Source of the DNA: Couchioplanes caeruleus
GTDB taxonomy: Bacteria; Actinomycetota; Actinomycetes; Mycobacteriales; Micromonosporaceae
DNA length: 64,000 nucleotides
NCBI RefSeq assembly: GCF_023499255.1
Contig: NZ_CP092183.1
Span: forward strand, 7,064,501 to 7,128,500
Reading direction: 5' to 3'
Part shown: piece after piece, positions 1 to 64,000 of the stretch
Layout: each line of letters begins with the position of its first letter
Position numbering within the stretch: the stretch's first letter is position 1
Notes under the pieces: generated by a model
What the model saw: the letters and a program-made list of their open reading frames with translations, nothing else
Told to the model about the DNA's origin: nothing
The model's database searches: none
Position numbers and translations under genes: made by a program

Positions 1-683
1 GAGAAGCCCTGCAGGATCAGCCAGACGTTCGTACGGCGGGCGAGGATCTTCGGCAGGTCGTCGTGGTGGATGCGCTCGTCGTACTCGACCTGGGCCAGCT
101 CGGGCTCGCTGTCGCCGCGCGGGACGTCGTACGTGAGCAGGTAGGCGATGCCCGCGACCACGCCCGCGGCGGAGACCACCAGGAACGGGCGCCGCCAGTC
201 GGCGGAGCCGAGCAGGCCGCCGACCATCGTGCCGGCCAGCGTGCCGACGCCCTGGGAGAGGCCCCAGAAGCTCATCGCCAGGCCCCGCCGCCGCGGCGAG
301 ATCAGGTCGCTGACCACGGCGAAGCTGACGCTGGCGACCCCGCCCAGGCCGATCGACGCGAGCACCTGCGACAGCAGGAACGACGGGTAGCTGCCGGCCA
401 GGCCGGACCAGGCCGTGCCGGCCACCCAGATCACGGTGCCGAGCAGGAGGATCGGCTTGCGGTCGGTGCGGTCGCCCGCGTACGCGAACCCGACCGCCGC
501 CACCGCGCTGAACAGGAACATCACCGTGGTGGCCAGGGCGATGTGGCCCTCGCCCACGCCCAGGTCGGCGCCGATGCTGCCGTACAGGGGCGGGACGAGG
601 CCGATCGCGACGTTGTCGAGCGAGGCGAGGACGACGAAGACGACCACGCTGTAGGCGCGGTGCGCCGGACCGCCCTTGCTCAC
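1..683 (-). CDS. MFS transporter (3' end off window)
   Basis: N-terminal part (about 227 residues) of a major facilitator superfamily permease; the rest lies left of the window. It begins at a GTG (683) and shows alternating hydrophobic helices, the loop 2-3 signature GDRTDRKP, and a second basic loop with SPRRRGLAMSFW, both typical of 12-TM MFS sugar or drug carriers. It starts 10 bp after the xylulokinase stop, on the same strand as xylA and xylB, so it is probably the last gene of the xylose operon and may import xylose or an oligosaccharide. Substrate is inferred from context only; an unrelated MFS exporter is possible. Confidence 0.85.
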   Translation of the reverse strand, partial: MSKGGPAHRAYSVVVFVVLASLDNVAIGLVPPLYGSIGADLGVGEGHIALATTVMFLFSAVAAVGFAYAGDRTDRKPILLLGTVIWVAGTAWSGLAGSYPSFLLSQVLASIGLGGVASVSFAVVSDLISPRRRGLAMSFWGLSQGVGTLAGTMVGGLLGSADWRRPFLVVSAAGVVAGIAYLLTYDVPRGDSEPELAQVEYDERIHHDDLPKILARRTNVWLILQGF

Positions 684-693
684 GCGCCAAAGG

Positions 694-2109
694 TTAGCGG
701 GCGGTGCGGTCGACGACCCTGTCACGGGCGGCAGCGTACTGCTCGCGGATCAGCGGCACGCTGTCGTCCTCGTACACCTCGGGGGTCTCGGCGGACCACG
801 TCGGCGGGAGATCGCCGCCGGCGAGGACCCACGCGGCCTGCCGGGCGGCACCGTCGGCGACGTACTCGCCGGGCGGCGGGACCAGGACCGGCAGCCCGAA
901 CAGGGCCGGTGCGATGCGCCGGACGGCCTCGCTGCGGGCGCCACCGCCGACGAGCACGATGCGGTTGGCCGTGGCGCCCTGCTGGATCAGCGCTTCCAGC
1001 CCGTCGGCCAGGGCGCACAGCATGCCCTCGACCGCCGCGCGGGCCAGGTGCGCCGGGTCGGACGTGCGGAGCGTCAGGCCGTGGATCGCCCCGGTCGCGT
1101 TCGGCCGGTTCGGGGTGCGCTCCCCCTCCAGGTACGGGATGAGCACGAGCCCGTCGGCCCCCGCGGGCGCGGACAGCGCGAGCCGGGACAGCTCGGCGTG
1201 GTCGACACCGAGCAGCTTGGTGGCGGCGTCGAGGACCCGGGCGGCGTTGAGGGTCACCACGATGGGCAGGAAACGCCCCGTGGTGTCGGCGAACCCGGCG
1301 ACCGTCCCGCTCGGGTCGTCCGGCGCGACGTCGGAGGAGACGAACACCGTGCCCGACGTACCGATGGAGACCACCACGTCTCCCGGCAGCGCGCCGGCGC
1401 CGAGCCCCGCGGCCGCGTTGTCCCCGGCGCCCGGCCCGAGCGGGGCGCCGTCAGGCAGGTGTCCCGCGATGCCGGTGGGACCGAGCACCTCGGGGACGAG
1501 GATGCGCCGGCCGAAGCCGAGCTCGAGCAGGTCGTGCCGATAAGCGTTGGTCGCCGCGGACCAGTAGAGCGTGCCGCTGGCGTCACTGCGGTCGGTCCGG
1601 AGCGTGTCGAGGCCGCGGGCGCCCGACAGCTTCCAGGTCAGCCAGTCGTGCGGCAGGCACACCGCGGCCACGCGGGCCGCGTTCTCCGGCTCGGTACGGG
1701 CGAGCCAGCGCAGCTTGGTGAGCGTGAAGCTGGCGACCGGCACGATCCCGACCGCGTCCACCCAGGCCCGCCGGCCGGCGTCGCCGCCGCCGAGGTCCTC
1801 GATGAGGTCGGCGGCCGCGCCGGCGCTGCGCGTGTCGTTCCACAGCAGCGCCGGGCGGACCACCTCACCGTTCTCGTCGAGCACGACCATGCCGTGCTGC
1901 TGGCCGGCCACCGAGGCGGCGGCGACGTCGTCGAGCCCGCCGGCCTCCTCGATGGCCTCCTGCAGCGCCGACCACCAGGCGTCGGGATGCACCTCCGTGC
2001 CGTCGGGATGGCTCGCCCGGCCCTGCCGGACCAGCTTGCCCGTCTCCGCATCGCGGATGACGACCTTGCAGGACTGCGTGGAGCTGTCGATCCCGGCTAC
2101 CAGAGTCAT
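694..2109 (-). CDS. xylB: Xylulokinase
   Basis: A 471-residue FGGY-family sugar kinase that phosphorylates D-xylulose with ATP, feeding the pentose phosphate pathway. The N-terminal phosphate-binding motif GIDSSTQS (residues 6-13), the conserved GQQHGMV (69-75), the probable catalytic base Asp230 in [11 protein letters not shown] and the C-terminal nucleotide motif VLVGGGARS are all present. Length is near normal for actinobacterial XylB. It lies 33 bp downstream of xylA and 10 bp upstream of the MFS gene, so all three are likely one transcript. The glycerol kinase and other FGGY subfamilies are less likely because of the xylA partner. Confidence 0.95.
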
Positions 2110-2142
2110 GCCCTCATCCTTCCTCGGTGGTCGGCGTCGTGA

Positions 2143-3330
2143 TCAGCGTGCGCGCAGCAGGTGGTCGATGGCCAGCTGGTGCAGCTTCACGAAGTGGTAG
2201 CCCTGGGCGCCCGCCGCGTCGACGTCGTACTCCTCGAAGGCGCTCTTGTCGTTGAGCAGGTCCTGGTAGCTCTCGCCCTCGTTCAGCGTGGGCTTCGCCA
2301 GCTCCAGCACCTTGGCCTCCTCCAGCGCCGCCTGCACCTCGGGGTCGGCACGGAACGCCTGCGCGCGCTCCTTGAGCAGCAGGTACATGCGCATGTTGGC
2401 CTTGGCCGACTCCCACACGCCCGTGTAGTCCTCGGTGCGCGAGGGCTTGTAGTCGAAGTGCCGCGGGCCGTCGTAGCCGGCGCCGCCGCCGGGCGCGCCG
2501 TTCTCCAGCAGGTCCACCGTGGCGAACGCGCTGAGCAGGTCGCCGTGGCCGAACACGAGGTCCTGGTCGAACTTGGGACCGTGCTGGCCGTTCAGGTCGA
2601 TGTGGAAGAGCTTGCCGTGCCACAGCGCCTGGGCGATGCCCTGGGTGTAGTTGAGGTTCGACATCTGCTCGTGGCCGACCTCGGGGTTGATGCCGAACAG
2701 CTCGGGGCGCTCGAGCTCGTTGATGAACGCGATGGCGTGCCCGGCCGTGGGCAGCAGGATGTCGCCGCGCGGCTCGTTGGGCTTGGGCTCGATGGCGAAG
2801 CGCAGGCCGTAACCCTTGTCCTCGGAGTACTGCGCGAGCAGGTTGAGGCCCTCGCGGTAGCGGTCGAGCGCGGCCTGGACGTCCTTGGCGACGTCGTACT
2901 CGGCGCCCTCGCGGCCACCCCAGAACACCAGGGTCTTGGCGCCCAGCTCGGCGGCGAGGTCCATGTTGCGCAGGACCTTGCGCAGCGCGTAGCGCCGGAC
3001 GCTGCGGTCGTTGCTGGTGAAGCCGCCGTCCTTGAACACCGGGTGGGTGAACAGGTTCTGGGTCACCATCGGCACGATGAGGCCGGTCTCCTCCAGCGCC
3101 TTCTTGAAGTTGGCGATGATCCCGTCGCGGGTGTGCGCGTCGGAGCCGAACGGCACCAGGTCGTCGTCGTGGAAGGTGATGCCGTACGCCCCCAGCTCGG
3201 CGAGCTTGTGCACCGCCTCGATGGGGTCGAGGGCGGCGCGGGTGGCGTCGCCGAACGGGTCGCGGGCCGTCCAGCCCACGGTCCAGAGGCCGAAGGAGAA
3301 CTTGTCATCGCGCGTGGGTTGGACCGACAC
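2143..3330 (-). CDS. xylA: Xylose isomerase
   Basis: A 395-residue class I xylose isomerase interconverting D-xylose and D-xylulose with two divalent metals in a cytosolic TIM-barrel tetramer. Catalytic and metal-binding segments are visible: [15 protein letters not shown], the HEQM segment, [13 protein letters not shown] and [11 protein letters not shown]. The sequence closely resembles the Actinoplanes missouriensis enzyme from memory. The start is set at GTG 3330 (encoding MSVQPTRDD) because the upstream in-frame GTG at 3342 lies inside the GGAGG ribosome-binding site. It is the first gene of the xyl operon, behind a near-consensus promoter and divergent from a ROK repressor. Confidence 0.97.
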
Positions 3331-3355
3331 GGTTACCTCCACGTAACAGCACGGA

Positions 3356-3381
3356 TTTGTTTATTGGTTGAATTATTTGAG
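3356..3381. promoter_or_regulatory. AT-rich candidate ROK operator
   Basis: A 26-bp AT-rich island between the divergent xylA and ROK genes, overlapping the xylA -10 and its likely start site. It contains TTTGTTTATTGG followed by TTGAATTATTTGA, with partial repetition of a TT(g/t)A(a/t)T pattern. ROK repressors of xylose operons usually bind AT-rich repeats in the divergent intergenic region, so this is the natural site. The exact half-sites cannot be fixed from one sequence. Confidence 0.5.
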
Positions 3382-3400
3382 CCCGGTGTGGCATTGTCAA
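3372..3400 (-). promoter_or_regulatory. xylA promoter (TTGACA / AATAAT)
   Basis: On the minus strand a perfect -35 TTGACA (3400-3395) is separated by exactly 17 bp from AATAAT (3377-3372), one base off the -10 consensus. Such a near-ideal sigma-70-type promoter is rare in this GC-rich DNA. It would start xylA transcription about 30 bp before the GTG. Read directly from sequence; activity is inferred. Confidence 0.75.
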
Positions 3401-3404
3401 GGGC

Positions 3405-4556
3405 GTGGCGGCCCGGCTCATGACTTCCTCCAGCGCCCCGGTGCGGCAAGCGAGCGTCCGGGCCCATAATCTCGCGCTGGTCCTGCAAACTGTGGCGAAC
3501 AGGGCAGATCCGATATCCCGGGCGGCCGTCGCGGCGGCCACCGGGCTCACCCGCGCCACGGTGTCCGCGCTGGTCGACGACCTGATCGCCGGATCGCTGC
3601 TCATCGAGGTCGGCCCGGCGCCGCGCAACGGGGCCGGCCGGCCGGCGGCCGGGCTGCGTACCGCCCCGGACGGCCCGGCCGGGCTGGGGCTGGAGATCAA
3701 CGTCGACTACCGCGCGGCGTGCGTCGTGGACCTCACCGGCGCCGTGCGGCACCGCCTCGTCGAACCGGGCGACCAGCGTCCCGTCGACACCGCCACCGCG
3801 CTCGCCGGGCTGGCCCGGCTGGCCCGCCGCGCCCGCGACCTCGCCGAGGCGGACGGGCTCACCCTCGCCGGCGCCGCGCTCGCGGTCCCCGGGCTCGTCG
3901 CGGCCGACGGCGTCGTCCGGGTCGCGCCCAACCTCGGCTGGCAGGACGTCACCGTCGGCGACCTCGTCGGCGGCCTGCCCGTCACCGTCGACAACGAGGC
4001 CAACCTGGCCGCCCTCAGCGAGCTGGGTACCGGCGGCCTGCCACCGAGCTTCGTCTACATCTCCGGTGAGATCGGCATCGGCGCCGGGATCGTCCTCGAC
4101 GGCACGCTGTTCCGGGGCGTGCGCGGGTGGAGCGGCGAGATCGGGCACATCGCGATCGACCCCGACGGGCCCGCCTGCCGGTGCGGCGCGCGCGGCTGCC
4201 TCGAGCAGTACGCCGGTCAGGAGGCGATGCTGCGCGCCGCCGGAGTGACCACGGTGGCCGAGCTGGCCGGAGCGGACCTGACCCGCGCCGGGCGAGCCCT
4301 CGGCACGGCGATCGCCGCCGTCGTGAACCTGCTCGACGTCGACACGGTCGTCCTCGGCGGCATCTACGCGCCGCTGCTCCCCCGGCTGCGCGACGGGATC
4401 GCCGCGGAGATCGACCGACGGGTGCTCACCGCCGACTGGTCACCGGTGACGCTGCGGGCGGCCGCGCTCGGCCCTGACGCGGCGATGCGAGGAGCGGCGG
4501 GAGCGGTGATCCGCGCGGTGCTCGACGACCCCGCCGCCTGGCTGGCACGGTCCTAG
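3405..4556 (+). CDS. ROK-family repressor (XylR-like)
   Basis: A 383-residue ROK transcriptional regulator: N-terminal winged helix (about 15-75, with SRAAVAAATGLTRATVSALV) followed by a sugar-kinase-like sensor domain with SGEIGIGAG and the ROK zinc motif CRCGARGCLEQY. Divergent from xylA across 74 bp, it most likely represses the xyl operon and its own gene until xylose binds. The GTG at 3405 has no well-placed Shine-Dalgarno and may be leaderless; ATG 3420 is an alternative start. Assignment to xylose is by position. Confidence 0.9.
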   Translation: MAARLMTSSSAPVRQASVRAHNLALVLQTVANRADPISRAAVAAATGLTRATVSALVDDLIAGSLLIEVGPAPRNGAGRPAAGLRTAPDGPAGLGLEINVDYRAACVVDLTGAVRHRLVEPGDQRPVDTATALAGLARLARRARDLAEADGLTLAGAALAVPGLVAADGVVRVAPNLGWQDVTVGDLVGGLPVTVDNEANLAALSELGTGGLPPSFVYISGEIGIGAGIVLDGTLFRGVRGWSGEIGHIAIDPDGPACRCGARGCLEQYAGQEAMLRAAGVTTVAELAGADLTRAGRALGTAIAAVVNLLDVDTVVLGGIYAPLLPRLRDGIAAEIDRRVLTADWSPVTLRAAALGPDAAMRGAAGAVIRAVLDDPAAWLARS

Positions 4557-4578
4557 CCGGACCCCTCGCCGAGAGCCC

Positions 4579-5049
4579 CTAGGCCGTACGCGCCTGGGGG
4601 CCGTCGGCCTCCCCGGCCGCGGCGCTGAACTCGGCGAGCCCGCGGATCAGGGCGCTGCGGCCCGCCGGGCTCATCCGCTCGAGCACCTCGGAGAGGATTT
4701 CCCGCCGCGTGGCGCGCAGGTCGTGCAGCAGCTGGCGGGAGGAGGGCGTGAGGAACAACGCGATCTCCCGGCGATCGGCACGGCCCGGCACCCGTTCCAC
4801 CATGCCCGAGGCGACGAGGCGGTCGCAGAGCCGGCTCGCCGACGACAGGATCATCTTGAGCTGGCCGGCCAGCCCCCGCAGGTTGATGCCCTCCTCGCGC
4901 TCCACCACGAGCAGGGCGTTCAGCTGCGGCCAGGAGACCCGCGGCGTGGCCCGCTCCCGGGCGGCGTCCCAGGCGGCCAGCAGGGCAGGCGCGGCGTCGT
5001 CGACCGCCGCGGCGAGGTGTGGCCCATCCGGCCCATGGTATTCGGCCAT
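4579..5049 (-). CDS. MarR-family transcriptional regulator
   Basis: A 156-residue MarR-type winged-helix protein. The start is ATG 5049 (MAEYHGPDG). A recognition-helix region INLRGLAGQLKMILSSASRL and a wing DRR(E) segment (GRADRREIALFLT) lie in the middle third, as in MarR dimers that bind palindromes and release on ligand binding. It is divergent from a SpoIIE-type phosphatase gene across 49 bp, which suggests it may regulate that gene. No ligand can be inferred. Confidence 0.85.
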   Translation of the reverse strand: MAEYHGPDGPHLAAAVDDAAPALLAAWDAARERATPRVSWPQLNALLVVEREEGINLRGLAGQLKMILSSASRLCDRLVASGMVERVPGRADRREIALFLTPSSRQLLHDLRATRREILSEVLERMSPAGRSALIRGLAEFSAAAGEADGPQARTA

Positions 5050-5098
5050 GGTGCAGCAGAGACTACCCGTACGGTGCACGTGTCGAGGGGGTGCAAAC

Positions 5099-6229
5099 GT
5101 GTCGGAGCGGCTGACCGCCGTACGCCGGGCCCTGGCCGACGCGCCCGCCGACCGCGTGGTGGAGTGCCTGGCCGAGGCCCTGGCCAAGGAGTACGGGGTG
5201 GACGACCTGGACGTCCTCCTCGTCGACTACCGGCTGTCCGCGCTGATCCCGCTCCGCTCCGGGCCGTCGGTCACCCGGCCGGGTGATCCCGCCTGGCGCT
5301 GCTTCGACCACCAGACCGAGGTGGGGGCCGGGCACGTCACGTACCTGCCGGTCACCGCGCGCGGGGAGCGGGTGGGCGTGCTCCGGTTCATCCCGCGGCC
5401 GTCGTCCGCGGTGGAACGCGCGGAGCTGGCCGAGATCGCCACGCTGCTCGGACATGAGCTGCAGGCGGCCGCCGCGGGCACGGACCGGTACACGGTGGCG
5501 GCGCGGGCCCAGCGGCTCACGCTCGCTGCCGAGATGCAGTGGGAGCTGCTGCCGGGCCGCAGCCGGGTCGGGTCCGGGTTCAGCCTCGCGGGGCAGCTCG
5601 AGCCGGCGTACGCCATCCGCGGCGACGGCTTCGACTGGGCCGAACACGACGGCCGGCTGTCCGTGACCGTGCTCAACGGCATGGGCGACGGCATGACGGC
5701 GGCGCTGCTCACCGCGCTGGCCGTGCACGCCCTGCGCAACGCCCGCCGGGCCGGGCTCGGCCTCGCCGACCAGGCGGCCCTCGCCGACCAGGCGGTGTTC
5801 GCCCAGCACCGCGGCGCTTCGCACGTGGAAGCGCTGCTGCTCGAGCTGGACCTGGAGACCGGCGAGGTGCAGGTCGTCGACGCGGGATCGCCGCGGATGC
5901 TGGTGCTGCGCGCCGGCGAGGTCGTGGAGCAGCCGCTGGAGGCGCAGTTCCCGCTCGGCATGTTCGAGACCTCGGACTACGAGACGCAGACGTTCCGGCT
6001 GCGGCCCGGCGACCGGCTCCTCATCGTCAGCGACGGGGTGTCCGAGGCGCTCGGGCACGCCGGCCGGTACGGCGACTCGGCGCTGCACCGGTTCGTCCGG
6101 CGCACCGGGGGGCAGGCACCGCTGCAGGCCGTACGGTCGCTGCTCGGGGATCTGCGGGCGTTCGTCAGCGCGGACCTGGAGGACGACGCGGTGGCCGTCT
6201 GCCTGGACTGGACCGCCCCCGCAAGCTGA
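5099..6229 (+). CDS. PP2C/SpoIIE-family serine phosphatase
   Basis: A 376-residue protein with a SpoIIE-type PP2C catalytic domain in the C-terminal two thirds. Metal-binding motifs are visible as GDGFDW, GMGDGMTAA and SDGVSEALG. The first ~130 residues resemble a small sensory (GAF-like) region without a clear signature. Start GTG 5099 has a GAGGGGG Shine-Dalgarno 8-9 nt upstream. Such phosphatases usually dephosphorylate anti-sigma-factor antagonists (STAS proteins); a STAS/HATPase fusion lies at 29485 but no direct link is visible. A hairpin terminator follows the stop. Confidence 0.88.
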   Translation: MSERLTAVRRALADAPADRVVECLAEALAKEYGVDDLDVLLVDYRLSALIPLRSGPSVTRPGDPAWRCFDHQTEVGAGHVTYLPVTARGERVGVLRFIPRPSSAVERAELAEIATLLGHELQAAAAGTDRYTVAARAQRLTLAAEMQWELLPGRSRVGSGFSLAGQLEPAYAIRGDGFDWAEHDGRLSVTVLNGMGDGMTAALLTALAVHALRNARRAGLGLADQAALADQAVFAQHRGASHVEALLLELDLETGEVQVVDAGSPRMLVLRAGEVVEQPLEAQFPLGMFETSDYETQTFRLRPGDRLLIVSDGVSEALGHAGRYGDSALHRFVRRTGGQAPLQAVRSLLGDLRAFVSADLEDDAVAVCLDWTAPAS

Positions 6230-6231
6230 AA

Positions 6232-6261
6232 GCCGCCCCGGCCCGCATGGGCCGGAGCGGC
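6232..6261. terminator. Hairpin terminator between convergent genes
   Basis: A 13-bp stem (GCCGCCCCGGCCC / GGGCCGGAGCGGC, one mismatch) with a GCAT loop directly after the phosphatase stop and ahead of the convergent VWA gene. There is no U-tract, as is common in actinobacteria; it probably serves both directions. Confidence 0.65.
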
Positions 6262-6295
6262 TTCGATTCAGTTGCCGCGGTGGAGGACCGCCGGC

Positions 6296-8071
6296 TCAGC
6301 GGGCTCCGGACCGGGACGAGATCGCCTCGAGGAAGATGTCGGAGATCTTCGCCGGGTCGGGGGCGATGAAGACGCCGCCCGCGTTGGTGGCGTTCGTGAT
6401 CGCCTCGAGCTCGTTCCGGTCGACGCCGGTGCCGATGCCGATGATCACCATGCGGACCGGGCGCTTCGGGTCGGCCGTCTTCTTCAGCTCGTTGATCAGC
6501 GTCTGGCGGCTGATGCCGTCCTTGTTCTCGTTCACGCCGTCGGTGAAGAGCAGCACCGAGTTGACCCGGCCCGCCTGCCACGTGTCCTGCACGGACTTGT
6601 ACGCGGCCAGCGCCGTGTCGTAGAGGCCGGTGTCGCCACCGTCCTTCGGCACGATGCTGCCGATCGAGGCCTGCAGCTGGCTGCGCCCCGAGGTCAGCGG
6701 CGTGATCGGCACGATCTGCTTGTACGGCTTCTTGCCGTCCATCTCCGTCGAGAAGATCCACGTGCCGACGGCCCACTGGTCGTCGAAGAGCGCGAGGCCC
6801 TGCGAGGCGGCGCGGCGGGTGACCTCCGCGCGGCTGAGGTTGCCGGCGGTCGGCACCTTCGTCTTCATCGAGCCGGACACGTCGAAGACGGCGAGCGCGC
6901 GACCGGGCAGCGTGATGGCCGCCCAGCTGCCGAGCGCCTGGTTGATCGAGCCGGCGTCGAGACCCGCCGCGGCGGTGCCCTCGGTGCCGGTCGGGGCGCC
7001 GGTGGCGGCCGGGGTGGCCTTCGGCGCGCCGATCGGGGAGGCGAAGCCCACGCCGACCGTGCCGTCGGGGGCGCGCAGGCCAACCTTGGCGAGCTCGTCC
7101 TTGAAGCCCGGCTGCTGCAACGCCTCACGCAGGCCGGTGGCGGCCGCCGACTTGGTCAGGTCGACCTCGGGCATGACCGCGAACGGGTAGTCGAGCGACG
7201 GCGGCTGCGGGTTCAGATACAGCGCGGCGAGCGGCACGACCGGCTTCTCCGCGTTGTACGCGACCACGTCCTCCTCGGACAGCGGCGCGGCACTCACCGC
7301 GCTCGCCAGGTCGGCGGCGTCGGTGGAGCGCGGGAACTTCTGCATCAGGTCGTCGCGCAGCGAGGAACTGCCCGCGGCCAGCGCCCGCAGCGCGGCCACC
7401 TGCTGAGCCTTGGCCTGCGGGCCGCCGCCGGCGGAGCTGCCGAGCGCGAGCAGGCCGGCCAGGCCCGCGGCGTCGCGGGTCGGGTTGACGATGCCGGTGC
7501 GCAGGGAGTTGCCGGTGGTCATGCGCTTGAGCAGGTCACCCCAGCCCAGCTTGCGGTCGGGCCAGCCGACGCTCTGCGCGACCGGCTCGGGCATGGCGAC
7601 GACGACCGGGCTGGTGGCGATCGACTTGCCGTCGGTGGGCACGAAGCCCGACGCCTCCGAGCGCAGGCGCATCAGCCAGGTGGTCGAGTCGGCGATCCAC
7701 ACGTCCGGGATGGTGCCCGACTTGCTGGCGGCACCGAGCCCGGTCAGCGTGACGCCGTGCTTGAGCGCGATGGTGGACGCCATCGCCGCCGGGTTGACCC
7801 CGGTGACGGTGACGGCGACGCAGGTGCCGTTGACCTCGGCACCGTTCGATGACCATTGCTGGGCGGCCCGGTCGACGGCGGGGGCGATCTCCGTCGCCGC
7901 GGCGACGTTGAGCCTGATCTGACCGGAGCAATCGTTGTCGGCGAGTTGCTGGTAACCGAGCCAGGACCCGACGAGGACGACCACGATCGCCATCGCGGAT
8001 GCGACGACGCCGGCTCCCCTGAGATTGAAGTTTCTGCGATGGCGGCCTGACACGCGCTCCATACTGCGCAT
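6296..8071 (-). CDS. Membrane-anchored solute-binding/VWA hybrid protein
   Basis: A 591-residue protein with a basic N-terminus, one membrane helix (about 18-40), an extracytoplasmic region with the layout of a type-II periplasmic solute-binding protein (about 50-350), an Ala/Thr/Pro linker, then a von Willebrand A domain to the C-terminus. The VWA metal site (MIDAS) is intact: DVSGSM, the threonine segment, and TDGVNEN. It is probably tethered outside the membrane with the VWA domain at the far end, binding a partner in a metal-dependent way. The ATG start has an alternative three codons in. Function is unknown. Confidence 0.85.
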   Translation of the reverse strand: MRSMERVSGRHRRNFNLRGAGVVASAMAIVVVLVGSWLGYQQLADNDCSGQIRLNVAAATEIAPAVDRAAQQWSSNGAEVNGTCVAVTVTGVNPAAMASTIALKHGVTLTGLGAASKSGTIPDVWIADSTTWLMRLRSEASGFVPTDGKSIATSPVVVAMPEPVAQSVGWPDRKLGWGDLLKRMTTGNSLRTGIVNPTRDAAGLAGLLALGSSAGGGPQAKAQQVAALRALAAGSSSLRDDLMQKFPRSTDAADLASAVSAAPLSEEDVVAYNAEKPVVPLAALYLNPQPPSLDYPFAVMPEVDLTKSAAATGLREALQQPGFKDELAKVGLRAPDGTVGVGFASPIGAPKATPAATGAPTGTEGTAAAGLDAGSINQALGSWAAITLPGRALAVFDVSGSMKTKVPTAGNLSRAEVTRRAASQGLALFDDQWAVGTWIFSTEMDGKKPYKQIVPITPLTSGRSQLQASIGSIVPKDGGDTGLYDTALAAYKSVQDTWQAGRVNSVLLFTDGVNENKDGISRQTLINELKKTADPKRPVRMVIIGIGTGVDRNELEAITNATNAGGVFIAPDPAKISDIFLEAISSRSGAR

Positions 8072-8243
8072 CCCGAGACCCGAATGCCATATACGTTCGG
8101 ACGAAAGTTACTCGGATTGGAAATTCCGCATACCTAATTGACCGTACGTGATGGAGCCATCTCGGTGAGTGGCCGGTTCGCCGCCCGCCTTGCCGGTTTC
8201 CCGTCGAAGATCACGACTCTCCGGCGGTGTCCGGCTTCGCTGG

Positions 8244-9302
8244 TCACGCGGCCCTCACCGGCTTCGGCACCCAGGACAGGATGCAGGTGGGGCTGCTCTC
8301 GGCCACCGGTTCCCCCTGGGCGGTCGGTACCCCGGTGTCCGGATCCACCCGGAAAATCATGACGCTGTGTGAACGCTCGTTGGCTACGTACAGGTGATCC
8401 GCCAGCAGGGCCATGTGCCGCGGCCAGGAGCCCCCGGTGGCCACCTCGGCGACCACCGTGCCGCCCTCGGGCTCCCAGGCGAGCACCGTGACGGTGTCGG
8501 GACCGCGGTTGGCGACATAGATGAAACGGCCGTCCCGGCCCGTCGTCACCTCCGACGGCTGATTGGGCCGCGTCGCGCTGACCACCACGCCACCGTCGCG
8601 TTCCAGCTCGCCGCCGGCGCCGGCCCGGTACCAGCTGAGGTCGCCGGTGAGCTCGCCGACCAGCACCAACGCGCCGTCCGACGTCCGCAGCAGGTGCCGC
8701 GGGCCGGTGCCCGGCTCCGCGACCACCGCCGGGCCCACCAGGGTCAGGCGCCCGGACACCGGGTCCAGCCGGGCCCGCCACACCCGGTCCGACCCGAGGT
8801 CGCTGATCAGCACGTCCGAGCCGTTCGGGTCCGGCGCGACCATGTGCGCGTGCGGACCCTCCTGCCGATCCGTGACCGGCCCCTTGCCGTCCAGGCCGAG
8901 CAGATCCGAGCGCTCACCGGGAACACCATCGGCGTCCAGCGGGAACACGCTCACGTCACCGCTCACGTAGTTGGCCACCAGCAGGTGCCGCCCGTCCCGG
9001 GAGACCGCGAGGTGGCAGGGCGCCGAACCGCCGGTCGGCTGCACCGCCAGCGGGGTCAGGGACGCGTCGTCCGCCACCGCGAAGGCGCTCACCGTGCCCG
9101 CGGTCAGCTCGTTCACCGCGTACAGCACCGGCAACGTCGGGTGCCGGGCCAGGAAGGACGGCGACGGGGTACGGGCGACGACCCCCAGCCGGGTCAGCGA
9201 GCCGGTGGTGACGTCCCGCCGCAGCAGGACGATGCCCTCCCCCTCGCCCCCGCTCTCGCCGGTGTAGCAGCCCAGGAATACGTATTCGTCGCTCGCGCCC
9301 AT
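8244..9302 (-). CDS. Lactonase-family seven-bladed beta-propeller protein
   Basis: A 352-residue protein of the 6-phosphogluconolactonase (Pgl, YbhE-type) propeller family. It shows repeated blade motifs such as PSFLARHPTLPVLYAVNE, CHLAVSRDGRHLLVANY, GPRHLLRTSDGALVLVGE and PSEVTTGRDGRFIYVANR. The family hydrolyses 6-phosphogluconolactone or related lactones, though many members have no known substrate. Start placed at ATG 9302; an upstream in-frame codon at 9320 is possible. It is monocistronic, with a terminator hairpin upstream separating it from the lipoprotein gene. Confidence 0.85.
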   Translation of the reverse strand: MGASDEYVFLGCYTGESGGEGEGIVLLRRDVTTGSLTRLGVVARTPSPSFLARHPTLPVLYAVNELTAGTVSAFAVADDASLTPLAVQPTGGSAPCHLAVSRDGRHLLVANYVSGDVSVFPLDADGVPGERSDLLGLDGKGPVTDRQEGPHAHMVAPDPNGSDVLISDLGSDRVWRARLDPVSGRLTLVGPAVVAEPGTGPRHLLRTSDGALVLVGELTGDLSWYRAGAGGELERDGGVVVSATRPNQPSEVTTGRDGRFIYVANRGPDTVTVLAWEPEGGTVVAEVATGGSWPRHMALLADHLYVANERSHSVMIFRVDPDTGVPTAQGEPVAESSPTCILSWVPKPVRAA

Positions 9303-9344
9303 GCCACGATCCCACCACACCCGCCCACGGCGTGCGACGAGATC

Positions 9345-9388
9345 GGCGGCGGGCGCGCGGACCCCCGTAGACCCGCGCGACCGCCGCC
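9345..9388 (-). terminator. Long GC hairpin downstream of lipoprotein gene
   Basis: Imperfect inverted repeat: GGCGGCGGGCGCGCGG on the left against CCCGCGCGACCGCCGCC on the right, with an 11-nt loop. It starts within 10 bp of the lipoprotein stop and lies before the lactonase start on the same strand, fitting a terminator. Confidence 0.5.
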
Positions 9389-9393
9389 GTGGC

Positions 9394-10188
9394 TCAGGCG
9401 TTCAACATCTCGTACGCGGCCTTCGGCGCCTTCTGCTGTTCGGCGGCGGCCGGCTCGGCGGGCGACCCGGCGCTGCCGTACTGGTCGTAGACGACCTCGT
9501 AGCGGGCGGCCTTCACCTTGCCGGCCGAGGGGATCTCGACGACCGTACGGGTCAGCCGCCCCTGCGCGTCGACGGTGGCCTCGAACGGCACCGCCTTCGC
9601 CCGGTCACCGAGCGCCTTGAGCGTGGAGTCCTCCACGATCCCCGCCTCGCCCTGCTTCGTGAGGTCCGTGGTGCCCTCGTACGTGCCCGTACCGGTCTGC
9701 TTGACGTCCACGATCGCCCGCAGGACCGCGCCCGCCTCCCCGGGATCGGTCTCGTCGTCGTACGACAGCGGCGCGTCCTCGGTGTCCTTGACCTCGGCGG
9801 GATCCACGAGCAGCCACTTCTTCGGCAGCTTCGGCAGACCGGTCAGGCCGTCCGTACCCTTGAAGTCGACCTTGATCCAGGACTTCTCCCGCACCACCAG
9901 GAACTTCATCGTCAAGGTGAAGCCCAGCTCGGGATCCTTCTGGCTCACGTCGATCCGGTAGCTCTTCCTGCCGGCGTCCAGGACGCCGGTCATCGGCTGC
10001 GTGCCGCCCTTCACGGTGAAGTGGAACGGGCCCGTCGAGAAGTCCGGCAACGCGTCCATCAACGTGTCCTCCGGCGTGGCCGGCGCCGCCTCCTCGACCG
10101 TGTCCGCGACACCGCACCCGCCCATGGACACGGCGCCGAGGGCCAGCAGCGCGCCGAAACCGGCCAGTCGCACCTTACGAACGTTCAT
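9394..10188 (-). CDS. Secreted lipoprotein
   Basis: A 264-residue lipoprotein: basic start MNVRKVR, hydrophobic stretch, and lipobox MGGC with the lipidated Cys near residue 25. The mature part is charged, with repeated beta-strand-like segments (FHFTVKGG, YRIDVSQKDPELGFTLTMKFLVV, SWIKVDFKG). This layout resembles the LppX/LprG lipid-carrier fold of actinobacterial lipoproteins, but only loosely. It ends with a short Ala/Pro-rich tail. Probably anchored on the outer face of the cytoplasmic membrane; cargo unknown. Confidence 0.8.
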   Translation of the reverse strand: MNVRKVRLAGFGALLALGAVSMGGCGVADTVEEAAPATPEDTLMDALPDFSTGPFHFTVKGGTQPMTGVLDAGRKSYRIDVSQKDPELGFTLTMKFLVVREKSWIKVDFKGTDGLTGLPKLPKKWLLVDPAEVKDTEDAPLSYDDETDPGEAGAVLRAIVDVKQTGTGTYEGTTDLTKQGEAGIVEDSTLKALGDRAKAVPFEATVDAQGRLTRTVVEIPSAGKVKAARYEVVYDQYGSAGSPAEPAAAEQQKAPKAAYEMLNA

Positions 10189-10334
10189 CGTCTTCGTCCT
10201 TTAAGCATGAGGGTCTTCCCGGTGGACGTGCTGAACACTGAGGGACAGTGCTGCCGTGTCGCTGCCGCTATGCTGCTGCCGGCTGCCGTTTCGCTGCCGT
10301 TCCACGTCTTCGCTGGTCAAAGGGGGTGCCACGG

Positions 10335-12023
10335 GTGGGCCCCGCGCTGGAATACCAGCTCCTCGGCGAGCTGCGCGCCCTGCGGGGCGGCGAGGCGCTG
10401 GAGCTGGGGCCGGCGAAACAGCGCGCGGTGCTGGCGGTGCTGCTGCTGAACGCCGGACGGCCCGTGCCGGTCCACCAGATCGTCGACGCGGTATGGGGCG
10501 ACGAGCCGCCGGAGAACGGGGCGAACGTCGTCCAGAAGTACGTGGCCGGCCTGCGCCGCGTGCTCGACCCGGACCGCTCGCCGCGCACCCCGGGCGACCT
10601 GCTCGCGCTCACCGGCGGCGGGTACGTGCTGCACACCGAGCCCGAAGCGATCGACGCGGACCGGTTCCAGGCCGGGCTTGCCACGGCCTCCACGCAACGC
10701 AAGGCGGGCGACCTCGCCGAGGCGACGGAGACGCTGCGGCGGTCGCTCGCGCTCTGGCGCGGCGAAGCGCTCGCCGGCCTGAGCGGCCCGGTCTTCGACG
10801 CGGCCCGCACCCGGCTCGCCGAGGCCAAGGCCACGGCCTGGGAGAAATGGGCGGAGATCGAGGTCGCGCGCGGCAACCACACCGGCGTCATGCCCGATCT
10901 GGTACGCCTCGTCGAGGAGTTCCCGCTGCGCGAGGGCCTGCGCGCGCAGCTGATGATCGCCCTGCACCAGGACGGGCGGCAGGCCGAGGCGCTGGCCGCG
11001 TTCCGCGACGCGCGCGAATACTTCCTGGAGGAATTCGGGGCCGAGCCCGGCGAGAAGATGCAGGAGACCCACCGGCGGATCCTGCGCGGCGAGACGTTCT
11101 ACGCCGAACCGGTCGACCCGTGGGCGGACAGCGACGACATCCCGGCCCCGCCGCCGTCGACCTTCATCCAGCAGTACGTGCCACCGGACGTCACCGTGAC
11201 GACGCCACCGCCTCCGTCGTGGGGGCAGCCGCCGTCCTCACCGCCGCCCTACTCGCACTCGTCCTCCTCGGCGCCTTTCTCGGGTCAGCCGTCCTCAGCG
11301 CCTTTCTCGGCTCAGTCGCCGCCGCCTTTCCTGCCGCCGCCGCTGCCGCCACCGCCCAAGCGCCGTTTCCCCGCCGGCGAGGTGATCATCGCGTCGCTGC
11401 TGCCGATCCTGCTCTGCTCGTTCGGCGGCTGGATCTACTTCGTCTACGCCGGCATCCGACGCCGCGAGAAGCGCCAATTCGCGTACGCGGCCGGTTACGC
11501 GCTGCTCTTCGTGGTCGCCTTCACCTTCGCCGCGATCGACCCCACCCCCGTCGACAGCCCGAACCTGAGCACCGCCGAGAGCATCGGCTTCAGCCTCTTC
11601 GCCATCGTGGCGCTCGGGGCGGCCATCCACGGCGGCGTCGTCGCGGCGCACCCCGGCGACACCCCCCGCAACCGCACGCTGCGCGAACAGGCCCGCCAGT
11701 TCGTCGCCTTCGACCCCGCGCGGGCCCGGCAGCTCGGCGTCGGCCGGCCCGACCTCGTGCGCCACATCGACGACGGCGGGCTGCTCGACCTGAACCACGC
11801 CCCGGGACACGAACTCGCCCGGCTGCCCGGCGTCACCCCGGACATGGCCCACCGGATCGTCATCGCACGGTTCGAGCGGCCGTACGCGCAGCCGGAGGAG
11901 CTGATCGTCCGGGGGCTGCTGTCGTCGCGGACGCTGCACCGGATCGGGTCGCGGCTGATCTGCGTACCGCCGGCTTCCGGACCGGTCGCGGCACCCTGGG
12001 GCAGCCACTACCAACAGCACTGA
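10335..12023 (+). CDS. SARP-like regulator fused to membrane helices and HhH domain
   Basis: A 562-residue protein with an unusual order: OmpR-type winged helix (about 1-95, ELGPAKQRAVLAVLLLNAG), a BTAD helical repeat domain (about 96-245), a long Pro/Ser-rich linker (about 265-345), two or three membrane helices (about 355-450) and a C-terminal helix-hairpin-helix segment (LDLNHAPGHELARLPGVTPDMA). Start GTG 10335 has AAAGGGGG about 8-9 nt upstream. The first two domains are normal SARP activators of secondary metabolism; membrane tethering and an HhH end are not. It may be a membrane-bound DNA-binding regulator. A repeat array follows the stop. Confidence 0.85.
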   Translation: MGPALEYQLLGELRALRGGEALELGPAKQRAVLAVLLLNAGRPVPVHQIVDAVWGDEPPENGANVVQKYVAGLRRVLDPDRSPRTPGDLLALTGGGYVLHTEPEAIDADRFQAGLATASTQRKAGDLAEATETLRRSLALWRGEALAGLSGPVFDAARTRLAEAKATAWEKWAEIEVARGNHTGVMPDLVRLVEEFPLREGLRAQLMIALHQDGRQAEALAAFRDAREYFLEEFGAEPGEKMQETHRRILRGETFYAEPVDPWADSDDIPAPPPSTFIQQYVPPDVTVTTPPPPSWGQPPSSPPPYSHSSSSAPFSGQPSSAPFSAQSPPPFLPPPLPPPPKRRFPAGEVIIASLLPILLCSFGGWIYFVYAGIRRREKRQFAYAAGYALLFVVAFTFAAIDPTPVDSPNLSTAESIGFSLFAIVALGAAIHGGVVAAHPGDTPRNRTLREQARQFVAFDPARARQLGVGRPDLVRHIDDGGLLDLNHAPGHELARLPGVTPDMAHRIVIARFERPYAQPEELIVRGLLSSRTLHRIGSRLICVPPASGPVAAPWGSHYQQH

Positions 12024-12045
12024 CCGCCCCGGCCTGCCGCCGGCA

Positions 12046-12170
12046 CCCCGATCCCGCAGCCGGCACCCGGTCCCGCAGGCTCCCCGGTCCCGCAGGCTCC
12101 CGGTCCCGCAGCCGGCTCCCGGGTCCCGCAGGCTCCCGGTCCCGCAGCCGGCTCCCGGTCCCGCGGCTGG
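12046..12170. repeat. Intergenic GC-rich tandem repeats
   Basis: About six imperfect copies of a 16- or 19-bp unit (CGGTCCCGCAGGCTCC and a variant with GCCGG inserted) lie between the SARP-fusion stop and the CvnD stop. No coding role is seen; the unit length is not a multiple of three. Confidence 0.8.
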
Positions 12171-12221
12171 ATTGCCGTCCCCACAGGGCCGAGTCCCGCG
12201 GCCGGCTCCCCGCTTCGGCGG

Positions 12222-12818
12222 TCAGCGGGCTCCGGCTGCTGCCAGCTGCCTGCGGGCGACGTACTCGACCAGCTCGATCAGCACGTTGCGGGCCGCCACC
12301 GGCTGGCGGGCGTCGAACTCCACGACCGGGACGTCCGGGTCGAGGTCGAGGGCCCGGGCGATCGCGTCCGCGCCGAAGCGGCGGTCGTCGAAGCAGTTGA
12401 CCGCCACCACGAACGGGGTGCCGCGCTGCTCGAAGTAGTCGATCGACGGGAAGCAGTCGGCGAGGCGGCGGGTGTCCGCGAGCACCACCGCTCCCAGGGC
12501 GCCCTGGGAGAGCTCGTCCCAGAGGAACCAGAAGCGGTCCTGTCCGGGGGTGCCGAACAGGTAGAGCTGCAGGTCCTCGGTGATGGTGATGCGGCCGAAG
12601 TCCATCGTCACCGTCGTGGTGCGCTTGCTTTCCACGCCTGAGGTGTCGTCGGCGCCGTCCGCGCCGGTGAGCACTTCCTCGGTCTGCAACGGCCGGATCT
12701 CGCTGACCGAGCCGACCATCGTGGTCTTGCCCGCACCGAACCCGCCGGCGATGAGGATCTTGAGCGCGACCGGGATGCGCGAGCGCGCGCCGTCACGGTC
12801 AGAGCGCACGGAGTCCAT
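12222..12818 (-). CDS. cvnD: Conservon GTPase-like protein CvnD
   Basis: A 198-residue small ATP/GTP-binding protein of the Cvn conservon. The P-loop GGFGAGKTT is near residue 20, followed by the switch region (TTTVTMDFGRI) and a G3-like GTPGQDRF segment; VNCFDD replaces the usual NKxD. It probably reports the state of the membrane kinase CvnA through the roadblock and DUF742 partners, as in Streptomyces conservons. The chosen ATG (12818) overlaps the end of cvnC by 20 bp, which is normal for these operons. Confidence 0.92.
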   Translation of the reverse strand: MDSVRSDRDGARSRIPVALKILIAGGFGAGKTTMVGSVSEIRPLQTEEVLTGADGADDTSGVESKRTTTVTMDFGRITITEDLQLYLFGTPGQDRFWFLWDELSQGALGAVVLADTRRLADCFPSIDYFEQRGTPFVVAVNCFDDRRFGADAIARALDLDPDVPVVEFDARQPVAARNVLIELVEYVARRQLAAAGAR

Positions 12819-13185
12819 TGACAACCGCCTTGAGTACGTCGACGTCATGCGGCTGGGAGGCCGCTGGTGGCTCGTAGAGCGAAATGAGGCCCGCCGAGCG
12901 TAGATCACCCAGCAGAACTCGGACGACCCCGATGGCGAGGTCCAGTTTGGAGGCTAGTTCGACAACGGACGTGGGCTCCCACGCCGCGCCGACGAGTGCG
13001 TGATGCTCCGGTTGCAGTGAGGGCGACGGGGGCGCGTCCGGCATCGTCGCGACCACGAACGCGAGCAGGTCGAACTCGCCGCCCGCGGGTGCCACCCGGC
13101 CCTGGGTCATCGCGTACGGGCGGACGACCGGGCCCGCGTCGTGGTCCAGCCAGTCGTGCGGCGCACGCATGGGGTCAGCGGGCAT
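12799..13185 (-). CDS. cvnC: DUF742 protein CvnC
   Basis: A 128-residue DUF742 protein with the winged-helix-like core of this family (VVRPYAMTQGRV, FDLLAFVVAT, SVVELASKLDLAIGVVRVLLGDLRSAGLI). It overlaps cvnB by 11 bp and cvnD by 20 bp, so translation is coupled. In known conservons the four proteins form a membrane-associated complex resembling a G-protein-coupled system. Confidence 0.93.
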   Translation of the reverse strand: MPADPMRAPHDWLDHDAGPVVRPYAMTQGRVAPAGGEFDLLAFVVATMPDAPPSPSLQPEHHALVGAAWEPTSVVELASKLDLAIGVVRVLLGDLRSAGLISLYEPPAASQPHDVDVLKAVVNGLRAL

Positions 13186-13591
13186 CGGACCCGGGGAGCC
13201 GTTCGGGCGCGTCCATCGTCTGGCCGACCCGGGTGACGAGCATGGCCATCTCGTACGCGATGAGCCCCAGGTCGGCGTCGCTCTCGGCCAGCACGGCGAG
13301 GCAGGCGCCCAGCCCGGCGGCCGTGACGAAGAGGAACGCCTCCTCCATCTCGACGACGGTCTGGCGTACGGGGCCGGCGCCGAAGTGCCGGCTGGCGCCC
13401 TTGGCGAGGCTCTGGAACCCGGCGGCCATGGCCGAGAGGTGCTCGGCGTCCTCCCGGGTCATCCCGGCCGACGCGCCGAGCAGGAGCCCGTCGGCGGAGA
13501 GGACCACCGCCTGCTGCGCCGACGGCACCCGCTCGACGAGGTCGTCGAGGAGCCAGGTGAGGTTGGCGCTCTGGTTCGTCGTCTGTGCCAC
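13175..13591 (-). CDS. cvnB: Roadblock/LC7 protein CvnB
   Basis: A 138-residue roadblock/LC7-domain protein (LTWLLDDLVERVPSAQQAVVLSADGLLLGAS, then a five-stranded core). By analogy with MglB and known CvnB proteins it would act as a partner or GAP-like regulator of the CvnD nucleotide-binding protein. Its ATG directly abuts the CvnA stop. Confidence 0.93.
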   Translation of the reverse strand: MAQTTNQSANLTWLLDDLVERVPSAQQAVVLSADGLLLGASAGMTREDAEHLSAMAAGFQSLAKGASRHFGAGPVRQTVVEMEEAFLFVTAAGLGACLAVLAESDADLGLIAYEMAMLVTRVGQTMDAPERLPGSDAR

Positions 13592-16500
13592 TTATGCGTC
13601 CTTCTCCGGCCGGTGGTTCTGGTGCTTGTCGTCGGGCGCGGGATCCGTGCTGCCGTCGGTGCCGGCCGCGGAATCCTGCACGGCCGGGAAGGTGACAGTA
13701 GCCGCCTCGGACCACGTCGGCCCCCCTGCCGTCTGCTGTTTGTCAGTTTCGGTCGCGGACCCCTCTCCCTCGCCCCTGTGACGCTCACTACCAGCAGTTA
13801 TGCCTTCACGCAGCGACACCGGTGGTGGTCCGGCGGCCAGCGCGGCGGCCTCCCGGCGCCCACGGGTGGTGCCGCTCTGCAGGGCACTCATCATGCTCCG
13901 GACCTTGTCCGGTGAGCGGACCGTCGCGGCCTCCGGACGGTCGACCACCGGGCCACGGAGCTGCGGCGCCAGGCTCGCCTGCCGGACCCGGCGCGGCAGC
14001 AGAGCCTCGGCGGAGTTCGAGGCGGCCTCGGCGGCGGCCTGCGCGCCGCCCTCCGGGACACCGAGCGGCGCAACGCCCGGACCCCCGGACGGCGCAAGCG
14101 CCGCGGCAGCCGTGGGCGGCACAAGCGGCGCGGGAGCCGCGGGCGGCGCGGCCGGGGTCGCAAGCGGCGCGGGAGCCGCGGGCGGCGCGGCCGGGGTCGC
14201 AAGCGGCGCGGGAGCCGCGGGCGGCGCGGCCGGGGTCGCAAGCGGCGCGGGAGCCGCGGGCGGCGCGGCGGGGCTTGCAGCCGCAGGCTGCCCGGCGGGG
14301 ATCGCAGCCGCATCTGGCGCGGCGGGGTCTGCGGTCGCAGGTGGCGCGGCCGGGGCGGTGGGCGGCGCGGTGTCCGGCGCGCGGCGGGGTGATGGGATGC
14401 GGGAGCGCGACGGGAGCGAGCCCGGGTCGCCGTTGCCGGGGAGAACCGTCGGTGCGTCGCCGTGCAGGAGGCCGGGTGCGGGCGCGCCGTCGAGGACGCG
14501 GCCGTTGCCGGGGTGACCGTTGGCACCGGCCTCGGCCGGGCCGGCCGGAGTGGCCGGGCCGAGCGGGATGGCGCCCGGCATGCCGGCGAGGCCGGTCGGG
14601 GCCGTCAGGTTGGGCGGGAGCTGGGCGGGGGGTTCGGCCGGGGCGTCCCTGCGGCGGCGGGGGACGGTGCGGCGGCGCTGGACCAGGCCGTCGGCGGTGA
14701 GGCCGTCGACGACCGCGCTGGGTGTCGGGCCGGTCGGGTCGGCGGGGTCGCCGGCCTCGCCGGGGAGGCGGTCGCCGGGTGCGGTGACCGTACCCTCGAG
14801 GGCCACGCCGTTGATCTTCGCAGCGGGGCCGGTGACCGGGATGGACTGCAGCTCCTCGGTGCCCTGCCACTGCAGCGCGGCGAGGGAACTGCGGGACGGG
14901 TCGTCGGTGCCGCTGCCCAGGATGGGACGGTCCCAGGACTCGTCGGCGGTGGCCGGTCCCGCGGTCAGGGCCGGCGGCGCGCCCGGGCCGGGCGGGGCCG
15001 CGGTGACGAGCTCGCCGGGGACGAGCACGATCGCGGTGATGCCGCCGTACGCGCTGGCCCGCAGCGACACCCGGATGCTGTGCCGGGCCGCCAGCTGGGC
15101 CACCACGAAGAGGCCGAGGCGGGCGCTGTCGGCCGGGTCGAAGTCCGGCGGCTCGAGCAGCTTGCGGTTGGCCTCGGCGATCGCGTCGGCGGACATGCCG
15201 AGCCCGCGGTCCTCGATCTCGACGGCGTACCCGTTGGGCAGGATCTGTCCCACCACAGTGACCCGGGTCTGCGGGGGCGAGAACGACGCCGCGTTCTCGA
15301 GCAGCTCGGCGAGCAGGTGGATGACGTCGCCGACCGCGCGGCCGAGGACCGCCGAGGACTCGACGGAGATGATGTCGATGCGCTTGTAGTCCTCGACCTC
15401 GCTGATCGCGCCGCGGACGACGTCGATCAGCGGCACCGGGTTGCGCCAGCCGCGGCCCGGCGCCGCGCCGGCGAGGATGACGAGGTCCTCGGCGTGGCGG
15501 CGCATGCGGGTGGCGAGGTGGTCGACCCGGTAGAGGTCCTCCAGCTCCTGCGGCTCGGTCTCGCGGCGCTCCATCTTGTCGAGCAGGGCGAGCTGGCGGT
15601 GCAGCAGCGTCTGGCTGCGCCGGGCGATGTTGAGGAACACCTCGTTGATGCCCCGGCGGACGGCGGCCTCCTCGACCGCCGACTGCACCGCCGTACGCTG
15701 GACCTCGTTGAAGGCGCGGCCGAGCTGGCCGATCTCGTCGCGGCCGTACTCCAGCGGCGGGGTCTCCACGTCCACGTCGACGGCCTCGCCGCGCTGCAGG
15801 CGCTTGACCACCGTGGGCAGGCGCTCGCCGGCCATCTCCAGCGCCTCGCGGCGCAGGCGGATCAGGCGTCCGACGATGGAGCGGCCGACCCGGACGGACA
15901 CGAGGATCGTGGCGACGAGCGCGAGGAGCCCGAGCAGGCCGGCGATGCCCAGGCGGACCAGGACGCCGACTGCGACGGGCTTGGCGTCCTCGGCCAGCGA
16001 GTCGGTGGCGTTGATCTCGAAGGCGCGCAGCTGCTGCGCCGTGGTGTCGTACGCCGGCTGCCACGCGTCCGCGCTGACCGGCGCGGTCGCACCGACCTGG
16101 CTCGAGGACAGGAGCTGGTTCTGCAGCTCCTGCAGCCGGTTGAAGGCGGCGCCCCGGCTGAGCCGCTGGTAGGCCGCGCGGTCGCGCTCGGGCAGGTCGT
16201 TGACGCCCTGGGTGAACAGGAACCGGGACGTGCCGATGGCCTGCAGCATCTCGGTGCGGCTCTCGTCGCCGAGCTTGCCGGCCGCGTGGGCGCCGGCCAG
16301 CAGCGAGTCGATCCGGCTGAGGTATTCCTGGCCGCGGCCGACCGTGGTGAGGGCGCGGATCTCGCGGTCGACGTGCTCGTCGCCGAAGGTGGCGGTGGCC
16401 GAGAACATCTGGAAGCCGGAGTCCACGATGCCGTTGTAGAGGTTCTGCGCGCCGACCACGTCGATCTCCCGGCGGTCGATGTAGCCGCGCGCGGTGGGCA

Positions 16501-16882
16501 GGCTGTCGAGGTCGCTGAAGATCTGGCGGATGCGGGACTCGAGGGTGGCGCCGGCGGCGTCCCGGGCGTCCTTGCTGCCGGCGGTGCGGCGGAAGTCGGC
16601 GGCGGCCCGGTCGGTGGCGGCGCGCTGGGCGGTGAGCTTGTCGACGGCGGCGTCCGGCGCGGCGAGGAATTCCACCGAGAGGCGGCGCTCCCGCTGGATC
16701 TCGCCCATGAGGACCTCGCCGGGGGTGCCGACCGTGTCGAGCAGCGTCTGCGCCGACAGCAGGTTCAGCGCCGGGCCGGCGGTGATGGCCGTGGCGAAGG
16801 CCCAGAGCGCGAGGAGCGCGACGAGGGGCACCGCGACGAGCGCGATGATCTTCGACCGGATCGACCAGTTGCGGGTTCTCAT
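13592..16882 (-). CDS. cvnA: Conservon sensor histidine kinase CvnA
   Basis: A 1096-residue sensor kinase: membrane helix at about 11-31, a nitrate/sulfonate-sensor-like extracytoplasmic region, second helix near 305-330, HAMP region, helical phosphoacceptor region (TLLHRQLALLDKMERRE), ATPase domain with N-box ELLENAASFSP and G-box EDRGLGMS, then a 400-residue Pro/Ala-rich tail. The tail carries four exact 13-residue repeats (APLATPAAPPAAP). Start ATG 16882 follows GGAGG closely. It heads the cvnABCD operon, and its stop touches cvnB. The signal sensed is unknown. Confidence 0.93.
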   Translation of the reverse strand: MRTRNWSIRSKIIALVAVPLVALLALWAFATAITAGPALNLLSAQTLLDTVGTPGEVLMGEIQRERRLSVEFLAAPDAAVDKLTAQRAATDRAAADFRRTAGSKDARDAAGATLESRIRQIFSDLDSLPTARGYIDRREIDVVGAQNLYNGIVDSGFQMFSATATFGDEHVDREIRALTTVGRGQEYLSRIDSLLAGAHAAGKLGDESRTEMLQAIGTSRFLFTQGVNDLPERDRAAYQRLSRGAAFNRLQELQNQLLSSSQVGATAPVSADAWQPAYDTTAQQLRAFEINATDSLAEDAKPVAVGVLVRLGIAGLLGLLALVATILVSVRVGRSIVGRLIRLRREALEMAGERLPTVVKRLQRGEAVDVDVETPPLEYGRDEIGQLGRAFNEVQRTAVQSAVEEAAVRRGINEVFLNIARRSQTLLHRQLALLDKMERRETEPQELEDLYRVDHLATRMRRHAEDLVILAGAAPGRGWRNPVPLIDVVRGAISEVEDYKRIDIISVESSAVLGRAVGDVIHLLAELLENAASFSPPQTRVTVVGQILPNGYAVEIEDRGLGMSADAIAEANRKLLEPPDFDPADSARLGLFVVAQLAARHSIRVSLRASAYGGITAIVLVPGELVTAAPPGPGAPPALTAGPATADESWDRPILGSGTDDPSRSSLAALQWQGTEELQSIPVTGPAAKINGVALEGTVTAPGDRLPGEAGDPADPTGPTPSAVVDGLTADGLVQRRRTVPRRRRDAPAEPPAQLPPNLTAPTGLAGMPGAIPLGPATPAGPAEAGANGHPGNGRVLDGAPAPGLLHGDAPTVLPGNGDPGSLPSRSRIPSPRRAPDTAPPTAPAAPPATADPAAPDAAAIPAGQPAAASPAAPPAAPAPLATPAAPPAAPAPLATPAAPPAAPAPLATPAAPPAAPAPLVPPTAAAALAPSGGPGVAPLGVPEGGAQAAAEAASNSAEALLPRRVRQASLAPQLRGPVVDRPEAATVRSPDKVRSMMSALQSGTTRGRREAAALAAGPPPVSLREGITAGSERHRGEGEGSATETDKQQTAGGPTWSEAATVTFPAVQDSAAGTDGSTDPAPDDKHQNHRPEKDA
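14127..14282. repeat. Four 39-bp repeats inside cvnA
   Basis: Four nearly identical 39-bp units start at 14127, 14166, 14205 and 14244 and encode a 13-residue Ala/Pro unit in the disordered tail of CvnA. The period keeps the frame, so copy number can vary without breaking the protein. Confidence 0.9.
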
Positions 16883-17182
16883 CAGCCTCCGCCCGAGGGT
16901 ACGCAGGACAGCGCGCGCAGCCCTGGAGAATGCTTGACACGTCAACGACCGTCGATGAGCTGCGCGCCTGGCGGGAAGAATACGGAATGGCGGCCATCGC
17001 GGCCAGTTCCGCTCCGTACCGTAAGAAGGTTGTATGTCCTTTCTGTACGGGAGATTGGCATGCGCCGGGGCCGATCGCGGGAGTCCGGCACCGGACAGAA
17101 CCGGTTTTCACGTCGGCCGCCCGATCCGGATTGACGACCCCGCCCACGTGGGAATACCTCCGGGGGAAGAAGGAGGAGACCG
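16883..17182. other. Intergenic region between divergent cvnA and membrane protein
   Basis: Exactly 300 bp between divergent starts. It must hold both promoters. A TTGACA lies at 16933-16938 on the plus strand without a convincing -10. An open frame from 16930 continues into the next gene but in a different frame; it is not supported as coding. A GAAGGAGGAG ribosome-binding site precedes ATG 17183. Confidence 0.5.
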
Positions 17183-17827
17183 ATGTCCCCCACAATCGTG
17201 ATCATTCTCATCGTCCTCGTGCTGCTGCTGGTCGCCGCCATCGTGTTCGGCGTCCGTGCCGGCCGCCGCAAGAAGCTGCAGAAGACGTTCGGGCCCGAGT
17301 ACGACCGCGTGGTCGGCGACGCGGACAGCCGCGCCGAGGGCGAACGGGAGCTGCTGGAGCGCCAGAAGCGGCACGCCGAGCTCGAGCTCAAGCCGCTGTC
17401 GGCGGAGTCGAAGGCCAAGTACTCGGTGGCCTGGGAGGAAGTGCAGATCCAGTTCGTGGACGCGCCGGAGCAGGCCGTCTCCACCGCCGACGAGCTGGTG
17501 ACCCGCCTGATCGCCGAGCGCGGCTACCCGACCGGCGACTACGACGACCAGCTCGCCAACCTGTCCGTCGCGCACGCCCGCACGCTCGGGCACTACCGCG
17601 ACGCCCACGCGATCAGCGAGCGCAGCAAGAACGGCGAGGCCGACACCGAGGACCTGCGCCAGGCCCTCGTGCACTACCGTGCGCTCTTCGCCGACCTGCT
17701 CGGGGAGAATCCGGTCAAGTCGGAGGGCGCGGCCACCCCGGACACCGACCCCAAGGTGCCGTCCCAGAAGATCAATGACCACGACAGCGACGTCGCGGGC
17801 TCGCGTCCCGACGCCACGAGCCGCTGA
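17183..17827 (+). CDS. Membrane-anchored protein with shared C-terminal domain
   Basis: A 214-residue protein: one strong membrane helix at residues 4-24 (IVIILIVLVLLLVAAIVFGV), then a charged, helical cytosolic part. Residues about 75-150 contain AWEEVQIQFVDAPEQA and a following helical segment that is matched in the next gene. I know no function for it. The next gene starts 10 bp after its stop, so the two are co-transcribed and probably act together. Strong GGAGGAG ribosome-binding site. Confidence 0.8.
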   Translation: MSPTIVIILIVLVLLLVAAIVFGVRAGRRKKLQKTFGPEYDRVVGDADSRAEGERELLERQKRHAELELKPLSAESKAKYSVAWEEVQIQFVDAPEQAVSTADELVTRLIAERGYPTGDYDDQLANLSVAHARTLGHYRDAHAISERSKNGEADTEDLRQALVHYRALFADLLGENPVKSEGAATPDTDPKVPSQKINDHDSDVAGSRPDATSR

Positions 17828-17837
17828 GGAGTACGAC

Positions 17838-18929
17838 ATGCGTTTCTTCTCCAACGACTCCCGGGACTCCGCCGACGAGCAGGCCCAGGAGGAGCGTCCC
17901 GACCGCGTGCAGTCCGACCCGGTGGCGGTGCCGGGCCAGCGCCCGCCGTCGCCCTGGTCCAACACGCCCGCCGAGGCGAACACCGACGACGCGACCGCCA
18001 CCGTCCCGGTCCGCGACGACCGGGACGACCGGGACCAGCCGGAGTTCCACGAGCCGGGCCCGCAGCCGACCGCCTTCGGCGCGTCGACCGTCGGCGGCGC
18101 CGTCGCCGCGTCCGCGGTCGCCAACCCGCTGAACGACCAGTGGGACTCGACGGACCGCGTCTCGGCCGCCGACTCCGGCGTCGGCGACGACCGCATGGTC
18201 GCCCCCGGTGACGGGTCGGTGGAGTCGCCTTCCGAGAGCAACACCCGCACGTACGCGAGCAACACCGCGACCGACGACACGCGTACGGGCACGCCGCAGG
18301 CCGGACCCGGCGCCGGCCAGGACGACGTGGTGGACGTGGCGCTCGACGACCACGGCACGTTCGACGACCCGCAGGTCAAGGACCAGGTCACCGAGACCAC
18401 GACGGACACCGACGCCCAGTCCGCCCCGCTGGACGCCAACCCGGCGCTGAAGGACGAGGGCGGCTTCGACGACCCGAAGGCGGTGGACCCGGTGACGGAC
18501 GAGACGCTGGACAGGACCGCGGCGGACCGCCCGGCCGTGTCCGACGCGTCCGACGCGTCCGACGCGTCCGTCGCCGAGGACAACACGGTCGTGGTCGCGG
18601 AGCCGATCGCCGCGGCCCCCGCCGCAACCACGCCTGCGCCGGCCCCCACCCCCGCGACCCCGTCGGCTCCGGCCTCCGAGGGCTTCTTCGCCGCCGCGGA
18701 CGCGCAGGGCTTCCAGGAGCGCTGGCGTGACGTGCAGCTGCGCTTCGTCGACAGCCCGAAGGAAGCCACCGACGAGGCCGCCAAGCTCGTGGAGGAGGCC
18801 GTCGACCGGCTGACCGCGAGCCTGCGCTCCCGCAAGGAGGGCATCGCCGGGGACGGCGACGACACCGAGGCGCTGCGCGTCCAGCTGCGCGGCTACCGGG
18901 ACATCCTGAACCGGATCCTCGGCCTCTGA
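17838..18929 (+). CDS. Acidic disordered protein with shared C-terminal domain
   Basis: A 363-residue, strongly acidic protein. Residues 1-285 are low complexity (Asp, Ala, Thr, Pro; three SDA repeats), apparently disordered and without membrane helices. The last 75 residues (RWRDVQLRFVDSPKEA to the GYRDILNRIL end) repeat the domain seen in the preceding membrane protein. GAGGAG sits 6 nt before ATG 17838, inside the previous stop. Probably a soluble partner docking to, or competing with, its membrane-bound neighbour. Function unknown. Confidence 0.8.
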   Translation: MRFFSNDSRDSADEQAQEERPDRVQSDPVAVPGQRPPSPWSNTPAEANTDDATATVPVRDDRDDRDQPEFHEPGPQPTAFGASTVGGAVAASAVANPLNDQWDSTDRVSAADSGVGDDRMVAPGDGSVESPSESNTRTYASNTATDDTRTGTPQAGPGAGQDDVVDVALDDHGTFDDPQVKDQVTETTTDTDAQSAPLDANPALKDEGGFDDPKAVDPVTDETLDRTAADRPAVSDASDASDASVAEDNTVVVAEPIAAAPAATTPAPAPTPATPSAPASEGFFAAADAQGFQERWRDVQLRFVDSPKEATDEAAKLVEEAVDRLTASLRSRKEGIAGDGDDTEALRVQLRGYRDILNRILGL

Positions 18930-18957
18930 GGTACGCCGGCACTGGGAGACTGGGCGG

Positions 18958-19944
18958 GTGCGCGCTTCCCGCCTGGTCTCCCTGCTGCTTCTGCTGCAGA
19001 CGCGCGGCCGGATGACCGCGCAGGAGCTCGCCGACGAGCTGGAGGTCTCCGTACGGACCGTGTATCGCGACGTCGAGTCACTGGGCGCCTCCGGCGTGCC
19101 GGTCTACGCCGATCGCGGCCCGGCCGGCGGCTACCAACTGCTCGACGGCTACCGCACCCGCCTCACCGGGCTGACCGGGGACGAGGCGGGTTCGCTGTTC
19201 CTGGCCGGTGTACCGGGGCCCGCGGCGGAACTCGGGCTGGGGTCGGTGCTGGCGGCCGCGGAGCTCAAGCTGCGCGCCTCGCTGCCGGGTGAGCTGGCCG
19301 GCCGGGCGGATCGGGTACGCGAGCGCTTCCACCTGGACGCGCCGGGCTGGTTCCGCGCCGACGAGCCGACCCCGTTCCTGGCGACCGTGGCGGACGCGGT
19401 GTGGCGGGAACAGCAGCTGGAGGTCCGGTACCGCCGGTGGAAGGCGCCTCGGGAGGTGACCCGTACGCTCGCGCCGCTCGGCGTGGTCCTCAAGGCGGGA
19501 CGGTGGTACCTGGTCGCGGCCGCGGGCGAGCGGGTGACGGCGTACCGGGTGGTGAACATCCTCGACGCACGGATCCGCGACGAACCGGCGGCCCGGCCCG
19601 CGGGCTTCGACCTCGCCGCGTTCTGGCGGGAGTGGACCGACCGGTACGAGAGCAGCGTCTACACGGCGACGGCGACCGTACGGATGACCGCCGAAGCGCT
19701 GGCCCGCATGGCGTACATCTTCCCGCCCGAAATGTCCCGGGTTGCGCGTGCGGAGGCGACGGAACCCGACGAGGCCGGATGGCTGACCACCCGCGTACCC
19801 ATCGAATCGGTCCGGCATGGACACATCGAGTTGCTGAAGCTGGGGGCGGACGCGGAGGTGCTGGATCCGCCGGAACTGCGGGAGCGCTTCGCCACGACGG
19901 CTCGCGGGCTGATGGCGACCTACCACCCGGCCGAGGAGGCATGA
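18958..19944 (+). CDS. WYL-domain transcriptional regulator
   Basis: A 328-residue YafY/PafC-like regulator: N-terminal HTH (MTAQELADELEVSVRTVYRDVESL), linker GGYQLLDGYRTRLTGL, then a WYL-type domain (about 140-220, with GVVLKAGRWYLVAAAGERVTAYRVVNI) and C-terminal extension. Start GTG 18958. Its TGA overlaps the ATG of the following F420-type oxidoreductase (ATGA), so the two are translationally coupled. WYL domains sense nucleic acids or small ligands; the ligand here is unknown. Confidence 0.9.
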   Translation: MRASRLVSLLLLLQTRGRMTAQELADELEVSVRTVYRDVESLGASGVPVYADRGPAGGYQLLDGYRTRLTGLTGDEAGSLFLAGVPGPAAELGLGSVLAAAELKLRASLPGELAGRADRVRERFHLDAPGWFRADEPTPFLATVADAVWREQQLEVRYRRWKAPREVTRTLAPLGVVLKAGRWYLVAAAGERVTAYRVVNILDARIRDEPAARPAGFDLAAFWREWTDRYESSVYTATATVRMTAEALARMAYIFPPEMSRVARAEATEPDEAGWLTTRVPIESVRHGHIELLKLGADAEVLDPPELRERFATTARGLMATYHPAEEA

Positions 19945-20369
19945 TCGGGAGCATGACGATGCCCGACGACGTGCTGGCGTACAACCGGCAGCTCATCGCG
20001 ACGTTCCGCGCCGACGGCGGCGCCTCCCTGGGTGACCGGCCGTTGCTGCTGCTCACGACCCGCGGGCGGCGCAGCGGCGAGCCCCGGACGAGCCCGATCA
20101 TGTACGTCCGTGCCGACGGGCGGCTGTTCGTGGTCGCCTCCAACGCCGGGGCGGCCGAGGACCCGCAGTGGTACCGGAACCTGCTGGCCGACCCGGCCGT
20201 CACGGTGGAACTGCCGGGTGAGACCTTCCCGGCGCGGGCGACTCCCTTGTCCGGTGAGGACTACGAGCGGCAGTGGGCCCGGATCACCGGGCAGCATGCT
20301 TTCTTCATCGAGCACCAGCAACGCGCGGGCGGCCGCCGCATCCCCATCGTGGAACTGCACCGGGCCTGA
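19941..20369 (+). CDS. Deazaflavin (F420)-dependent nitroreductase-family protein
   Basis: A 142-residue split-barrel protein of the DDN/nitroreductase-family deazaflavin-dependent group: LLLLTTRGRRSGEPRTSPIMYV, VVASNAGAAEDPQWYRNLLADPAVTVELPG, and a C-terminal QQRAGGRRIPIVEL. The family reduces small substrates with F420H2. It starts at ATG 19941, overlapping the WYL regulator stop by 4 bp with a GAGGAGG site, so the regulator may control it. Substrate unknown. Confidence 0.88.
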   Translation: MIGSMTMPDDVLAYNRQLIATFRADGGASLGDRPLLLLTTRGRRSGEPRTSPIMYVRADGRLFVVASNAGAAEDPQWYRNLLADPAVTVELPGETFPARATPLSGEDYERQWARITGQHAFFIEHQQRAGGRRIPIVELHRA

Positions 20370-20417
20370 CCGGCGGACGCGGGTCCCGGCCGCGGCCGGA
20401 CCGACGGCCGTGCGGGG

Positions 20418-20903
20418 TCAGGCTCCGACGAGCTTGTCGGGGGCGGTGCCGGCGTCGGTGGCCGGCGGGTCCGGCTCGGCCGGCGGCTCGGACTCGTCGC
20501 CGGTCGGCGGCGGGGCCGTCTCCGTCGACTCCTCGACCGGGGGCGTGCTCGGCCCGGAGTCGTCGTCCGCGGGCGGGGTCGACTCGGCCGGGTCGGTGGC
20601 CGGCTGCTTCGAGGGCGACGAGGAGGGCGTCGGCGACGCGGCCGGCGGCTTCGCCCGGCCCTCGGTACGGATGGTCTCCGTCTTCGCCTTCGGCTCGGTG
20701 CGGATGATCTGCGTCTGATCGGTCGGCGCGTCGCCCGCCCCCGAGCCACCCTTGGGCTCGGTGGTGGTGTTCTGCTGCACCGTCACCGCGGGCGGCCGCG
20801 CCGGTGTCAGCGTCGCCTCGCCGAACTGCGCACCCAGCCACATCGCCGGTCCGAGGCCCACCGCGACGATGGCCCCGAAGAGCGCCATGGGTCCCCGTTC
20901 CAT
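20418..20903 (-). CDS. Membrane-anchored Pro/Thr/Glu-rich protein
   Basis: A 161-residue protein with one N-terminal membrane helix (about 5-24, MALFGAIVAVGLGPAMWLGA) and a long tail rich in Pro, Thr, Ser, Glu and Asp, likely outside the cell or spanning the wall. ATG 20903 follows GGGGGGAGGGG at good spacing. No recognisable domain; possibly a wall-spanning spacer protein. Confidence 0.7.
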   Translation of the reverse strand: MERGPMALFGAIVAVGLGPAMWLGAQFGEATLTPARPPAVTVQQNTTTEPKGGSGAGDAPTDQTQIIRTEPKAKTETIRTEGRAKPPAASPTPSSSPSKQPATDPAESTPPADDDSGPSTPPVEESTETAPPPTGDESEPPAEPDPPATDAGTAPDKLVGA

Positions 20904-21142
20904 CAGCGCCCCTCCCCCCTGTTGTGTGGCGATCATCGCCGATCCGCGTGGCCTTCTTCTACCCAGTTCCGCGAACGGTAAGCGAATGACACCTGATCCC
21001 AGTGTGACGGCGAGTGATGCCGCCGTTACTCCTTCGTCAGGGATCCGACCCTCTTCCGATTACACGCCTCTCGCGCCGGATTGGTTCATCCGCCGCGGAC
21101 CATCGCGTACGGGACGATCGGGTACGCGACTGCCGGGGCGGG

Positions 21143-21281
21143 GGGCTGGCGCGGCGCGCGGGCTGGCGCGGCGCGCGGGCTGGCGCGGCGCGCGGGCTGG
21201 CGCGGCGCGCGGGCTGGCGCGGCGCGCGGGCTGGCGCGGCGCGCGGGCTGGCGCGGCGCGCGGGCTGGCGCGGCGCGGCGC
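21143..21281. repeat. Eight 17-bp tandem repeats downstream of M48 gene
   Basis: Eight copies of CTGGCGCGGCGCGCGGG begin at 21146 and every 17 bp to 21265, then decay into related GC-rich sequence up to the M48 peptidase stop. Seven are essentially identical; the last diverges. The 445-bp gap 20904-21348 holds nothing else recognisable apart from the promoter region of the gene ending at 20418. Open frames through the array are repeat artefacts. Confidence 0.9.
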
Positions 21282-21348
21282 AGGGCCGGCGGGGTGCGGG
21301 GCCAGCGGGGCGCAGGGCTGGCGGGGCGCGGGCCGGCGGGGTGCGGGG

Positions 21349-23565
21349 CTATCGGGTGCGGGACAGGAAGGCCACGGCGTCGTCGAGGGCCGCCCAGCCG
21401 CCCGGAAGCTCGTCGGAGTCCAGGGCCGTCCGTACGCCGATGGTCGAGCCGTCACGCAGGGCGAGGTCCCAGCTACGGCGCCGCACCTGCGTGGCGTTGG
21501 CCACCTCCGCGTACGGCACGAACCGGGTTCCCGGGGCGGCGGCCTCCCGCTGGGCCCCGTCGGCCGCGGCGAACTCGGCGAGCCGCCGCTTCGCGGAGCC
21601 GTTCTGCGACCTCGGCAGCCCGGGCAGCAGGAACAGCCCGGTGTCCACCACCAGCATGTCCGTACGCGACCCGTCCACGACGAGGTTGACCACGCCGCCG
21701 ACGACCTCCGGGCGCGCCTGCTCGCCGTCACCCGCGGGCGCGGCGGCCACGTCGATCCCGAGGCCGGCCAGCTTCTCCCGCGCGGTCGCCACGGTCGCCG
21801 GGTCCACGGCCATCGCCGCGAGCCCGCCCAGGTCCAGGTGCGAGCCGTCGGCCGCGACCAGCTCGGCGGTGCCGGTCCAGCTGTGCCGCCACCGCGCCGC
21901 CCCGCTGTGCAGCGCGGCGAGGGCCAGCAGGAGCGTGACCAGGTCGATCACCCGGTACGCGGTCTCGTCGGCGGGCAGCCCCGGGAACACGGACTCGGCG
22001 ATCTTGCGCAGCCGGCCGTCCCCGGCGAGCTGCAGCACGTCGTCGGCGGTGGCAACGGTGCTGCCGGCGGCCCGCGACACCGTGGTCAGGGCGGCGTCGG
22101 CCTCCCGCTGCATCTCGACGGTCCGCGCGGCGCCGAAGAACTCGTCCCAGCCGACGGTGATGCGCCCCTGGGGCGGGAACGCGACCTGCTGCAGCGCGCG
22201 GCCGAGACCGGGCAGGTCGGGGATCAGCTCCGGCTCGGCCTGCTCGCCTCCGGAGGCCACGTCGGTGGTCGCGGCGGTGAGGGCTTGAGCGGCGGTGGCG
22301 GCGGCCGGCTCGGCCCCGGCTACATCGCCGTCGGCGTCCGCGTGGCCGGTCGCAGCGGTGGAGACGGTCGAACCGGTCGCGGAAGTCGAACCGGTCGCGG
22401 AAGTCGAAGTCGCGGCGGTCGAGCCGGTCGCGGCGGTCGAGTCGACCGCGGTGCCGGGGCCCGCCACGGGGGCGGGACCAGCAACGGTGCCGGGAGCGGA
22501 TGAGGTGGCGGAACCGGACGAGGTCTCGGCGGCGGTCGAGGGGACGGCGCCGGTCGAGGTGGCCAGCGCGGCGAGGCGGTCCTTGAGGGGTGGGTGGGTG
22601 TCCCAGGTGGACGGTGGGGCCGGCTCGCGGGTGCGCAGGACCGTGATCTCCTCCGCCCGGGCCGCGAGGACCCGCAGGAAGCCGCCGAAGATGTCGTCGG
22701 GGACGCGGCCCGCCTGCCAGCCCGGGCCGAGGTATTCGGCGTGGAAGACCCGCAGGAGGGCGTCCAGCGCCGGCAGGTCCCGCAGGACGGCCGCGGCGGC
22801 GCGGGGGCCCGCGTGCTCGGCGGCGATGCGGTCGGCCTGCAGCTCCTGGGCGCGGCTGAACGGGGCGTCGATGCGACGGTAGAAGCCCGCGTACGACCGG
22901 AGGAGCGGGCCGGCCGGGTTGCGGCGGGAGATGCGGGGCACCAAGCGGGCCACCACGGTGCGGCCGCGGTAGGCGACCGGGGCGAGCCGGCCGAAGCGGG
23001 GTGAGAAGTGGCCGAGCTCGTGGGCCACCACGGCCTTCAGGCGGGGCGTGTCCCAGGCCTGCAGCAGGGGCAGGCCCAGGTAGAGGTCACGCCGGCCGCC
23101 CATCAGGCCCAGCAGGCGGGTGCGCTCGATCAGCTTCGCGGCGGCGTCGGCCACGATCGTGACGCGGTCGGGCGCGCGGGTGCCCGCGGCCGCCGCGGCG
23201 CCGTCGACGAGCTCCCACAGGAGCGGGGCGTCGTCGCGGGCGACCGGGATGCCGACCGGCTGGGGGCGGCGGGTGTGCAGGGCGCGCCAGATCGCATACG
23301 CCATGACGCCGACCGTCGCCATGCAGACCGGCAGCCCGATCCGCAGCGCCGCCGCGCCCGTCAGCGTCGAGAGCACCAGCAGCACCGGCACCACGACCAG
23401 CGCGAGCTGAGCCGCGGCCACGGCCAGGAAACCGGCCAGCGCGGCGGTCGAGGCCCACACCCTGTTCCGCACCCGGGCAAGCCTAGGGGCGGGCACCGAC
23501 AGTCCGGCGGGCAGCATCGCGCCGACCCGGCCCGGCGTACCGCTGGACCCGTGGTTGACGTGCAC
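21349..23565 (-). CDS. M48-family membrane metallopeptidase
   Basis: A 738-residue M48 (Ste24/HtpX-like) zinc peptidase. Two membrane helices lie at about 38-95, followed by VVAHELGHF (HExxH zinc site) and the downstream ELQADRIAAEHAG glutamate ligand. After the catalytic part comes an Ala/Thr/Ser low-complexity stretch (about 345-435), then an unfamiliar 300-residue C-terminal region. Start uncertain: GTG 23565 or ATG 23517; neither has a strong ribosome-binding site. It is divergent from the P450 gene across about 100 bp containing a TAATTATG-type AT-rich promoter. Confidence 0.85.
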   Translation of the reverse strand: MHVNHGSSGTPGRVGAMLPAGLSVPAPRLARVRNRVWASTAALAGFLAVAAAQLALVVVPVLLVLSTLTGAAALRIGLPVCMATVGVMAYAIWRALHTRRPQPVGIPVARDDAPLLWELVDGAAAAAGTRAPDRVTIVADAAAKLIERTRLLGLMGGRRDLYLGLPLLQAWDTPRLKAVVAHELGHFSPRFGRLAPVAYRGRTVVARLVPRISRRNPAGPLLRSYAGFYRRIDAPFSRAQELQADRIAAEHAGPRAAAAVLRDLPALDALLRVFHAEYLGPGWQAGRVPDDIFGGFLRVLAARAEEITVLRTREPAPPSTWDTHPPLKDRLAALATSTGAVPSTAAETSSGSATSSAPGTVAGPAPVAGPGTAVDSTAATGSTAATSTSATGSTSATGSTVSTAATGHADADGDVAGAEPAAATAAQALTAATTDVASGGEQAEPELIPDLPGLGRALQQVAFPPQGRITVGWDEFFGAARTVEMQREADAALTTVSRAAGSTVATADDVLQLAGDGRLRKIAESVFPGLPADETAYRVIDLVTLLLALAALHSGAARWRHSWTGTAELVAADGSHLDLGGLAAMAVDPATVATAREKLAGLGIDVAAAPAGDGEQARPEVVGGVVNLVVDGSRTDMLVVDTGLFLLPGLPRSQNGSAKRRLAEFAAADGAQREAAAPGTRFVPYAEVANATQVRRRSWDLALRDGSTIGVRTALDSDELPGGWAALDDAVAFLSRTR

Positions 23566-23661
23566 AAACTCGTCTGCGGAAGCCGTACATAATTAAGGAA
23601 GATTTTCGCCGGGCCGGCGGCGGGCCGTTTCAGGCCCGGCCGCCCGGGGATCCTGACGCCC

Positions 23662-24869
23662 ATGGTTGATCAGAGTGTCCCCGCGGCGATCAAGGGGTAC
23701 GCCTGGCTGCCCGACCTGCGCCGGGCCGCCGGCGAGCTTCCCGTCCCCATGCGGGTCATGGGGCGGCCCGCGGTCGGTGTCTGCGGCACGGAGGCCACGG
23801 AGTTCTTCTACGGCGACGGTCACCTCGAGCGGCACACCGCGCTGCCGCACCCCGTGGTGGCCACGCTCTTCGGCAAGGGCGCGGTGCACACGCTCGACGC
23901 CGAGGCGCACCGGGCGCGCAAGGCGCTGTTCGTGTCGCTGCTGATGGACGACGGGTTCGAGACGGTGGCCGAGCTGGCCGGCGAGGCGTTCGACCGGGCC
24001 GCGGACTCGTGGCGCGGCGGACCGCCGGTCACCCTCTTCGACGAGTCCGCCAAGGTGATCGCGCGGGCGGTGACGCGCTGACCGGCGTACCGCTGGCCGA
24101 GGACGAGGCGGACGGCCTGACGGCCGACCTGGTCGCGATGGTGGACGGCTTCGCGAGCGCCGGGCCCCGGCACTGGCGGGCTCTGACGGCCCGGCGCCGG
24201 CGGGAGCGGTGGCTGGCCGGACTGATCACGGGGGTACGGGGGCAGCACGTCCCGGTGGCGGCGAACTCCGCCCTCGCGCGGCTCGCCTCCTACGCGGAGG
24301 ACGGCGGCCCGCTGGATGCCCGTACGGCAGCGGTCGAGCTGCTCAACATCATCCGGCCGGCGACGGCGGTGGCCTGGTTCGTCGCGTACGCCGGCCACGC
24401 GCTGGACCACTGGCCGGCGACGGGCACGGCGCTACGGACCGGTGACGAGGACTTCACCACGGCGTTCGTGCACGAGGTGCGGCGCTTCTACCCGTTCGCC
24501 CCGTTCCTCGGCGGGCGGGCCACGCGTGACCTGACGTTCCAGGGCGAACCGGTGCCGCGGGGCACGCTCGTCCTGCTCGACGTCTACGGCCAGAACCATC
24601 ATCCGGCGCTGTGGCCGGAGCCGTACGCCTTCCGCCCCGAGCGTTTCCTGGGGCGCGAGCCGGGCGCGCTCGACCTCATCCCGCAGGGCGGCGGCGATCC
24701 GCGTACGGGTCACCGCTGCCCCGGCGAGAAGATGACGGTGGCACTGCTGGGCACGCTGGTGCAGCGGCTCGCCCGGCTGGACTACTACGTGCCGCCTCAG
24801 GACCTCTCGATCGATGTGAGCCGGATACCCGCCCGCGTGGCGAGCGGGTTCCGCATCGTCGTGCCCTGA
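23662..24869 (+). pseudogene. CYP152-type cytochrome P450 with single-base frameshift
   Basis: A fatty-acid peroxygenase-like P450 (CYP152 family), which uses hydrogen peroxide rather than a redox partner. Residues 1-139 read from ATG 23662 to a TGA at 24079-24081; the remainder is in the +1 frame to 24869. One added G after 24080 gives RWTGVPL, the conserved CYP152 sequence at that point, and a 402-residue protein. The downstream half has the Arg-Pro active-site motif (IIRPATAVAW), EVRRFYPFAPFLGGR and the haem motif GHRCPGEKM (Cys codon 24717). Either a recent pseudogene or an assembly error. Confidence 0.85.
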
Positions 24870-24870
24870 G

Positions 24871-26343
24871 TCACTCCGCCCAGGGAACCTCCGGAGACGG
24901 GTGGTAGGCCACGTTCTGCTGCTGCCAGCGCGGGCCGAAGGCGCCCAGGCGGCGGCGGAACGACTCCCAGTCGTGGGTCTCCCGCGGCGACCAGCCGATC
25001 TCCGCGATCGCCGGGAGCCGCGGGAACGTCATGGTGAGCACGTCGGCCAGGCTCCGCAGGGTCTCCGACCACAGCGGCGCCTCCACGCCGAGCAGGGACT
25101 CCTCCCCCACGCCGGGCAGGCGTTCGGCCGGGTCCCAGCCGTACGCCTTCTCGACGTCGAGCGTGCCCGCCCAGTCCAGCCCCAACGGGCTGTCCGCGGC
25201 GTACTTCATGTCCAGGTACGTCCGGTCGGCCGGCGACATCAGCACCTTGCCACCGGTGGCGGCGGCGCGGGCGGTGCCGTCGTCGGCCGCCTCGATGCGC
25301 CAGTACTGGGTCACAGCGGACGGTGGCAGGTCGACCGTGGCCATCTCGTGCCAGCCGATCGGGCTCTTCCCGTACGCGGTGACGAGCGGCAGCACGCGCT
25401 CGATGAACGTCCGGTAGTCCTCGGCCGTGGTGGCCTGCGCCTCGTCGCCGCCGATGTGCACGTACGGCCCCGGGGTCAGCGCCGCGACCTCGCGCAGGAC
25501 GTCGCCCACGAAGGCGTACGTCTCGTCCTTGCCGGCCACGAGCGAGCTGTAGCCGACCTCCACGTCCGTACGCTGCGGCGGCGCGACCCCGTCGGCCGTG
25601 AGTTCCGGGTACGCGACCTGCGCGGCGTTGACGTGCCCCGGCATGTCGATCTCCGGAACGATCGTGACGAAGCGCGTGGCGGCGTACTCGACGATCTCGG
25701 TGTAGTCGGCCTTCGTGTAGAAGCCGGGGCCGACGCCGTCCACGCCGGTGCCGTCGCCGCCGCTGATCGCGGTGAGCTTCGGCCAGCTGTCGATCTCGAT
25801 CCGCCAGCCCTGGTCGTCCGTGAGGTGCAGGTGCAGGTGATTGATCTTGAACTGGACGACCGCGTCGATGAACGCCTTGACCTCGGCGACGGTGAAGAAA
25901 TGCCGCGCCACGTCGAGCATCGCCCCGCGGTAGCCGAACCGGGGCGCGTCCACGATCGTCCCGCCCGGCAAGGTCCACGCGACCTGCTGCGGGGTCGCGG
26001 CGTACACCTCGGCGGGCAGGAGCTGGCGCAAGGTCTGGACGGCGTTGAACAGGCCGGCCGGCGCGCCTGCGGTCAGCCGTACGCCGGCCGTCGCTATCTC
26101 CAGCCGGTACGCCTCCGCGGCCAGGTCGCTGTCGAGGCTCAGCGCGATCGTCCCCGGACCGTCACCGGCCGGGAACTCGAAGCCCGTGGCGGGACGCAGC
26201 GCGTCGGCCAGGTACGCCGCCACCTGCTCCGTGCCGGGGGCCGCGCTGATCGCCGTACCCGCGTCGACCGTGAAAGCCGCGGCCGCATCGGGCCGCACCT
26301 CGCCCGGCGCGGGAATCACATCGCCCAGTTCTCTGGTCACCAC
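24871..26343 (-). CDS. Beta-N-acetylhexosaminidase (GH20)
   Basis: A 490-residue family 20 glycoside hydrolase removing terminal N-acetylglucosamine or N-acetylgalactosamine, for example from chitin or peptidoglycan fragments. The N-terminal GH20b-like domain (about 1-125) precedes the barrel. Signature segments include YRGAMLDVARHFF, HLHLTDDQGWRIEI, VPEIDMPGH and the catalytic Asp-Glu pair in VHIGGDEA, with WSETL and EIGWSP near the end. No signal peptide is seen, so it probably acts in the cytosol on imported sugars. It is convergent with the P450, with one base between stops. Confidence 0.95.
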   Translation of the reverse strand: MVTRELGDVIPAPGEVRPDAAAAFTVDAGTAISAAPGTEQVAAYLADALRPATGFEFPAGDGPGTIALSLDSDLAAEAYRLEIATAGVRLTAGAPAGLFNAVQTLRQLLPAEVYAATPQQVAWTLPGGTIVDAPRFGYRGAMLDVARHFFTVAEVKAFIDAVVQFKINHLHLHLTDDQGWRIEIDSWPKLTAISGGDGTGVDGVGPGFYTKADYTEIVEYAATRFVTIVPEIDMPGHVNAAQVAYPELTADGVAPPQRTDVEVGYSSLVAGKDETYAFVGDVLREVAALTPGPYVHIGGDEAQATTAEDYRTFIERVLPLVTAYGKSPIGWHEMATVDLPPSAVTQYWRIEAADDGTARAAATGGKVLMSPADRTYLDMKYAADSPLGLDWAGTLDVEKAYGWDPAERLPGVGEESLLGVEAPLWSETLRSLADVLTMTFPRLPAIAEIGWSPRETHDWESFRRRLGAFGPRWQQQNVAYHPSPEVPWAE

Positions 26344-26453
26344 TACGCCCTTCTCGTAGGGGCCGTCCCCCGGCCCGCCGGAAACTCTAAACCCTCTTTC
26401 CAGTTTCTGGGCGGCCCGATGAACAGCGTCACGCCGCCGTTACTCTTCTCGGC

Positions 26454-26996
26454 ATGGCGATCACCACCCGCCGCGCCGACCCGGCCGACGCGCCGGCGCT
26501 GCACGACCTCGCGGCCCGCACCTTCGGCCTCGCGACCCCGCCCGGGACGCTGCAGAGCGACATCGAGGCATTCATCTCCCAGCATCTGTCCCCCGACAGC
26601 TTCGAGCGATACCTGGCCGACCCCGCCAGAATCCTGCTCGTCGCCGAGGACGAGGACGGCAAGGCTGTCGGGTACGCGATGCTCATCGGCGGAGCGATCA
26701 CCGATCCGGAGCTGGCGGCGACCGTGGCGGGGGCGGGCGACGGGGTGAGCATCGAGCTCAGCAAGTTCTACGTGTCGGCGGACAGCCACGGCACCGGTGT
26801 GGCCTCGACGCTGATGACGGACACCCTGGCGGCGGCCGCGGGAACGGGGGCGGCGATCTGCTGGCTGGGCGTCAACCAGCGCAACGTACGGGCGGCGAAG
26901 TTCTACGCGAAGCACGGGTTCGAGATCGTCGGCACCAAGCGGTTCCTGGTCGGCGAGGTGTGGCACGACGACCACGTACGGGCCCGGCGTCTCTGA
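26454..26996 (+). CDS. GNAT-family N-acetyltransferase
   Basis: A 180-residue GNAT acetyltransferase: N-terminal RRADPADAPALHDL, acetyl-CoA binding region KFYVSADSHGTGVASTLMTDTL (motif A) and LGVNQRNVRAAKFYAKHGFEIVGTKRF (motif B). The acceptor is unknown. A degenerate repeat region follows its stop. Confidence 0.9.
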   Translation: MAITTRRADPADAPALHDLAARTFGLATPPGTLQSDIEAFISQHLSPDSFERYLADPARILLVAEDEDGKAVGYAMLIGGAITDPELAATVAGAGDGVSIELSKFYVSADSHGTGVASTLMTDTLAAAAGTGAAICWLGVNQRNVRAAKFYAKHGFEIVGTKRFLVGEVWHDDHVRARRL

Positions 26997-27029
26997 GCCT
27001 GCCGGCGTCAGAGTCGGGCGCTGCGCGGG

Positions 27030-27155
27030 TGTCGGCGTCCGGCCCTCGTGCGGGTGTCGGGCCTTGCGGGGCCTCGGCGTCCGGCTCTCGCGCGGGTGCC
27101 GGGTCTCGCGCGGGCCTCGGCGTCCGGCCCTCGCGCGGGTGTCGGGGTCCGGCCT
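27030..27155. repeat. Degenerate GC-rich intergenic repeats
   Basis: Several imperfect copies of a roughly 30-bp unit built from GGCGTCCGGCCCTCG and CGCGGGTGTCGGG lie between two convergent genes. They resemble in placement the arrays at 12046 and 21143. Confidence 0.65.
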
Positions 27156-27163
27156 GCGTGGGG

Positions 27164-27652
27164 TCAGTGGAGGTGGCCGGCCGGGGTGCCGAACCAGGCC
27201 GCCGTGCCGGGCTCGAGCGCGCACTCGATGCGCCGGCGGGTCAGGTCGCCGATCGGAGGCAGGTCCGCCAGGCGGAACCAGCCCACCGCCAGCGACTCGT
27301 CGTCGTTCACCCGCGCCTGGCCGCCGACCGCGTGGCAGCGGAACGTGATGTCGACGTACTCGGTGCGGTCGCCGTTGGGGTAGGTGTTCGGCGGCTGGGT
27401 GAAGACGCTGGTGATCCGCTCGGGGACGACGTGGACGGCGGTCTCCTCGTACACCTCTCGGACGACCGTGTCGGCCGGCTGCTCCCCCGGGTCCATGACC
27501 CCCGCGATGAGCGACCACCGGCCGTTGTCGGCGCGCTGACCGAGCAGGAGCCGCTGCTCGTCGTCGAACACGACGGCGGTGACGCCGGGCAGGAGCAGCA
27601 GCCGGTGACCGACGACCTCCCGCAAGCTGTGCAGGTACGGCGAAATGGGCAT
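27164..27652 (-). CDS. Nudix hydrolase
   Basis: A 162-residue Nudix-domain protein that would cleave a nucleoside-diphosphate-linked substrate with Mg2+. The Nudix box reads GVMDPGEQPADTVVREVYEE, with the usual REVxEE metal site intact and Ala in place of the final Gly. Positions of the flanking strands fit a MutT-like pyrophosphatase. Substrate unknown; monocistronic. Confidence 0.92.
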   Translation of the reverse strand: MPISPYLHSLREVVGHRLLLLPGVTAVVFDDEQRLLLGQRADNGRWSLIAGVMDPGEQPADTVVREVYEETAVHVVPERITSVFTQPPNTYPNGDRTEYVDITFRCHAVGGQARVNDDESLAVGWFRLADLPPIGDLTRRRIECALEPGTAAWFGTPAGHLH

Positions 27653-27755
27653 GTCCGGAAGATAGGCGCCGCCGGAGCGGACGCCCGGGCACCGGCATGC
27701 CGTGTCGAGGGTGACGCGCGCACGAACCCCGAGCCGGGGCGCAACACGCGGCGCG

Positions 27756-28598
27756 TCACTTCACCAGTGGGCGCACCTCCTCTGCGACGAAACGGATGAA
27801 ACCCTCGGGCGACGGCTCGTCGAGCGTCGGCTGGAGGATGACCGTGTCCGCACCCGCCGCCGCCATCTGCTCGACCACCGCGGCGATGTCGGCCGCGTCG
27901 CCGTGGGCACCCAGCCACGGCGCGCCGTACTTCTCGCGGTCGCGGGCCAGGCGGTCGACCGCGTCGGGGCCGGTGGCGGCCGGCATGAAGACCACGATTT
28001 CGTGCCCCTCGGGCGGCTGGATGTGGGTCCGGGCCTCGCGGAGCGTGTCGGGCGTGGTGCTGCCGGTCAGGATCGTGCCGTCGGCGAGCTCGCCGGCGAG
28101 GCGGAGGGTCTTCGGGCCGGTGCCGCCGATGAACACGCGGGGCGCGGCGGCCGGCGGCCAGTCCAGTTTGACGTCGTCGAGGCGGACGAAGCGGCCGTCC
28201 GTGGTCACCGCCTCGCCGTTGAGCAGGGACTTCAGCGCCGTCGTGTATTCGCGGAGCAAAGTCATCGGCGATGCCGCCCGCGCGCCGACCTGGCCCATCC
28301 ACTCCTGGACGCCATGGCCCAGGCCGACGATCGGACGGTCGCCGAACATGCGGTGCAGCGTCGCGACCTCCATCGCCGTCACCGCGACGTTGCGGAACGG
28401 CACGGGGAGGATGCCGATGCCGACCTTGAGCCGGGTGGTCACGGCCAGCGCCGCGGCGGCCGCCGAGATGCCGCCGGCGAGGAAGGAGTCCTCCCACAGC
28501 CATAGCTGCTCGAGGCCCGCCTCGTCTGCCGCGCGGGCCACCTCGGGCAGGCGCTCGGGAGGGTTCTGGGGCAGGAAGATCGCACCGAGATCAGTCAC
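27756..28598 (-). CDS. LLM-class F420-dependent oxidoreductase
   Basis: A 280-residue luciferase-like monooxygenase-fold protein: LGAIFLPQNPPERLPEVARAADE, LWLWEDSFLAGG, VGIGILPVPFRN, VGLGHGVQEWMGQ and FIGGTGPKTLRLAGE match the F420-dependent branch. GTG 28598 (encoding MTDLGAIFLP) overlaps the upstream ArsR-AHSA1 stop as GTGA; ATG 28613 is an alternative. Coupled translation suggests control by the ArsR-type protein. Substrate unknown. Confidence 0.9.
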   Translation of the reverse strand: MTDLGAIFLPQNPPERLPEVARAADEAGLEQLWLWEDSFLAGGISAAAAALAVTTRLKVGIGILPVPFRNVAVTAMEVATLHRMFGDRPIVGLGHGVQEWMGQVGARAASPMTLLREYTTALKSLLNGEAVTTDGRFVRLDDVKLDWPPAAAPRVFIGGTGPKTLRLAGELADGTILTGSTTPDTLREARTHIQPPEGHEIVVFMPAATGPDAVDRLARDREKYGAPWLGAHGDAADIAAVVEQMAAAGADTVILQPTLDEPSPEGFIRFVAEEVRPLVK

Positions 28599-29350
28599 CG
28601 GTCCATCGTCCATGGTGCCTGTGACAAAATCCGGCCCGTTTCGAGCAGCGTCTTCAGATTCGACAGCACGGCCGGCCATCCGCTCGCCACGTCGGCGTGC
28701 TCCTGCTCGGTGGCCAGGTTCTCGTGCGTCACGGTCAGCCGGACGATCTCGTGGAACCCCTCGATCTCGAAGGTGACCTGCGACGACTCGCTCAGGTCGG
28801 CGGGGTCGGACCAGGTCGTGACCAGGCGTACGGGCGGCCGGCTCTCCACGACCGTGCCCACGACGTCGGCGACGCCGGAGCCGTCGGTGCGCCGGTGCTC
28901 CCACCGGGAACCGGGCTGCCAGTCCGAGACGTTGGCGTGCCCCCAGTAGCTCGCGGTCAGGTCGGCGTCGGTCAGCGCGTGCCATACCTGCTCCGGGGTG
29001 CTCTCGATGTAGGTGACGTAGACGTACGTGGGCCGGTCGCTCATCGCGCTCTCCGCTCTGCGTTTGACGGCGCTGAGGGCCCGCAGCCGCGGGCGCTCGA
29101 ACCTGTCGATCCAGCGCTCCTGCATCTCGTGCAGCGGCACCGGGTTGAGGTAGTGGACCTTCTCGCGCCCGCGGCGCACCGTGCTGACCAGGTTGGCCGC
29201 CTCCAGCAGGGCCAGGTGCTGGGTGGCCGACTGCCGGGTCATGGCGACGTGGCCGCACAGCTCGCCCAGCGTCTGGCCGTTGCGCTCGCGCAGCAGGTCG
29301 AGCAGGTGACGGCGGGTCGGGTCGGCGAGTGCCTTGAACACCAGATCCAT
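28595..29350 (-). CDS. ArsR-type HTH fused to AHSA1/SRPBCC domain
   Basis: A 251-residue fusion. Residues 1-90 are an ArsR-family winged helix (MDLVFKALADPTRRHLLDLL, CGHVAMTRQSATQHLALLEAANLV). Residues about 108-240 are an AHSA1-type START-fold domain (YVTYIESTPEQVWHALTDADLTASYWGH). The second domain has a hydrophobic pocket that could hold the ligand sensed by the HTH. Start is ATG 29350, set by the HTH alignment. It lies upstream of and overlaps the F420-type oxidoreductase gene. Confidence 0.88.
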   Translation of the reverse strand: MDLVFKALADPTRRHLLDLLRERNGQTLGELCGHVAMTRQSATQHLALLEAANLVSTVRRGREKVHYLNPVPLHEMQERWIDRFERPRLRALSAVKRRAESAMSDRPTYVYVTYIESTPEQVWHALTDADLTASYWGHANVSDWQPGSRWEHRRTDGSGVADVVGTVVESRPPVRLVTTWSDPADLSESSQVTFEIEGFHEIVRLTVTHENLATEQEHADVASGWPAVLSNLKTLLETGRILSQAPWTMDR

Positions 29351-29484
29351 ACGCCACGTTAGGCAGGCATATACCTGCATGTCAATCCCGCCGAACGGGT
29401 GACCCCGATGGAGTGAGGTACCCGTTGACCTCCCGCGGCCGCGGACGAAGACTCCGGTTGTTCTCGACGGCGGGAGGCCGTGCC

Positions 29485-30288
29485 ATGGGGGAAGAACCTC
29501 CGTACCTGATCGAGCCCGGCGAATCACCACTGTCAGTCACCGCGGACCGGGACGGATCCTTCGTCGACGTCACCGTGACGGGGCACTGGACGGCCGCACT
29601 GCAGGCTGCTGTCGGCCGTACGCTCCGCAACTGCCTGGCCGAACGCCCGGCCGGCATCGTGGTCGACCTGCACGGACTGGTCGATCCGGCGGCCGCGAGC
29701 GTGCCCACCTGGGTCTCCGCCGCCGGCACGGCAGCGGACGCCATGCCGGCTGTGCACCTCGCACTGTGCCTCCCACCCGACTCGGCGCTCGCGTCCGCGC
29801 TGCGATCGGCCGATTGCGAGTCGGTGCTGGACACGCCCGAGGAGGCCCGGGCGGCACTGACCGAGAACTGCCCGCCGGCCGAGGTCATCCGGCTGCGCCT
29901 GGCGCCCTCGCCCATGGCACCGTGCGAGGCACGCAACCTCGTCGGCGACGCTTGCCACGAATGGGACCTGCAGGCGGTGCTGCACCCCGGGCGGGCGGTG
30001 ATGTCCGAGCTGGTGGCGAACGCCGTCGAGCACGCGCGTACGGACATGGACATCGCGGTCTCCCGGCGCGGGACCGCGCTGCACCTCGTCGTCCGGGATC
30101 GCACCCGGCAGCTGCCCCGGATCATCGACCTGGCGCCGGTCGAGCCGGGGCTGCCACTCGACGAACGGGGTCACGGGCTCCGGGTCGTGCACGCCGACTC
30201 GACGGCGTGGGGCGCGATCCCGGTCACGGACGGCAAGATGGTGTGGGCGACCGTACGCGACCGGGCGGGGCGCCGGCGCCGCTGGTGA
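29485..30288 (+). CDS. STAS-anti-sigma kinase (HATPase) fusion
   Basis: A 267-residue protein with an N-terminal STAS-like domain (about 15-110, IVVDLHGLVDPAAASVPTWV) and a C-terminal RsbW/SpoIIAB-like HATPase_c domain (about 130-260: SELVANAVEHARTDMDI as N-box, ERGHGLRVVHADSTAWG as G-box). GGGAGG precedes ATG 29485. The two halves are normally antagonist and kinase partners in partner-switching control of sigma factors; here they are one chain. Expected to regulate a stress sigma factor not seen next to it. Confidence 0.85.
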   Translation: MGEEPPYLIEPGESPLSVTADRDGSFVDVTVTGHWTAALQAAVGRTLRNCLAERPAGIVVDLHGLVDPAAASVPTWVSAAGTAADAMPAVHLALCLPPDSALASALRSADCESVLDTPEEARAALTENCPPAEVIRLRLAPSPMAPCEARNLVGDACHEWDLQAVLHPGRAVMSELVANAVEHARTDMDIAVSRRGTALHLVVRDRTRQLPRIIDLAPVEPGLPLDERGHGLRVVHADSTAWGAIPVTDGKMVWATVRDRAGRRRRW

Positions 30289-30302
30289 ACCGACGGCCGG
30301 GC

Positions 30303-30842
30303 TCATCGGCTCAGCCGGACGCGGGTCTCCATCAGGGCGAAGCCGAGCAGGTTGAGGCCTCGCCACCGGGCCGGATCGGCGGCGCGCTCGTCGGTGGCCG
30401 CGAGGCCGATGCCCCAGACGCGGTCGGTCGGGCTCGCCTCCACCAGCACGCGCTCGCCGGTGCCGAGCAGGAAGTCACGCAGCTCGGCGCGCTGCCCGAA
30501 CTTCGCGAGGCCGGCCTCGACGACGATGCCGTAGCGCTGGGCGGCCCACGTCTCCTCGTCGAACCCGCGGACGCGGCGGCCCAGCATCTTCGCCTGCCGC
30601 GGATGGCTCGCGGCGACGATGCGCCCGGCCGCTTCCTCGTCGCCGAAGAGGAGCGCCTTGCGCCACATCATGTAGTGCTCGGCCGTGGCGAACCGGACGC
30701 CGTCCACGCTGAACAGGGACGGCCACCACTGACTCAGGCAACCCGCCCCGATGCTGCCGTCCCGCTGCGGACGGTGGCCCCAGAAGAACAGGTAGTTCAC
30801 CGGCTCGTCCGACTCGACGAGATCTTGAACGGTACGCGGCAT
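30303..30842 (-). CDS. NADAR-family protein (YbiA-like)
   Basis: A 179-residue NADAR-domain protein: NYLFFWGHRP, GCLSQWWPSLFSVDGVRFATAEHYMMWRKALLFGD, AASHPRQAKMLGRRVRGFDEETW and GENRVWG-like SPTDRVWGIGL. Known members act as N-glycosidases on riboflavin-pathway intermediates or ADP-ribosylated guanine. Start ATG 30842. The adjacent region upstream is rich in inverted repeats. Confidence 0.9.
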   Translation of the reverse strand: MPRTVQDLVESDEPVNYLFFWGHRPQRDGSIGAGCLSQWWPSLFSVDGVRFATAEHYMMWRKALLFGDEEAAGRIVAASHPRQAKMLGRRVRGFDEETWAAQRYGIVVEAGLAKFGQRAELRDFLLGTGERVLVEASPTDRVWGIGLAATDERAADPARWRGLNLLGFALMETRVRLSR

Positions 30843-30917
30843 GGCTTTCACGTCGGGCAGTATGCCGCGACCCTCCGACATCTTCGGCCGAGTTTCCGGT
30901 GGCCGACCACTGTGGAG

Positions 30918-30931
30918 TTCCGGCGCCGGAA
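30918..30931. promoter_or_regulatory. 14-bp perfect palindrome upstream of NADAR gene
   Basis: TTCCGGCGCCGGAA is a perfect palindrome 75 bp upstream of the NADAR start, nested inside an 11-bp inverted repeat CCCTCCGACAT (30871-30881) / ATGTCGGAGGG (30934-30944). It could be an operator or part of a transcript structure. Confidence 0.45.
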
Positions 30932-30964
30932 AAATGTCGGAGGGTGCCGCTAGGTTCGTCAGTG

Positions 30965-30993
30965 CGGATCGGCGCCACGGGGGCGCCGATCCG
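30965..30993 (-). terminator. Perfect 12-bp hairpin after WYL regulator
   Basis: CGGATCGGCGCC and GGCGCCGATCCG form a perfect 12-bp stem with a 5-nt loop, 8 bp past the stop of the minus-strand WYL regulator. There is no U-tract, but its placement and stability fit an actinobacterial terminator. Confidence 0.7.
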
Positions 30994-31001
30994 TCCATAC
31001 C

Positions 31002-32198
31002 TCACGGCGCTCCGGCGCCGCGCAGCAGGACCTCGGCCGTGTGGCGGAGGCGGTCGCGCAGCTCAGGGGGCGATTCGATGACGAAGTCGGCGCCGATCAC
31101 GCCGAGCAGCATGATCGGCCAGCTCAGGTCGTCGACGCTCATCCGCAACCGGCACAGCGGCACACCGGAGCTCGAACTTTGCTCGGGGCGAAGGCCGTCG
31201 ACCGGGCGGGCGGCGGGGTTCGCACCGGAGCCGGCGGCTGCGTCACCAGGCCGCGCGTCGGGCGGCACATCGGCCGACACCTGCGGCACACCGGCCGACG
31301 CGGGACGCGCGTCAGAGCGCGCCGGCCGCGCGTCAGAGGGCACCGGCCGCGCGTCAGAGGGCACCGGCCGCGCGTCTGAGGCCGCGCTCTCCGCCGGGCC
31401 GGGCAGCGGTTCCACGGCCGCCCACTGGCCGGCCATCGCGCGTACCGACTCGGCGTCGCTGTGCAGGACGACCGAGACGTCGTACCGGTTGGGCACCGAG
31501 GCGAGCCGTCCGCGCAGCCACGCCACCGGGTCCCCTCCCGGGATGTCCCGGGGCCGGAAGCGGGCTCCCGTCATCGCCGGTTCGCTCAGGCGGTCGACGC
31601 GGAAGCTGCGCCAGTCGCCGCGGTCGAGGTCCCACGCCATCAGGTACCAGCGGCGGCCGAGCGGGACGAGGCGGTGGGGTTCGACGTGGCGGTCGGCCGT
31701 GTCGCCGTCGCGGGGCGTGTACGCGAACCGGAGCCGTTCCTCCCCGCGGCAGGCCATCGCCAGCGTGGTGAGCACGGTGGCGTCGAGGGTCGGGCCGCCG
31801 CCGAGCACGCCGGGGGCGGTCATGGCGCGCAGCGCGTCGATGCGGCGGCGCAGGCGGGGTGGGAGGAGCTGGATGACTTTGGCGAGGGCGCGTACCGATG
31901 TCTCCTCGAAGCCGGCGACCGCCCCCGCGGCCGCGGTTCGCAGGCCGATGGCGATGGCGACCGCTTCCTCGTCGTCGAGGAGCAGCGGGGGCATCGCCGC
32001 GCCGGCCTGGAGCTGGTAGCCGCCGGCGACCCCGCGCGCCGCGTCGACCGGGTAACCGAGTTCCCGGAGGCGGTCGACGTCGCGGCGCAGGGTGCGGGGG
32101 CTGACGTCGAGGCGATCGGCGAGTTCGGCGCCCGGCCAGTAGCGGTGGGTCTGCAGCAGGGAGAGGAGCCGGAGCATCCGCGCGCTCGTGTTCGCCAT
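31002..32198 (-). CDS. WYL-domain regulator with low-complexity insertion
   Basis: A 398-residue YafY-type regulator: HTH (RYWPGAELADRLDVSPRTLRRDVDRLRELG), GGYQLQAGAAMPPLLLDDEEAVAIAIGL, and WYL domain (about 150-215, RLVPLGRRWYLMAWDLDRGDWRSFRVDRL). Between about 273 and 345, where related proteins have a short loop, sits an Ala/Pro/Asp/Arg insertion containing SDARPVP-type 7-residue repeats. The C-terminal strand-helix segment resumes normally afterwards. Start ATG 32198. Divergent from corA by about 190 bp. Confidence 0.88.
   Translation of the reverse strand: MANTSARMLRLLSLLQTHRYWPGAELADRLDVSPRTLRRDVDRLRELGYPVDAARGVAGGYQLQAGAAMPPLLLDDEEAVAIAIGLRTAAAGAVAGFEETSVRALAKVIQLLPPRLRRRIDALRAMTAPGVLGGGPTLDATVLTTLAMACRGEERLRFAYTPRDGDTADRHVEPHRLVPLGRRWYLMAWDLDRGDWRSFRVDRLSEPAMTGARFRPRDIPGGDPVAWLRGRLASVPNRYDVSVVLHSDAESVRAMAGQWAAVEPLPGPAESAASDARPVPSDARPVPSDARPARSDARPASAGVPQVSADVPPDARPGDAAAGSGANPAARPVDGLRPEQSSSSGVPLCRLRMSVDDLSWPIMLLGVIGADFVIESPPELRDRLRHTAEVLLRGAGAP
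31302..31381. repeat. 21-bp repeats inside WYL regulator gene
   Basis: Four imperfect copies of a 21-bp unit (GGCCGCGCGTCAGAGGGCAC plus one base) encode SDARPVP-like heptapeptides in a linker of the WYL regulator. The period is a multiple of three, so the frame is kept. Confidence 0.8.
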
Positions 32199-32387
32199 GG
32201 TTCGAGGCTCCCGCCGATTGAGGTCAGATTCTGGCCGGTGGACACCTTATCGGGACAGCCTGGCTGTCCGTCCGGTACGGGCGCGCAGCCGCTACGGTCG
32301 GTCGGAGATCATCGGCGACGCGGGCGCGCCGCGCAGGAGCACCGAGGGCGCGCAAAGCGACCGGGAACCAACAGAGGAGCGGGGCGG

Positions 32388-33494
32388 ATGTTCGGTTGGC
32401 GGAGGCGGGAGCCGTACCTGATTCCGCGGACGCTGGGGCGGATCATCGAGGGGCTCAGCCGGTCCCGGCCGGAGGCGCCGCGGCAGGTCCGCCGATCGAA
32501 TCCGGATGCCGTGGTGGACTGCGCCGTCTACCAGGCGGGCGGCCGCCGGTCCGGCCGCGCGCATTACGCCGACGCCGTCAAGGCCGTCGCCCGGCAGCGG
32601 GATGCGTTCGTGTGGCTGGGGCTGCACGAGCCCGACGAGGCGACCATGGCCTCGATCGCGCGGACGTTCGGGCTGCACGAGCTGACCGCCGTGCAGGCCG
32701 CGGCCGCGGGGCACCGGCCGGTTGCCGAGACGCTCGGGGACGTGACGCGGCTGGTGCTGCGTACGGCCCGGTACGTCGAGCACGAGGAACTGACTGCCAC
32801 CAGCGAGGTCGTCGACACCGGTGACGTCACCGTGCTGCTGGGGCCGTGGTTCGTGATCACCGTGCGGCACGGGGCGGCGGGTGCGCTGACCGCCGTACGC
32901 GAAGAGCTGGAAGCGCGACCGGCGCTGCTGGCCGAGGGGCCGTGGGCCGTCGCGTACGCCGTCTGTGACCGGATGGTGGAGCTGTACCTGGACGTCGCCG
33001 GGCACGTGGAGCGGGACCTGGAGGCTCTGGAGGAGACGACGTTCGCGGTGGACAAGGCGCCCGACATCGCCCACATCTACCAGTTGAAGCGCGAGATGGT
33101 GGAGTTCAAGCGCGCGGTGCTGCCCCTGCAGGAGCCGTTGCAGCGGTTGCTCGACCGCGGGGTGGTGCCGGACGGCCTGTATCCGTACCTTGTGGACGTA
33201 CGGGGTCGCCTCGCGCGGGCGGTGGATCGGGTCGCGGGCTTCGACGAGCTGCTGAACTCGATCCTGCAGGCCCGCCTCGCGCAGGTCTCCGTGGATCAGA
33301 ACAACGACATGCGCAAGATCGCGTCGTGGGCGGCCATCGCCGCGGCGCAGACGGCCATCGCCGGGGTGTACGGGATGAACTTCGAGGTCATGCCCGAGCT
33401 TCGGCTGCGCTACGGCTACTACGGCGCGCTGGCTCTCATGGCCGTGGCGGCGGTCGTGCTGTACCGCCGATTGAAGAAGGTGGGTTGGTTGTGA
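32388..33494 (+). CDS. corA: CorA-family magnesium/cobalt transporter
   Basis: A 368-residue CorA-type channel for divalent cations in the cytoplasmic membrane. The large N-terminal cytosolic domain ends in the long helix and two C-terminal membrane helices, with the selectivity motif YGMNF (GMN) between them. GAGGAG precedes ATG 32388 by about 9 nt. Its stop overlaps the GTG of the GrpB-like gene (GTGA), so the two are co-translated. A leader of about 190 bp upstream could fold but matches no riboswitch I recognise. Confidence 0.93.
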   Translation: MFGWRRREPYLIPRTLGRIIEGLSRSRPEAPRQVRRSNPDAVVDCAVYQAGGRRSGRAHYADAVKAVARQRDAFVWLGLHEPDEATMASIARTFGLHELTAVQAAAAGHRPVAETLGDVTRLVLRTARYVEHEELTATSEVVDTGDVTVLLGPWFVITVRHGAAGALTAVREELEARPALLAEGPWAVAYAVCDRMVELYLDVAGHVERDLEALEETTFAVDKAPDIAHIYQLKREMVEFKRAVLPLQEPLQRLLDRGVVPDGLYPYLVDVRGRLARAVDRVAGFDELLNSILQARLAQVSVDQNNDMRKIASWAAIAAAQTAIAGVYGMNFEVMPELRLRYGYYGALALMAVAAVVLYRRLKKVGWL

Positions 33495-33997
33495 CCATCG
33501 CGGAGCCGGACGACCGCTGGTCCGAGCTGGGCCGGCAGGCGTGCGTGACCCTCGCGCCCCTGTTCACCGCCGTCGAGCACGTCGGCAGCACCGCCGTGCC
33601 GGGCCTGGCCGCGAAACCGGTCATCGATCTGATGGCCGCGCTGGACGAGCTGGCGGAGGTCAACGATCCCGCGCTGCAGAGCCTCGGTTACCGGCTGCAG
33701 CCGACCGACATGCCGGAGCGGCTGTTCTACCGGCGCGAGGACTACGACAGCACGGCGTACCACCTGCACGTGGTGACGGCCGAGAGCTGGCCGACGCGTA
33801 ACGAGCGGCTGCTGCGCGACCACCTCCTGGCGTACCCGGAGGCGAGGGACCGTTACGGCGCGCTGAAGCGGGAGCTGATGGACCGGTACGGCCCGGGCGA
33901 TGCGTATACGCGCGGTAAGACCCGGCTGATCCAGGAACTGACCGATGCCGCCCGCGCCGAGCGGGGTCTGCCGCCGGTTCCGGTCTGGGAGGAATAA
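33491..33997 (+). CDS. GrpB-family nucleotidyltransferase-like protein
   Basis: A 168-residue GrpB/UPF0157 protein with the family core VEHVGSTAVPGLAAKPVIDLMAAL (nucleotidyltransferase-like fold), HLHVV and the C-terminal YTRGKTRLIQEL. GTG 33491 overlaps the corA stop by 4 bp. Function of the family is poorly known; some members resemble CoaE-associated domains. Confidence 0.9.
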   Translation: MTIAEPDDRWSELGRQACVTLAPLFTAVEHVGSTAVPGLAAKPVIDLMAALDELAEVNDPALQSLGYRLQPTDMPERLFYRREDYDSTAYHLHVVTAESWPTRNERLLRDHLLAYPEARDRYGALKRELMDRYGPGDAYTRGKTRLIQELTDAARAERGLPPVPVWEE

Positions 33998-34142
33998 CCC
34001 CAGGTCACACGCGTCACAAACCTCGGCCGTTCGGTCCCGGCCCCCTCCTCCGGAGCGCCCGCTCTCCAGTCCGGACGGAACCCCGGGTGTGCCCCGGTTT
34101 GCCGTGGCAGGCGAACACTGACCGTAACTACCGTTGCTGCTT

Positions 34143-36731
34143 GTGCAGCAGACCTCGGTTACCGAAGCCGTACCGGAGAGCCTGGATCCCGGGCCCGAGG
34201 GGCCGGGCCGCGGCGGGTTCGTCGCCGTCCTGCGCGGGCACCTCGATCTCTTCCTGAACGCCGGCTCGCTGATGGCCACGACGGCGCTCACCTCGCTGTT
34301 CGGGTTCGCGTACTGGTGGCTGGCCGCCCGTACCGCGCCGGCGGAGGCGGTCGGCCAGGCCTCCGCCGCGGTGTCCGCGATGACGCTGATCGGCACGATC
34401 GGGATGTTCGGCATGGGCACCATGCTGATCTCGGACCTGCCGTCGCTGCGGGGCCGCAAGTGGGAGCTGATCTCAACCTGCCTGCTCGTCGCGGGCAGCG
34501 CGGCCACGGTCGGCGGCCTGATCTATGTGGGGCTCGCGCACTGGGCGGTGCCCGGCCTGCGGGAGGCGCTGGGCGGCACCGCCGCGACCGTGCTGCTGGT
34601 CTTCGGCATCGCGCTGAACGCGATGACGCTGGTGCTGGACGAGGCGCTGGTCGGGCTCCTGCAGGGTCCCCTGCAGCTCATGCGCAACGCCTGGTTCTCC
34701 GTCGTCAAGCTGGTGCTGCTCGGGGTGCTGGCGCTGCTGCCACTCACCCTGGACGGCGGCGTGCTGCTGCTGACGTGGGTGGCCGGCATGGTGCTGTCGG
34801 TCGCGGTCCTGGGCCGCACGCTGCGGCGCAAGAACATGGTCGATTCCGTACGCCCCAGAGCGTCGCTGCTGCGCGGGCGCGGCCGGGCCACGTTCGACCA
34901 CAACCTGCTGAACCTGGCGACGTACCTGCCGCGGGCGGCGCTGCCGCTGGTGGTGACCGCCGTGCTGTCGGCGGAGGCGAACGCGTCCTTCTACACCGCC
35001 TTCATGGTGCTGTCGTTCCTGGCGATGGTTCCCGGCAACGTGGCGCTGACGTTGTTCGCGGTGGCCAGCGGCGACCGGGCGGCGTTGCGCTCGAAGGTGC
35101 GGATGGGCCTGCTCATCTGCCTCGGCGGCGGGCTGCCCGTGTCCCTGGTGGTCGCCGTCGGCGCCGACCGGATCATGTCGCTGTTCGGCGCGAGCTACGC
35201 CGAGTCGGCCGGTGCCGCGCTCACCATCCTGGCGCTGACGTACGTGCCGTTCGTCTTCCACCATTTCTTCCTGGCGATTTCCCGCGTGCAGGGCACCGTC
35301 CGCGGCGCCGGCATCTTCGCCGTCTTCGCCGGGGCCGCCGAGCTGCTCGCGGCCTGGTACGGCGGCAGCCGCGGCGACCTCACCGAGCTGGTCACCTGGG
35401 TGGCCGTGGTGATGGCGCTGGAGACCGTGCTGGTCGCCCCGACCGTGCTGCGGGTGGTCTTCGCCCGCGCCGCCCCCGAAGGAGACGTCGTGTCCACCAC
35501 CAGCCTCACGCTGCACGAGCGGGCGTGGCTGCCGCTCGAGTACATCCGCACCGTCGGACCGCTGACCGGGGTGACCGCCGAGCGGCTGCGGGCCGCGCTG
35601 ATCGGCCTGCACGCCGCGGACCCGACGCACCGGGCGGTGTCACGCCTGGACCGCAGCGGGGCGCGCTGGCTGCACATGGACGCGGAGGCGTTCGCCGGGT
35701 ACGTCCGCGAGGCCGTGACCGACCTGGGCGACGGCCCGGTCGACTTCGACGCGATGACCCGGCAGTTGCAGGCGGAGCCGCGCGGTCACCACCCGGTACG
35801 CATCCTGGCCGGCGGCGGGTACGTGGCGATGAAGGTGGCGCACGCGTACGGCGACGCCGGCCCGGTCAACACGCTGCTGCGCGAGCTGGTCCGCGCGGCC
35901 GGCGAGGAGCGCGCCGCGGCGATCGCCCCCTCGCGGCGGCACCGGTGGGCGCTGCCGAAGGCGTGGTGGAAGCAGTTCGGCACCAAGCCGGCACGGTGGA
36001 AGCAGGGGCTGAGCTTCGCCCGGCCGCCGCACCCGGAGGAGTCGGAGCTGCGCCCGTGGACGGCGGATCTGACCGTCGAGACGGCCCGGTCGGCGGAGGT
36101 GCTGGGCCGGATGCGGGTGTGGCGCGACGAGCACGCCCCGGGCGTGACGACCTCGGCGATCACCTTCGCCGCGTTCTCGGTCGCGTTGCGCGATCTGGGG
36201 CTGGACCCGGACCTGAGCGGCGGGACGTTCCTCGCGGACGCGCGGCGCTACCTCGACAAGGGCGTCAGCATCGACAGCAACTTCTGCATGGGCCCGTACC
36301 TGAGGCCCGAGGATCTGACCGACCCCCGGTCGATCCACACCACGCTGAAGGCGGAGCTGGCGACCGGCCGGATCCTGACGATGATGCTGCTGCGCGAGGG
36401 CAAGATCCTCGTCGCCGGGGCGCCCGGGATGCCGGACCCGTACCCGGCGGAGGCGCCGGCCCGGCCGCGGCCCCGGCTGACCTTCAGCAACCAGGGCCGC
36501 CACGACGTGCTCGCGGACCTGCCGTGGGCCGGCGACGCGGCGGGCCGGGTGAACCAGAGCGTGCCGACGCTGAACGGCCCCGAGGGCATCACGCTGACCA
36601 CCTCGGAGATGGGCGGTGTGCTGCACCTCGAGGCCACGTTCCACTCCTCGACGTACGACCCGGCCGTGGTGGCCCGGGCGCTTCGGCTGGTCTGCGCCGA
36701 CCCGGCCGCGCTGATCATGGCCGCGCGGTAG
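34143..36731 (+). CDS. Flippase (MATE/Wzx-like) fused to condensation-type acyltransferase
   Basis: An 862-residue protein. Residues about 25-440 form 12 or so membrane helices with the layout of MATE/Wzx polysaccharide or lipid flippases. After a short linker, residues about 450-862 resemble the chloramphenicol acetyltransferase/NRPS-condensation superfamily: H567-x3-D571 (AHAYGDAG) replaces HHxxxDG, followed by typical helical and strand segments (TFSNQG, LHLEATFHSSTYDP). At the junction an in-frame GTG (35490) is preceded by GAAGGAG at ideal spacing, so the acyltransferase may also be made alone. Start GTG 34143 is possibly leaderless. Likely makes and exports an acylated lipid or glycan. 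Confidence 0.82.
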   Translation: MQQTSVTEAVPESLDPGPEGPGRGGFVAVLRGHLDLFLNAGSLMATTALTSLFGFAYWWLAARTAPAEAVGQASAAVSAMTLIGTIGMFGMGTMLISDLPSLRGRKWELISTCLLVAGSAATVGGLIYVGLAHWAVPGLREALGGTAATVLLVFGIALNAMTLVLDEALVGLLQGPLQLMRNAWFSVVKLVLLGVLALLPLTLDGGVLLLTWVAGMVLSVAVLGRTLRRKNMVDSVRPRASLLRGRGRATFDHNLLNLATYLPRAALPLVVTAVLSAEANASFYTAFMVLSFLAMVPGNVALTLFAVASGDRAALRSKVRMGLLICLGGGLPVSLVVAVGADRIMSLFGASYAESAGAALTILALTYVPFVFHHFFLAISRVQGTVRGAGIFAVFAGAAELLAAWYGGSRGDLTELVTWVAVVMALETVLVAPTVLRVVFARAAPEGDVVSTTSLTLHERAWLPLEYIRTVGPLTGVTAERLRAALIGLHAADPTHRAVSRLDRSGARWLHMDAEAFAGYVREAVTDLGDGPVDFDAMTRQLQAEPRGHHPVRILAGGGYVAMKVAHAYGDAGPVNTLLRELVRAAGEERAAAIAPSRRHRWALPKAWWKQFGTKPARWKQGLSFARPPHPEESELRPWTADLTVETARSAEVLGRMRVWRDEHAPGVTTSAITFAAFSVALRDLGLDPDLSGGTFLADARRYLDKGVSIDSNFCMGPYLRPEDLTDPRSIHTTLKAELATGRILTMMLLREGKILVAGAPGMPDPYPAEAPARPRPRLTFSNQGRHDVLADLPWAGDAAGRVNQSVPTLNGPEGITLTTSEMGGVLHLEATFHSSTYDPAVVARALRLVCADPAALIMAAR
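35478..35492 (+). promoter_or_regulatory. Internal Shine-Dalgarno and GTG at domain junction
   Basis: GAAGGAG (35478-35484) lies 5 nt before an in-frame GTG (35490) that opens VSTTSLTLHERAW, exactly where the membrane part ends and the acyltransferase begins. This fits a second translation start or the remains of a once separate gene. Confidence 0.55.
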
Positions 36732-36741
36732 GGAGCGCCGC

Positions 36742-37185
36742 TCAGTAGCCCTTGAGGACCGGGAGCGTCAGCCAGAACGTCTTCGACTTCACGGCGTCGC
36801 TCTTGCAGTTGGTGTACGTGATCGTCGCCTCGATCGGCACGAAAGCCGTCCGGCCGTAGTGTGCGGTCACGTTCACAGCCGTCCGGTCGACGTGCCCGCC
36901 GCGCAGCGAGTCGCTCTGCGAGAAGGACGTGTACGTGCCCGTGTTGCTCGGGTAGGAGACGTCGACCTTGTCGCCCTCGACCCGCACCTCGGCGTCGCAG
37001 ATCTTCTTGCCGGTCGTCCAGTGCACGTTGACCCAGGTGGGCTTGTGCGGCTTCACGGCGTTCAGCCAGGTGGTGATCGGGGAGGGTCCACTTGCCGCCG
37101 CCTCGGCGGGCGTACCGGTCAGCGTCGTGGCCAGTCCGGCGGCCACGGCCACCGCGGCGACGGCGACCCGTCGGTTTTTGATCAT
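36742..37185 (-). CDS. Small secreted protein
   Basis: A 147-residue protein with a Sec signal peptide (MIKNRRVAVAAVAVAAGLATT, cleavage near AEA). The mature part (about 115 residues) is predicted beta-rich, with TWVNVHW, two Cys residues (CDAEV and TNCKSD) that may pair, and a KTFWLTLPVLKGY end. No family recognised. Its 3' end converges on the flippase fusion with 10 bp between stops. Confidence 0.8.
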   Translation of the reverse strand: MIKNRRVAVAAVAVAAGLATTLTGTPAEAAASGPSPITTWLNAVKPHKPTWVNVHWTTGKKICDAEVRVEGDKVDVSYPSNTGTYTSFSQSDSLRGGHVDRTAVNVTAHYGRTAFVPIEATITYTNCKSDAVKSKTFWLTLPVLKGY

Positions 37186-37215
37186 GCCTCAAGCGTACGG
37201 GCAAACCGGACTTTT

Positions 37216-37701
37216 TTATAGTTTTTGGTACATCACGTGCAATCCGACGAGGCCGTGCGACGTGGAGTCGAACGCCTCCGGGATGGTGGTCATGATCTCG
37301 AAGCCGAGCGACTTCCAGAGGTGCACCGCGGCGGTGTTTGTCTCGACCACGGCGTTGAACTGGATGCCGTGATAGCGCTCGGCGCGCGCCCAGCCGAGGA
37401 CGTGCTCGCCCAGCGCCCGGCCCACGCCGCGACCGTGCCGCTGCGGATCCACCATGAAGCTCGCCGTGGCGATGTGCGCGCCCCGGCCCGGCCTGTTCGG
37501 CCCCATCTTCGCGGAGCCCAGCACGTCGCCGCCGTCCACGGCGACCACGGTGCGGCCGGGTGGTCGCTCCATCCACAGCGCCCGCGCCTCGTCGCTGCCG
37601 AGCCCGAGCGGATACGCGTACGTCTCCCCCGCCTCGACGATGCGCGACCAGAACGGATGGATGGCCGGCCAGTCCCGGGCGGCCGCCTCACGAATCTCCA
37701 T
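37216..37701 (-). CDS. GNAT-family N-acetyltransferase
   Basis: A 161-residue GNAT enzyme of the phosphinothricin/RimI-like type: IREAAARDWPAIHPFW, GETYAYPLGL, ASFMVDPQRHGRGVGRALGEHVLGWA (acetyl-CoA site), ETNTAAVHLWKSLGFEIMTTIPEAF. ATG 37701 is preferred over ATG 37710 because GAGG precedes it. It follows the Lrp gene closely on the same strand (RBS inside the Lrp stop). Confidence 0.9.
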   Translation of the reverse strand: MEIREAAARDWPAIHPFWSRIVEAGETYAYPLGLGSDEARALWMERPPGRTVVAVDGGDVLGSAKMGPNRPGRGAHIATASFMVDPQRHGRGVGRALGEHVLGWARAERYHGIQFNAVVETNTAAVHLWKSLGFEIMTTIPEAFDSTSHGLVGLHVMYQKL

Positions 37702-37706
37702 GGGCC

Positions 37707-38177
37707 TCATTCTCGCGCGAGCGGGCTGATCCGGTCGTTGCGCAGATGCTCGTAGACCACGGAGGTCCGTACGTCCGCGACATGCGCGTGCTCGGTGAGC
37801 CGGTCGATGACGAAGGCATACAGGCTGTCGTTGTCGGGCACCGCCACGTGGATGAGGAAGTCCTCGGTGCCCGAGGTCACGAAGACGCCGAGAGTGTCCG
37901 GCAGCGCGGCCGCCCAGTTGCGGAACGCCTCGATGTTGCGGCGCGACGGCGGGCGGATCCGTACGGCGATCAGCGCCTGCACGGGCCGGCCGATGGCGGC
38001 GAGGTCGACGTTCAGGCTCGCGCCCCGGATGACGCCGCGCTCACGCAGGGCCCGCGTCCGGTCCAGCGCCGTGGTGGGCGCGACGCCGACCGCCGCGGCG
38101 ATGTCCCGGTTGGTACGCCGTGCATCCACCTGCAATTCCCGCAGGATCGCCGTATCAAGTTCGTCGAGAGCAGCCAT
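37707..38177 (-). CDS. Lrp/AsnC-family transcriptional regulator
   Basis: A 156-residue Lrp/AsnC regulator: HTH LDELDTAILRELQVDARRTNRDIAAAVGVAPTT and a C-terminal RAM domain (ALIAVRIRP, VFVTSGTEDFLIHVAVPD) that senses amino acids or related ligands. It is divergent from a DUF2000 gene across about 70 bp and upstream of a GNAT gene, so it likely regulates both. Confidence 0.93.
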   Translation of the reverse strand: MAALDELDTAILRELQVDARRTNRDIAAAVGVAPTTALDRTRALRERGVIRGASLNVDLAAIGRPVQALIAVRIRPPSRRNIEAFRNWAAALPDTLGVFVTSGTEDFLIHVAVPDNDSLYAFVIDRLTEHAHVADVRTSVVYEHLRNDRISPLARE

Positions 38178-38248
38178 AACGGCACCGTATCCGAATCAAG
38201 TACGAAACTATTGCCGTTGACCCGTTGCAATGCCTAGCTTTTTGCCTC

Positions 38249-38722
38249 ATGAGTGCCATTCATCAGGTCGGCTTCGAGCCGGACGAGATCCGCACCGACG
38301 AGCCCACCCGGGCGGCGCGGCTCAAGTGGGTGACCGTGGTCGACGAGGCGTTGCCCGCCGGCCGGGCCGTCAACGCCGCGATCTGCGTGGCCGCCGCGAC
38401 CGCGACCTCGGTCACCGGGCTGATCGGGCCGGACGCCAAGGACGCGGGCGGCTCGGTGCACCCGGGTCTGCCCTGGGCCGGTTGCACGGTGCTGGGGGCG
38501 CCGGCCGCGAAGCTGGCTGAGATCCGCGCGAAGGCGGTGGAGTCGCTGGGCGTCTTCGTCGCCGACATGCCCACGGACGGCCAGAGCACCCGCGTGTACG
38601 ACGAGTACCTGCAGCGGGTGGGCGAGACGGAGACGGCGGAGCTGGCGTACCACGCGATCAGCCTGGTCGGGCCACGGAACCGGATCGACAAGCTGGTGCA
38701 CCGGCTCGGCCTGCTCGGCTGA
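38249..38722 (+). CDS. DUF2000-family protein
   Basis: A 157-residue DUF2000 protein (KWVTVVDEALPAGRAVNAA, LIGPDAKDAGGSVHPGLPWAGCTVLGAP, VFVADMPTDGQSTRVYDEYLQRV). The family has a PTH2-like fold, and its function is not established. It starts at ATG 38249 with little leader. Divergent from the Lrp gene. Confidence 0.88.
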   Translation: MSAIHQVGFEPDEIRTDEPTRAARLKWVTVVDEALPAGRAVNAAICVAAATATSVTGLIGPDAKDAGGSVHPGLPWAGCTVLGAPAAKLAEIRAKAVESLGVFVADMPTDGQSTRVYDEYLQRVGETETAELAYHAISLVGPRNRIDKLVHRLGLLG

Positions 38723-38800
38723 TTTGCCGGATCAAATCACCTGGAACCGCTCGACGGGCCACGATAGGGACAGCACCGAAGTTCACGGAGGGGGACGGCC

Positions 38801-39142
38801 ATGTCGCTCAGCGCGGCCCACACGGCGGCGTTCCGCCGCGAAGTGCCCCAGGAGGGCCGGGTCTGGTCGATCCGGGACGCCGGCGGCTTCCCCGCGCCCC
38901 GGGCCGGCGACGGCAGCCGGGCCATGCCCTTCTGGTCCAAGCCGTCGCGGGCACAGCGGGTGGTGAGCGGCATCGAGGCGTACCAGGGTTTCGAGGTGGT
39001 CGAGATCCCGCTGCCGGAGTGGCTCGGCAGCTGGCTGCCCGGCCTGGGCCACGACGGCGTCCAGGTCGGGGTCAACTGGGCCGGCGCCCGGGCGACGGGT
39101 TACGACGTGGACCCGGCCCGGGTCTCCGCCTGGTTCGACTGA
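38801..39142 (+). CDS. DUF2750-family protein
   Basis: A 113-residue DUF2750 protein (VWSIRDAGGFPAP, GDGSRAMPFWSKPSRAQRV, YQGFEVVEIPLPEWLGSWLPGL, VGVNWAGARATGYDV). Function of the family is unknown. GGAGGGGG lies upstream of ATG 38801. Its last 43 bp overlap the 3' end of the convergent penicillin-binding protein gene. Confidence 0.88.
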   Translation: MSLSAAHTAAFRREVPQEGRVWSIRDAGGFPAPRAGDGSRAMPFWSKPSRAQRVVSGIEAYQGFEVVEIPLPEWLGSWLPGLGHDGVQVGVNWAGARATGYDVDPARVSAWFD

Positions 39143-41805
39143 CTCGGCTCCGGACTACCCGACGGCGTCACCGACGGGCTGGGGCTGGGCGACATTGACG
39201 GCGAGGGCGAAGGCGACGCTGTCAGCGCCTTCGACGCCACCGTCCGCTCCGGCAGGTCGAAGGCCCAGCCCTCGCTCTTCAGCCTCGGGATGAGCTTGCG
39301 CAGCGCGTCGACCGTCTGCGCCCGGTCGCCGCCGCCGTCGTGGACCAGCACCACCGCACGCGGCGCGAGCTGCTGCTCGATGCGCTCCGCGATGACGTCC
39401 GCGCCGGGCAGCAGCCAGTCGTCCGGGTCCACGACCCAGCCCAGCGGCGTGTGCCCGGCCTTGACGCCCTCCTTCGCCGAGTGGCCCCACGAGCCGTACG
39501 GCGCCCGGAAGAACGGCACCGTCACGCCCGGCGCGGCGGCCGCGATCGCCGCGTCCGTCCGCTCGATGTCGTCGCGGGCCGCCGCCGCGGAGACGGCCCC
39601 GAGGTCGTCGTGCTTCCACGAGTGGTTGCACAGCTCGTGACCCTCGGCGACGACGCGCCGGACCAGCTCCGGGTACCGCTGCACCTCCTCGCCGACCATG
39701 CAGAAGGTGGCCTTGATGCCGTACCGCGCCAGCAGCTCCAGCACCTGCGGCGTGTACTCGGACGGGCCGTCGTCGAACGTGAGGGCCAGCCGCTTGCCCT
39801 GTCCCGCGGTACGGACGACGACCAGGTTCGGCGCCTGCTTCTGCTGCCGGCCCTGCTTCTCACCCTGCTTCTGCACCGGTTCCGACGCGTGGACCTTGCC
39901 GGCGTCGCCGACATCCGTACGCCCGACGTTGGCGGCCGCGGGCAGCGGCACCACCGGCGAGCCGGCGAGCGCGGTCCGGGTGAAGTCCCGCCACAGCCGG
40001 GCCGGGATCGTCCGGCCCTCGATCGCCCTGCCCTCGGCGTCCCGGATCGGGCCGGGGCGGGACTTGCCGATCCAGACGGCCGTGGCTAGGTCCGGGGTGT
40101 ACCCGGCCATCCAGGCGTCCTGGTTGTCCCGGGTGTCCGCCCACTGCTGGGTGCCGGTCTTACCCGCCGCCGGGCGGCCCGGCCGGGCGCCGTCGGCGCG
40201 CAGCGTCGCGCTGAGCACCGACGTGACGTCCGCTGCCGCCGCCGGGTCGAGGACCGTACGGGCCTTGCGCGAGGCCGTCCAGAGCCGCTTGCCGCCCGCG
40301 TCCGTGGCCGACTCCACGAAGTGCCGCTCGTGGCGTACCCCGCCCGCGGCGAACGTGGCATAGACGGTGGCCAGGTCGGCGGGGGTCACGGCGTACCGGC
40401 CGATGGCGATGTCGGGGCGCGTCTTGCCGGGGCGCGGATCACCCTTCGCGTCGACGAGGGAGGGGGCACCCGCGTAGCGCTCGGAGATGCCCAGCTCGTG
40501 CGCCGCGTCCCGGACCGCCGTCGCGCCGATCTGCTCGGTCACCGCGTAGAACGGCGTGTTCAGCGACTCCATCATGGACTTCTTCAGCGTGCAGTCCGGG
40601 CACTGCAGGTCCTTCTGGTTCCGCAACGGCACGCCCAGCCGGCCCGGGAAGATCCGCGGTGAGCTGCCGTCCCAGCGGGAGTTCACGCCGATCCCCCGGC
40701 GCAGGGCGGCGGCGAGCACGACCGGCTTGAACGTGGACGCGGCCGGATGGGCGGCGGAGGCGTCGTCGAAGAAGCCCCGCCCCTGCCGGCCGCCGTAGTA
40801 CGCGCGTACCCCTCCGGTCCTCGGGTCGACCGCCACCAGCGCCGTCCGCAGGCCCTTCGGCTGCCCGGCCAGATGCCGGTTCACCTGGGCGACGGCGGCC
40901 CGCTGGGCAGCCGCGTCCAGGGTCGTCACCACCGACAGGCCCTGGGTGTGCAGTGCCTGCGGGGTCACGCCGTGCGCCGACAGTTCCCGCTCCACGCGGT
41001 CGATGACCATGCCGTCCGGGCCCGGGTTCTTCGCCGACGCCGGCAGCACCTTCGGGTACGTGACCTCGCCGCTGAGCCACCCCAGGTCGCGTTGCGCGCG
41101 GACGACCCAGTTCCACCGCCGGCGCGCCGCCTCGGCGTTGTTCGCGGGGTCGTACCCGTACGGATCCTTGATGACGGCGGCGAGCACCGCGCCCTGCGCC
41201 GCGGTGAGCCGGTCCGGGGTCACCCCGAAGTACGCGTGCGCCGCGGCCGCGATGCCCTGCGCGCCCCGGCCGTAGTAAATGGTGTTCAGATACCGCTCGA
41301 GGACCTGGTTCTTGGTGTACTTGCGCTCCAACTGGATCGCGAGCGCCATCTCCTTCGCCTTGCGCTCGACCGACACGTCCTGGGTGAGGAACGCGTTGCG
41401 GGCGTACTGCTGGGTGATCGTGGAGGCGCCCTCGCGGCTGCCGCGGGCGTCGGCCACCACCGCGCGCAGCACGCCGCGGACGGAGACACCGCCGTGGTCG
41501 TAGAAGTCACGGTCCTCGGCGGCCAGCACGGCCGAGCGCACGGCCTCCGGCACCGCCGACAGCGGCACGTCGCTGTGGTCGACGGTGCCCACCCGGGCGA
41601 GGATCGTCCGCCCGTCGGCGAAGTACAGCGTCGACGCCTGTGGCTCGACGGGAGCCGCCGGCAACGGCACGGATTCCACGTACGCCTCGGCGACCGCCGC
41701 ACCGGTGCCGCAGTAGAACACGACGATCACGAGCAGCCGGGTGAGCATGCGGCGCCAGAACCGTCGCCGCCGGTGCCGCGCGCGGTCAGGGATATCGGTG
41801 GTCAC
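39100..41805 (-). CDS. Penicillin-binding protein fused to NodB deacetylase
   Basis: A 901-residue three-enzyme chain. One membrane helix (about 20-42); GT51 transglycosylase with Glu97 in EDRDFYDHGG; penicillin-binding transpeptidase with STFK (357-360), SLN (414-416) and KTGT (549-552); a charged linker; then a CE4 polysaccharide deacetylase with TFDDGP (676-681), HSWKH (728-732) and RAPYG (767-771), and a Ser/Pro tail. All catalytic motifs are intact. It could polymerise and crosslink peptidoglycan outside the cell and N-deacetylate it, giving lysozyme resistance. Start GTG 41805; a GTG at 41877 is less likely. Confidence 0.92.
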   Translation of the reverse strand: MTTDIPDRARHRRRRFWRRMLTRLLVIVVFYCGTGAAVAEAYVESVPLPAAPVEPQASTLYFADGRTILARVGTVDHSDVPLSAVPEAVRSAVLAAEDRDFYDHGGVSVRGVLRAVVADARGSREGASTITQQYARNAFLTQDVSVERKAKEMALAIQLERKYTKNQVLERYLNTIYYGRGAQGIAAAAHAYFGVTPDRLTAAQGAVLAAVIKDPYGYDPANNAEAARRRWNWVVRAQRDLGWLSGEVTYPKVLPASAKNPGPDGMVIDRVERELSAHGVTPQALHTQGLSVVTTLDAAAQRAAVAQVNRHLAGQPKGLRTALVAVDPRTGGVRAYYGGRQGRGFFDDASAAHPAASTFKPVVLAAALRRGIGVNSRWDGSSPRIFPGRLGVPLRNQKDLQCPDCTLKKSMMESLNTPFYAVTEQIGATAVRDAAHELGISERYAGAPSLVDAKGDPRPGKTRPDIAIGRYAVTPADLATVYATFAAGGVRHERHFVESATDAGGKRLWTASRKARTVLDPAAAADVTSVLSATLRADGARPGRPAAGKTGTQQWADTRDNQDAWMAGYTPDLATAVWIGKSRPGPIRDAEGRAIEGRTIPARLWRDFTRTALAGSPVVPLPAAANVGRTDVGDAGKVHASEPVQKQGEKQGRQQKQAPNLVVVRTAGQGKRLALTFDDGPSEYTPQVLELLARYGIKATFCMVGEEVQRYPELVRRVVAEGHELCNHSWKHDDLGAVSAAAARDDIERTDAAIAAAAPGVTVPFFRAPYGSWGHSAKEGVKAGHTPLGWVVDPDDWLLPGADVIAERIEQQLAPRAVVLVHDGGGDRAQTVDALRKLIPRLKSEGWAFDLPERTVASKALTASPSPSPSMSPSPSPSVTPSGSPEPSQSNQAETRAGSTS

Positions 41806-41932
41806 AAATACGGGACGGAACGACGCCCGACTATGTTGTACGAGATCGACGACTACTTTGCGTGCCCGGCCGTGCACTATTTCTCGACGCGCAGTGACCT
41901 GCTGTTTCGGGAACGGCGCCCGGGCCCGGTAT

Positions 41933-41944
41933 GAGACATGTCTC
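41933..41944. promoter_or_regulatory. Palindrome in nested repeats upstream of response regulator
   Basis: GAGACATGTCTC is a perfect 12-bp palindrome lying inside a wider inverted repeat CGGGAACG (41908-41915) / CGTTCCCG (41944-41951). It is about 85-120 bp before the response regulator start and 130 bp from the divergent PBP start, so it may be an operator for either gene. Confidence 0.45.
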
Positions 41945-42029
41945 GTTCCCGGGGGATTTCATACCTCCCGGATGTAGTACTTCCCCGCGGCGAACCCTAT
42001 GCTTGCCGCACTGCAAACAAGGGGGCTCC

Positions 42030-42461
42030 GTGCGCACGCTCGACATCCTCGTCGTCGACGACGACGACGCCGACGCCTTCATGATCTCGGAGGCGCTCGA
42101 GAGCTCCGAGACGCACACCACGGTCAACCGGGTGTCCGACGGCCGCGAGGCGCTGGACTACCTGCTGCGCGAGGCGCCGTACCAGGACGCGCACCGGCCC
42201 GACCTGATCCTGCTCGACCTCAACATGCCGCGCATGGACGGCCGGGAGACCCTCGCCGCGATCAAGACCGACGACCGGCTCAAGGCGATCCCGGTGGTCA
42301 TCCTGACCACCTCCGGCGCGCCGCCGGACATCGTGGCCAGCTACCAGCACCGGGCGAACGCGTACGTGACGAAGCCGTTCGAGCTGGACGACTTCGAGGC
42401 GACCGTCCGGACGATCGACCGCTTCTACCGCGAGGTCGCCGTCCTGCCGCCGGCCGACTGA
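42030..42461 (+). CDS. Stand-alone response regulator (Rcp1-like)
   Basis: A 143-residue single-domain receiver: acidic pocket DDDDAD at the start, phosphoacceptor Asp in LILLDLNMPRMDGRE, Thr/Ser in VVILTTSG and Lys in YVTKPFEL. There is no output domain. AAGGGGG lies 5 nt before GTG 42030. Such Rcp1-type regulators pair with phytochrome-like or other sensor kinases; no kinase is adjacent. A PRC-barrel-like gene follows by 38 bp. Confidence 0.92.
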   Translation: MRTLDILVVDDDDADAFMISEALESSETHTTVNRVSDGREALDYLLREAPYQDAHRPDLILLDLNMPRMDGRETLAAIKTDDRLKAIPVVILTTSGAPPDIVASYQHRANAYVTKPFELDDFEATVRTIDRFYREVAVLPPAD

Positions 42462-42499
42462 CGGTTACCCACCGGACCCGCCGGGGTACGTCACCAGGC

Positions 42500-42844
42500 A
42501 TGTCCGACACCGACACCGCCCCTGAGGACCTCGGGGCCCCGCAGTCCTTCCTCGTCCTGTCCGACGGCACGCCGGTCTACGACCGCGCGGGCGACAAGGC
42601 CGGTACGGTCGCCCACGTCCTGTCCGACGACCGCGACGAGATCTTCCAAGGCCTGGTTCTGGACACGCCACAGGGCCATCGGTACGCGGCCGCCGCGCAG
42701 ATCGACGGCCTGTTCGAGCACGGCGTGATCGTCGCGGTGCCGGCCGCGCAGCTCCCCGAGCCGGCCGAGGACGCCACGGCGGACGACGACTCGCTCACCG
42801 ACGGGCTGCGCCGCGCCTGGAAGTGGCTCGTCGAGCCCAAGTAG
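42500..42844 (+). CDS. PRC-barrel-like protein
   Basis: A 114-residue protein whose middle (VLSDGTPVYDRAGDKAGTVAHVLSDDRDEIFQGLVLDT, shown here as three short strands) fits a PRC-barrel beta fold. A C-terminal helix LTDGLRRAWKWLVEPK is amphipathic. It follows the response regulator and is ended by a strong hairpin. Role unknown; PRC-barrel proteins often bind RNA or photosystem/ribosome-type partners. Confidence 0.7.
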   Translation: MSDTDTAPEDLGAPQSFLVLSDGTPVYDRAGDKAGTVAHVLSDDRDEIFQGLVLDTPQGHRYAAAAQIDGLFEHGVIVAVPAAQLPEPAEDATADDDSLTDGLRRAWKWLVEPK

Positions 42845-42856
42845 GGCCACCTGCTC

Positions 42857-42896
42857 GCGGGTGGCGGCGGGGGAACACTCCCGCACCGCCACCCGC
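42857..42896 (+). terminator. Hairpin terminator after PRC-barrel gene
   Basis: GCGGGTGGCGG with CGGG on the left pairs with CCCG and CCGCCACCCGC on the right, separated by a short loop. It starts 13 bp after the stop of the PRC-barrel-like gene and lies before the AfsR-type gene. Confidence 0.65.
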
Positions 42897-42966
42897 CCCC
42901 GTGACATCGAGCCGGGCGAATACTGCCCGCTTACGCTGAAATCCGGATTGATGAAGACTGAAACCC

Positions 42967-45726
42967 ATGTGGGAACTCCGTCTGCTCGGTCCGGTGGAGC
43001 TGTGGGCGGGCGGGAGCCGGCTCGACCTCGGCCCGGCCAAGCAGCGCGCAGTGCTCGCGGCGCTCGCCGCCGACGCCGGGCGCACGGTCCCGATCGAGAC
43101 GCTGATCGACCGGGTGTGGGGCGAGGATCCGCCGCGGACGGTCCGCAACGCGCTGCACACGTACGTGCTGCGGCTGCGCCGCGTGCTGGAGACGGTCACG
43201 CCGGAGCCGCCCACGCTGGAGTTCCGCAACGGCGGGTACGCGCTGCTCGCCGACGAGACCCGCGTCGACCTGAGCCGCTTCCGCGACCTGCTGTCCCGGG
43301 CACGCCGGGCCGGGCAGGCTCTCTCCGGGGCGGCCGGGCCGCTGCGGGAGGCGGTGGCGCTGCGCCGCGACCAGCCCCTGGCGGGCCTGAGCGGCGACTG
43401 GGCCGCCGGTCTGCGCGACGACCTCGACCAGCAGTGGCTCACCGCGACGCTCATGCTGGCCCGGATCGACCTGGACCGGGGTGACGCGCCGGGCGCCGTG
43501 GCCGGATCGCTGCGTCCGCTGCTGGACGCGTACCCGCTGGTGGAGCCGCTGGCCGCCCTGCTCATCCGGGCGCTGCGCGCCGACGGACGCGAGGCCGAGG
43601 CACAGGCGGTCTTCCGCCGCGCCCGGGACCGGCTGCGCGACGGTCTCGGCACCGAACCCGGGCCGGAGCTGCGGCAGGCCCTGCACAGCACCCCGTCCGC
43701 CGAGCCGGCCGGCCCCTGCCAGCTGCCGCTGGACGTCCGCGGCTTCACGGGGCGCGGCGAGCACCTCACGCGCCTCGACGAGCTGAGCGCGGGCATCGGC
43801 GGCGGAACCGTGGTCGTTGCGCTGTCCGGCACCGCCGGTGTGGGCAAGACGACCCTGGCCGTGCACTGGGCGCACCACGCCCGGCACCGCTTCCCCGACG
43901 GCCAGCTGTACGCGAACCTGCGCGGCTTCGACCCCGGCGGGCCACCGGCCGCCCCCGCCGAGGTCCTGCGCGGCTTCCTGGAGGCGCTGGATGTGCCGCC
44001 CCAGCGGATGCCCGCCGACGTCGCGGCCCAGTCGGCGCTGCTGCGCAGCCGGCTGACCGGCCGCCGGATGCTCATCGTGCTCGACAACGCCGCCGACGCC
44101 GGTCAGGTCCGCCCGCTGCTGCCCGGCTCGGCGGGGTGCATGGTGCTGGTGACCAGCCGCGGCCGGCTGAGCGGCCTGGTCGCGGCCGAGGGTGCCCATC
44201 CCGTACGCCTGGAGACGCTCACCGACGACGAGGCACGCGACCTGCTGGCGCACCGCGTCGGCCCGGGTCGCGTGGCGGCCGAGCCGGCGGCGGTGGAGGC
44301 GATCCTCAGGGCGTGCGCGCGGCTCCCCCTCGCGCTGGCCATCACGGCGGCGCGGGCGGCCACCCACGACGGCATCTCGCTGAGCGACGTCGCCGGCGAA
44401 CTGGCCGACGCGCGGCACCGGCTCGACGCGCTGGCCGACGACGACCCGGCCGTGGACGTGCGGGCCGTCTTCTCCTGGTCCTACCGGACGCTCGACGCCC
44501 CCGCGGCCCGGCTGTTCCGGCTGCTGGGCGGGCATCCCGGCCCCGACGCGGGACTGCCGGCGATCGCGAGCCTGCTGGGCGTGCCGGTCGCCGAGGCGCG
44601 CCCGGTGGTGGCCCGGCTCGTGCAGGCCAACCTGCTCGGCGAGCAGCCGGCCGGGCGGTACCGCCTGCACGACCTGCTGCGGGCGTACGCGAGGGAACTG
44701 TCCGACCGGCACGACCCGGAGGCGGACCGCCGCGCCGCGACCCGCCGCGTGCTGGATTTCTACCTGCACACCGCGCTCGCCGGAGACGCGGTTCTCTACC
44801 CGCACCGCAGCCGCGTCCACTACGACGCCGGCCCGCCGGCTCCCGGGGTGGCCGCCCTGGACCTTCCGGACGTCGCCGCGGCGCTGGCGTGGTTCGCCAC
44901 CGAGGAACGGACGGTGCGCGCCGCCGTCGACCACGCCGACACGCTCGGCTTCGACCTGCACGCCTGGCTGCTGCCGTGGGCGCTGGCGACGTACTTCGAA
45001 CGGCAGTGGAACGGCCGGGACTGGATCGCCTGCATGACCGTGTCGCTCGCGGTGACGATGCGCACCGGCGACCGGCGGCGACGGGCCCGGACCCACTACA
45101 ACCTGGGGTACGCGTACCGCGAGCTGGGGGACGGCCGACGGGCCCGGGAGCACATCCTCGAGGCCCTCCGCCTGCTCCCCGAGAACGAAGATCCCGTGGA
45201 GCGCGCGCTGATCCACCTCAACCTGGGCACCACCGCGCGCCGCCTCGGGGAATACGAGGAGGCGCTGCGCGAGGGCAAACAGGCGTACGAGCTGTACGCC
45301 CGGGTGGACGAGGTCTCCGGCATGGCGAGCGCGCTGAACAACCTCGGCTGGGTCCACGTGACGATCGGGAACTACGCGGAGGCGCTGGGCTACTGCGAAC
45401 GGGCGGTCGCCATGCAGGAGGAAGCCGAGAACTGGACCGGCGCGGCCCACTCGTGGGACAGCCTCGGCTACGTGCACCACCACCTGGGCCATCACGCCGA
45501 CGCCGTACGGTGCTACCTGCGCTCGTACGAGCTGTTCCACGCCCAGGGTGACCGTCGTCTCGAGGCGACGATCCTCGACCACCTCGGCGACACCCACCGG
45601 GCCGCCGGGGACGAGCCGGCCGCCCGCGACGCGTGGACCCGGGCGCTGGACATCTTCACCGACATCGACCACGAGGACAGCGGGCCGCTGCGCGCCAAGC
45701 TCAGGCCGCGTCCAGGACGTGACTGA
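42967..45726 (+). CDS. AfsR/SARP-family regulator with NB-ARC and TPRs
   Basis: A 919-residue AfsR-type activator: OmpR-like winged helix (1-95, DLGPAKQRAVLAALAADAG), BTAD (about 96-245), NB-ARC ATPase (about 255-530, P-loop GTAGVGKTT and LIVLDNAADA), winged-helix spacer, and TPR repeats in the last 250 residues (ALNNLGWVHVTIGNYAEALGYCERAV). Full domain set and normal length. Such proteins respond to a signal on the TPRs and activate secondary-metabolite or stress genes; no biosynthetic cluster is adjacent. Its last 26 bp overlap a convergent nucleotidyltransferase gene. Confidence 0.95.
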   Translation: MWELRLLGPVELWAGGSRLDLGPAKQRAVLAALAADAGRTVPIETLIDRVWGEDPPRTVRNALHTYVLRLRRVLETVTPEPPTLEFRNGGYALLADETRVDLSRFRDLLSRARRAGQALSGAAGPLREAVALRRDQPLAGLSGDWAAGLRDDLDQQWLTATLMLARIDLDRGDAPGAVAGSLRPLLDAYPLVEPLAALLIRALRADGREAEAQAVFRRARDRLRDGLGTEPGPELRQALHSTPSAEPAGPCQLPLDVRGFTGRGEHLTRLDELSAGIGGGTVVVALSGTAGVGKTTLAVHWAHHARHRFPDGQLYANLRGFDPGGPPAAPAEVLRGFLEALDVPPQRMPADVAAQSALLRSRLTGRRMLIVLDNAADAGQVRPLLPGSAGCMVLVTSRGRLSGLVAAEGAHPVRLETLTDDEARDLLAHRVGPGRVAAEPAAVEAILRACARLPLALAITAARAATHDGISLSDVAGELADARHRLDALADDDPAVDVRAVFSWSYRTLDAPAARLFRLLGGHPGPDAGLPAIASLLGVPVAEARPVVARLVQANLLGEQPAGRYRLHDLLRAYARELSDRHDPEADRRAATRRVLDFYLHTALAGDAVLYPHRSRVHYDAGPPAPGVAALDLPDVAAALAWFATEERTVRAAVDHADTLGFDLHAWLLPWALATYFERQWNGRDWIACMTVSLAVTMRTGDRRRRARTHYNLGYAYRELGDGRRAREHILEALRLLPENEDPVERALIHLNLGTTARRLGEYEEALREGKQAYELYARVDEVSGMASALNNLGWVHVTIGNYAEALGYCERAVAMQEEAENWTGAAHSWDSLGYVHHHLGHHADAVRCYLRSYELFHAQGDRRLEATILDHLGDTHRAAGDEPAARDAWTRALDIFTDIDHEDSGPLRAKLRPRPGRD

Positions 45727-46471
45727 GGAAGCGGATCACGTCGACCTGCCGGCGTACGGCGTTGCCGTACTGCGGCTCCCCCGCGCCGGTGCGGATGCGC
45801 AGCGCCTCGCGCACGATGCGGTGCCACCGCCGGTCGTACGTCTCCAGCGCGAACGCCGCCGCCTCGGTCTTCGACGTCACCCGGCCCGCCGCGAGCGTGT
45901 GCCGCAGCCTGGCCACGCCGAGCACGCCCCAGGCGGTGGCCCAGTCGCTCGTGCCGGTCAGGCCCAGCACCGTACGGTTGCGCCACGTCGTCCAGTAGCC
46001 GGCGAGGTTCTCCCGGGTCGCCGCGGTCAGCGCCGGCCAGTCGGTGTGGATGCACAGCTCGGCGGCCGCGGGCCCGCGTACGGCCACGCCGCCCTGGGCG
46101 AGCACGTGCCAGGTGACCAGGGTGCGCTCGAAGCGGGACATCGCCTCGACCTGCCACTCGTGCACCGCCGCGCCGCTGGGCACCAGGTCGGGGTCCTGTC
46201 GCAGGTCGTCCTCGCGCACGTACAGCCCGTCGAAGTCCGTGCCGCCGTGCGTACGCCGCAGCGCCGCGTGCACCGCCTGCAGCGCGCGGGGGTCGGGCGG
46301 ACGCGAGGTGACCGTGACGAAGTCGATGTCGCTGACCCCGGGCCGGTAGTCGCCGAGCGCGAGGGATCCCTGCAGGTAGAGGCCCTGGACGAGGCCGGGC
46401 TCGTACCGGTCGGCGAGCGCCAGGTACGCCCGGCAGACGTCGACGACGCCGGCGTCCAGGGTGGAGGTCAC
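45701..46471 (-). CDS. Nucleotidyltransferase-domain protein (AadA/DUF4111-like)
   Basis: A 256-residue protein with an N-terminal nucleotidyltransferase core, LYLQGSLALGDYRPGVSDIDFVTVT (GS and DxD metal motif), and a helical C-terminal half with TSKTEAAAFALETY, as in aminoglycoside adenylyltransferase-like and DUF4111 proteins. Start GTG 46471 is inferred from the core; the ribosome-binding site is weak. It may adenylylate a small molecule, but resistance cannot be claimed. Confidence 0.8.
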   Translation of the reverse strand: MTSTLDAGVVDVCRAYLALADRYEPGLVQGLYLQGSLALGDYRPGVSDIDFVTVTSRPPDPRALQAVHAALRRTHGGTDFDGLYVREDDLRQDPDLVPSGAAVHEWQVEAMSRFERTLVTWHVLAQGGVAVRGPAAAELCIHTDWPALTAATRENLAGYWTTWRNRTVLGLTGTSDWATAWGVLGVARLRHTLAAGRVTSKTEAAAFALETYDRRWHRIVREALRIRTGAGEPQYGNAVRRQVDVIRFLSHVLDAA

Positions 46472-46544
46472 CGCTGCGACGGTAGCGCTCCCCAGCGAGC
46501 CGAAACGGCCGCTGCGGCGGGGGTGACGGCCTACGGTGAACGGT

Positions 46545-46943
46545 ATGTCGCGATTTCTGCCGTTCTGCGTGCCGGCGCTCGCGGCCCTGCTCGCCGGCTG
46601 TTCCACCCCGGCGGCCCCGCCCGTGCTTGCTCCCCCGGCGCGCCCGCCGAGCGCCTCGGCCGCCGTGGACGACCCGCCGGGAAGCGTCGCCTGCAGCACG
46701 ATCAGCGCGGCGGTGCGCGCGGGAACGCTGATGCAGCCGGGGGTGATCGCGGACGTGGGCCGGTCCACCGCGACGGCCGACGCCCCGGTGGCCGACGCCG
46801 CCGTACGCCTCCAGCAGGCCTACGACCGGGCCGTCGCGGCGCGGGGCCGCGACGACGAACCGGACCGGGTGGCCGAGGTCAGCGCCGCGGCCGCCGAGAT
46901 GGTCTCCGTCTGCGCCGACTCCGGCCTGGAGACGGCGGGCTGA
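46545..46943 (+). CDS. Small lipoprotein
   Basis: A 132-residue protein with a lipoprotein signal (MSRFLPFCVPALAALLAGCS, lipidated Cys near 19), a Pro/Ala spacer and a short helical region with two Cys (VACSTI, SVCADSG). No family recognised. Its stop is 5 bp from the convergent L,D-transpeptidase stop. Confidence 0.75.
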   Translation: MSRFLPFCVPALAALLAGCSTPAAPPVLAPPARPPSASAAVDDPPGSVACSTISAAVRAGTLMQPGVIADVGRSTATADAPVADAAVRLQQAYDRAVAARGRDDEPDRVAEVSAAAAEMVSVCADSGLETAG

Positions 46944-46948
46944 GCGTC

Positions 46949-48196
46949 CTAGAGGGCGCTGCCCTTCTTGTACTCGTCCCAGCTCATGTTCCAGTCGGTC
47001 CAGCCGTTGCCGTTCTTGAGCTTCTCCTCGGTGCCCTTCACGGTGATGGGGTCACCCATGAGGGTCCGCTCGAACAGCCACTTGCCCATCGCCATCGAGA
47101 CGTTGACGCAGCCGTGCGACACGTTGCGCCGGCCCTGCACGCCCTCGGACCACGGGGCCGCGTGGATGTACTGGCCGCTCCACGTGATCCGCTGCGCGTA
47201 GTCGATGTCGGTGCGGTAGCCCTGACCCTTGGGCAGCTCGTCCATCGTGTCGAAGACGGTGTGCCGCTTCTTCTCGATGACCACCATCGTGCCGCTGGAC
47301 GACGGGGTGCTCGACTTGCCGAGGCTGACCGGGATCGTCTTGACGACCTTGCCGTTCTGCGTGACGGTCATCTTCTTGGTGCCGTTCTCCACCGTCATGA
47401 CGAAGGAGCGCCCGACCTTGAGGTCCACGGTCACGTCGGAGCGGCCGTACCATCCGTCGCCCATCGGCACCCCGGCGAGCTGGACCTTGTAGAAGATCTT
47501 CGTGTACGCCTTCCAGTACGTCTTGGGGCGGTAGTGCACCTCGGTCGGGCTGATCCAGTGCCAGACGCCTTCCTGCGCCGGCGTGGCGGTGACCGTCATG
47601 CGGCGCTCCACGTCGTCGCGGTAGCTCGCCGGGATGGACCGGCCGAACCGGACGATCATCGGCATCCCGACGCCCACGGTCTGACCGTCCGCGAGGAAGC
47701 TCGACACGCGCACCAGCTTCGACGGCTTGTTCATCACCGTGAAGGAGCTGGTGGTGGAGCCGCCCTTGTCACCCGACGGGGTGCCGTTGACGGTGACCGT
47801 GTACTTCTTGCCCCACTTCAGGGCCTTCGCCGGCCGGAAGACCTTGTCGTCCTTGTCGAGGGTGCCCTTGACCTCGTTGCCGTCGGCGTCCTTGACCTCG
47901 ACGGTGGTGTTCCCCGGGTCCTCGGACTCGTACTTGATCTCACTGATGGCCTGCACGCCGGTCGCGTCGGCGGCCGGCGAGGTGACGGCCACCGTGCTCA
48001 GCGTGGGCGCGGGCGAGGGGCTGCCGGAGGCGGACGACGACGCGCCGTCCTGGGAGCCGCCCTGCCAGGAGGGGGAACCGGACTTGTCGTCACCGCTGCA
48101 GCCGGCGCTCAGCAGCACGGAGGCGGCGACCAGCGCCACCGCTGAGGTGCGCCACCGCCGTCGCCCGGCCGGACCGGTCACTCCAGGAAGTCTCAT
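46949..48196 (-). CDS. L,D-transpeptidase, lipoprotein (Ig-YkuD)
   Basis: A 415-residue lipid-anchored L,D-transpeptidase making 3-3 peptidoglycan crosslinks. Signal peptide with lipobox SAGC, Ser-rich spacer, two Ig-like domains (about 75-270), then the YkuD catalytic domain with IHAAPW and the active-site motif SHGCVNVS, ending in a short C-terminal extension. GAGAGGGATC precedes ATG 48196. Layout matches mycobacterial LdtMt2-type enzymes. Paralogue of the gene at 48572; the two are separated by a repeat-rich 375-bp gap. Confidence 0.95.
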   Translation of the reverse strand: MRLPGVTGPAGRRRWRTSAVALVAASVLLSAGCSGDDKSGSPSWQGGSQDGASSSASGSPSPAPTLSTVAVTSPAADATGVQAISEIKYESEDPGNTTVEVKDADGNEVKGTLDKDDKVFRPAKALKWGKKYTVTVNGTPSGDKGGSTTSSFTVMNKPSKLVRVSSFLADGQTVGVGMPMIVRFGRSIPASYRDDVERRMTVTATPAQEGVWHWISPTEVHYRPKTYWKAYTKIFYKVQLAGVPMGDGWYGRSDVTVDLKVGRSFVMTVENGTKKMTVTQNGKVVKTIPVSLGKSSTPSSSGTMVVIEKKRHTVFDTMDELPKGQGYRTDIDYAQRITWSGQYIHAAPWSEGVQGRRNVSHGCVNVSMAMGKWLFERTLMGDPITVKGTEEKLKNGNGWTDWNMSWDEYKKGSAL

Positions 48197-48375
48197 GATC
48201 CCTCTCACCGCTGTCGTCCCGGCGCCCATCATCCGTCATGGATGCCAGGACGCCCAATCCCCGATTCGTGCCGCCCCTCACGGACGGACCCGGACTTGAC
48301 GGGACAATCCGGGCTACCGGGCGCTTACCACCAACGCCAAGCCCCGGCCACGGCCGACGCGAGGCCGGGCGGCGC

Positions 48376-48536
48376 CTGCCGCCGATCCTGGCCCGCCGCC
48401 GGCCCTCGCCGGCACCTGCCGCTGACCCCGGCCGGCACCTGATGCTGACCCCGGCCGACACCTGCTACCGGCCCCGGCCGGCGCCTGCCGCGTGCTCTGG
48501 CCGACGCCTGCCGCTGGCCCTCGCCGGCGCGGGGGC
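48376..48536. repeat. Degenerate repeats between two L,D-transpeptidase genes
   Basis: Imperfect copies of a roughly 23-bp unit (around GCCGGCACCTGCCGCTGACC) fill much of the 48197-48571 gap. Apart from this and the promoter region of the downstream transpeptidase, nothing is recognised in the gap. Confidence 0.65.
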
Positions 48537-48571
48537 CGGCCTGGACGGGCCGCCGGGCCGCGCCGGGTGGC

Positions 48572-49837
48572 TCAGGCCTGGCCCTCCTGCGCCGCCAGGT
48601 CGGCCGGCACCGGCAGGGCGCTGCCCTTCACGAACTCCTTCCAGCTCACGTCCCACGGCGTCCAGCCGTTGCCGTACACCAGCTTGTCCTCCGTACCCCG
48701 GACGGTGATCGGATCACCGATGAGGGTCTTGTCGAACAGCCAGCGCGCGTTGGACGGTGACACGTTGACACACCCGTGCGACACGTTCCGGCGGCCCTGC
48801 GAGCCCACCGACCACGGCGCCGAGTGGATGTACTGGCCGGACCAGGTCAGACGCTGGGCGTACTCGATCTCGGTCCGGTAGCCGTCGCGCGGGCCCAGCT
48901 CGGCCCGGGTGTCGAAGACGGTGGCGGCCATCTTCTCCATGACCACCATCGTGCCGCTCGACGAGGGCGTGCTGTGCTTGCCCAGGCTGACCGGCATGGT
49001 GCGGGTCACCTTGCCGTTCTGGAGCACCGTCATCTTCTTGGTCTTGTTGTCGACCTTCATGACGAACGCACGGCCGATCTTCGCGGACGCGGACCGGTCC
49101 CGGTCGCCATAACGGCCGCCGCCGGTCGGCAGGCCACCCACGGCGATGCGTACGGTCAGCTTCGTGCCGGACTGCCAGAACTTCGGCGGGCGGTAGTAGG
49201 CCTGGGTGCCGCTCGAGGTCCACGACCAGGTGCCGGGCTGCGCGGGCTCGCTCTTGACGAACATCCGCTTCTGTACGGCGGCCCGGTCCTTCTTCTTGAT
49301 GCCGGGGTTGAACTCGACCACGACGGGCATCGCGACGCCGTACGTGTGGTCGTCGAAGAGGTAGAGGCCCGTACCCGTCTTCCGCGCGGGCGCCCCCATC
49401 GTGGTGAAGGACGTCTTCACGGTCTTCGCGCCGCCCCCGTCGCCGGTGGCGGTGACCGTGGCCTCGTACCGCTTGCTGTTCTTGAGAGGCTTGGCCGGCA
49501 CCCAGGCCGAGCCGTCCTCCCGCAGCCCGCCGGCGACGGCTTTGCCCTTGTCGTCCTCGAGTGAGACGGCCGTCACCTTGCCGCCGGCCACCTTGATCCC
49601 GATCTCGGCGCTGACCGGTACGCCCTTCTTACCGGTGCCAGGAGTCACGCTGAGCGAGACGTCCCCGCCGCCGCCGGGCCCGGAACCACCGCCCTCCGAG
49701 GCCGCCGGAGCGGACGCAGACGCCGACGAACCGGCCCCCGCGGCAGGCGCCGGCTTGCCGCCACCGTCCCCGCAAGCCGCGAGCGCCAACGGCGCTGCCA
49801 CCACCAACGCAACGACCGCCAGTAGCGAGCGACGCAT
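48572..49837 (-). CDS. L,D-transpeptidase, lipoprotein (Ig-YkuD)
   Basis: A 421-residue paralogue of the neighbouring L,D-transpeptidase: lipobox LAAC, Gly/Ser/Ala spacer, two Ig-like domains, YkuD domain with IHSAPW and SHGCVNVS, and a C-terminal DVSWKEFVKGSAL tail. ATG 49837 is preferred for its ribosome-binding site; ATG 49846 is possible. Tandem Ldt genes suggest heavy use of 3-3 crosslinks in this organism's wall. Confidence 0.95.
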   Translation of the reverse strand: MRRSLLAVVALVVAAPLALAACGDGGGKPAPAAGAGSSASASAPAASEGGGSGPGGGGDVSLSVTPGTGKKGVPVSAEIGIKVAGGKVTAVSLEDDKGKAVAGGLREDGSAWVPAKPLKNSKRYEATVTATGDGGGAKTVKTSFTTMGAPARKTGTGLYLFDDHTYGVAMPVVVEFNPGIKKKDRAAVQKRMFVKSEPAQPGTWSWTSSGTQAYYRPPKFWQSGTKLTVRIAVGGLPTGGGRYGDRDRSASAKIGRAFVMKVDNKTKKMTVLQNGKVTRTMPVSLGKHSTPSSSGTMVVMEKMAATVFDTRAELGPRDGYRTEIEYAQRLTWSGQYIHSAPWSVGSQGRRNVSHGCVNVSPSNARWLFDKTLIGDPITVRGTEDKLVYGNGWTPWDVSWKEFVKGSALPVPADLAAQEGQA

Positions 49838-50023
49838 CCTGCCCATCCTCTGCCCCGATCTGGAGTTCCGCGGGCACATCCTGCCCTACGGAGGCAAGCG
49901 CCGGGGTCCCCCGCGAGGGCACGCGATCATGTCGTGACCCACCGCCCGGCCCGACGATCAAGGCCCGGCCCCCGATTTCGGGGACCCGCAGAACCCGTGT
50001 TAATGTTTCTCCGTTGCCAGCGA

Positions 50024-50096
50024 GCGCCGCTAGCTCAATTGGCAGAGCAGCGGACTCTTAATCCGCGGGTTGTAGGTTCAAGTCCTACGCGGCGCA
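50024..50096 (+). tRNA. tRNA-Lys (CTT)
   Basis: 73 nt folding as a cloverleaf: acceptor stem GCGCCGC/GCGGCGC, D arm GCTC...GAGC, anticodon stem GCGGA/TCCGC with loop CTCTTAA (anticodon CTT), T arm GTAGG TTCAAGT CCTAC, discriminator A. The genome sequence continues CA, so CCA is partly encoded at most. Confidence 0.96.
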
Positions 50097-50105
50097 CAGA
50101 TGATC

Positions 50106-50146
50106 AAGGCCGTAGCCTGGGGTTCTACCCAAGCTATGGCCTTTCT
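50106..50146 (+). terminator. tRNA-Lys terminator
   Basis: AAGGCC-x-TAGC-x-TGGG pairs with CCCA-x-GCTA-x-GGCCTT around a 6-nt loop, followed by TTTCT. A classical intrinsic terminator just after the tRNA. Confidence 0.8.
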
Positions 50147-50368
50147 GGCTATCTATCGTGGACAGTTGTGTGATCCGTATGTGATCTGCAGAGGCCGGTT
50201 CAGCGCGGCACGGCACAACACTGGCCGTCCAACGAAAAGGTGGCGTGCGTCACGTGGCCGCGATTCGTTAAGGCGGGCTGTCGGGCAGGCGCCGCCCGGA
50301 GGCCATACAGCCCGCTCCAGCAAGGCGACGCGGCTTTGCCATCCTGTCGATAGGTTGGTCGGCCCTGA
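50147..50368. other. Unassigned spacer after tRNA-Lys
   Basis: About 220 bp with lower coding character. An open frame through it has no start with a ribosome-binding site and no recognisable protein. Such sequence after a tRNA is often the remains of an integrated element, but no integrase or repeated tRNA 3' end was found. Confidence 0.35.
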
Positions 50369-51549
50369 TCAACGGCGGAGGCGGGACGCGTCGAAGAAGG
50401 GGTCGGTCCACGGCCGGCACAGCGCCAGGTAGCTGTTTGCGGCCTCCTTGCCCTTCAGCTCACGCAGGTATCCGGCGATCAGCGCGTCCAGAGGCCTACC
50501 CTCGGTGTCAAGCCCGCTCCTGGCGACGGCGGCGGCGTTCTTGCGGATCCGGACCGCGGCGAGCAGGCCCTGCGGGTTGGCGCCAGCACCGGCGTGCAGC
50601 TCGTGCAGGCCGCGGAAGTAGACAGCGTCGGGGCTGGCCGGCGGGCTCTGATTGTCCAGGTCGGTGCAGTACTTCAGGACCCGAGGCCAGTCGCCGAGCT
50701 GGGCCAGCCGGGAGCAGGCCTGGGCAAGTCCCGCCCGGCGGTACGTCGACGCGTGGTTCCGATCGCCCGGGCCGGGATGATCCGCCCGCAGGAGCCGGTC
50801 GCAGAGGTCGGCGACCTCGTCGCCCGGCATGTCCCACAGCCCGTCGCGTAGCAGGTAGAACAGCCAGCGCGGGTTGTCCGGCTCGTCCCGGCGAGCCTGC
50901 TCGAGCAGGGCGAGGTTGCGCGTCCGCTTGCCCTTGACGCGGGCGACCTCGGGCCCGTAGCCGTCGTGCCGGAACTCCAGGGACACGCCGAGCAGGCCCG
51001 GCACGACGTCCCGGTCCGGCACCCGCGGGTACTCGTGCACCCGGCCGTGGAAGCGCAGGGCCCAGGTCGGCATGATGCGCGGGATGTCCTCGTACCGTTC
51101 GGTGGAGCCGTCCTCGTGGATCAACGGTGCCAGCGTCGTGGGCGAGCGTCCGGCGAGCGGCTCGAACTCGCTCAGGCAGGCGCGCAAGGTGGCCGCCGTC
51201 TCGTCGGTCAGCCATTCGTCGGCGTCGACGAAGACGATCCAGCCGGGACGTGCGCGCCGGACCGCCAGGCGCGAGCATCGGCGAACGAGTCGTCCCAGCG
51301 GTACCGGACCACCTCGATCCGGCTGTCCCGGTAGGCCTCGACGATGTCGAGGGTCCGATCCGTGGATCCGGTGTCCACCACCATCACTGCGTCGACCGGG
51401 CAGGCCAGAACGCTGTCCAGGCAGCGACTGACGCAGCGTTGCTCGTTACGCGTCAGCACTGCGATCGTCACCGGCCACGGCGACGCGACCGGAGGATCGT
51501 CGCCGGACGGCGGCAGGCCGGGCTGGTATGTCTCACGCAGGTAGGTCAT
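50369..51549 (-). pseudogene. Family 2 glycosyltransferase with single-base frameshift
   Basis: A glycosyltransferase with a GT-A N-terminal domain (VTIAVLTRNEQRCVSRCLDSVL, VDTGSTDRTLDIVEAYRD) and a helical repeat C-terminal part. Reading from ATG 51549 (GAGGAAGG upstream) runs out of frame near 51266-51275; one added base joins it to the downstream frame, which supplies the metal motif VDADEW and continues to 50369, giving 393 residues. Either decayed or an assembly indel. It lies in a short accessory region after tRNA-Lys. Confidence 0.75.
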
Positions 51550-51640
51550 CGACACCCTTCCTCGGCGGACGACAGGCCCCGGGACGGCGGGCAGCTGGTG
51601 CCGAGGACCGGACGAGCGAGCTCGGCACCAGCGCACGACC

Positions 51641-52027
51641 CTAGTAGGTCTTGCAGGCGGTCATGGCACCACGGTCGTAGCGCGAGGTCAGACCACACAT
51701 GAACGCGTAGGCGTTGAAGTGGTAGCAGGTGGTGCGTGCGGAGTAGTACACCGTCGCGCCCGTGTAGGTGTATCCGTAGGTGCCCAGCGAGCAGTACTTC
51801 GTGTGCGAGTAGGAGACCGCGCTCGGCGAGAGCGCCGTGTCGCACGAGGCGGCGGCCGGCGCGGGATTGACGAAGAGCAGCGGTGCCGCCATCGCGAACA
51901 CGGCACCGAGCATCCTGGCCGCCTTCACCTTCCGGGTCGGCGTCCGCCGGACCGGTGCGGCCGTCGGCTGTACCGTCTCGAACTCGGATTCCAGGTCGGT
52001 CAAGACATCGAACTTCGCGGTATCCAT
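51641..52027 (-). CDS. Small secreted cysteine-rich protein
   Basis: A 128-residue protein: an unusually long charged N-terminus (about 38 residues, MDTAKFDVLTDLESEFETV onward), then a membrane/signal segment AARMLGAVFAMAAPLLFVNP ending AAA, and a mature 67-residue Tyr/Thr-rich part with five Cys. GGAG lies 7 nt before ATG 52027. No family recognised. A perfect 18-bp palindrome sits 44 bp upstream. Confidence 0.6.
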   Translation of the reverse strand: MDTAKFDVLTDLESEFETVQPTAAPVRRTPTRKVKAARMLGAVFAMAAPLLFVNPAPAAASCDTALSPSAVSYSHTKYCSLGTYGYTYTGATVYYSARTTCYHFNAYAFMCGLTSRYDRGAMTACKTY

Positions 52028-52070
52028 GAGAACTCCAGTCCTATGTAGATAAGCGTCGAATGCTAGCATG

Positions 52071-52088
52071 CCTGACATCGATGTCAGG
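52071..52088. promoter_or_regulatory. 18-bp perfect palindrome upstream of secreted-protein gene
   Basis: CCTGACATCGATGTCAGG reads identically on both strands, with a second palindrome ATGCTAGCAT just downstream toward the gene (about 52060). Placed 44 bp before ATG 52027 it is a strong operator candidate for an unknown dimeric repressor. Confidence 0.6.
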
Positions 52089-52521
52089 CGGTCAGCGCCG
52101 AGCCCGTCGCTGGACTCCTTCCAGGGCAGGAGCACCGCCGGCGTCTTGCGCAACCCGCCGGAAACCTCCGACCCGCGGGTCGGGCACGCCGGAGCCGGGC
52201 TGACGGCGGAGGGTGGTTCCCCGGTGCTGTATCCGGCCGAGTCGGTGCGCCCGGTCACGGGGCTGTCGAGCAGGCAGCGACCGTCGACCCATCCATCGCG
52301 GCGTGCGACACCAAGCGCCCGCTCTCTGCCGCGGAGCCGGATGCCGTCGCATCCGGCTCCACCTCGGCCGAGGCGCGGTGCGGCGCGGCGCGGCGGCCAC
52401 GATGTCACCGATCCGGCGCAGGCCGGTCGTGGCGTGACGCAGGACTTCCAGCGGCCGATCCGAGGCGAAACCGCGTTCGTCCTGTCAGCGCAGACCGCGT
52501 AGAAGCCGTTCGGCACCGGCC
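52089..52521. other. Long spacer without convincing gene
   Basis: About 430 bp between the palindrome and the decayed membrane-protein gene. Both strands have open frames, but their translations are Arg/Pro-rich with no motif or good start; I regard the region as noncoding or eroded. Confidence 0.4.
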
Positions 52522-52991
52522 TCAGCGGCGGCGGGCCAATGAGGCGCCGAGCCATATCAGCGGCGCGTTGGCAAGGGTGAGGATGACAACCTCCCAGGAG
52601 AGATCGGCCAGCTCCGGCCAACCGCCCACCGTCAGCAGACCGACGATCACCGAGCCGAGGTAGAAGGCGGTGTCCCCGACCAGTATCCAGCCGAGGACCC
52701 GCGCGCACTGGAACCACGGGGGCTCGTCACTGCGTACGCCGGCCGCGACGGCGACGGCCGCGACGATCGCCACCGCGATGAGGATCCCTTCGGCCACCAA
52801 GGGTCCCGCGGTGCCGAACGGGCCGTCGTTGAACAGGGCGAACGTGCTGTCCCGAGGACCGGGCCGGTGATGAAGAGACTGAACACCCAGGCAAGCCCGC
52901 GGACCACGACGGCCACCGCGGTCGCGATGATGATGCGCCGGCTGATGACGACGGCCGAGTGTCGTCGATCGCTTGTGAAGGTCTCGCTCAT
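52522..52991 (-). pseudogene. Small membrane protein with single-base frameshift
   Basis: A DUF-type membrane protein with about four helices. Reading from ATG 52991 (MSETFTSDRRHS) is in frame through VVVRGLAWVFSLFITGPV; near 52850-52858 one added base would give RDSTFALFNDGPFG and continue in the other frame through VAEGILIAVAIVAAVAVAAGV to 52522, 156 residues in all. The change shortens a CCC run. Function unknown. Confidence 0.65.
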
Positions 52992-53013
52992 GGAAGGACC
53001 CTTGAGCCCCTCA

Positions 53014-53403
53014 TCAGTCGCCACGCTGATGCCGATCAGGGTGCGTTGCACCTGCCGCCCGGACCCGCCGCTGCACGACGATGCCGATCGTGATCAGGAG
53101 AACGCCGGCGACCATCCAGGGCAACGGACTGGGCAGGTAGCGGCAGTTCTCCTTGTCGTCGAGCCAGACCCGGCTGCAGACGATTCCCGGGCCCTCCCGC
53201 AACAGGTACGCCTGAAGGAGCACCGGCAGCGCGGCCCCGACCAGCACGCCGGCGGCCTCACGACGTGCCGGCCGGTAGGCCAGCAGCAACCCCGTCGCCC
53301 CGATCAGGAGCACCAGCGCCGACGTCCCGAAGCCCCCACGGCTGGCCGCCTCGACGAACCAGAAGGCACCCAGGAACATCCAGAAGAAGAAGAACAAAAC
53401 CAT
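53014..53403 (-). CDS. Small multi-helix membrane protein
   Basis: A 129-residue protein starting (by my choice) at ATG 53403, MVLFFFFWMFLGAFWFVEAA, with four membrane helices and a short Cys-containing loop (GIVCSRVWLDDKENCRYLP). An upstream ATG at 53526 would add 41 residues; neither start has a strong ribosome-binding site. It lies 22 bp before the frameshifted membrane-protein gene on the same strand, so the two may form an operon. No family recognised. Confidence 0.6.
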   Translation of the reverse strand: MVLFFFFWMFLGAFWFVEAASRGGFGTSALVLLIGATGLLLAYRPARREAAGVLVGAALPVLLQAYLLREGPGIVCSRVWLDDKENCRYLPSPLPWMVAGVLLITIGIVVQRRVRAAGATHPDRHQRGD

Positions 53404-53589
53404 CCCCGGCCGGTCGACGGTTACGCATGCGAGCCAGTGTTCGCGCCCATCGTGCCCGAGGCGTTCCACTGTCCGGTACGGGCTCCGCAAAATCTTCACA
53501 GCTCCCACCCGGTCACACCCCGGCATGCACTCGAGCGCGCAAGACGCCGACAGTGGGACGGGGGAACCGGGCGTCTATAGGCTTGCCGG

Positions 53590-54972
53590 GTGAGCCATTT
53601 CGATGTCCTTGTCCTCGGCGCCGGGCCCGGGGGATATGTCGCCGCCATCCGCGCTGCACAGCTCGGCAAGACGGTTGCCGTGGTCGAGCACAAGTATTGG
53701 GGCGGGGTCTGCCTCAACGTGGGCTGCATCCCGTCCAAGGCGCTGCTGCGCAACGCCGAGATCGCGCACATCGTCACGCGCGAGAAGAAGACGTTCGGGA
53801 TCGAGGGGGACGTCAGCATGTCGTTCCCGCCGACCCATCAGCGCAGCCGCAAGGTGGCCGAGGCGAGCGCCAAGGGCGTCCACTTCCTGATGAAGAAGAA
53901 CGCGATCACCGAGATCAACGGCTGGGGCACGCTGACCGGCCCGAAGTCGATCGACGTCGACGGCGAGCAGCACACGTTCGACAACCTGATCATCGCCACC
54001 GGTGCCACCGTACGGATGCTGCCCGGCATGGTGACCAGCCAGAACGTCGTCACGTACGAGGAGCAGATCCTCGACGAGAAGCTCCCGGGCTCGATCATCA
54101 TCGGCGGTTCCGGTGCGATCGGCGTCGAGTTCGCGTATGTGATGGCCAACTTCGGCGTCGACGTGACGATCGTGGAGTTCCTCGACCGGATGGTGCCCAC
54201 CGAGGACGCCGACGTGTCGAAGGAGCTGTTCAAGCACTACCGCAAGCTGGGCGTGAAGGTGCTGCTGAGCACCAAGGTGGAGCAGGTCGAGGACACCGGC
54301 ACCGGCGTACGCGTCACGGTGAGCCCGGCCGGCGGGGGCGAGTCCACGGTCCTCGAGGCGGACCGGATGCTGGCCGCGTTCGGCTTCGCCCCGCGCACCG
54401 AGGGCTACGGGCTGGAGGCCACCGGGGTCAAGTTCACCGACCGCGGCGCGATCGAGGTCGACGCCCGTGGCCGTACGAACGTCGAGGGTGTGTACGCCAT
54501 CGGTGACGTGACCGCGAAGCTGATGCTCGCGCACACCGCCGAGGCGATGGGCGTGGTGGCCGCCGAGACGATCGCCGGCGCCGAGACCCAGGAGATCAAC
54601 TTCGACATGATCCCGCGGGCGACGTTCTGCCAGCCGCAGATCGCCTCGTTCGGCTATTCCGAGGAACAGGCCCGGGCCAAGGGCTACGACGTGAAGGTGG
54701 CCCAGTTCCCGTTCTCGGCCAACGGCAAGGCCCGCGGCATGGCCGAGACCGCCGGCTTCGTCAAGATCGTCGCCGACGCCGAGCACAACGAGATCGTCGG
54801 CGCCCACCTGATCGGCCCGGAGGTCACCGAGCTGCTGCCGGCCCTCACCCTGGCCCAGATGTGGGACCTGACGGCCGACGAGGTGGCCCGCAACATCTTC
54901 GCCCACCCGACCCTGTCCGAGGCGGTCAAGGAGGCGATCGAGGGCATCGCCGGCCACATGATCAACCTCTAG
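53590..54972 (+). CDS. lpdA: Dihydrolipoyl dehydrogenase
   Basis: A 460-residue FAD-dependent E3 component of 2-oxo-acid dehydrogenase complexes. FAD site [19 protein letters not shown], redox disulfide [16 protein letters not shown] site [24 protein letters not shown] site [20 protein letters not shown], and the catalytic His-Glu dyad in [13 protein letters not shown]. Start GTG 53590. A GCGACGC/GCGTCGC hairpin overlaps its stop. No other complex genes are adjacent. Confidence 0.96.
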
Positions 54973-55151
54973 CGACGCCGGGCGTCGCATCGGGTGCGGA
55001 TGTTGGCGGTCAGCGGGCTCAGCGCGACGAACGTGGCCGGCGTGGCGATGAGCTCGGGATCGCGCCGGCTAACGGCGCCGACGGGGCCCCGAGCGCCGTC
55101 GCGGGGCGGCATGTGCACGGAAAGGTCGTCATCGGCCTCCAGGCGTGCCAT
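54969..55151 (-). CDS. Possible 60-residue protein
   Basis: A small frame from ATG 55151 ([20 protein letters not shown] onward) through [22 protein letters not shown] to a stop overlapping lpdA's end. The N-terminal acidic run and codon pattern look more protein-like than surrounding shadows, but there is no clear ribosome-binding site or homologue I can name. The rest of the 54973-55288 gap holds only the promoter of the next operon. Confidence 0.3.
54972..54988 (+). terminator. Short hairpin at lpdA stop
   Basis: GCGACGC CGG GCGTCGC, a perfect 7-bp stem beginning in the stop codon of lpdA. Small, but placed as a terminator. Confidence 0.5.
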
Positions 55152-55288
55152 TTGTTCACTTGAGCAGGGACCGCGAAAGAGCCGGATTCCGTTGACAGGC
55201 CTCCCTGCCGACGTCTTTGGTTGACGGAGCGTCCATCGACGGTCACCGACTGATGCCGTCGCCGCCGGGCGCTCGATGGAGGAGTGCC

Positions 55289-56626
55289 ATGACGACTCCG
55301 GCCGACCGATCCCGTACGCCCGTCGGCGAAGCTCCCCCGGCCGATCTGCTCGACCCGGCCGAGCGCATGAGCGTGGACGAGATCCGGCACCTGCAGCTCG
55401 AGCGCCTGCAATGGACGCTGCGGCATGCGTACGAGCATGTGCCGCACTATCGGCGCGCGTTCGACGAGGCCGGCGTCCGCCCGGAGGACTGCCGTGAGCT
55501 CTCCGACCTGGCCCGGTACCCGACGACCAGCAAGGCCGACCTGCGGGAGAACTACCCGTTCGGCATGTTCGCCGTCCCGGAGGCCGACGTCCGGCGCGTC
55601 CACGCGTCGTCCGGCACCACGGGGCGGCCCACCGTGGTCGGCTACACCGAGCACGACCTGGACGTGTGGGCGACCGTGGTGGCCCGCTCGATCCGGGCCG
55701 GGGGCGGACGGCCCGGGGACCGGCTGCACAACGCGTACGGGTACGGCCTGTTCACCGGCGGTCTGGGCGCGCACTACGGCGCCGAGCGGCTGGGCTGCAC
55801 GGTCATCCCGGTGTCGGGCGGGATGACGCCCCGGCAGGTGCAGCTGATCGTCGACTTCCGGCCGCGGGTCATCATGGTGACGCCGTCCTACATGCTCACC
55901 GTGATCGACCAGTTCGAGAAGCAGGGCCTGGATCCGCGGGAGTCCAGTCTGGAGATCGGGATCTTCGGCGCCGAGCCGTGGACCGAACAGATGCGGCTCG
56001 AGATGGAGGAGCGGGCCGGCATCCACGCCGTCGACATCTACGGGTTGTCCGAGGTGATGGGCCCGGGCGTGGCGCAGGAGTGCGTCGAGACCAAGGACGG
56101 CCTGCACATCTGGGAGGACCACTTCTACCCCGAGATCATCGATCCGGTGACCGACGCGGTGCTGCCGGAGGGCGAGCGGGGGGAGCTGGTCTTCACCTCG
56201 CTCACGAAGGAGGCCATGCCGGTCATCCGGTACCGGACCCGCGACCTGACCCGGCTGCTGCCCGGCACCGCGCGGCCCGGGCTGCGCCGGATGGAGAAGG
56301 TCACCGGCCGGACCGACGACATGATCATCCTGCGCGGGGTCAACCTGTTCCCGACCCAGATCGAGGAGATCATCCTCCGCACCCCCGGACTCGCCCCGCA
56401 CTTCCAGTTGGTGCTGACCACCAAGGGGCGGATGGACCAGCTCACGGTCCAGGTGGAGGCGCGCCTGGACTGCCCGGTCGCCCGCCGCGGCCAGGCGGCC
56501 GCCGAGGTGGCGAAGGCGGTCAAGGACACCATCGGCAGCAGCGTCGAGATCGTGGTCGTGGAGCCGGAGACGCTGTCCCGTTCCCAGGGCAAGATCCAGC
56601 GACTCGTCGATCACCGCAATCGTTGA
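55289..56626 (+). CDS. PaaK-like aryl/acyl-CoA ligase
   Basis: A 445-residue adenylate-forming enzyme of the phenylacetate-CoA ligase/F390 synthetase group. AMP motifs are HASSGTTGRPTVVGYTEHD (P-loop), DIYGLSEVMGPGVAQEC (A5) and YRTRDLTRLLPG (A7), with a C-terminal domain ending in SRSQGKIQRLVDHR (A10 Lys region). GGAGGAG precedes ATG 55289. It opens a tightly packed operon running to glgB; the acid activated is unknown. Phenylacetate is only one possibility. Confidence 0.92.
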   Translation: MTTPADRSRTPVGEAPPADLLDPAERMSVDEIRHLQLERLQWTLRHAYEHVPHYRRAFDEAGVRPEDCRELSDLARYPTTSKADLRENYPFGMFAVPEADVRRVHASSGTTGRPTVVGYTEHDLDVWATVVARSIRAGGGRPGDRLHNAYGYGLFTGGLGAHYGAERLGCTVIPVSGGMTPRQVQLIVDFRPRVIMVTPSYMLTVIDQFEKQGLDPRESSLEIGIFGAEPWTEQMRLEMEERAGIHAVDIYGLSEVMGPGVAQECVETKDGLHIWEDHFYPEIIDPVTDAVLPEGERGELVFTSLTKEAMPVIRYRTRDLTRLLPGTARPGLRRMEKVTGRTDDMIILRGVNLFPTQIEEIILRTPGLAPHFQLVLTTKGRMDQLTVQVEARLDCPVARRGQAAAEVAKAVKDTIGSSVEIVVVEPETLSRSQGKIQRLVDHRNR

Positions 56627-56635
56627 GGGGGATCC

Positions 56636-56953
56636 ATGGCGGTTTTCCGCATCCTCGAGGCCACCGCGCGGCCCGGCTCCATCGACCGGCTCGCGCAGCT
56701 GCTGGTCCAGCAGCAGCAGGAGGTGGTGGCCAACGCCGAGGGCATCGTCTTCGTCCAGTCGCTGCGCAGCGGTGACCGCGTGCTCGCGGTGTCCAGCTGG
56801 CGCTCGGTCGAGGACATGCAGCGCTACCTCGACCGGCCGGTGACGGGCACGTTCTACCGCGCGCTGCCCGAGCTGCTGATGGGCATGCCGAGCGTGCGTA
56901 CCTTCGAGGTGATCGGCCCCGACGGCGCGGGCGACGGGTGGCGGTCGGCGTGA
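56636..56953 (+). CDS. ABM-fold (dimeric alpha-beta barrel) protein
   Basis: A 105-residue protein of the antibiotic biosynthesis monooxygenase/ABM-like fold (FRILEATARPGSIDRLAQLLVQQQ, FVQSLRSGDRVLAVSSWRSVEDMQRYLDRPVTG). Such proteins oxidise or bind aromatic polyketides and quinones without cofactors. It starts 9 bp after the CoA ligase and its stop overlaps the next GTG (GTGA), so it is a fixed part of the operon. Probably modifies or shuttles the ligase product. Confidence 0.75.
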   Translation: MAVFRILEATARPGSIDRLAQLLVQQQQEVVANAEGIVFVQSLRSGDRVLAVSSWRSVEDMQRYLDRPVTGTFYRALPELLMGMPSVRTFEVIGPDGAGDGWRSA

Positions 56954-57627
56954 GCTGGTACTACCCGAAGGGCTGGACCGACCGGGAGGACGGGATCGAC
57001 CAGGTCCTGATCCACTACACCTGCACGCCGCCGGGCCAGTGGCCGGACTGGAGCTGGGGGCACGACGCCCGGGTGCTGCAGGATCTCGGCGGCTACCCCC
57101 GGCAGCGGCTCAAGGTGCTGCGCATGCCCCGCGAGGTGTGGGACATGGAGCACGGCTGGTCGACCCCGGAATACCGGTTCCACTACTACTTCGAGGTGTA
57201 CCAGCGCGGCAGCCGATGGACGACCGACCTGTTCACCGAGGAGATCGTGTACCGCGATCTCGAGTACATCGACAACGACGGCTGGGTCACCAACATCTGC
57301 ATCTACTGGTCGGTCGGCGACTGGACGGCCCCGGTGTACAGCCCGATGGAGGAGCCGCGGATCCCGGCGGACTCGGAGTTCCTGGCGAAGAATTACTACA
57401 CGTACGACGACAAGGACCGCTTCCACCACGAGAAGTACCACATGCTGTACGCCTTGGACCTTCCGCACCGGTTCCAGTCCCGCATGTGGGGCCCCCGCGA
57501 CTCGACGCTGGTGCAGCAGTACCACGTCGGGCGCATGTATCCGCCGCAGGAGAAGAGCGAGACCTGGCTGGGCCCGGACGGCCCGTCGGCACCGGGAGGG
57601 GGCAACTGTTGGGTACACCACCTGTGA
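56950..57627 (+). CDS. Tandem paralogue 1 of unknown family
   Basis: A 225-residue soluble protein with many aromatic residues (YYFEVYQRG, YYTYDDKD, HHEKYHMLY). GTG 56950 overlaps the ABM stop (GTGA). It shares with the next gene an HYT start, a FTEEIVYRDLEYIDNDG segment, a W-x-GDxxxPxYxxM segment and a LPHRF-x-MWGPRDS-x-YH-R end, indicating duplication. The aromatic pattern and context suggest a carbohydrate (alpha-glucan) binding-type fold, but no named family was recognised. Confidence 0.75.
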   Translation: MSWYYPKGWTDREDGIDQVLIHYTCTPPGQWPDWSWGHDARVLQDLGGYPRQRLKVLRMPREVWDMEHGWSTPEYRFHYYFEVYQRGSRWTTDLFTEEIVYRDLEYIDNDGWVTNICIYWSVGDWTAPVYSPMEEPRIPADSEFLAKNYYTYDDKDRFHHEKYHMLYALDLPHRFQSRMWGPRDSTLVQQYHVGRMYPPQEKSETWLGPDGPSAPGGGNCWVHHL

Positions 57628-58226
57628 CCACGGCGCCGGTCTTCGGCCTGCGCAAGACCTGGGTCGACCCCGGGCCCGGCATCGCCATGGTGTGGGCGCA
57701 CTACACCTGGTCGGCGCCGGGTGCCGCGCCGGACTGGACGGACGCCGAGCAGGTCGTGCTCGCCCCGTCCGGTGGCGGCCCGCGGCGTACGGCAGTGCTG
57801 GAGGTGCCCCGCACCGAGGCCTCGCTGCACCATTTCTTCTTCGTGGTGACCGCGGCCGACCGGGCCGCCACACCGGTCTTCACCGAGGACATCGTCGCCC
57901 GCGAGATCACGTACGCGGACCCGGACGGTGAGTACACGTCGGTCGGCGTGATGTGGAACGCGGACGGCGAGACGCCCAACTACACCAGCATGGCGATGGA
58001 CGGCCTGCCGTTCGAGTCGGTGGGAGAGGCGCCCGAGGAGGGCAGCATCTACGAGTTCGTCCGGGCCCAGCCGCTGCCGCACGTCTTCCGCGGCACGGTC
58101 TGGGGCGTCCGCGGAAGTTCCGTCCGGTACGGCTACCACCTGATCCGGCACGGGCGGCCCGACCCGGCCGACAACGCCGAGAGCTGGGACGACAACGCCG
58201 GCGCCGGCTGGGTCGTCGAGCTGTGA
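57624..58226 (+). CDS. Tandem paralogue 2 of unknown family
   Basis: A 200-residue protein whose plan repeats that of its upstream neighbour: AHYTWSAPG, VFTEDIVAREITYADPDGEY, W-x-DGETPNYTSMAMDGLP, LPHVFRGTVWGVRGSSVRYGYHLIR and a WVVEL end. GTG 57624 overlaps the previous stop, and its own stop overlaps the next GTG, both as GTGA. The equal copy and strict coupling suggest the two form a heteromer. Function unknown. Confidence 0.75.
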   Translation: MTTAPVFGLRKTWVDPGPGIAMVWAHYTWSAPGAAPDWTDAEQVVLAPSGGGPRRTAVLEVPRTEASLHHFFFVVTAADRAATPVFTEDIVAREITYADPDGEYTSVGVMWNADGETPNYTSMAMDGLPFESVGEAPEEGSIYEFVRAQPLPHVFRGTVWGVRGSSVRYGYHLIRHGRPDPADNAESWDDNAGAGWVVEL

Positions 58227-59338
58227 GCCCGCCCTCGCCGCGGCGTTTCGACCGGCCGTTGCAATGGCTCGCACCGGCGGCGCAGCGGCGTGGCGAGGCC
58301 CGGGTCCGCTACACCGGGTCCCTCGCTCGCAGCGGCCGGCGGCTCGCGCTGCACGTCGGCCACGACGGATGGACCAAGCCGCGGGACGTCCGGATGGAAA
58401 GGACCGGCGCCCGCAGCTGGGAGGCCGACGTGCGGGTCGACGCCGGGCACGTCCTCGACTGCGTCGTCCGCGAGGAGGACCTGTCCGGCTGCGACAACAA
58501 CGAGAACGCCGACTACCGGCTGTGGATCGACCTCGACCCGGTGGACGCGCACGTGCACGTCCGCGCGCCGGGCACCGACGCGCTCGGCTTCGGCAGCCTG
58601 TGCGCCGCCGCCTACTCCGGCGGGATGACGCACGCGCTGGTGTCGTGGGGCGACAACGACTTCGTGGAGCTCGCCGCCGAGGCAACGCCGTGGCTGACAC
58701 CCCTCGTCTGGGTGCGGCCCGGTGGTCCCGGACCGGAGGACGTACGGCGGCGGCTGGCCGACGGTGCGGCGGGGCTCAAGCTGCATCCCGCGTACGACGC
58801 GTACCCGGCCGACAGTGCGGGGCTCGACCCGTACCTGAAAGTGGCGGAGCAGGCGGGGGTGCCGGTGACCGTGCACAGCGGTCCGGGGCCGGCCGACCCG
58901 GACCTGATCCGCCGCCTGGCCGAACGCTTCCCCGATGTCCGCTTCGTGCTTTACCACACGTTCCTCGGTCCGGGGAACGGCCGTCGGCGGGCGACCCGGC
59001 ACGCCCGGCAACTGTCCAACCTGTACCTCGAGACGTCCTGGTGCGGCTCCACCGAGGTGGAGCGGCTGATCGACGAGGTGGGGCCGGACCGGGTGCTCTT
59101 CGGGTCGGACGCGGCGACCGACGGGCCCACGCACTTCGTCCGGGAGCCGCCGAACATCGAGCTGCGGGAGACCTACAACCGCAGCCTGGTACGGCTGGTC
59201 AAGCGCCTGAAACCGGCGGTGGCCCGCAAGCTGCTGGAGTCCAACACCCGGGCGCTGTTCGGTCTCCCCGGACCGTCCGGCCCGGTCACGTCCGCGCGTA
59301 CGGGAGGCAGCGGTGACCCGACCGATCCCCCAGGATGA
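58223..59338 (+). CDS. CBM-like domain fused to amidohydrolase
   Basis: A 371-residue protein. The first ~100 residues look like a starch-type carbohydrate-binding module ([23 protein letters not shown]-rich, [10 protein letters not shown]). Residues about 112-360 are an amidohydrolase_2 metal-dependent hydrolase with DAHVHV (metal His pair), GLKLHP, VTVHSG, YHTFLG and LFGSDA (metal Asp). GTG 58223 overlaps the preceding stop; glgB starts 26 bp before its end. A hydrolase held on alpha-glucan by its CBM would fit the operon, but this is inference. Confidence 0.8.
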
Positions 59339-61610
59339 CCTGGACAGGCTCGCCGACGGCCGGCACCACGACCCGCACGCGGTGCTGGGCGCCCACCCGT
59401 ACGCCGGGCAGGTGACCGTCCGCACGGTGCGGCCCGGCGCCGAAGCGGTGACGCTGGTGGCCGGCTCGGCACGGGTGCCGTTCACGGCCGAGCACGGTGG
59501 CGTGTGGGTGACGGTCTGGCCGCACCCGGAGGTGCCGGACTACCGGCTCGAGGTCGTGACCGGCGATGAGACACAGTCGGTCGACGACCCGTACCACTAC
59601 CTGCCGACGCTCGGCGAGGTCGATCTCCACCTGATCGGCGAGGGCCGGCACGAGAACCTGTGGCAGGTGCTCGGCGCGCACGTACGGGAATTCACGGGAC
59701 CCCTCGGCGCGGCTCGCGGCACGTCGTTCGCGGTGTGGGCGCCGAACGCGCAGGCCGTTCGCGTGGTCGCCGACTTCAACGGCTGGGACGGCCGCGGCTC
59801 GATGATGCGCAGCCTGGGCTCCAGCGGCGTGTGGGAGCTCTTCGTGCCGCAGGTCGGGGACGGCACGAGATACAAGTACGAGATCCTCGGGCGGGACGGG
59901 CGCTGGCGGCAGAAGGCCGACCCGATGGCGTTCGCCACCGAACTGCCGCCCCGCACCGCCAGCGTCGTGTTCACCTCGGCGTACGAGTGGGGCGACGAGC
60001 AGTGGCTGCAGCGGCGGTCCGCCGTCGAGGCCCGGTCGGCGCCGATGTCGACGTACGAGGTGCACCTGGGCTCCTGGCGTGCGGGCCGGTCGTACCGGGA
60101 GCTGGCCGACGAGCTCACCGCGTACGTCCGGGAGAACGGTTTCACCCACGTCGAGTTCCTGCCTCCGGCGGAGCACCCGTACGGCGGTTCCTGGGGCTAT
60201 CAGGTCTCCGCGTACTTCGCGCCGACCAGCCGTTTCGGCACGCCGGACGACTTCCGGCACCTGGTCGACCGGCTGCACCGGGCGGGCGTCGGCGTCTACG
60301 TGGACTGGGTGCCGGCGCACTTCCCCAAGGACGAGTGGGCCCTCGGCCGGTTCGACGGCACCGCCCTCTACGAACACCCCGACCCGCGGCGCGGTGAGCA
60401 CCCCGACTGGGGTACGTACATCTTCGACTACGGCCGTCGCGAGGTACGCAACTTCCTGGTCGCGAACGCCCTGTTCTGGCTCGAGGAGCTGCACGTCGAC
60501 GGCCTGCGGGTGGACGCCGTCGCCTCGATGCTCTACCTGGACTACAGCCGCGGCGACGACTGGCTGCCCAACCGGTACGGCGGCCGCGAGAACCTGGACG
60601 CGATCGCGTTCCTGCAGGAGATGAACGCGACCGTCTACCGCCGGGTGCCCGGCGCGATCACCATCGCCGAGGAGTCGACGTCCTGGCCGGGCGTGAGCCG
60701 GCCGACCCACCTGGGCGGCCTCGGGTTCGGCTTCAAATGGAACATGGGCTGGATGCACGACACGCTGGCGTACTTCGCCCACCCGCCGGTGTACCGGCGC
60801 TACCACCACAACGAGCTCGTGTTCAGCCTGAGCTACGCGTTCTCGGAGAACTTCGTGCTCCCGCTGTCGCACGACGAGGTGGTGCACGGCAAGGGTTCCC
60901 TGCTGGCCAAGATGCCCGGCGAGGGCCGGGAGAGGTTCGCCGGCCTGCGCGCCCTGCTGGCCTTCATGTGGGCGCACCCGGGCAGGAAACTGCTGTTCAT
61001 GGGCGGCGAGTTCGGCCAGGAGGCCGAGTGGGCCGAGGCCCGCTCGCTCGACTGGGACGAGCTGGATGAGCCGGCGCACGCGGGCGTTCAGCTTCTCGTA
61101 CGCGACCTGAACAGCGTCTACCGCGCGACACCCGCCCTCTACTCGCAGGACTCGGAACCGGCCGGCTTCGCGTGGATCGAGGCGAACGACACCGACAACA
61201 ACGTCCTCACGTTCCTGCGTTTCGGCGCCGACGGCAGCGCGCTGGCGTGCGCCGCCAACTTCGCGGGCGTGCCGCAACACGGCTACCGGATCGGCCTGCC
61301 GTGCCCCGGAACCTGGCGGGAAGTTCTCAACACCGACGCCCACACGTACGGCGGCGACGGGCTCGGCAACTACGGCGCGGTCGAGGCCGTCGACGTGCCC
61401 CGCCACGGCCGGCCAGCCTCCGCCGCGCTCACGCTGCCCGCGTCGGCGGTCATCTGGTTGGCGGCACCATCGCCGGCTGCCACCCCGGCGGCACTCCCGG
61501 CACCCGCCGCACCGGCCGAGCCGCGCCCTGAGCTGCGCGCGACCAGCCCGGCCGAGGCCGGCGGCCCGGACGCCGAACGCGGCGGCCATGGTGGGGCCGT
61601 CAGGCCGTAG
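59313..61610 (+). CDS. glgB: 1,4-alpha-glucan branching enzyme
   Basis: A 765-residue GH13 branching enzyme adding alpha-1,6 links to glycogen-type glucan. N-terminal CBM48 ([19 protein letters not shown]), then the GH13 barrel with [12 protein letters not shown] (nucleophile Asp), ITIAEEST (acid/base Glu) and [15 protein letters not shown], and the C-terminal beta domain plus a short Ala/Pro tail. GGGAGG precedes GTG 59313, inside the previous gene. Last gene of the operon. Catalytically complete. Usual partners such as glgE or treS are absent here. Confidence 0.96.
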
Positions 61611-62550
61611 CGGGCAGTCCGAACAGGTCGAAGACCGCCGGGTCCGCGAACGTGACGCAGCGCCGGATCAAGCCGTCGGCCACGGTGAACACCTGCACCG
61701 AATGCGCGTGCAGCACCCCGGTCCCCGGATCCGGGTTGTACGCGGCCAGCGCCGTGCCTCCGTTGGCCGGCACCGGCTGGAGGCGCCAGCCGGTGCCCCG
61801 CATGGCGAAGACGCGCTCCATGAACTCGCGGTAGTGGTCGCGCCCGGCGAGCCACAGGTCGACCGGCGGCATTTCCAGGGCCACGTCGTCGGCGAGCAGC
61901 CTGGTCAGGCCCTCGACGTCGGCCGACTCGAACGCCTTCAGGTAGCGCTCGATCACGGCGCGCTCACCCGGGTCGGTCGGCTCGCGGAGTCCGTCCAGGA
62001 CGGGACCCGCCGCTCGCAACGTCGCCCGGGCGCGTTGGAGGCTGCTGTTGACCGACGCCACGCTGCTGTCGAGCGCATAGGCGACCTCGGCCGCCGGCAG
62101 TTCCAGCACTTCGCGCAGCACGAGCGCGGCGCGCTGCCGGGCCGGTAGCAGCTGCAGTGCCGCGATGAGCGCCAGCCGCAGGCCCGCGCGCTGCTGAGCG
62201 GTTTCCGCGGGGTCGCCGAGCCGGGCGTCCGGGAACGGCTGCAGCCACGCCAGGTCGAGGTTCGGGGTCAGCGGCGCGTACGGGTCGTCGCCCGCCGGGC
62301 CCAGCGTGCTCGGGAGCGGCCGCCGCGCGCGTCCCTCCAGGGCGGTCAGGCAGACGTTGGTCGCGATGCGGTGCAGCCAGGTGCGGACCGACGCACGCCC
62401 GGGGTCGTACCGGTCGGCCGCCCGCCAGGCCCGCAGGAACGTCTCCTGCACCAGGTCTTCGACCTCGTCGACCGAGCCGAGCATCCGGTAGCAGTGGGCG
62501 AGCACGTCGGCGCGATAGGCCTCGTGCCACTCGTCCCAGTACCGCTGCAT
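61600..62550 (-). CDS. ECF sigma factor with SnoaL-like C-terminus (SigG-type)
   Basis: A 316-residue sigma-70 family factor: sigma-2 ([24 protein letters not shown]), sigma-4 ([26 protein letters not shown]), then a SnoaL-like domain (about 195-316) common in the SigG/SigJ-type ECF groups lacking a separate anti-sigma factor. ATG 62550 is preferred for GGGGGA upstream; ATG 62562 is possible. Divergent from a DHFR-family gene, its likely target. Its last 11 bp overlap glgB. Confidence 0.92.
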
Positions 62551-62681
62551 CGCATCCCCCATGGGGCCGAGCCTATGCCGGATCAGAAACTCGGGATCGC
62601 ACCGATGAGCCCGGGCCGGGCCGGCGGTATGTGTTCGCGGACGGCGGCCGACCGAGGCCGCTTCGACGGAAGGACCTCCTG

Positions 62682-63242
62682 ATGGGCGACGTCATCGTCA
62701 TCCAGTTCGCCACGCTCGACGGCGTGGTCTCCGACCCGGACGGCCGGGCGGGCACCGGCTACGGCGGCTGGGCGTTCCGGTTCGGGCCGGGGCCGGTCGC
62801 CGACGACAAGTTCCGCTTGGGGGTACGGATGGAGCAGGGTGTGCAGCTGTACGGGCGGCGCACGTGGGAACACTTCGCGCAGCTCTGGCCGGGGCGCGAC
62901 GGTGACTTCGCGAAGCTGATGAACGCCGTGCCCAAGCGGGTGGCGACCCGTACCGGCATCGACGCCGCCGCCTGGCCGAACTCGGCGGCCGTCGAGGGTG
63001 ACCTGCTCGCCTGGGTGGCCGGCGAGCGGGCCCGGCGTGACGTCGTGGTGGTGGGCAGCCTCAGCGTGGTGCACGCGCTGGCCGCGGCCGACCTGGTCGA
63101 CGAGTACCGGCTGCTGACCTTTCCCACGGTCGCCGGGGCGGGTGAGCGGCTGTTCGCCGCCGGGCCGCCGGCCGACTTCCGGTTCACCGGCGTCGAGTCC
63201 GCCGGGCCGGCCGTGCTGACCATGCTGCGCCGCGATCGATGA
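62682..63242 (+). CDS. Dihydrofolate reductase-family protein (RibD C-like)
   Basis: A 186-residue DHFR/RibD-C fold protein (VIVIQFATLDGVVSDPDG, LYGRRTWEHFAQLWPG, VVGSLSVVHALAAADLVDEYRLLTFPTVAGAGERLF). Such proteins often neighbour SigG-type sigma factors. AAGGACC lies upstream of ATG 62682. Reductase activity is plausible, substrate unknown. Confidence 0.88.
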   Translation: MGDVIVIQFATLDGVVSDPDGRAGTGYGGWAFRFGPGPVADDKFRLGVRMEQGVQLYGRRTWEHFAQLWPGRDGDFAKLMNAVPKRVATRTGIDAAAWPNSAAVEGDLLAWVAGERARRDVVVVGSLSVVHALAAADLVDEYRLLTFPTVAGAGERLFAAGPPADFRFTGVESAGPAVLTMLRRDR

Positions 63243-63249
63243 AGCGGTA

Positions 63250-63263
63250 TGGGAGCGCTCCCA
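63250..63263. promoter_or_regulatory. CebR-type operator
   Basis: TGGGAGCGCTCCCA, a perfect 14-bp palindrome identical to the known binding site of the LacI-type cellobiose repressor CebR in Streptomyces. It lies 47 bp before the start of a GH44 cellulase, so this gene is expected to be switched on by cellobiose. Confidence 0.9.
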
Positions 63264-63310
63264 AAAGTGCTACCGTACGACTTCAGTGACGAATGTCGAT
63301 GGAGGCCACG

Positions 63311-64000
63311 ATGCGCAGGAAGCTCCGGACCACGGCCGGCGGCAGCGCCTTGACCCTCGTCGCGGCCGTCCTGACCGCCCACCCGGCTGCGGCGCTCGCC
63401 GCCGCGGCCGGGCCGGCGCTGTCGGTCGACGTGTCCGCCGGCCGCCACGCGATCAGCCCGGACATCTACGGGCTCAACGGGGCCGATCCCGCGTTCGCCG
63501 CCGAGATCGGCATGCCGGTGGCGCGCTGGGGCGGCAACGCGAGCAGCCGCTACAACTTCCGCAACCACACCTACAACACCGGTAGCGACTGGTACTTCGA
63601 GAACATCGTGGCCTCGCCGGACAAGACGGTCGAGGCGTTCGTCCAGACCAACCGGGACCGCGGCACGAAGCAGATCGTCACGGTTCCGCTCATCGGGTGG
63701 GTCGCCAAGGACTCGCCTCAGGAGCACCCGTTCGCCTGCGGTTTCCCCGGGACCCGTTTCCCGGCGCAGGACAGCTTCGACCAGTGGGATCCCAACTGCG
63801 GCAACGGCCGGCTCGACGGCGCGAACCTCACCGGGGCGGACCCGGCGGACACGTCGATCCCGGTGGGCCCGTCGTTCGGCGGCGAGATGGTGTCGCACCT
63901 GGTCAAGAACTTCGGCACGGCGGCGCGCGGCGGCGTACGCATCTACGAGCTCGACAACGAACCGGTGCTGTGGAGCTCCACCCACCGCGACGTGCACCCC
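63311..64000 (+). CDS. GH44 cellulase/xyloglucanase (3' end off window)
   Basis: First 230 residues of a secreted family 44 glycoside hydrolase. A signal peptide (MRRKLRTTAGGSALTLVAAV, cleavage near AAA) is followed by SVDVSAGRHAISPDIYGLNGA, MPVARWGGNASSRYNF and YELDNEP, which holds the catalytic acid/base Glu. GGAGG lies 6 nt before ATG 63311. A CebR site upstream points to control by cellobiose. The second catalytic Glu and any CBM lie beyond the window. Confidence 0.93.
   Translation, partial: MRRKLRTTAGGSALTLVAAVLTAHPAAALAAAAGPALSVDVSAGRHAISPDIYGLNGADPAFAAEIGMPVARWGGNASSRYNFRNHTYNTGSDWYFENIVASPDKTVEAFVQTNRDRGTKQIVTVPLIGWVAKDSPQEHPFACGFPGTRFPAQDSFDQWDPNCGNGRLDGANLTGADPADTSIPVGPSFGGEMVSHLVKNFGTAARGGVRIYELDNEPVLWSSTHRDVHP

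What the first reader, a model, noticed from the sequence alone, without database searches (positions are those of the whole stretch)
34143..36731. Flippase and condensation-type acyltransferase in a single gene, with an internal translation start
A 12-helix MATE/Wzx-like half is joined to a CAT/condensation-like half (H567-x3-D571). A textbook GAAGGAG and in-frame GTG sit exactly at the join, so the cell may make both the fusion and a free acyltransferase, or two genes recently merged. Such a fusion would couple acylation of a lipid or sugar to its export.
Basis: partly seen in the sequence, partly recalled or inferred. Interest (0 to 1): 0.85.

Follow-up and report, generated by a model that had tools for sequence, protein, structure and literature searches.

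The report
Flippase fused to acyltransferase, dual-start gene
In Actinoplanes-group soil bacteria, a pump that flips sugar-lipids across the membrane and an enzyme that probably adds fatty groups to them have merged into one protein, and most copies keep a ribosome start signal at the seam, so one gene may make both the joined protein and the free enzyme.

The parts
34143..36731 (+). Fusion gene, 862 aa: Wzx/MOP flippase plus CAT-fold acyltransferase
   Evidence: Open frame; 52 genomes of 200 searched, own included, with an uninterrupted full-length match
34143..35489 (+). N-terminal half (residues 1-449): 12-helix flippase, helices about 25-440, both ends predicted cytosolic
35478..35484 (+). 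Shine-Dalgarno GAAGGAG inside the gene, at the domain seam
   Evidence: Sequence; conserved in position and in the rare GGA codon
35490..35492 (+). In-frame internal start codon GTG (residue 450)
   Evidence: ATG or GTG in 38 of 52 fusions; 7 of 8 solo genes at the same locus have ATG or GTG at the aligned codon, read by eye
35490..36728 (+). C-terminal half: complete CAT/condensation-fold domain, 413 aa
   Evidence: AF2 pLDDT 93.2; Foldseek and VIA matches
35841..35855 (+). Catalytic-type motif H567-x3-D571
   Evidence: HxxxD in 51 of 52 fusions and 13 of 14 other family sequences in the tree set
34124..34137 (+). Conserved promoter-like element GTAACTACCGTTGC just upstream of the first start
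   Evidence: Similar element seen by eye before most fusions and most solo genes at the same locus, aligned for 2 fusions and 3 solos; not seen before the solo of G058 or the fusion of G094; function inferred

Best explanation
The gene encodes a bifunctional envelope-glycan protein. [quoted passage not shown] The C-half, tethered on the cytosolic side to helix 12, is a CAT-fold transferase that most likely adds an acyl group to that oligosaccharide (or its lipid) just before it is flipped. It serves a glycan gene cluster encoded elsewhere in the genome (in G000 at about 4.17-4.19 Mb: GT2 glycosyltransferases, a large membrane protein, a DUF1616-like protein, a GH26-like protein, a polysaccharide deacetylase) in which no flippase or acyltransferase of these families was found. 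In most species a second product, the free acyltransferase, is probably made from the conserved internal start. Shown by computation: fold of each half, age of the fusion, cluster partnership, conservation of the internal start. Inferred: substrate, acyl donor, order of acylation and flipping, and actual translation from the internal start.
Against: No Pfam profile reaches its cutoff for either half and NCBIfam gives nothing. The best fold match of the C-half is a dehydratase of the condensation family (8s6l), so the fold does not fix the reaction. A 14-member clade keeps the fusion while 13 of 14 lack the internal start, so a free acyltransferase is not essential there. Synonymous shuffles of the linker often give an equally strong duplex. 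One fusion genome (G014) lacks the GH26-like gene, and 18 of 51 lack the membrane protein. The co-occurrence counts come from related genomes and are not independent. G094 keeps both an intact fusion and a separate acyltransferase.
Confidence: 0.7

Rival explanations
1. The fusion is real and bifunctional, but the C-half is not an acyltransferase: it does another reaction of the condensation fold (dehydration, epimerisation, cyclisation, or a structural gatekeeper role).
For: Top structural match is the AzeD dehydratase, and epimerisation and terminal condensation domains are among the best Foldseek rows. No family profile matches.
Confidence: 0.17
2. The internal SD and start are a relic of the two-gene ancestor or a linker-coding accident; only the fusion is made.
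For: The linker codes for Glu-Gly, which by itself gives SD-like DNA. In one clade 13 of 14 lack it, and two further fusions (G044, G008) have the codon without an SD, yet keep the fusion.
Against: Start plus SD kept in 36 of 38 fusions despite variable linker length and sequence; GGA in 30 of 35 linker Gly codons against 108 of 2840 gene-wide; one species (G017) lost the codon but has an ATG three codons on at working distance. 7 of 8 solo genes at the locus have a start at the aligned codon.
Confidence: 0.3
3. The fusion is a generic exporter (for example of a small molecule) and the acyltransferase modifies that cargo, unrelated to glycans.
Against: Close relatives of the flippase sit in the glycan-type cluster in 9 of 9 other-genus genomes, with GT2 genes found in 8 of 9, and that cluster's genes co-occur with the fusion across the genus. 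The best match is the lipid III flippase WzxE.
Confidence: 0.1
4. Two genes merged recently or by sequencing error in this one genome.
For: None found beyond the textbook ribosome-binding site at the join.
Against: 52 uninterrupted fusions in two genera; the tree rejects fusions as a clade apart from the solos (AU p 0.0045), in keeping with an old fusion.
Confidence: 0.01

Closest known systems
MprF (multiple peptide resistance factor), bifunctional aminoacyl-phospholipid synthase and flippase
   Same: One protein makes a modified membrane lipid on the cytosolic side and moves it across; the domains are described as separable (titles and abstract openings in the search listing only: PMC8131360, PMC11980842, PMC2774229).
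   Different: Built from different parts: here a MOP/Wzx flippase and a CAT-fold domain; Pfam lists no MprF-type domain. Cargo here is most likely a lipid-linked glycan, not phosphatidylglycerol.
Wzx flippases of the Wzx/Wzy pathway (for example WzxE; WpsG and ImpC of Actinoplanes missouriensis)
   Same: MOP fold and tie to glycan-assembly genes (WpsG and ImpC from passages of PMC13390465 and PMC12691653).
   Different: Those are described as flippases alone; this one carries a transferase domain and lies away from its cluster.
PapA5 and other stand-alone CAT/condensation-fold acyltransferases
   Same: Fold and HxxxD motif.
   Different: Not fused to a transporter; PapA5 is 14% identical over the aligned residues.
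Mycobacterial PapA/MmpL pathways, with acyl-lipid synthesis and export linked
   Same: A CAT-fold acyltransferase working with a dedicated exporter (search listing only, PMC4183827, PMC1238737; details recalled).
   Different: Separate proteins and a different type of exporter there (recalled).

Membership tests
Wzx / MOP flippase | 12-helix MOP fold | tested here: met
Wzx / MOP flippase | Pfam profile above its cutoff | tested here: not met
   PF01943 at 17.0-17.4 bits, cutoff 28.2
Wzx / MOP flippase | Gene tied to glycan-assembly genes | tested here: met
   Separate orthologue beside the cluster's membrane and GH26-like genes in 9 of 9 genomes, GT2 genes found in 8 of 9; co-occurrence
Wzx / MOP flippase | Translocation of a lipid-linked oligosaccharide | not testable with these tools
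   Needs mutant or vesicle assay
CAT/condensation-fold acyltransferase superfamily | Fold | tested here: met
CAT/condensation-fold acyltransferase superfamily | HxxxD catalytic motif | tested here: met
   51 of 52 fusions, 13 of 14 other family sequences
CAT/condensation-fold acyltransferase superfamily | Family profile or PDB sequence match | tested here: not met
   No Pfam, NCBIfam or PDB sequence match
CAT/condensation-fold acyltransferase superfamily | Acyl transfer activity | not testable with these tools
   Needs enzyme assay
MprF | MprF-type synthase and flippase domains | tested here: not met
   No MprF-type Pfam domain listed for the protein at E<=1
MprF | Lipid modification and flipping in one protein | not testable with these tools
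   Architecture fits; activity unknown

The most novel reading that the evidence does not exclude
One gene makes, by a conserved internal start at the exact domain seam, two products: a Wzx flippase with its own acyltransferase on board, and the same acyltransferase free in the cytosol. This would be a MOP-superfamily counterpart of MprF with built-in stoichiometry control, and a Wzx flippase that chemically modifies what it flips, a kind that no title or abstract opening in my literature searches described.
Probability: 0.5. Interest if true: 0.76.

Novelty: new variant of a known kind. Interest (0 to 1): 0.62.

Why it matters
It would show that sugar-lipid flipping and acylation can be one machine, and gives a ready genetic test of whether acyl decoration is a ticket for export by a Wzx flippase. 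The seam offers a clean case of apparently selected internal initiation, with natural losses in a defined clade as controls. Among the 120 of 199 database hits listed (names cut short), the fusion's names are of the kind lipopolysaccharide biosynthesis protein, O-antigen/teichoic acid export membrane protein, membrane protein or hypothetical protein; none of the names shown mentions the second half.

Tried and rejected
Sequencing error or recent merger: rejected. Glycan-assembly genes next to the fusion in the window: none among the ten neighbours scanned, which are CorA-, GrpB-, NADAR-, GNAT-, AsnC-, DUF2000-, DUF2750-, PBP- and response-regulator-type proteins and one without a Pfam match above cutoff. 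Synonymous-shuffle test of SD strength: gave no support, reported as such. All solos as one clade: not rejected (AU p 0.108), so the number of flippase losses is unsure; parsimony on the tree gives 3 changes, and the solo of G016 keeps fusion N-terminal codons that those of G066 and G032 lack. Identity of the flippase-bearing locus near 7.17 Mb in G058 with the published imp cluster: looked at, not settled, not claimed. Metagenome entries P0122 and P0129, which begin at the aligned internal start, may be truly separate genes or gene-caller choices; their contigs were not open to me. Literature searches for a flippase-acyltransferase fusion listed no paper that by title or abstract opening describes one (two of them found no paper at all); that is all the absence rests on.

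Full report

How widespread. Of 200 genomes searched, 52 including the window's own carry the full fusion with no stop inside: 51 in the genus and one, G094, in another. A search of 354 genomes of the family found no more. Of the 67 genomes of the genus searched, 51 have the fusion, 9 have only a C-half (in two of them, G032 and G046, in two pieces) and 7 have neither. Named relatives in a public genome collection include Nucisporomicrobium flavum, Couchioplanes, Winogradskya, many Actinoplanes and Paractinoplanes, Mangrovihabitans endophyticus and Spirilliplanes yamanashiensis (37 loci).

Where the halves come from. In 9 genomes of other genera with a close flippase (E <= 1e-60, 52-61% identity), it is a separate gene beside the same large membrane protein, a DUF1616-like protein and a GH26-like protein in 9 of 9; GT2 glycosyltransferases are found in 8 of 9 (not G108) and a polysaccharide deacetylase in 4 of 9 of the stretches fetched, some of which end inside the cluster (domain names from L051). 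In 8 of the 9 (not G224) a separate relative of the C-half lies in the same stretch, within about 7 kb of the flippase; in G105 it carries one stop. The same cluster exists in the fusion genomes but away from the fusion: in 11 of 11 examined (G000, G062, G053, G021, G036, G018, G017, G049, G022, G027, G064), with GH26-like and deacetylase genes in 11, GT2 genes in 10 and the membrane protein in 8, neither half is found in the 16-40 kb fetched (L089 and L088 genes named). Two deep-branching fusion genomes look like intermediates: G008 and G094 have the fusion, no close flippase in the cluster stretch, but still a separate acyltransferase there; the place of G008 in the tree is unsure, its branch being long. 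In the genus, the GH26-like gene (E < 1e-80) is in 50 of 51 fusion genomes (not G014) and 0 of 16 others; the membrane protein (E < 1e-240) and the DUF1616-like protein are in the same 33 of 51 and 0 of 16. These genomes are related, so the counts are not independent events. In a genome of another family (G133), distant relatives of the flippase, the membrane protein, another cluster protein and the C-half also share one contig.

Loss of the flippase half. Eight of the 11 solo C-halves put in the tree sit at the same place next to the CorA-like gene, and those of G066, G016 and G032 share the fusion's upstream region. The solo of G016 still begins with the fusion's first codons, GTGACGGCAACCGA, and then runs straight into the C-half. 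In the C-half tree of 77 rows the solos nest among the fusions; with six long outgroup rows dropped, a tree with the fusions as a clade of their own is rejected (AU p 0.0045), while solos as one clade are not (p 0.108). So at this locus the fusion is most likely the older state. Five of those eight solos have lost the catalytic His (Asn, Arg, Arg, Pro, deleted; one of them, G032, is a broken gene), against 1 of 52 fusions; the other three of the eight and the three solos at other places keep it. That one fusion, in G008, also lacks the conserved Asn-Phe motif, and its cluster keeps an intact HxxxD acyltransferase. The enzyme half thus seems to be kept active where the flippase and cluster are, and often to decay where they are gone or where a second enzyme stands in.

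The internal start. The aligned codon 450 is ATG in 27, GTG in 11, GTA in 1 and Ala in 13 of 52 fusions. All 13 Ala codons belong to one clade of 14; its fourteenth member (G065) has GTG behind a run of G that scores -9.6, so it may or may not start there. In the other 38 fusions, 36 have a start with an upstream anti-SD duplex of -6 kcal/mol or better (34 at -8 or better; G017 by an ATG three codons on), the two exceptions being G044 and G008. Among the other in-frame ATG/GTG codons after residue 30, no position exceeds 11 of 52 strong. The linker varies in length and sequence, yet Gly codons just before the start are GGA in 30 of 35 cases, against 108 of 2840 gene-wide, and at one column 25 of 26, against at most 19% in the 64 other well-filled Gly columns. 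The domain begins at residue 449, so a product from codon 450 is a whole domain. Against: energy alone is matched by 58% of synonymous shuffles at the median, and one clade does mostly without. That clade has also lost the cluster's large membrane protein in 14 of 14, as have four other fusion genomes, so this is only a hint. In the window's own lineage the first start lacks the G-rich SD seen in front of the first start of many relatives (by eye).

Reading. I take the protein as a flippase that carries the enzyme that decorates its cargo. Shown: folds, ancestry, cluster partnership, complementarity, conserved internal start. Inferred: that the reaction is acylation, that it happens before flipping, that the cargo is the product of the distant cluster, and that the free enzyme is really made. 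The logic is that of MprF (search listing only), with unrelated parts. Papers on Actinoplanes missouriensis describe Wzx/Wzy-type clusters for sporangium polysaccharides, including one with a GH26 gene (passages of PMC13390465 and PMC12691653); in those passages I saw no flippase described as fused, and a find for AMIS_1013 in the main text of the first gave no hit. A. missouriensis itself appears to be among the species that lost the flippase half: its public protein AMIS_10130 (P0185) is a solo without HxxxD, and that entry's longest contig has the length of G058's chromosome, by which I take G058 to be this species.

Noticed in passing
window 39103-41748 (-): One protein holds a transglycosylase, a penicillin-binding transpeptidase and a polysaccharide deacetylase domain (PF00912, PF00905, PF01522): a cell-wall synthase fused to a deacetylase.
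   Followed up: no
window 34124-34143: The window's fusion and its nearest relative (G012) lack the G-rich SD found before the first start in many other fusions, while the internal SD is strong; the full-length product may be made from a near-leaderless message (by eye).
   Followed up: partly
L136 9656-10804 and L041: G008 has the only fusion without catalytic His, and an intact separate acyltransferase in its glycan cluster.
   Followed up: yes
L051 14023-15956, L052 14920-16667, L055 5979-7666: A type III polyketide synthase gene (identified in L051) and a following conserved gene flank the glycan cluster in three other-genus genomes; a possible source of an unusual acyl or phenolic group.
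   Followed up: no
L146 6806-14666: G031 has a second, distant acyltransferase relative (29%) beside GT2 genes and another protein of the same cluster type.
   Followed up: partly
G004 C33, G037 C9 and C40 (L056, L059, L060): Extra solo acyltransferases away from the fusion's usual place, all three with HxxxD intact; role unknown.
   Followed up: no
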